Origin: Artemia franciscana
Taxonomy: Eukaryota > Arthropoda > Branchiopoda > Anostraca > Artemiidae
Reading direction: 5' to 3'
Assembly: GCF_032884065.1 (NCBI RefSeq)
Contig: NC_088865.1
Coordinates: 43,719,152-43,783,151, forward strand
Length of the DNA stretch: 64,000 nt
Every line of letters starts with the position of its first letter. Positions within the stretch are counted from its first letter, which is position 1. A program made the position numbers and the translations under genes. A model generated the notes under the pieces. It saw only the letters and a program-made list of their open reading frames with translations. It made no database searches and was not told the origin of the DNA. Positions 1 to 64,000 of this stretch are shown here, one piece after another.

Positions 1-505
1 AAAGGTTCGGAAGCATTGGAAGATAAGTCTGCAAACTAAGATCAGAACATTGGAAGCTTCAGTGATGACAGTAGTTAAATATGGTTCTGAAGCATGGGCT
101 CTCCGATTAGCAGATGGAGATTTGCTAGATGTTTTCCAGAGAAATAGCCTACTGATTGTCCTGGGTACCCGGCTGACTGATTGTATTTCAAGCATTAGGG
201 TGTACGAAAAGTGTGATTCAATCCCGCTTTCTAGGACTATAATGAGAGGAAGGTTGAGAGGGCTAGAGCACTTTCTGCGGATGAAGGATGATAGATTGCC
301 GAAGATTGTCCTTTTCGGCCAAACGCCTTGGGCTAAACGGAGGTAGGTATTCGACGGTTGGGTTGGGAGTATGTCATAAAGAAAGATTCAAAGGAAATGG
401 GAACTTCCTGGGAGGGTCTAAAGAGAGAGTCTTTGAATAGATTGGGATGGAAGAGGAGCCTGTGTAGCTGTATTGGCCTCAGGTGGCTTGGTGCTGCGTT
501 GAGTT
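1..505 (+). pseudogene. Non-LTR retrotransposon (endonuclease-RT type), C-terminal fragment
   Basis: An open stretch from 50 to 343 encodes a typical C-terminal tail of a non-LTR (LINE) polyprotein: the region after the reverse transcriptase with YGSEAW, LLDVFQRN, RLTD and LRMKDDRLPK. The reading frame then breaks, and the tail continues in another frame from 358 to about 505 with WEYVIKKD, KEMGTSWEG and LNRLGW. At least one frameshift and loss of the upstream endonuclease and RT parts make it a dead 3' copy, as 5' truncation usually does. The left end is cut by the window edge. A shorter relic of the same tail lies at 43553-43645. Assignment rests on recognising the tail motifs; the clade (RTE- or CR1-like) is not settled. 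Confidence 0.75.
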
Positions 506-599
506 TAATAGATATAACTATTGCGATGGTGAATAGGGAGACCTGCATTTGTAGTTTCCTTCCCATTCTTTTCTGTCGATGTCTGAAATAGGTCTCCGT

Positions 600-740
600 C
601 CTGTAATTAGATATCTCCTTGTTATTAAACCTCCAGGGGTGTGATGATTATTATTATTACACCTCCTTGTTATTGCTTATTACACCTGTTATTTTTCAGA
701 TTATTACATCTTCTTGTTATTGCTCCTTGTTATTACACCT
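600..740. repeat. Degenerate ACCTCCTTGTTATT minisatellite
   Basis: The phrase CCTTGTTATTA and shortened versions recur at least five times between 612 and 740, interspersed with ATT triplets. It sits directly downstream of the retrotransposon tail, so it may be that element's degenerate 3' tail. No gene is seen from 506 to 980. Confidence 0.55.
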
Positions 741-979
741 CCAATGGTTTTACAAAAAATAAGAAAACACATTAATTGTCCTCAATGTTAAATTCAGAAC
801 AGTTATAAACTTGAGAATTTTCAGAACCTTCTGTTTGAAGTAACGCTTCTATGTCACGGAATGAAAGCCTCAGTATTTATAAACACCTGCCAATGAAAAG
901 GACTCTAGAAATATTGATTCTTTGCTATACCAAGATGTATTGAAAACAAAGAGGTCCTTAACCCTCAAGTTCCTACCTG

Positions 980-2975
980 TAAGTTAATTAAATAAAAAAA
1001 CAAGTTTTTTTTTATTTGAAACTAAGGACTGACACTAAAACTTAAAGCGAACAGAATTATTTCGTATATGAAAGGGGTTGTCCCTCCTCGACGCCTCTCT
1101 CTTCACGCTAAAGTTTTACTCTTCATCACAACTCTACTTTTTAAAACAATAAAAGCTTTAGAGCGAGGCGTTGAGGAAGAAAGTCCCTTTCATATACGGA
1201 ATAATTTCTGTTTTAGAGTCGCTCCTTATTTTCAAATATAAACATATGTTTTATACTTAATTTCTGAACGTTTTTCAACTAATGCAGATTCGAATTTGGC
1301 TCACCGTGCATGAAAAATTAGAACGAAATTTGCATATTAATTTTGGCAAATTTATTCCGAATGTGAAAGGGTTGCCACCTCCTCAATACCTTGCTCTTTA
1401 TGCTAAAGCTGTTAGCACTTTCAAAAAAGCTTCCTTATCTAATTAAACGACCTCCATGTTTCAGAAGCCGCTCTTAAAAAATTCGGAGAAACTGTCAAAC
1501 TTTAGCGTAAAGAGCAAAATATTGAGGAGGGGAAACCGTCAGCATTCTTTCCTTTGAGTAAGACTTTAATCTCCAATCGGTTTCTCGATCACTCCAGAAA
1601 TGCCCTCTTCCGTGGAAATTATTTCTCGGAAATCAGCCGCGCAATAAAAAATAAAACAAAATTTGCACATTAATTTCGGCAGATTTATTCCGTATATGAA
1701 GGGTTACCCCTTCCTCAATACCTTGCTCTTTACGCTAAAGCTGTTAGCACTTTTAAAAAAACTTCCTATTGCAATTAAACGGCCCACGTGTCTCAGTGCA
1801 CGCTCTTAAAAAATTGGGACAGACAGTCTAACTTCATCGTAAAGAGCAAGGTATTGAAGACAGGGCCACCCTTCATATATGGAATAATTTCGGTTCTTTT
1901 TTCGAATAATGCCGGTAAATCTGGGTCACCCTGTATGAGATATACCCCTCACGGAACACTTCTCCGTGGGAATTTCATCCAACTTAAAGTGCGCCCCGTC
2001 AAATTCCCTCCAGGCACTTCCGTCTTCGCTGAGAATCCCCCTCCCTGCAAAATTGCTTGCGAACGATTCAGCCTGAAAAGTTTTCCTTAGCATTCTTTCA
2101 TTTGAATGAGACTTAAATCTTTAATCGGTTTCTCAATCCCTCCACGTCGTAATTATTTCGCGGAAATCAAAATATGCGGAAAGAAAACCCCTGGATAATT
2201 CCCCTGGAACATCTCCACATGAAAAATTTGTCAAAGAGAATGTAAGACAATTAAAAAGATTTTCATATATTAATTCTGTCAAATCCCCCCGGTGTAACAT
2301 TTCCCCTGGAACATTCACTCCTTAGAAATTTCCCTCCCCACGGAAGATTTTCCCAAGAGAAATTCCCCCAGAAAAAAAATGTCTTTATACTTCCCAAAAA
2401 CAAATATTATACGTAAATAATGGACTCTCTCCAAAGGACTTTGGGGGCTCATTTTACACGAAAAGACATAATTATTTAATCTTTCAACTATACTAAATAA
2501 AATGGGTATTTCCAAATTTTGATCAAATAATTTCCGTTCGATGCACCCTCTCACGATTTTCTAGAATCCTTATTTCGATACAATCACCCCTGGGGAAACA
2601 GAACAAAAAAAAAACAAATAAAGACGCATCCGTGGTCTGTCTTCTAGCAAAAATAGCAAAATTCCACATTTTTGCATATAGGAGCTTGAAACTTCTACAG
2701 TAAAGTTCTCGGGTACACTGAATCTGACGATGTGATTTCCATTAAGATTCCTTTAATTTTAAGGAGTATTTTACCCCTATTTCAAAGATCAGGAAAATTT
2801 TCTCAGGCTCATAACTTTTGATGGGTAACATTAAGCTTAATAAATCTTATATATTTGGAATCAGCATAGTAAGCTGATTCTATTGATATATCAACTGATA
2901 TTACTAATTACTTTTAGAGTTTCGGTTACCATTGAGCTGAATCGCTCCTTTACTTACAGTTCGTTACTGTTTGAT
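980..2975 (+). mobile_element. Foldback-type repeat element, copy A
   Basis: This is a copy of a repeat family seen six times at length in the window. It opens with a T-rich leader and a long imperfect palindrome (about 1010-1240), followed by two more palindromic modules (about 1340-1560 and 1680-1885). A less structured body follows (2130-2960) and ends with GGTTACCATTGAGCTGAATC and a damaged version of the GTTCGTTACCACGAAC terminal palindrome near 2955-2970. Palindrome arms carry the recurring core GCTCTTTACGCTAAAG or close variants. Short reading frames across it look incidental, and no transposase is seen. The family is inferred to be a non-autonomous DNA element from its structure. Confidence 0.6.
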
Positions 2976-3238
2976 CTGATGTCTGATCGAAAGACAATTG
3001 TCTATTCAATGGGTGCGCTACAAGAACTTATGCTGAATACAAACTCACCCCGGAAGCACAAGGTTGCTAACGGTTGTACCCTGGTGGCAAACTATTGGTG
3101 TGGGCACTTGTTTACTAATTTTGAAAACCACACATGATTTCTAAGCAGGAAAAAATTAAAATCTTTAACCGCATGAGAACAGGAAAGATCTAATATTACA
3201 GAAGCAATAAAGAATTGACGCAAATTAATTCAAAGTCA

Positions 3239-3346
3239 GCCGAATGCTGCCCCCTCGTCCGGTGGCGGCGCGCCGGTGGCGTTACGATATTTCGGCGGTG
3301 GTCGACCAAGTGTCACGTCGGCGGCATTCGGTGCATGCGCAGGCGT
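3239..3346. repeat. GC-rich island with inverted repeat
   Basis: In strongly AT-rich surroundings this 110-bp block is very GC-rich. It begins with CCGAATGCTGCC and ends with GGCGGCATTCGG, a 12-bp inverted repeat with one mismatch. Inside are GGTGGCG/GGCGGTGG repeats and a GGCGCGCC site. It could be a small MITE core or a fragment of an element promoter. No protein is supported, and nothing else is seen between 2975 and 3836. Confidence 0.45.
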
Positions 3347-3835
3347 GGTGCCTGAGTCTAAGCTGGATAATATAGAAGTGAAAAAAGATTTAGGGTGAGT
3401 ATCAAAGGGATTAAAAAACAGTGTTTTTTTTTTTTCTCAGGTGCTGACAGTGTGGTAAATTAATTTTTGAAATATAGTGGCTTCGATGTTAAAGGTAATT
3501 ACTAACGATTATTAATATTATTTTTTTTTAAAGAGAAGTGCCTTATAGTCTTAGTAAAAAATTTAATGAAACCCCTTAATAAGAAAGGTGAGCAGAGGGA
3601 GTGGGTGTTAATTACAGAGGCATCAGCTCGATTTCTGTAGGAGGCAAATTAATTAACATGATGATACTTTTTTAGACTAAGAGATGCTGAAGATGAAGTT
3701 TTTAAGAGAAGAAAAGAATGGTTTTAGAAGGGGAAAGGATGCACCGACGAAATTTTCACTCTTAAGTTAATAATCGAAAAGTCTTTTTTAACTGAATCCC
3801 TGGAAAAATAATTTAACATCCATGTTAAAAGGCTC

Positions 3836-4185
3836 TGGAAGTGCTAGGACTGCCGTCACTCCAAAACCGGTACGATATTTTGATAATGAGTTTTCGAAAG
3901 TTCTTGCTTTCTAAATCTCAGCACCGTGACATTCTACCTGATCAACCTCTACCATCAAATACGAGAAAGCAAGATAAGTTAGTTCCCGTTGAAGCAAGAA
4001 CAAACCGATATGGTAATTCTTTCGTCCCGGTTTTCGTCAAAATGTATAATAAGAGTTAATATTTATAGTTTGATTTATATTTACAAGTGTAGTTTGATTT
4101 TGTATATGTTGTAAAGAAACACAAATCAGCGATAGCTGTCAAGTTTTTGCTATTAAACCTGTCTACTACTACTACTACATGATCT
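3836..4185 (+). pseudogene. Non-LTR retrotransposon 3' end with CTA-repeat tail
   Basis: The frame from 3841 to 4059 reads as the last part of a LINE ORF2: LGLPSLQNRYD, a spacer with a KFLL segment, a basic linker, then LVPVEARTNRYGNSFVP and a stop. That arrangement is common at the end of CR1/Jockey-like polyproteins. The 3' UTR continues to a (CTA)n run at about 4167-4180, consistent with a microsatellite-like LINE tail. The 5' part is missing, as expected from truncated target-primed insertion. This copy belongs to a different family from the fragment at the left end of the window. Confidence 0.65.
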
Positions 4186-4330
4186 TTCCTCAGGCAAGAA
4201 TACACAATTTCACATTTTGCTGATAGGACCTTGAAACCTCTACAGTAGGGCTGCCTGGTATGCTGAATTTGATGATATTAAGTTCATTAAGCTACTTTGA
4301 CTTCCTTCGAGTAAGCTCCTACTTTCCTTA
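4185..4330 (+). repeat. Diverged fragment of the foldback-element body
   Basis: The segment with ATAGGACCTTGAAACCTCTA, CAGTAGGG and ATGCTGAATTTGATGATAT matches the body of the foldback family (compare 26385-26440 and 2680-2740) at low similarity. It is short and lacks termini. Confidence 0.5.
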
Positions 4331-4429
4331 ATTTTGTCTTATGGCCGATAGGCTTTCCTGCCTATACGGCAAGTAAAGATCTATTTCTAAGGCTTAATAC
4401 ACGGTCTTTCTACATCTTGATTACTCCTG

Positions 4430-4725
4430 GGAACCATGGACACTAAATGCGGACATCGTTGAATCGCAGCATTTGAAGCTAAATACCTGCGCTGCATTGT
4501 CTCTAATCTGGAATTCTTTCGCTGTCTCAACGTCAAACAAACAATGTTCTCGAACATAAAACTCCAGTAAGTCTAGTGGCTCAGTCAACGCCAACGGATT
4601 GTTTGACCTTGTTCAGCTAGCCGAAGACTGTGTGGCATACAGAAGACATTTCCACGCCCTTACGAAGAGAAAGGCGAACTTGAATGTCGGACAGGACTGA
4701 AATAAATACTGTCTGTAAAAATCTA
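4430..4725 (+). pseudogene. Possible LINE C-terminal relic
   Basis: Conceptual reading shows short basic segments such as RRHFHAL and TRRKANLN-like strings shortly before a stop near 4700. This resembles the end of non-LTR polyproteins, but frames are broken and I could not find a catalytic motif. From 4725 to the Tim8-like stop codon at 5313 I see only AT-rich sequence. Confidence 0.25.
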
Positions 4726-5312
4726 CCTAATCATCTTATTCTTTCCTTTATTATAGTACTAAAAAGCAGATTCAAGTCTTTTTAATCCATTGGCGGTAAA
4801 TATATAACAGAGACGCATGGATGGAAAACAATCAAAGATAAGCTAAAACATATTCCTTCCTGGACAGTAATACTTGAAAAATGCGTAAAAGAATCAAGCG
4901 GTTGACGCCACGCACTCTTTATGGTAACGCTTAACTCTTACTTAATTGAAACGCAAATGGCCCTACTACACTGAACTTAATTTTTTCAAACAATATAATT
5001 TACATCTTTTCAAATTCCATAAAGTCAAGAAACGTCAATAATAATCTTAATAATAATCATCCTTATAATGGTCTATACACCTTATGAATAATATAAATAA
5101 TCTCAATGATCTTTTCTTTTGGCTACCAAAGTTGAAAAGGTTAATTTTTTACAACTAAAGCCTGACCTTTACTTCACAAAAAAAAAATCAGTTTTTCTTA
5201 TCAAAATAATAGAATCCTTGGGGTCAGCCTTGTGACAAAGTTAGATTATTTCAACTGTTACAATAAGACAGTATAAACGCTCTAAAAAGACTGTATTTCA
5301 AATAATAAATAG

Positions 5313-5483
5313 CTAATATCCAGCACTTTTCTGTAAAAGTTGTGCAAACCTCTTTGTGATTAAAATTGTATGATCTAGGAAGCGTTCAGTACAGTTAGCT
5401 ATACATGTCTCCGTCCGGCTGTCCAAACTTGATTTGGGTTTATCCATGCACATATCCCAGCATATATCAGTAACCTTGTGGAT
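5313..5483 (-). CDS. TIMM8: Tim8-like exon 2 (twin CX3C domain, stop)
   Basis: After the acceptor TTTACAG, 56 codons and a TAG stop (5315-5313). It carries CWDMC and CIANC, the cysteine pairs that form two intramolecular disulfides through the Mia40 pathway, and ends in a second helix (RFLDHTILITKRFAQLL). The exon is under 60 codons, so a simple open-frame scan with that cutoff would miss it. No clear AATAAA is seen within 500 bases downstream. Confidence 0.9.
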   Translation of the reverse strand: MHKVTDICWDMCMDKPKSSLDSRTETCIANCTERFLDHTILITKRFAQLLQKSAGY

Positions 5484-7877
5484 CTGTAAAGAAAATATAC
5501 GGTGTCAATTTCTTTAAGTATATGCCAATGAGCAGTTTAGGGTAAAGTTGAAAGAGTAGATTCTGATGCTAGTGTAAAAAACCGCCAACGTCATCTAGCG
5601 TTTGGCGAATTAGTTTTATCCTAAACTGCTGTATAGTTGTACTTTTGGGTACTTACTTTTAAGTTTTGACGTTAGAAATTTTAATGTTGATTTTGACTGG
5701 ACCTAAAGTGCTGCATAATTATACTTTTGAGTACACTTCAACTAATCAAATGATTTAGAAGTCATAGTATTGCTTGTAGTTTTCAAACTAATAATAAGTG
5801 GTCGACCAGCATTTAAATTGTCAATGGTTTTTCATACTAGAATTCATACATTTTATGTTACAGAGTAAAAGGTTCCCCAGAAACGATTAAGGCATTTTCT
5901 GATGATGGTGATGATTGTGAGTTTATCAATAATTGTGTTCCGGCAACTAACAAACGTTTTGTTCATCATCATTGTAAAGTAAAGTAAGTAAGACAGCATT
6001 AGACCATTAAGGTCCAAACCGGCGGTGCTGATCTCCGTTTCACGGCCCTTCAGCCAGGAAGTGCAATGGAGGGTTGGGGCCAACCATCCTGTGCTTTCAC
6101 ACACCCTTCCTGCTTACCTTCCCCAGATTTCCCCAGGTACCCACTTAGAGCTGGGTCGACTCTGGCTGAGCTTACAGAGTCACGCCACTGACCCCCGTCC
6201 CAAACTAAATAATTGGTCACAACTGGGATTGAACCCGTGCCCCTTGGACACCGAATTCCCACGCCAGCGCACCAACCACTCAGCCAGGACGGCCTTGTAA
6301 TTGGACAGCACATCAGCATTGTCGATAAATTGAGTAGTTATTGAAACTGTTGTGTATAAAGCTTGTTTGTCAAATTTTCAAAGCGGGATATTGCAGGAGG
6401 AATTAGTTTTTGTCCATACATTTTTAGAAAAGAAAAACAGTCGTGTCACCATAAAGGTTATTATATTTTTTAATAGCTTGTTCTGTTGCCTAAAGGAAGA
6501 CAAAAGAAAGTAATTTTTTTAATATCAACGCCTTTCCCCTCCGAAGGGCACCAAATAAATTTATTAATTTTAATTTGCATAGTTCAATTAGTTTAATTAA
6601 TTTGCATTGAATTGATAATTTTTGGAGTAAAATCCATTAGAAATGCAACGAACCCAATAGAAAATGATAAAACATTGTCCAACTGACTGAAAATATTGTC
6701 ATTTTCCCAAAAGTAATAAAAGTTCATGTTCTTGCAAAAAAGATTGCGAAACCTGTTCTCACGATTTATTGATCAACATTGTTGATAAAAAAACGTGTTC
6801 GCTAGAAAAGGCCTTTAGTCTTAGCATGAAAGAGTAAAACTGCCGAAAATAATACGGCCTCCGACCTGAATATATATATATATATATACATTTTAGTGAT
6901 GAGAAAGCCCATTTTATTAGATCATTTGTTTCAAATTGATTTTCTATCATTACCAAGAGCTAGCTTTCAAAACCCAAGGAAACAATTCGTGGGTGTGATG
7001 TGCTTGTATAGTCCACCCCTGTAGGTTCCAAGAACAATCTACAAAGCATGTAGATTCATAATAAAGAAAATGTGTAAGATAAAAATTATGACACTAAGTC
7101 CCATTGCATGAAATACTTAAAATAAGAATAAAATTTAATGATGAAAGAAAAATTCTGATCACTTACAGGTCAACTTCTACAGCTTCAAGGATATACATCT
7201 ACAGTCCCAAGTCAGTAAAATCAGTTATTATTAAGTCAAAATAAAAAATTTAACATTAAAAAAGAAAAGAAAAAAAATCAGCAGCGAATTTTTTACCAGA
7301 CTCATGCGTCTTCTAAAAAAAAGCAATTTTGACTAGTATAGTGAGTTGATACACGTTAAAATTTGTATTACTCATAGAATCAATCAAATCCCATTAGAGA
7401 AAATCCTTTAAAAACGTCACAAGACTTCAACACATATTAAGAAAGATTGACAAAATTATGACCCCCTTTTGACCCCAAATTTATTTATTATGACCCTAAA
7501 ATACTATTAAATATTATTATTGTTAAATAATATTAAATATTATGACCCCAAAATTTAGACTGTTAAAAACATGTCAAGAGGGGAGATAGGTATCATCCCA
7601 AACCTCTGGCAATAGCTAGAAAGATAGTTCAAGAAAGAGAAGATAAGTCATCACTAAATCCAACCTGTGCTTGAAACTGGGCTCTTTGTTGTTCAATCAT
7701 AAGGGTACGTTGTAAATCTGCATCAACTCCACTGCTGCCAGCTGATCCTAATCCTGAAGCCATGGGACTTGAGCTTGTGAAGTCTATTGGATTTTCTCCA
7801 ACACTAAAACTACTCAGGTCTGACTCGGGTGAGCTTGAGCCAGAGCTTGTATCAGATGAGCCACCAAAGCCAAACAT
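5313..7877 (-). CDS. TIMM8: Tim8-like small TIM chaperone, two-exon gene
   Basis: Small TIM proteins are chaperones of the mitochondrial intermembrane space; Tim8 with Tim13 escorts hydrophobic precursors such as Tim23 to the inner membrane. Joining 7877-7665 to 5483-5313 gives 127 residues. Residues 1-50 are a Ser/Gly-rich extension, 51-71 form the start of the first helix (DADLQ...EQQRAQFQAQ), and 72-127 hold the signature IHKVTDICWDMC followed by CIANC. The two CX3C motifs fall at C79/C83 and C98/C102, each pair 14 residues apart, which is the family pattern. The ATG at 7877 is preceded in frame by TAA, supporting the start. The intron is about 2.2 kb, phase 0, GT-AG. Family members are usually 85-100 residues, so the N-terminal extension is unusual. 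Tim8 rather than Tim13 is inferred from the ICW...C context and the Tim8-like helix. Confidence 0.88.
5976..6297 (-). mobile_element. tRNA-derived SINE (Ser/Leu-like head)
   Basis: On the minus strand from about 6294 a tRNA-like head runs with an A box TGGCTGAGTGG (6286-6276) and a B box GGTTCAATCCC (6235-6225). Their spacing is long, as in class II tRNAs such as tRNA-Ser. A tRNA-unrelated body follows and ends in a TTAC-rich tail (about 5990-5976). It lies in the intron of the Tim8-like gene in the same orientation. An open frame crossing it is incidental. It is not a functional tRNA, since the acceptor ends do not pair. Confidence 0.75.
6298..7664 (-). other. Rest of the Tim8-like intron
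   Basis: AT-rich intron sequence. It holds a short TA run (about 6870-6888) and an ATTAAATATTATTATTG-type palindromic stretch near 7500-7545 between two TGACCCC motifs. No coding or RNA signal is recognised. Confidence 0.5.
7665..7877 (-). CDS. TIMM8: Tim8-like exon 1 (start codon, Ser/Gly-rich leader)
   Basis: 71 codons from the ATG at 7877 to CAG, then the donor GTTGGA at 7664. The first 50 residues are low in charge and rich in Ser and Gly, starting MFGFGGSS. The last 20 form an amphipathic segment rich in Gln. A TAA lies six bases upstream of the ATG in the same frame. A CCTAG at about 7900 could be the acceptor of a 5'-UTR intron, so the transcription start is not known. Confidence 0.87.
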
Positions 7878-8149
7878 TTTTTATTGAAAGGTGAATCCTA
7901 GGGATAAAATAATGTTACGTACAATCTGTATATTTATCAAACTCCACTTATCTCTTTCTGGAAAAGAATAAAATGGAATAAAATCCAGTAAAGCTTCAGA
8001 ACATTTTCCCAAATACACCATCTTTGTGGTTTTAACCTTTCACCTAGACAAAACCCCTGACACCCATTAAGATACAAACCTGTGTGCATGTATGGTATGT
8101 CCTGTCCATGCCATTAGTACAAAGACTATTCCCCAAGAGTACAGATCAA

Positions 8150-8890
8150 TAGCAATTGAATATTTTGGATCCACTACAATTCAGCCCAATGATGATACAT
8201 CTCCACTGCTACTGAACCCAACTTCATTTAACTCGACTCAAATCTAATGAACCCCAACATAACTTGAAACCCAGTCAGCTCAACCCTGTGTAACCCACGC
8301 TCGACTTAAATAAAGCTTAATTAACTCACTAATACAACTGAATAATTGTTTTTTGCAAGTGATAGAAGCGTGACTCAAATGAGGCTGTCATTAGTTAATT
8401 ATTGTGTGAGCAGGTCTTATTTTAAGGGTCTTAAGAATACAAGCCCCAAGCAGATAAGAGATAAAACTTTTGGTGCATCTTTCGACCCCAGGGGAAATCA
8501 TCTCCTACTGACAAACTAGTTTTAGGTAGATCTTATCCATAAAACATGAGTTGACTGCAATATCAAATATAAAGCAATATTAATGTGAGTTGAATGCTGT
8601 AATTTCCACGCGGCTAAGCGGAATGGGGCTAACTGCTCAGAATTGTGTTGAACAAAGTTGAGCTCATCAAGGTTGACTTCAATTGGAGTTGCATGGGTTT
8701 GAGTCAAATGGGATGGAGTTGAACTAAATCGTTGAATTAAATAGGGATGGGTTTAATGCAGCTGAGCTCTATTGTGTTGAGTTGAGTGGGGATTTCAGCT
8801 CCCCATTGAACGGTTCAGGGCTGAATTGAAAGGAAATTGAGTTAAATAAAAGTATTGAGTCTAATAAGGTTGAGTAACACTGTCACCATT
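8150..8890. repeat. Degenerate TTGAR-type repeat with strand switch
   Basis: From 8155 to 8310 the + strand is rich in AACCC, AACTC and GACTCAA words. From 8570 to 8885 it is rich in the complementary TTGAGTT, GTTGAAC, GGGTTTGAG and GATGGAGTTGA. The two blocks therefore look like inverted arms of one degenerate pentamer-like satellite, with about 250 bases of ordinary AT-rich DNA between them. The open frame on the minus strand at 8522-8707 lies in it and is judged incidental. Confidence 0.5.
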
Positions 8891-9354
8891 TGAATTTTTT
8901 TTTAAATGGCAGGAATTCTTGTTGGATTTCTCCAGGAATCCATTTTGTGGAAGGGGAGTATAATGGATTTTGCAATGGAATATTAGTTGTTTGTATATAA
9001 TTTTTAAAAGATCAGCTAGATCAATCTGTTTCTGTCTAATCAGTTAATTTGCTACCTTAATGAACTGAACCCCCCTCCCCACTTCATATATATATCACCA
9101 TTTAAGTTATCATATTTTTTGACACAGCATTATAACTACTATAAGTCAAATACTTCTGTTTCTAAAAGCTAACAGACAACTATCAGCAAACACTGTTAGT
9201 AGACAACAGAGCAGTGAAAAAAGCATAAGAAAAAAAAATTTATCTCAATATGGTCCAACCCTGGAGAAATTCTTTTATATAGGCTGCTTGTCAATCTGTA
9301 ACAGTCAACTTAGTTTCATGAATCTATTTACATTAGTACTTTTCTTCTTTTTAG

Positions 9355-10385
9355 ATTAATTAAAAAAGATTTTCCAAAAAAAAGAAGTTTTTCAAGGAAA
9401 AGTTAAGGCTATATTAAACTTGAGATGAGAAGAAATAAAAACCTATAATAATTCAGACTCAAAACGACCAGAAATTATTATTAAAGAACAAATGAACCCC
9501 AAAACAAACAGAAATTAAATAAACAATCAAAGCAAACAAACATACAACAGGTCCTAATATAAATGAATAAATAAAACTTAAAACAAACTAAACTTAAACT
9601 GAATATGTAAATCAAGCTCCTTCCCTAAATGTCAAGTCCAAAACCTACAACAATTGATATCATTATATATAAAATATTCATTTTGATTTTATTAGTTGTT
9701 TCCAAAAAAAGACTTTTCAGTCACATACAGCTTTCACTACAAACAAAAGTTTGGCTACTGCCCCCTTTGCTAACTGTAAATATCTAAAGCCTACTGCATA
9801 ATTAACGCTTTGCTGAAAATGAATTACATTACAAATATTTGATTTTGTACTTTTTACAGCATTGAAAATAAAGATAAAAATTACAGTGAAATAAAATATT
9901 AAACTGATAAGCTTTCAGCACTCAATATCATTATATATCAAACATTAAGTCTAATTTCATTAGTTCTCTCCAAGACTGTTCAATACACATATAGTTTCCA
10001 GTATAGTGCCAGTGACACAGTAGGCTTTTACAGTTACAGAAGGGGACAGTAGCCAAACTCTTGCTTGCAGTGATTTTTGTTTGTTTTAAGCTGGATTTGC
10101 ATATTCAGTTTAAGTTTTACTCCTTTTAGTTTTATTTATTCAATTATATTTGTCCCTGTTGTATAATTATTTGCTATGATTGTTTATTTAATTTCTGTTC
10201 ATTTTGTTTATTTTATTTCTTTTTTATTTATTTGTGAATAGTAATTTCTGGTCACTTTGGGTTTGAATTGTTATAGATTTTTATTTCTGCTGATCTTAAA
10301 TTTAATATGGCCTTTAATTTTCATTGAACAACTTCTTTTTCAGAAACTTTTTCTGAATTAATTTGTTTGTTTTTGATAGCCAAAG
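9355..10385. repeat. Large inverted repeat, arms about 270 bp
   Basis: The left arm (about 9355-9620) contains AAGAAATAAAAACCTATAAT and ACAGAAATTAAATAAACAAT. The right arm (about 10075-10385) contains their reverse complements with mismatches (TTTATTTCTGCTGATCTTAA side and ATTGTTTATTTAATTTCTGT). The spacer of about 450 bp itself holds two direct repeats around CAATATCATTATATATCA (9650 and 9925). Parts of the right arm recur directly at 11040-11240 and 11340-11400. It may be a foldback element; no coding capacity is seen. Confidence 0.6.
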
Positions 10386-10497
10386 TTTCAAGTTTTTCAA
10401 CATTCCCCATTTCAATCTTTTTTTCAACATCAAAGTAACAAAGTAAATAAAGCATCGAAGTAAACAAAGTATCAAAACAATAATAAGCCACTTGCAC

Positions 10498-10990
10498 AAC
10501 TTACAGCCCTTTCCCTGGAAGCAGGCTATGTTTCAATCCTGGAAGCATAGTTATTTGGCCTTTGGACTATTTTGATCAAAATAGATATCCCAAAATTTTG
10601 ACTGAATGCATTTAGGGAAAAGGGGGTGGGAAGGGGCATGGTTGTACTTTGATCATGCATGGAGAGGGACATGGTTACTCTTAAAAAAAGAACTAGAAAT
10701 TTCAATTTCCAATTCCAATTTTGGAGCCCCCTCTGAAAATAATACAACCACCCCTTCCACAAAAACCCAACATGTTAACACAGGACAGATTCCATTACTT
10801 ACAGCCCTAGCCCTAGGACTGCTGGGGGTTTCACCAAACCTGGACCCCTAGTTATTTGACCCTAGACTAGTTTGAACAAAATAGCAAGGATGGACAGTTG
10901 CCCTCTAATCACTTTTGAATCTGAAAATGGGTAATAGAACTTCCAATCAAATGAGCCCCCTCCAAAGTTTATACAACTACTGCTTCCATA
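10498..10990 (+). repeat. Two direct copies of a TTACAGCCC repeat
   Basis: Units beginning CTTACAGCCCT start at 10499 and 10798. Each is followed by a GG-rich stretch, an ATAGTTATTTG/CTAGTTATTTG motif and AACAAAATAG. The same unit type forms the array at 15400-16770. Related wording also appears in the body of the foldback family, suggesting common ancestry. Confidence 0.5.
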
Positions 10991-11039
10991 TGAAGTTTCT
11001 CTGGGAAAAAAGTATAGATAAATAACAAAACATTGAAGC

Positions 11040-11430
11040 TATGTAAGATTTATTTATTCATCTATATTTGCACCAGTTATCTTTATGTTTACTATGACTG
11101 TCAATTTAAATTTCTGTTCTTTTTGGGTTTCATTCATCTTTTAATAGTAATTTGGGGTTGTTTTGAGTGTGAACTATAATAGGAATTAATTTATGCTGGT
11201 CCTGATTTTAATATGGCTCTTTACTTTTCTTGGAGGTTTGGACAATGAATATTTTTAAACTTTTTCATATCTTAGACTTATGAATTAAAATATATACAAT
11301 CATAAGTATTAGTTATTTATTGAATTGTTGAGTTGAATTATCATAAGAACTTATTTCTGCTTGTCTTAAGTTTAATATGGCTCTTTACTTTTCTTTGACA
11401 AGCTTTTTTGGGGGGGAAGTTTTTTTTATC
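11040..11430 (+). repeat. Partial direct repeats of the 10.1-10.3 kb arm
   Basis: Words such as TTTAATATGGCTCTTTACTT occur at about 11208 and 11372 and match the arm ending near 10320. The two copies are truncated and diverged. Confidence 0.45.
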
Positions 11431-11924
11431 AATTTCTGTCTGCTTTTGATTGCCTATATTTTTACTGGTTAATAGTAAAAAAAAAATCACCAATGCAACA
11501 GCACAAATACAGAAACAAATACACATCACAAAACTGAACACAAAAAATATAAGCTATATTGGTTAAACAAGATTTTCAATTCCATTTAGTTTTTAGGAAG
11601 TACAAATGACACTTGAGCCCTTGGGGGTTTAAAGGGCAGGGGAGTTACCAAACTTATTTATAGCACAGTACAGATTGTAGGGATGCAATTTTCATGGCAA
11701 CAACTGTTATGCTTGGAAAGACTGTTGCATGGAGAATCAAATGGTATAACTCATATGTTATTAGTCCTGGGGCTTTATCTGGCCCCCTTAGGAAGAAGGG
11801 TTGTTGATGCTCATTGAATCAAGATTCAATAGGTATTTTTCTTTTGCTATTAGACCTATAGTGTTTATTTTAGAAAATAAATCTTACACCAGTATTACTA
11901 ATCAAAGCTAATCAAAGTTCACAG

Positions 11925-13245
11925 TCTTCTAGAGGGAGAAGGAGTGGAGGTAGGTACTTCAAAATACCTTCCCAAGATACACATGACATACTTTAATTGG
12001 CCAATGTTCCTCTTACCTGAACAATTGTTTAGGGTCATGAAACTATTGTTAATAGATGCATTTTGACTTTTTGAACATCTTTTCTCTCTTGCAAAACTAC
12101 TGCAAACTCACCATTATGGAATTATTCCAGCCCAAATATTCTTGTATTTACACATAGGCCTATAGAATTGTAATCATTTCTGTTTTCATTGATTGAATAT
12201 TTGAAATTGTGGATCTGTAATAGTTTAGAAACAAATTTGGGCTATATATTTGCACATTAGGGGGGTGAGGGTAAAGCAGAGCATATATTAAATACATAAA
12301 CTAACCATTGCTGTATTTAATATATGCTATTCTTTACCCCCCCCCCCCTAATATGCAAATATATAATAACTCCATAATGGTGAGTTTGTAGTAGTTTTGC
12401 AAGAGAGAAAAGATGTTCCAAAAGTCAAAATGCATCAATTAACAATAATTTCATGACCAAAAACAACTGTTCAGGTAATAGGAACATTTACCATTTAATC
12501 TGTAGAACCATCCTTGAAAGAATCATTTTCCTAACCTAACCCCTTTCCAAAATAGCAAAAAGTCTCTAAACTAGTATTTTAACCAAATTAGGGTAAAATT
12601 CTAGTTAATTGACTTCTTGCTATCTCAGAAAGTGTTTATGTAAGGAAAATGAAACTTTCAGGGATGAATCTACAGACTAAAGTATGTCCTGGGAAAGTAT
12701 TTTGAAGTAACTACCTCTACTCCTTCTCCCTCTAGAGGGCTCTGACCTTTCATGACCTTTAAAAATATGTGTCTTATAAAAGTGAAACACTGCAAAACAG
12801 ATCTTCTGCTTAATTGAAGTACAACAAAATTGTTTTCAGCTTCACAACTTTGCTCAATTCCATTTTATAAGGTTTTAAAGATATACAAATACATTTCCTA
12901 AATTTTGAAAAAAAAACGTTGTTATAGGTCAAAATTCTACTCAAATAACGGAAATTGCATTTTCAGACCTAAGGGCAGAGAAAAAGCAATTAGTAACTGA
13001 AAATTAAGGTAAAATGTTGTTTTGTCAAAATTTCAATAGATATAGACCTGTCATGTAGGCAAATTTCAGGGCCCAGTAGAGGGAGAAGGAGTGGAGGTAG
13101 TTGCTTCAAAATACCTTCCCGGGACATACTTTAGTCTGTAGATTCATCCCTGAAAATTTCATTTCCCTTACATAAACACTTTCTGAGATAGCAAAAAGTC
13201 TCTAAACTAGGATTTTACCCAAATTAATATTAGGTAGGGGCTATA
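11925..13245. repeat. Nested inverted-repeat complex
   Basis: An inner palindrome is centred near 12315. TTGCAAAACTACTGCAAACT (12093-12112) is mirrored by AGTTTGTAGTAGTTTTGCAA near 12383, and the CTGAACAATTGTT side near 12018 by its complement near 12465. An outer pair is formed by 12590-12752 and 13076-13240, both containing TCTCTAAACTAG, GGGATGAATCTACAGACTAA or its complement, and CTCTACTCCTTCTCCCTCTA or its complement. A third copy of the GAGGGAGAAGGAGTGGAGGT block lies at 11931. The arrangement is typical of foldback elements inserted into or rearranged with each other. Confidence 0.75.
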
Positions 13246-13510
13246 TTGTCAGAAAAACAACCATGATAGCCCAGGCAGACTGGGCTATTGAAAAGAGCAT
13301 AAATAAGGAACCTAATGGTACTACAATTATCAACATGTTTACTTCAGAAGAGCTGCAGCTCTACAGGGTAGCCTTAAAATCTGTTTAGAAGATTCAGATT
13401 ATGTCAATCTCTTGTAACTATTCTATTTTCTAATATGGTATGATTTATTACCGATTTTCGAAAACACGTTAAATGCTATTCAAATTTTCTTTACTTTCTA
13501 AAGGCAAATG

Positions 13511-13608
13511 AATATTGTTCTAAAGATGGCAGTTCTGGATTTTACTATAGCTGCGTCGGCATTGGCCGTTTTGGGAAAACTGGACGTAAAAGTTATCGTC
13601 GGTAGATC
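13511..13608 (+). CDS. Possible first coding exon of an unknown gene
   Basis: An ATG at 13510 (with a TAA in frame just upstream) and a second in-frame ATG at 13528 in a good AAAGATGG context open a 32-codon stretch. It includes MAVLDFTIAASALAVLGKL and ends at a potential donor GTAGAT near 13606. The peptide is hydrophobic and Ala-rich and could be the start of a membrane or mitochondrial protein. I recognise no family, and no second exon. In the duplicate at 62140 one G is missing just before the donor, which changes the phase. Composition is slightly richer in GC than the flanks. This could be chance. Confidence 0.2.
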
Positions 13609-14039
13609 TTCATGCCTTTTATTTTCTTCTTTTGTCTGCTTTTGTTGGGCCAAGTTAAAACAACAAGAAGGTTTACAGCCCTAAAATATTTATTTTAGCC
13701 CACGAATTTAAACTTGTTTGTGAGGTTTTATATTAGTTTTAATATTAAGCCCATTGAAATATATCCAATGAAAAATAAGCAGTTTTTTTTTAAAGCAAAT
13801 GAATTTAGATTGATCAATTTTATTTTAGAAGCCTTGTATTTTTTTAAAATTAATTTGGAAAATTTTTTTTCACAAAAAAAGTTTTCAAAGAAAAGTAAAG
13901 AGCTCCATTGAGCCAAAAACGAGCAGAATAAAGTCAAATAATTCTCCCAAGCGTTAAACTACCACACTCACTAGCAATAAATAGATGTTAGTTTGTTCTG
14001 TTGTGATTTAGTTCAACATCTGCCAAAATATTCCCTAAG

Positions 14040-15330
14040 ACCTTTACCTTAATACCCTTAGCTTGCAAAGTACCAATAGTTTTAGCAGCATTAGTAGCAG
14101 TATGTGCATAGCGCTTTTAGCTTCTTTAACATCCCCTTCAATACATGCTGAAAGTTTCAGCTTAATACCATCAACCGTTCCAGAAGCATTTCTAATGCGT
14201 CCGCTTGACAACCTGAGTGAGCATAGTGTGTTTCGAACTAGTTCTATACATTTTCTATATAGCCCAAAATGTTCACCTTAATATCCTCAGTTTAATAGCA
14301 GTATTAGTAGTAGCAGTAGAATTAATTGTAGTAACCTAAGCTTTAGTGGCAGTAGTAGTAATAGAAGTAGTAATAATAGTAACAGTAATAGTAGTATGAA
14401 TAGAAGCAGTAGCAAAAGCATGCAAATATTTTCTTGTGATTAGTTCAACATCCCTCACAACAAGCTCTGTCAGTTTCAGCTTCACACACCAAACTGTTCC
14501 TACGATATTGCTGTTACACCCTTTTGACAACCCACATACAGACGGCATGCTGTAAGTCAGTTCTCCTTCCCTCCCCCCCCTCAAATTTTTTTGAAAGTTT
14601 CACCTTCACACCCTTAGGCATAGTTGTAATAGTAGTAACAGTAATAATATTGATATTACTAGTAATAGGATTGAATAAAGGTAGTACTACTAGTTGCAGA
14701 AGCATTAACATATTATCTTTTCGTCAGTAGAACCTCCCTCCCATCAATTCCTAGAAGTTTCAAATTCATACAATTAGCCATTGCTAAGACATTGCTGACA
14801 TGTCCTTATGATAACCTGTATGTTCATATACTTCTTGAAATTTTGATGTCAATGCTCTTAGCCCTAAAAGTAGACAAGTAGTTGCAACAGAAGTAGTAGT
14901 AGAATTAGTAGTAGCAGTAGTATATTAGTAAATGTAGCAGTAAGTGTGAACATATTCCCTTTCAATGAAAAGATCTTTCGCTTTAAACATTCTCTTAAAG
15001 TTCCAACTTAATACCCAAATCAATTCTTGAGAAAGGCTTTTTTGACAATGTGGATGCACGTGGCGTCTTATGATTTAGTTAAAGTTTCCCCTCAATATTG
15101 TAAACGGAGTATGGTTTTAGTAGTGGTGCTGGTTGTAGTAGTATTGGTAGCGAGCAAATATTGCCTTTTTGATCATCTCCCTTATCATTTCATGAATTTT
15201 CCAAATTAATATACTCAGTTATTCATGAGTTAAACCCTTTTGGCAATCTGTATACACATAACATGCTCAACAATTCCCTCAATATTCTCTGAAAGGGTCG
15301 CCTGAATGGCCCTCGTCTTCTTGAAATTTC
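14040..15330 (+). repeat. Degenerate tandem array with AGT/AGC cores
   Basis: Five diverged units of about 190-320 bp can be aligned on a motif like CTTTTGACAACCCACATAC (14198, 14521, 14807, 15045, 15235). Each unit has an AGTAGTAGCAG-rich core (14085, 14345, 14625, 14895, 15115) and a block resembling AAGTTTCAGCTTCACACC. The AGT runs produce long reading frames on both strands that are low-complexity and not genes. Confidence 0.6.
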
Positions 15331-15399
15331 AATTCAAACATGTATTCCTTTCTCATTAACATATACTATGTGTAAACAATGAACGAATTGCCTAATTGC

Positions 15400-16770
15400 C
15401 TAGCTTACAGCCCCTGGCCTGAGGACTCTTGGGAGGTATATGTTTGAGGTTGACATCCCTAAAGACATAATTACTGGATCTTTCAACAATGCTGACAAAA
15501 TAGCTCTTTTAAAATTTCGATCGGATGTGTAAAAAAGGGGAATGATAGGCTTGGGGGGGCTGATTGCCCTCCTTTCACTTTTGACTCTTAAATAGGCACT
15601 AAAACTTCCAACATCCAATCAAATGAGCTCCTTCCAACCCAAAGTTTATACCACCATCCGTTCCATAAAAAGCTTATATACCCCGGGGCATAACTTACAA
15701 CCCTTGCCCATGGCCCGGGGGATTGTTTCCGCCCTAAAAATATTGTTATATAATTTTTGGACTCTTGGTAACAAAATGGCTATCTAACAATAATTAAATG
15801 CGTTTCGGGAAAAGAGGATGTCAGGGAGGGGGGAGGATATTTCGGAGGGGAAGAGAAGATGTATCAGGATACGACATGGGAAGAGAAGACATATCATACG
15901 ATATGTGTGTGTGGGGGGGGGTCGTCCCCTGATCACTTTCACTATTAAAAAGGGCACTATAACATCTGATTTCAATACCAATGAGCTCCATCCGGTGTTT
16001 ATACGACCACTCTTTCCACAAAAGCCTTATATGCCCTCGGGGTATAACTTAAAATCCTTCTGCTAAGGGTTATGGAGGGGAGAAGGCTGTCATCCTCGAA
16101 GACATTGTTTCCAGACCTCTAAACTGCGCTAAACAAAATGGCTATCTCAAAATTTTGATTAAATGCGTTATGGAAATTCATGGGTGTGGGGGGGAGCTTG
16201 TTGCCCTCCAATCACTTTTGACTATTAAAAAGGGCACTAGCTGTTTCAATATTCAGCCAAATGAGCCTTTTCCGAAGTTTTTCCCACAACAAGTGGCCAT
16301 CTCAAAATTTCTATCAAAGAAATTTTGGGAAAATACGAGGTATTGGGGGGTATCAGCACTCCAATTACTTTGAACCTTAACAAGAGCAGTAAAACTTCTG
16401 ATTACCAATCCAATGAGCCACCTCCAGAGTTTATGATTGCCTGTTTCTACATTTTCTATAAAACTTTATATACCCCAAGGGCATAACTTACAATCCTTGC
16501 CCTGAGAGCTGTGGGGGGGGGGGCTATCATGCTCAATGACATAGTTTCTGGATCTCAAAATGCCTATCTCAAAAATTTGATTGGATGTGTTTGTGGAAAT
16601 GATGAGCGTGGGAAGGGGGTTAGTTGCCCTCCAATCACTTTCAACTATTCAAAAGGGCACTAGCCCATTCAATTTCCAATCAAATGAGCCTTTTCTGAAG
16701 TTTTTAAGACAACTCCTTCAATACGAAGTCCCCTGGTCTAAGAAAAACCAGGCCGAAAATATACAATAAA
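15400..16770 (+). repeat. Tandem repeat array, units of about 290-440 bp
   Basis: About four units begin with CATAACTTACAACCCTTGCC or similar (15402, 15686, 16041, 16481). Each unit continues with a G-rich run, GACATAGTTTCTGGATCT, AATGGCTATCTCAAAATTTT, TTGCCCTCCAATCACTTT and AAAAAGGGCACTA. Several of these words also occur in the body of the foldback family (for example 26120-26250), so the array probably derives from it. Open frames here repeat with the unit and are not genes. Confidence 0.7.
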
Positions 16771-16999
16771 TAAATAATAAATTGTGCCCACATCGCTATT
16801 TACTGAAATAGCGCTATTGCGCTGCCTATGATAATTTCACTTCGGCACACCAATACCTTAGAATTAGGGCGTTTAATGAGGCAGGTGACACCACTCTTAT
16901 TTTTATTGACAATATGACATCTGTTTGTTTTAAATTTACGCCTACTATTCATTCTGTCAAAACGTGACAACAATATATCTGACTTGACTTAGCATTTTA
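16771..16999. other. AT-rich spacer with small palindrome
   Basis: GCTATTTACTGAAATAGC at about 16794-16811 is a short palindrome next to GCGCTATTGCGC. Related wording (CGCTGTATAAGTAAAGAACG, CGCTACCTAAGTAAAGAGCG) occurs near 47350 and 43817, so this is probably a fragment of another dispersed repeat. Confidence 0.35.
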
Positions 17000-18960
17000 G
17001 CTGTATTGGGGCTTCTTGTTTTCTGAAAATTTGATGACTATGGTGGCAATATTTTAGCCGATCCGGCATTTGTCGGATTAGTTGACGGATGCTTTAGATC
17101 TGGAAGTCATCAATGCATCTCTTGCAACATCGGCCTTGGGGGGTGCACATTCTCTACTCGTTCTTTGAAGGTAGTTTTTGGTAGCCCATTGGCTGACAAT
17201 TGTTGAGTGTGATCAAGCCTAGGAATTGTTGAACTTTCATCCGGTCCACGATTGTATGGTAGCAGTAAAAGATTTTACTCTGGTTTTCTTTTGATACTTG
17301 GTCTGCTTAGGGATCCTTCTTATGCGATGGAAGCATTTGATTTCAACTGCAGGGATTCTTTGTTCATCAACCGTTTGTCCAGGTTACCCTTGATTATAAA
17401 GCAATCAGGATATTTAGAGAGCTAAATACTCGTACCTTAGAGATACTGGCAATGCCGTGCTTTTCCAAATTGGTTTTAGACCTTTCAAGCTAAAACTGGT
17501 CAAGCCAAGTCTTTGCCTGATCTATTTTGAGTGAACATCGTTAAGAATTTGGTCTACCTACACTACGCAGTTCGACAAAGGACTCGACGTTTTCAAATGG
17601 TTCTCTAATGATTATTTACTGAACAGCTTCTGATGAAGGGGCTCGAGATACCCCCACGACCTTGGTTCTAATTGTGCTTATGATCCAAAAGGCTTCAATT
17701 GCTGACACTAGCTCATCAGTGTCTGCACAACAAACAAATACAAATTTAGAAACAATAGGGAAAATGTCCAAGGGCCGTCTTCAGCACAATACGAGAATGA
17801 GAGAGAAAATATGCATATATAAATAAACTTACATTAAAATGTGAGAATTAAAACTAATAATGTTTTTTTTTAAACTTTATAAAGAAAAACTTTAAAAAAA
17901 AACAGCCATAGCATCCTCACTTCAACGAAATTCAACCAGGACTGACAAAAAGAATCAAAATTTTCAAGTGTCTACTTGAAGAAGATGTTCTAGGTTGTTA
18001 AATTTCACAATATTGTCTGCATATACCAGTTTGTCAATTAGTTTCACGCCAACCACTTTGTTTTATAGTTTTGATAAGCAATAGTGTAGCGTTAAGGAGA
18101 AAGTGAAACAGGTTTAGAGATAAGATACAAACCTTTAAAACGCCTGCTGATGTGAAATCATTTCTATCTGTCAGTTTAAGGGGCCTCTTGACTTGAATAC
18201 TGAACTTCGAATGCATGTCCCGAATCAGAAATATCACATTTTATTGGACTTTCATCTGTCAATTTCCGTATTCTCTAGTGTAACAGGATATGACAGAATC
18301 CCTCTCTCCAAATCATAATAAAAGCATGTTTGAAATCAATAAAGAGTAATAACAGCTTTTTTTGTACATTCGATGTATTTCTTCATCATTTGCCGGGTTG
18401 AAAAAATATGATGTATGACGGAGCAGTGTTTTCGAAAACCGATCTGATGTTCCTCTATGATATGATGTGTGACAGACTTTAGTCGGTCTATGAGGATTTT
18501 TGTGAGAGTTTTTCCGGATAAATTGCCAGGCTTTTTGGTCTGTAGTAGTTACAGTTTTCCCCTTCTTTTTAAAAGAGGTACGAAATTGCCTTTCGCTCAA
18601 GACCTGAGAAGCCCTTCCTTTCCCAAACATTAATCTTGGCCTGGGGTAGATATCTATCAATTTTATGGACCTGATTTAAGCAGTTTTAAGTGGATACAAT
18701 CCGGGCTAGGGTTTTGCTCATCTTAAGGGACTTTATGGCTGAGAATACTTCATATCCTAGTGAATAGGTCTTGGGTCTTGTTATTTATCTTGGTAGTGGA
18801 AAAGACTATAGAATGCTTAGGTGGAGCCCAGCTTTCACAGAAACGTTCTTTCCACCATTCTTTCCTTTCTCTTGAGTTTTTGATGGGAAGTCGTATTTAC
18901 CCAACAGTATGGGATTGGCTGAGGGGTTCGTTTTCAATAGTTTACGGATTTTTTTTTTTT
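17000..18960 (-). pseudogene. Non-LTR retrotransposon reverse transcriptase relic
   Basis: Reading the minus strand downward in several frames, the order of RT blocks can be followed. There is a linker with AIKSLKMSK near 18720, a YYRPKSL-like block near 18540, HQIGFRK near 18440, FIDFKHAF near 18345, and LVYADNIVKF near 18015, which corresponds to the catalytic YADD box with the second Asp changed to Asn. A C-terminal region with KCFHRIRRI follows near 17330. Many stops and shifts separate them, so the copy is dead. The order and spacing match endonuclease-type LINE polyproteins; the endonuclease part is absent or beyond recognition. Confidence 0.7.
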
Positions 18961-20020
18961 TACAATGAAGTGACTGTCTCCATTATGGGACTACCTTTAT
19001 AAATTTTTCACATTCACGATACATGTAGTTGACGGATTGCCTCAGAACCATTATAGACGTGAACTGAACTGAAATGTATATACAATTGGTATTGAAATTT
19101 ATAAATCCCATCCTTATCTCCGTAAGTCGATTTTTTTTATTATTCTTTGTTGTTGTTTTTTTACATTTCTTTCTTTCTTTTCCTCTGTGTTCCGTGAGAG
19201 ATATCTAATTGTAGTTTCTTTTTTTATTGTCTATATTATTAAGTGAGACATAACGAGTTGCCTTTTGTCTCCTTTTGTAGCGTTTTTATCTAGCGTTATG
19301 TATAGCGAATTTAGTGCATAAAGTCAAATTATTCACAACGCACTTAAAGGGTATAGGACCTTGTGTGATCTTTCTTGAAATTTGGGCTGTAACCAACACC
19401 TGATACGATCTAGCTCGGAATACCAAGCATGGTAAAAACTATGGTGAAAATTAGAAATAATTGTGCAAATTTAGAATACATTCTATTCCTTGTTTTAGGA
19501 TGCTTTTATTAGAATTTCAGTCTGATAAACCTCAAAAATCCGAATTCGAACTATGATAGAAATTTGAAGTCATCTACAATTTTCAATAGCGTGAGGTAGT
19601 GGAGGGGACTTAGCGTGTTAATAGTTAAAGGCTTTCTGACTTGTTGTATGTTTGCTTTTAAAGTTGTAAAAACCATTAGTAAAAATTGCTCACCTTAATG
19701 TTTATAAATAACTTTTAGTCTTGGCTACAAGATACAAACTGTTTCAACTTTCACTACTCTGTTTTTCTTTAGATTTCTTTTTTTGTTTCTTTTTTCTTCT
19801 ATTTTTTTTCTTTTTGTATTTTTAAAATAATAACCAATATGTAAAATATCAGGGTAGTAGTCTAAAAAATGGGCTTACAATACGATTTCCAAAATGAAAT
19901 TCTTATTACTTGTGCTACCTTGATTTTGTGTAAACTGTACTGAAATAACCCTGAGTTTTTACTCTAACATTTGGTATGGAAAGCCTATTCCCGATTTCGT
20001 GAAGGATGACTTCAATCAAG
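18961..20020. other. T-rich intergenic DNA
   Basis: Runs of T and CTTT words, no recognisable coding exon, RNA or repeat boundary. Confidence 0.5.
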
Positions 20021-20021
20021 A

Positions 20022-20175
20022 TTTTTTTTTTTTTAACAACGAATAAATTAAGGTGCAGAAACCTGCACAATTCAATCTACCGACAAAATTGAGCACACCG
20101 TCTGGCCCAAACCCCTGATCTTAAGATTCTGAGTCTGATAAGATTCTGAGCCTAAGCTAGTCGAGCTTAGTTAAG
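20022..20175 (-). mobile_element. tRNA-derived SINE, copy 1, with poly(A) tail
   Basis: The minus strand carries CAGACTCAGAATCTTAAGAT, then GGGTTTGGGCC (20114-20104) in the position of a B box, and ends in a poly(A) tract (T run at 20022-20034 on the plus strand). It matches the copy at 20895-21035. The A-box side is scrambled by a partial duplication of the TCAGAATCTTA segment. Confidence 0.5.
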
Positions 20176-20384
20176 ACGTTTTTAAATAAATTTTAAACTA
20201 TTCCTTTGGAAATGCTCGCTTGTGAAGAGAGAAAATACCACATCTCCTTTAATCGGATGATTTCTACCTCGGTGCTTAGAATCGTCCATTATCTGTTTTT
20301 CTCCACAAATTCAATCTTTACCTAAAAAGTCAAACTCTTACTTTCTCTAAAAAATAAATAAAATAAAAAAAAAAACAAGAAAAA

Positions 20385-20480
20385 TCTCAAGCATACAACC
20401 CCGAGATAGATAGTCTGTTGCTCTACATGTTGGGCTGCTAAGCCTGCACCCTGGGCTTACTAGTCAGCTTTATGCCTATA
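20385..20480 (-). repeat. Possible third tRNA-like SINE fragment
   Basis: The minus strand has TTAGCAGCCCAACATGTAGAG, recalling the D-arm of a tRNA, and CTATCTATCTCGGGGTTGTA in the region expected for anticodon and T arms. The B box is poor. It lies between two better SINE copies. Confidence 0.25.
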
Positions 20481-20894
20481 GCGTGTGCATTGACGTTTGG
20501 AAATAAGTGGGTTTTCCAGACGTGTTTTCTGAGAGAGCAACACACATTCACCAATTACGTCAAGGAATAGCCGTGAACTCTGTCGGATAACAGGGATAAT
20601 AAAGAAATAAACGTATCGTAGATTCTTATGAGAGGATTAGAATAAAATTATTCCTTCTGTACAAAATTTTAATTTGCCTTGTTCCCTCTCCAAACAAAAG
20701 TGTTTCCGAAAGTTTCAGTTCAATCCCCAGGCTGTAAGACAAAACACGCTAGTATAAAAAAATCTTTAACTTTGGAAATTTTCATTTACAAAGAGAAAAG
20801 ACCCACTCCCCACCCCTCTGTTTGAATTCGTTATCCAGCTTCGTGCGTAAAATGCTCTGATATTGATCTTCCTTCGCAGGTACGTTTTTTTCTT

Positions 20895-21035
20895 AAAAAA
20901 GAATTTTCTTGATAATTTACTTTCTACCAACTTTCTACCAAACTCAGCACAACGTTAGGCTCAAATTCCTTATCTTAAGATTCTGAGTCTGACGCTGCAC
21001 CAGCTGAGCAAATCGAGCTTGTTGGTTGCTTTTAC
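20895..21035 (-). mobile_element. tRNA-derived SINE, copy 2 (Met/Ile-like head)
   Basis: On the minus strand an A box TTGCTCAGCTGG (21011-21000) is followed by GCAGCGTCAGACTCAGAATC and a B box GAATTTGAGCC (20968-20958), at the spacing of a class I tRNA. The head resembles elongator tRNA-Met/Ile. Acceptor pairing is lost, so it is a SINE head rather than a tRNA gene. The tail region is T-rich on the plus strand. Confidence 0.6.
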
Positions 21036-21039
21036 AACT

Positions 21040-22490
21040 TTGATGTAGCAATATATAGAAATAAACAAGTCTCCTATAAATAGGTTTTTTTCTGGAGTTC
21101 AAGACACATTAATTATATAGTGAGGCAACATTTTACCAAAATGTTTATAGATGGCGTAACATGTCTGACCACCAAAAATAGACCCATCGACATCGTTTAA
21201 CACAGTTACTTGTTATCTATTATATCTTAAGTCAAATTTTTATTTTTGACATTTAAGTTCTCATTTGACTTGATTTAGTTTTTTAGAGACAAGAAAACTA
21301 TAGAAGTAAACTTGCATTTTGGAATTAGTTGAAGAGAAAAGAACTGGAGTATTACGACGAATAGAAGACAATTTTAAGAATCGAGATACTTGCGAGTGCA
21401 TTGTCTGACTACAGCCAATACTACAGTTTTCCACGCACATAGACAGTTTTGCTTATTGATTAATTTCGAAATTTAGCAAAAAAGACATTGAAAGAATGTC
21501 AACTACTCTTTGAAGAGCCTACAATAATATCCGTATGAGCCTCGCTAAATTTTTTATCGATAAACCCAAAATGAAAAAACATTTTCCTAGTTTCAAATTT
21601 TTAAGCGTCCAGACCTAATCTAGCTTAATTTGTTCTTTCTGAGCATGAAAGTTGAAAGGGAAACGCTTGTTTTGGGCTTAAATACAGTATATCTTCCTAC
21701 ACTATATACGTATTTTGCAACTCATTTTGCGATAAGTCATAATTACAGGGCTTTAAGGAGGGGCCAAAGGTTTAAGGAGTTAAAAATGGGTCTTTTTACG
21801 GAAAAAAGGACCTTCCCAACACCGAAGAAAGGACCAATAATGGCCTGATCCAGCTATCATTTATCGCGCAAATGGAATCAACGTTATGATCAGTATTCAA
21901 ACCAATATCTCATAAATCTGAAACCAGGACGGTCGGCAATGTAGTGTCATCGTCTTCTGGAAAGACATGGGTAATATCAAGATGATCCGACCCCTTGACT
22001 TTCCATATGGATCTTCTCGGGTTTATCTTTTTCTTCATGTTCAACTATGAAGGTACAAATATAAAAAAAAAAAATACACAAGTAGCTACTTCGATTAATT
22101 ACCAGAAAATCATCTTAAGAAAGCAACTTTTCAAAATCATTTATTTCTTGTTTTCTGCTGTTTTGTCAGGTTTAGCTTCCTTTGGACCTTCATAAGTGCA
22201 GTTATCTGCAACTGCCTTTATTTCTGCATAAAGTATCGAAGTATTCTTCACAGCTGCTGATTCCTTTTTCTGTTAGGTGTGCAACAGAAGTGAGCCATCC
22301 AGCATTGTTTGGGCGACCTGAATTTTAATCAGTTTTCTCAGTGTCCATTTTAGGCCGATTTCTCACTTCTTGAAATATGCTGTCAGCAGCTTGCTCCTTG
22401 TACCCAGTGGCTTTTTTTCCTGTAGTAAATTTTCAAAAATCTTTATTCTTTACTTGCTGGAAAAAAGTTCTGCTAGCATTTACTTTTTCT
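21040..22490. other. Intergenic DNA without recognised features
   Basis: AT-rich sequence with several short open frames of no recognisable family. I see no splice-consistent exon, repeat boundary or RNA gene. Confidence 0.45.
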
Positions 22491-22502
22491 TCAAGCTTCC
22501 AT

Positions 22503-22878
22503 CAGAGGCGCCATTTGGACCAAATCTTGGGGTGGGCATGAACTCCATCTTGGGCCCCCCGACTCACTTCGTGTCACGTAATCGTCTAGAAAATGGGCAT
22601 TTAACAGAAATCGAGAATTTTATTATGTATCTTACATACTTTCAAAGTTTACAATAATTAATAGCAAATAGCGTAATTACCCCAAGGGTCGTCAAGTAAT
22701 TACGCTCTTTGGTTAATAGGCGTGCAGTAATTTCAAATCAATTGGACAGAATGGATTACGTTGGACATAATGGATTATTATGGCCGGCAAAGGGCCCTTT
22801 GTGGTGGAAGCTTGGGCCCCCCTGGAAAATCTGGGGTGGGCAATTGCCCACCCCTGACACCCCCAAATGGCGCCTCTG
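22503..22878. mobile_element. hAT-type MITE with perfect TIRs and 8-bp TSD
   Basis: The element begins CAGAGGCGCCATTTGG and ends with the exact reverse complement CCAAATGGCGCCTCTG. It is flanked on both sides by GCTTCCAT (22495-22502 and 22879-22886). An 8-bp target duplication and a CAGAGGCG-type terminus are hallmarks of the hAT superfamily. Length is 376 bp, with no coding capacity. Subterminal GGGTGGGC motifs occur near both ends. The intact ends and duplication suggest a fairly recent insertion moved by a transposase encoded elsewhere. Confidence 0.92.
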
Positions 22879-22889
22879 GCTTCCATTGT

Positions 22890-24985
22890 TCTTCTTCACT
22901 CTTTTTTTCCTGCTTCCTCTGATTCTCTCGATAACTTTCGTCAATTGGAACGACTTTCTTGTTTCACAGTCGTTGTTTTGATTGACGATGGGTAGAGTAT
23001 TTTATTACTGAAGAAAGTAACCTACCCATGTCCTTCTTGCTTTGATACCATTTGCAAAAAAGTTCAAGTATAAGACATGAATTCAAAACCTCACAGATTT
23101 TAGTCTAGGCCCAGAGCAAGGCCATGAGCCATTTCATAAGCATGCCAATCTAATACTAAGTGTATGGGGATGAAAAATGGAAACATAAAGATCTAGTCGG
23201 TTTAGCTTGGGCTCTCCGATGAGGAATTTTCGAACATGGCGATACAAGTGATGTACTTTTTGATATGAGGTCATTTTTGAGAGGACAAGGCGTGTTTTTT
23301 TTTTTTTTTTATTTTGAAATAAAAATTTCGGGACTACAACTTAATAATGAGTTTAAAGTGAATAACAGTACCACTCCTGGATTTCTTTTGATTAAGTACT
23401 TTTTAGCATTAATTTCTTTAAAACCATTTCTCTTTTAATTTTCGGTCACTATGGCTCGAAGATTGTTCTGTACTAGGTTGTAGCTACCACTGCAACAATG
23501 ACACAAGGGTCAGGAACACAAGGGTTTGACATAAATGGCTAATTTTGAGAAGTTATTAGTCCATTAAGAGCAAGTTGAGAAATATGTCAAATTTTCGGGA
23601 ATACAGATTTAAAAGAACGAATACAAAAAAGCTCGGCAGCTAAATCACTCCAGTGGTAAAGGGCATCAAATCTCTTCGTCCATCATTATCAAGAAGACCT
23701 CGACATTGTTGCCTTGAAACTATTCCGCAATCTGCAAGACACCAATGATCACTAATGCAATAAAGACTTCTTAGCTGAAGTATTGACAAGGCTTAACCGT
23801 GCAAAAAGGGATTTGAGAGCTGTTTTAAGGACCTACTCCGGGTTAGGGACCTTGTGGCAGCCCTCTAATTAAGGCTTGGCAATAAGCAATTTTTTAACTT
23901 TTAATGTTTTGTTTGCTGCTTCGCAAGTGTTCCACGGGTCCCTTTTAATTTCGGACAACTGTCTATTCCAATATTAGTCTTAGATTTGTAATCAACAACC
24001 TCTTCAATAGAACTGTTGTTTGATAAACTAAATTAGAAGTCATCAGAGCGACATATAGGCGACATGGTACAACGGTCTACATCGAACAGCAGACTTACCA
24101 GGCATCAAAACAAACTATAGCCATGCAAATTTTGCATCAACGGTTTTGCAAGCTTTTTGTAGACTATTTCGTTAGTGGATTTAACAAGTGACCCCTTTTT
24201 TATATGTATTTTGTGAGTTTAAAAGTACATCATTTACGAATTATTTTAAATTGCTATGATAGCTGCTTAAATAAACCAATACGAATATGCTAATTGATCC
24301 TTAATTGTCAGAGACTTTATTAAGAGTTCTTGCAATGTGTATGACTCTTAATAGAAGTCGACGTATCTCTAGGGCGCTAAGACGACTTTAAGCTGCTTTT
24401 TGTGACCCTCTGGTATTTTTTTTCGTGTGGATATTCTCATCTCTTCAGGAAAAAAAGATTGACAGAAGTTAAAAGGTAATTACTTCAGATCTGTCAGGTG
24501 TTTTAATTAAATCTCGCGAAGAATCCCTAATCTATAACACATTAATGATTTATCTATTATTTATGCACCAATAGCTTTACCTAACTACCTAGTGAATATG
24601 ATGCATTAAACGTAAAAAAAAGTTAGTCTATTAACTCATTATCTTATTATTTATCGGTTCGTTTGTTTCTTCTGCAGATGATTTAGTTTTTTCTTATCTC
24701 TGTCTCTGAAGTATTAAAATCAGAGTGTTGCACGTTAAGTTCGTTTGCTAAATGTTAATTTCCTTTTTTTTATTCATCTTACACTACTGTTCTGTTGCAT
24801 CTTTTCTAAGTGGGTTATATTTGAATATGTTATTTTATTTGCAACGGGACAATATGTAGGCTTCTTGTTTAGTTTTGCTAGAAACGAAACAATCATGTAA
24901 AAAGTGTGGTTGCAAGTCAGAAATGGGCTAATGATGTCTCTACCATAGAGTTTGGGAAGCTTATAAGACTGGGTACTGGCGCTAG
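22890..24985. other. Intergenic DNA, poly(T) tract, no gene recognised
   Basis: Includes a T run at about 23288-23309. Conceptual translation of 24030-24190 on the plus strand gives an open stretch, but no family is recognised. Confidence 0.4.
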
Positions 24986-26685
24986 TACCGATTAAATAAA
25001 AAAAAAACAAGTTCTTTAAATGAAAGTAAGGAGCGACATTAAAACTTAAAACGAACAGAAATTACTCCGTATATGAAATAGGCTTTTCCTTCTCAACGCC
25101 CCGCTCTTTACGCTAAAGTTTGACTCTTTCTCTTAACTCTACATTTTAAAACCGTAAAAAACTTTAGCGTAAAGAGCGGGGCGTTGAGAAGGAAAAGCCC
25201 CTTTCATATACGGATTAATTTCTGTTCGTTTTAAGTTTTAATGTCGCTCCTTACTTTCATTTAAAAAACTTGTTTTTTTATATTTAATTTCAGAACGTTT
25301 TTGAATCAATGCATGTTTTGATTTTGGCTCTCCGCAGAGGAATAATTAAAACGAAATTTGTATATTTGTTTTTTTTTGGCTAAATGGCTTTCTCATAATT
25401 TTGATTGAATGATTTTGAGAAAAAAAGAGCGGGGGAGGAAGCCTAGTTGCCCTCCGATTTTCGGTTAATTAAAAAGGCAACTAGAACTTGTAATTTTTTA
25501 CGAATCTTTTTATAAGTAAAAGATATACGTAACTTATAAATTAGCTTACGTAAAGAACTTTTGTATTCTCATGTTTTTATTACATATATGAGGGGGTTCG
25601 CCCCCTCGTCAGTACCTCGCTCTTTACACTAAAGCTTAAATTTTGTCCCAATTCATTAAGAATGACCCCTGAATCACAAAAGCCGCAGAATAAATAGTTG
25701 AAATTACTAAAAATACTTTAGCGTAAAGAGCGAGGTATTAGGAGGAGGTGAGCCCCTCATATAGGTAATAATTTCTGTTCGTTTTAAGTTTTAATGCTGC
25801 TGCTTACTTCCAGCTGAAAAAAAACTTTTTCATATTTATTTTTTCATTGTTTTTTTAAGTAATGCAAGTAAATCCTGCGCTCCCTTCATGGAAATTTTCT
25901 TCCCCCATGACAAATTCCTCGATGGAAAGCTCCCCCAGCATATCCCCCTCTTCTCAACCCCTGCCTCCAACCAAAAAATCCTCCTGAAAACGACTGTACA
26001 CTTCCCAATAACCATTATTATATGTAAGCACTCGTCAAAGTTTTTGAACTTGTAACCCCTCCCACGGGGACTGGGGGGGAGTAAGTCGGCCCCAAAGACA
26101 TAGTTATAAGGTTTTTCGACTACGCTGAATAAAATGGCTATCTCAGAATTTTGATCCGTTGACTTTGGGAAAATAATTAGCGTGGGAGGGGGCCTAGGTG
26201 CCCTCCAATTTTTTCGGTCACTTAAAAAGGGAACTAGAACTTTTCATTTCCGTTAGAATGAGCCCTCTCGCAATATTCTAGGACAACTGGTTCGATACGA
26301 TCACCCCTGGGAAAAAAACAAACAAATAAACACGCATCCGTGATCTGCCTTCTGGCAAAAAATATAAAATTCCACATTTTTGTAGATAGGAGCTTGAAAC
26401 TTCTACAGTAGGGTTCTCTGATACGCTGAATCTGATGGTGTGATTTTCGTTAAGATTCTATGACTTTTAGGGGGTGTGTTCCCCTATTTTCTAAAAACGC
26501 AAATTTTCTCAGGCTCGTAACTTTTGATGGGTGAGACTAAACTTGATGAAACTTATATATTTAAAATCAGCATTAAAATGCGATGTAGCTATTGGTATCA
26601 AAATTCCATTTTTTAAAGTTTTGGTTACTATTGAGCCGGGTCGCTCCTTACTACGGTTCGTTACCACGAACTGTTTGAAAAGGAA
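24985..26685 (+). mobile_element. Foldback-type repeat element, copy B (near full length)
   Basis: It begins with ATTAAATAAAAAAAAAACAA and a strong palindrome (25025-25262). The palindrome arms contain GCTCTTTACGCTAAAGT and its complement, and CCGTATATGAAA and its complement. A second hairpin lies at 25580-25800. The body (25880-26640) holds CCCTCCAATTTTTTCGGTCA, GTAGGGTTCTCTGATACGCT and AACTTTTGATGGGTGAGACT. The right end is CGTTACCACGAACTGTTT, complementary to the start of the copy at 52265. Length about 1.7 kb. No transposase. Confidence 0.75.
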
Positions 26686-27003
26686 AACTTCATTGCCATC
26701 TAGCAATTAGTATTTCTCATTTATCAAACCTCATAATCGCTTTTTTCTTCTTGTTTTGGAAACTGGGATTAGGCACTTGTTACTAAACTAAATTTGGCTT
26801 GTTTTTACGCTAAAGAATGCTAAGCAGCATCACACGCCAGATAGTGCTAGTGATTTTTTCAAAACCAGCGCCAATTTCCATTCTTGAAAGTCAAACAATG
26901 TCTTCACTGTGGCGTTGGCAAACGAAGCCGGGTTTTCTGGCATCTCCAGACCAGTTTCCGTTGGTAATTTTGAAGGCTGAAAAGATCAGGTGCAATTGGA
27001 GCG

Positions 27004-27035
<32 letters not shown>

Positions 27036-28038
27036 GAAAAGTCAAATCCGGTAAACGATAGCTATTTCTACTTGACTTAATTCGCCTGCTAAAGCCACAA
27101 TGAACAAATGAACCTTACTCTTTCCCCTGGCCTATGAGACCTTCAAACATTGAGGCTCAAGAGTCAACATGAAGTTCCATCAGTCCTTTCATCAACGCAC
27201 TCCAAATAAGCTATTTTCAAGCATCAATTGATTTTTTAATGTTTTCTTTTCTGAACAAAATCTGTTGGAGCTTGATTCCGTGACTTATCGTTCAAGATAA
27301 AAATTAATTTTTCATATTTTCATCAATTTTGTTAGTCATTTTTTAAATGTTTTCATCAATCAATCTTCATCAATTTAAATGTTTTCTTTTCCCAACAAAC
27401 TCTGCTGAAGCTTGATTCCCAGACTTATCGTTTAAGGTAAAAACCCATGGCTTGTGAACATAAGAGTCTCTGTCTAACTGGTTTGAGTAATTCGAAAAAA
27501 ACTGTAGACCCACAAGTGTAGACCTACAAATTTACTACTCATAGGTCGAGAACTGACTCGTAGACATTTATAGAACAAAAAAGGAAAAAAAGATGATCCT
27601 CACTCCAAACGAACACCACCATTTTAAACATTTTAACAATACAGTACATTTTGTGAATACAATACATTTTAACAAATAGGTGAACAACCATTTTTCAACA
27701 GGAATAGTGAAGATCTCAGAGTTTGGAAAGGAGAGAAAAACCAGTCCACCTTATAAGGCAGTTCACAGTGATACTATGTTGTCTAATTCACCAGTGTCAG
27801 TTCTGAACACCAGCAGTCATGGAGGGGAGGAGATCTATGGCGTAGTTTTTGCCTGTTCGTAATACAGCGAATTAAGAAGCAAATATGAATTATTTTGAAG
27901 GCATGTGAAAATCATTTGAGTCCTTCTGTGGTATGATCCCCTGTCCAAAACCCGTTATTTGTCTAAAAAATCTGAATGATTAATTCAAAACAAACGTTTT
28001 GTATTCAAAACGAGCGACTGAAGATACATCTAACAAAA
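26686..28038. other. Nop56 downstream region with poly(T) and a direct repeat
   Basis: A T run occupies about 27004-27033. A 62-bp diverged direct repeat, both copies containing AATGTTTTCTTTT and GCTTGATTCC, lies at 27239-27300 and 27379-27440, offset 140 bases. No gene is supported, and no canonical AATAAA is seen close to the Nop56 stop. Confidence 0.5.
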
Positions 28039-59747
<31,709 letters not shown>

Positions 59748-60034
59748 CTAAAAATGAAATATTATCATTCCTTGTGCTTAAGTACATAGGAGGAGGAGGG
59801 GGCAAGTCACTTATTCAAATTTAGGGAAAGATCTGTTTTTGTTTTTCAATTTATGAAAAACTGAAATTACAGTACCAAAAAACTGTTTTTTAAAGAAAAT
59901 GGCAAAAAGGGTGTTTTTAATCTGGAGGGGGAGGGAAACCAAGAAACACAACACAATTCCCCCTTCAATTGACATGCTGATTTGATTCACTCCAAAATAT
60001 TGTTTTAAAATGAAACAACTAACATATAAGAATA

Positions 60035-60134
60035 NNNNNNNNNNNNNNNNNNNNNNNNNNNNNNNNNNNNNNNNNNNNNNNNNNNNNNNNNNNNNNNNNN
60101 NNNNNNNNNNNNNNNNNNNNNNNNNNNNNNNNNN
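60035..60134. other. Assembly gap, 100 N
   Basis: Exactly 100 unknown bases, a conventional placeholder. The right flank is the first base of the duplicated segment. The Nop56 start exon should lie at or beyond this point in the minus-strand direction. Confidence 0.99.
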
Positions 60135-63100
60135 AGTTTTTAGGAAGTACAAATGACACTTGAGCCCTTGGGGGTTTAAAGGGCAGGGGAGTTACCAAAC
60201 TTATTTATAGCACAGTACAGATTGTAGGGATGCAATTTTCATGGCAACAACTGTTATGCTTGGAAAGACTGTTGCATGGAGAATCAAATGGTATAACTCA
60301 TATGTTATTAGTCCTGGGGCTTTATCTGGCCCCCTTAGGAAGAAGGGTTGTTGATGCTCATTGAATCAAGATTCAATAGGTATTTTTCTTTTGCTATTAG
60401 ACCTATAGTGTTTATTTTAGAAAATAAATCTTACACCAGTATTACTAATCAAAGCTAATCAAAGTTCACAGTCTTCTAGAGGGAGAAGGAGTGGAGGTAG
60501 GTACTTCAAAATACCTTCCCAAGATACACATGACATACTTTAATTGGCCAATGTTCCTATTACCTGAACAATTGTTTAGGGTCATGAAACTATTGTTAAT
60601 AGATGCATTTTGACTTTTTGAACATCTTTTCTCTCTTGCAAAACTACTGCAAACTCACCATTATGGAATTATTCCAGCCCAAATATTCTTGTATTTACAT
60701 ATATAGAATTGTAATCATTTCTGTTTTCATTGATTGAATATTTGAAATTGTGGATCTGTAATAGTTTAGAAACAAATTTGGGCTATATATTTGCACATTA
60801 GGGGGGTGAGGGTAAAGCAGAGCATATATTAAATACATAAACTAACCATTGCTGTATTTAATATATGCTATTCTTTACCCCCCCCCCCTAATATGCAAAT
60901 ATATAATAACTCCATAATGGTGAGTTTGTAGTAGTTTTGCAAGAGAGAAAAGATGTTCCAAAAGTCAAAATGCATCAATTAACAATAATTTCATGACCAA
61001 AAACAACTGTTCAGGTAATAGGAACATTTACCATTTAATCTGTAGAACCATCCTTGAAAGAATCATTTTCCTAACCTAACCCCTTTCCAAAATAGCAAAA
61101 AGTCTCTAAACTAGTATTTTAACCAAATTAGGGTAAAATTCTAGTTAATTGACTTCTTGCTATCTCAGAAAGTGTTTATGTAAGGAAAATGAAACTTTCA
61201 GGGATGAATCTACAGACTAAAGTATGTCCTGGGAAAGTATTTTGAAGTAACTACCTCTACTCCTTCTCCCTCTAGAGGGCTCTGACCTTTCATGACCTTT
61301 AAAAATATGTGTCTTATAAAAGTGAAACACTGCAAAACAGATCTTCTGCTTAATTGAAGTACAACAAAATTGTTTTCAGCTTCACAACTTTGCTCAATTC
61401 CATTTTATAAGGTTTTAAAGATATACAAATACATTTCCTAAATTTTGAAAAAAAAACGTTGTTATAGGTCAAAATTCTACTCAAATAACGGAAATTGCAT
61501 TTTCAGACCTAAGGGCAGAGAAAAAGCAATTAGTAACTGAAAATTAAGGTAAAATGTTGTTTTGTCAAAATTTCAATAGATATAGACCTGTCATGTAGGC
61601 AAATTTCAGGGCCCAGTAGAGGGAGAAGGAGTGGAGGTAGTTGCTTCAAAATACCTTCCCGGGACATACTTTAGTCTGTAGATTCATCCCTGAAAATTTC
61701 ATTTCCCTTACATAAACACTTTCTGAGATAGCAAAAAGTCTCTAAACTAGGATTTTACCCAAATTAATATTAGGTAGGGGCTATATTGTCAGAAAAACAA
61801 CCATGATAGCCCAGGCAGACTGGGCTATTGAAAAGAGCATAAATAAGGAACCTAATGGTACTACAATTATCAACATGTTTACTTCAGAAGAGCTGCAGCT
61901 CTACAGGGTAGCCTTAAAATCTGTTTAGAAGATTCAGATTATGTCAATCTCTTGTAACTATTCTATTTTCTAATATGGTATGATTTATTACCGATTTTCG
62001 AAAACACGTTAAATGCTATTCAAATTTTCTTTACTTTCTAAAGGCAAATGAATATTGTTCTAAAGATGGCAGTTCTGGATTTTACTATAGCTGCGTCGGC
62101 ATTGGCCGTTTTGGGAAAACTGGACGTAAAAGTTATCGTCGTAGATCTTCATGCCTTTTATTTTCTTCTTTTGTCTGCTTTTGTTGGGCCAAGTTAAAAC
62201 AACAAGAAGGTTTACAGCCCTAAAATATTTATTTTAGCCCACGAATTTAAACTTGTTTGTGAGGTTTTATATTAGTTTTAATATTAAGCCCATTGAAATA
62301 TATCCAATGAAAAATAAGCAGTTTTTTTTTAAAGCAAATGAATTTAGATTGATCAATTTTATTTTAGAAGCCCTGTATTTTTTTAAAATTAATTTGGAAA
62401 ATTTTTTTTCACAAAAAAAGTTTTCAAAGAAAAGTAAAGAGCTCCATTGAGCCAAAAACGAGCAGAATAAAGTCAAATAATTCTCCCAAGCGTTAAACTA
62501 CCACACTCACTAGCAATAAATAGATGTTAGTTTGTTTTGTTGTGATTTAGTTCAACATCTGCCAAAATATTCCCTAAAACCTTTACCTTAATACCCTTAG
62601 CTTGCAAAGTACCAATAGTTTTAGCAGCATTAGTAGCAGTATGTGCATAGCGCTTTTAGCTTCTTTAACATCCCCTTCAATACATGCTGAAAGTTTCAGC
62701 TTAATACCATCAACCGTTCCAGAAGCATTTCTAATGCGTCCGCTTGACAACCTGAGTGAGCATAGTGTGTTTCGAACTAGTTCTATACATTTTCTATATA
62801 GCCCAAAATGTTCACCTTAATATCCTCAGTTTAATAGCAGTAGCAGTAGAATTAATTGTAGTAACCTAAGCTTTAGTGGCAGTAGTAGTAATAGAAGTAG
62901 TAATAATAGTAACAGTAATAGTAGTATGAATAGAAGCAGTAGCAAAAGCATGCAAATATTTTCTTGTGATTAGTTCAACATCCCTCACAACAAGCTCTGT
63001 CAGTTTCAGCTTCACACACCAAACTGTTCCTACGATATTGCTGTTACACCCTTTTGACAACCCACATACAGACGGCATGCTGTAAGTCAGTTCTCCTTCC

Positions 63101-64000
63101 CTCCCCCCCCTCAAATTTTTTGAAAGTTTCACCTTCACACCCTTAGGCATAGTTGTAATAGTAGTAACAGTAATAATATTGATATTACTAGTAATAGGAT
63201 TGAATAAAGGTAGTACTACTAGTTGCAGAAGCATTAACATATTATCTTTTCGTCAGTAGAACCTCCCTCCCATCAATTCCTAGAAGTTTCAAATTCATAC
63301 AATTAGCCATTGCTAAGACATTGCTGACATGTCCTTATGATAACCTGTATGTTCATATACTTCTTGAAATTTTGATGTCAATGCTCTTAGCCCTAAAAGT
63401 AGACAAGTAGTTGCAACAGAAGTAGTAGTAGAATTAGTAGTAGCAGTAGTATATTAGTAAATGTAGCAGTAAGTGTGAACATATTCCCTTTCAATGAAAA
63501 GATCTTTCGCTTTAAACATTCTCTTAAAGTTCCAACTTAATACCCAAATCAATTCTTGAGAAAGGCTTTTTTGACAATGTGGATGCACGTGGCGTCTTAT
63601 GATTTAGTTAAAGTTTCCCCTCAATATTGTAAACGGAGTATGGTTTTAGTAGTGGTGCTGGTTGTAGTAGTATTGGTAGCGAGCAAATATTGCCTTTTTG
63701 ATCATCTCCCTTATCATTTCATGAATTTTCCAAATTAATATACTCAGTTATTCATGAGTTAAACCCTTTTGGCAATCTGTATACACATAACATGTTCAAC
63801 AATTCCCTCAATATTCTCTGAAAGGGTCGCCTGAATGGCCCTCGTCTTCTTGAAATTTCAATTCAAACATGTATTCCTTTCTCATTAACATATACTATGT
63901 GTAAACAATGAACGAATTGCCTAATTGCCTAGCTTACAGCCCCTGGCCTGAGGACTCTTGGGAGGTATATGTTTGAGGTTGACATCCCTAAAGACATAAT
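60135..64000. repeat. Duplicated segment, copy 2
   Basis: Same orientation as 11588-15471, offset 48,547 at the start and 48,529 at the end. It carries its own copies of the nested inverted-repeat complex (about 60470-61785), the possible exon (62051-62147, one base shorter before the potential donor) and the AGT array (62580-63860). It begins exactly at the N gap and runs off the window. Confidence 0.97.

Follow-up and report, generated by a model that had tools for sequence, protein, structure and literature searches.

A long repeat across an assembly gap at the Nop56 locus of Artemia franciscana as a probable unpurged overlap of two haplotypes

The Nop56 locus of Artemia franciscana is very likely to be present twice in the genome assembly, with one copy from each parental haplotype, so that the direct repeat of 48-51 kb found here would be an assembly artefact, an unpurged heterozygous overlap between two adjacent contigs. 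The window (the whole stretch of 64,000 nucleotides that was analysed, C3:43719152-43783151, in a scaffold of 56 Mb) contains one of the two copies in full and only the beginning of the other. The repeat is real in sequence, ordinary in origin and larger than first described. Left uncorrected, such an overlap adds about 50 kb of false sequence that would pass for recent segmental duplication or for duplication of a single-copy gene, and yields a false second Nop56, with one of the two genes cut at a contig end and the other frame-broken in exon 3.

An exact overlap of facing contig ends

In a BLASTN comparison of the window with itself, the segment 11588-15471 recurs on the same strand at 60135-64000, with 99.38% identity over 3,884 columns, the next best off-diagonal match by score being only 80.5% identical over 1,362 columns. 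Global alignment of these two segments shows 6 substitutions and 5 indels (of 6, 9 and three times 1 bp), the second copy being the shorter in all five, which agrees with the 'about a dozen differences' counted in the first-pass annotation. The left edge of the match is exact: base 60135, the counterpart of base 11588, comes directly after the only N run of the window, a placeholder of exactly 100 N at 60035-60134, and the coincidence of the edge with the placeholder reported in that annotation is thus borne out to the base. To the left of the copies, comparison of 9588-11700 with 57035-60034 gave chance-level similarity only (best E 0.064).

Position 64000, by contrast, is the end of the window and not the end of the repeat, as became apparent when flanking genome sequence was added, 140 kb rightward and 60 kb leftward, for a total of 264 kb examined (positions above 64000 continue the window numbering rightward on the same scaffold, C3). 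The full repeat consists of 48,447 bp at the end of the left contig (copy 1, 11588-60034, C3:43730739-43779185, plus strand) and the first 51,018 bp of the right contig (copy 2, 60135-111152, C3:43779286-43830303, plus strand), of which only 3,866 bp, 60135-64000, lie inside the window. The two copies are collinear and on the same strand over the full 48-51 kb. The near-identical, same-orientation repeat of the first-pass annotation therefore stands, but its size of 3.9 kb does not, having been set by the window end. The right contig opens with 60 bases identical to 11588-11647, and base 60034, with which the left contig terminates, aligns with 111152, beyond which the right contig runs on. 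At the right contig's start and the left contig's end alike, the homology thus extends to the very edge, at a distance of 0 bp, which makes this an exact suffix-prefix overlap in which each contig is longer than the overlap and neither is wholly contained in the other. There is no further N run to the right of the gap up to position 204000, and the only other N run in the 264 kb is located 45 kb to the left of the window.

The genome (1.27 Gb in 6,468 contigs) was searched with both ends of the overlap. With 60200-64000 as the query, two full-length copies, both inside the window, were found among the best 40 candidates scored (158 matches counted), and the remaining listed matches cover at most about 1.4 kb of the query each. 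The query from the other end, the final 3,035 bp of the left contig, had one other full-length place, C3:43827258-43830303, at 94% identity, among the best 40 of 2,043 candidates scored, the other 38 of these 40 matches going to one dispersed repeat within the query. A transposon or dispersed repeat behind the 3.9-kb match was considered and rejected, given only two full-length copies among the best 40 candidates and a 48-kb match that runs across a gene.

Geometry of this kind has a competitor in a true tandem duplication, with a unit of 48-51 kb that carries nearly all of Nop56 and a junction exactly at the gap, such that the Nop56 of copy 1 is truncated at the 5' end and that of copy 2 is complete. 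Adjoining copies on the same strand would produce the same suffix-prefix arrangement as an overlap of alleles, but the gap would have to hit the single junction base with nothing lost on either side, and the assembled sequence is discontinuous at the presumed junction (missing assembly being no proof of absence). This explanation appears improbable. The earlier argument that a true duplication would not be expected to break at a gap is weak on its own because contigs often end at repeats; its strength comes from both edges of the homology falling on contig ends to the base.

Patchy divergence between the two copies

One fast global alignment of copy 1 with copy 2 yields 971 mismatches among 46,131 aligned bases (2.1%, or 97.9% identity with gaps uncounted) and 166 indels, 10 of them of at least 50 bp, these counts including some badly aligned low-complexity windows. 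Identity exceeds 95% in 13 of the 15 collinear BLAST blocks and falls short of it in two (94.97% and 92.1%). For a cleaner estimate, windows of 500 bp with no more than 15 gap columns were used (70 out of 96 full windows, with the final 447 bases excluded), and across these the divergence is 1.24% overall but far from uniform, with 0.31% in the low-divergence part of the overlap, 11588-23000 (n=23), and 1.70%, patchily distributed, in the remainder, 23000-60034 (n=47), for an index of dispersion of 4.95. Over the six kilobases nearest the end of the left contig, the divergence still amounts to 2.7-5.0% per kilobase.

The copies also differ by three large inserts, all with matches elsewhere in the 264 kb, namely a dispersed repeat of 1,687 bp present only in copy 1 (24990-26676, plus strand; missing from copy 2 at about 73717) and two inserts present only in copy 2, of 1,763 bp (78477-80239; partial matches only) and 1,979 bp (90495-92473). 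The combination of patchy divergence and inserts gives the impression of two haplotypes with differing local ancestry, a pattern that gene conversion between real paralogues could mimic.

Divergence of up to 5% in well-aligned kilobases, together with the insertion differences, would suit a tandem duplication of some age, but the sharp contrast between the two parts of the overlap is unlike the outcome of one event of one age, with the same reservation that gene conversion could also produce it. A variant of the duplication scenario builds on this reservation and postulates a real tandem duplication of ~50 kb, polymorphic or fixed, in which similarity was partly kept by gene conversion, hence the low-divergence end, and the junction was lost in the gap; we consider it likewise improbable.

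The one-base indels (n=73) carry a hint of unequal sequence quality. Copy 2 is the shorter in 44 of them and copy 1 in 29 (P = 0.10), and in runs under 6 bases the respective numbers are 29 and 13 (P = 0.02). This homopolymer bias is no more than suggestive of a poorer consensus in copy 2, and some of the one-base indels may be consensus errors.

Nop56 in the two copies

Four minus-strand exons of copy 1, E2 (59541-59747), E3 (55157-55510), E4 (47471-47656) and E5 (41052-41306), jointly match nucleolar protein 56, chain 7mq8_SA, which we take to be the human protein, with E = 3.6e-140. Their counterparts in copy 2 are, respectively, 110658-110864, 106247-106598, 98584-98769 and 90075-90329. 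Four further minus-strand pieces between 28042 and 37326 (37180-37326, 33853-33948, 30748-30951 and 28042-28125) are probably also Nop56 coding sequence, assigned by eye from known features of the protein. The alignment of E2, the most upstream exon found, starts at residue 4 of the chain, and 287 bp separate this exon from the left contig's end, so we infer that the 5' end of Nop56 lies beyond 60034, that is, to the right of 111152 in the right contig. The genome search with the four exons returned 11 matches, of which 4 are in copy 1, 5 in copy 2 (where exon 3 is matched in two pieces) and 2 on another scaffold, C12, at 45% and 64% identity to a relative that is presumably Nop58.

Between the copies, the eight Nop56 pieces, 511 codons including the four pieces assigned by eye, show 9 synonymous differences and 2 non-synonymous ones, not counting 2 gapped codons. 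The non-synonymous share expected without selection is 74%, and the observed ratio of 9 to 2 gives P = 0.00018; the four search-tested exons alone (334 codons) show 8 synonymous differences to 1 non-synonymous. The Nop56 of the left contig apparently lacks a 5' end and, as an old separate copy, would be expected to decay, and yet the codon differences between it and the fuller copy still look constrained, which counts against tandem duplication. A feature that fits the opposite view is exon 3 of copy 2, where the reading frame is destroyed by two 1-bp deletions, which fall in short runs at a distance of 22 columns. These deletions could reflect the decay of a paralogue rather than consensus errors. 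The frame-broken exon is counted against an overlap of alleles, which leaves it unexplained.

A probable history of the two contigs

The two copies, then, would be alleles rather than paralogues, a view based on the arrangement and divergence of the sequences, and a plausible history of the two contigs in the assembler can be outlined. The animal was probably diploid and heterozygous at this locus. The left contig would have followed one haplotype and halted at 60034, inside the intron that precedes E2, while the right contig, built from the other haplotype, would have begun 48 kb further back, at the allele of 11588, and continued past Nop56. The scaffolder would then have joined the contigs across a 100-N gap and left the overlap untrimmed. 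An untrimmed overlap of two haplotype contigs would account jointly for the contig ends at both edges of the homology, the same-direction neighbours, the patchy divergence and the two versions of Nop56. The place where the left contig stops is a different matter: because divergence is still 2.7-5.0% there, the contig end is not where the haplotypes merge again, and merging does not explain it.

The proposal of the first-pass annotation that the two copies are two alleles is consistent with these results, in that the copies behave like two retained alleles, the gap being part of the same assembly event. Its choice of a misplaced haplotig or contig misjoin as the cause is not supported, given that the matching parts are the end of the left contig and the beginning of the right one, in the order and orientation of true neighbours; what failed was the trimming of the overlap. 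Nor can we follow the suggestion that the sequence from 60135 rightward is misplaced upstream of Nop56. The segment 60135-111152 is itself a second copy of the Nop56 region, and the sequence beyond 111152 is probably located upstream of the gene, since the right contig is free of N from the exon at 110658-110864 past 111152. The contigs look correctly ordered, with only the first 51 kb to the right of the gap redundant. An end overlap also changes the remedy, as one copy is redundant and the contigs can be joined, with no need to move the right contig.

Insertion of a contained haplotig, or of a contig from elsewhere, upstream of Nop56 would likewise place two allele-like copies beside a gap, but the right contig is not contained, continuing past 111152 without N to 204000, and the match takes in all of the left contig's tail, including the final base, as expected of a true neighbour. 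A misplaced contained haplotig is rejected on this overlap geometry, and misinsertion in general is highly improbable. A homotype false duplication, in which the same haplotype is assembled twice at a contig boundary through read errors, has in its favour the location and the consensus errors that may be among the 73 one-base indels, but deserves hardly any credence because boundary cases are described as about one read length (Rhie et al., PMC8081667), compared with 48-51 kb, 2% substitutions and kilobase insertion differences here.

Counterparts among described assembly artefacts

An unpurged overlap of alleles would have several counterparts in the literature. The duplicated overlapping contigs (DOC) described by Kelley and Salzberg (2010, PMC2864568) are characterized by an alignment of >300 bp at >95% identity that comes to within 300 bp of the two contig ends, the contigs being adjacent or separated by one mis-assembled contained contig, and a mate-pair test is included in that description. 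In the present case, there are 46,131 aligned bases at 97.9% identity (2 of 15 blocks below 95%), the distance to both contig ends is 0 bp, and the contigs are separated by the 100-N gap alone. As in DOC, which are read as two haplotypes of one locus, the facing ends of adjacent contigs align up to both ends, but the present overlap is much longer, at about 50 kb, is found in a 56-Mb scaffold, and is assigned from sequence geometry.

The same pattern is depicted as the 'flanking contigs' form of heterotype false duplication in the legend to Extended Data Fig. 5a of Rhie et al. (2021, PMC8081667). As expected of a heterotype false duplication, an assembly gap (100 N, 60035-60134) lies between the copies on the same scaffold. 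The difference from the published pattern is that the end of the left contig here shows about 3-5% divergence, so that the right-hand merge point would be elsewhere. The signs of false duplications listed by Ko et al. (PMC9516828) include half depth and an intervening gap, and such gaps, reported as typical of false duplications, were not found for the true ones that they name, which is a further argument against tandem duplication.

Retention of such overlaps is noted for highly heterozygous species, for example, most insects and marine animals, by Guan et al. (2020, PMC7203741), who add that, as far as they know, scaffolders such as Scaff10X and SALSA leave them unaddressed. The present case resembles the heterozygous overlaps that purge_dups removes (PMC7203741), in that an overlap, rather than a contained haplotig, has been left among the primary contigs, but purge_dups relies on a read-depth criterion, whereas the judgement here comes from the sequence.

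Other gaps of the assembly

Two other gaps were inspected for a similar artefact. At the other 100-N gap on C3 (43673611-43673710), no overlap was detected within the 14,459 bp examined of its left contig. On another scaffold, C6, two copies of a foldback-bearing stretch are 186,290 bp apart, with a 100-N gap between them; the edges of an overlap were predicted beforehand and 8 kb around each was examined. The predicted overlap was missing: for the last 904 bases of the left contig, no match longer than 200 bp was obtained in the sequence examined, and all matches of the right contig's start were repeat-like, at 72-88%. Other gaps may lie between the C6 copies, or these copies may be of other origin. 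The C3 and C6 gaps examined yielded no second example of the artefact in this assembly.

At the Nop56 locus itself, a dispersed foldback repeat is located inside the 3.9-kb match.

Nop56 exon 3

The reading frame of Nop56 exon 3, a minus-strand exon located at 55157-55510 in copy 1 (the tail of the left contig) and at 106247-106598 in copy 2 (the head of the right contig, in window numbering extended rightwards), is lost in copy 2. In the alignment with copy 1, the frame is disrupted at two points, each a 1-bp deletion within a short run, with 22 columns between them; this could be either a consensus error or a real lesion.

Foldback repeat

Both copies carry a foldback repeat of ∼640 bp (12586-13225 in copy 1 and 61126-61765 in copy 2), with two arms of 165 bp each that are 90% complementary and are spaced by 310 bp; in folding, this sequence surpasses 20 shuffled versions by a wide margin (z = -22). 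Tens of dispersed genome copies, at 87-96% identity, are among the matches listed in the genome search. Among the genome matches listed, three copies of a foldback-bearing stretch share a common layout: two on contig C6 (C6:19544155-19546064 and C6:19730445-19732354), separated by 186 kb, and one on contig C239 (C239:84727-86635). A stretch from C6 and the one from C239 align over 3627 bp at 99.5% identity, flanks included, and the foldback-bearing copies on these contigs are possibly another retained haplotype, although a simple overlap test at a 100-N gap found on C6 between the foldback copies failed.

Other repeats

Between two Nop56 exons lies a dispersed repeat of ∼715 bp (57625-58338). 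Of the 40 matches listed in a genome search with the terminal 3035 bp of the left contig (the best 40 of 2043 candidates), 38 fall on this repeat, at 90-92% identity. The internally repetitive stretch 48373-50000 matches itself at offsets of ∼290, 564 and 857 bp (76-80% alike) and is ∼78-79% related to an insert, 90495-92473, that is present only in copy 2. In the copy alignment, the copy 1 version of a long self-complementary simple repeat of the TA type (35626-35937) exceeds its copy 2 counterpart by 171 bp.
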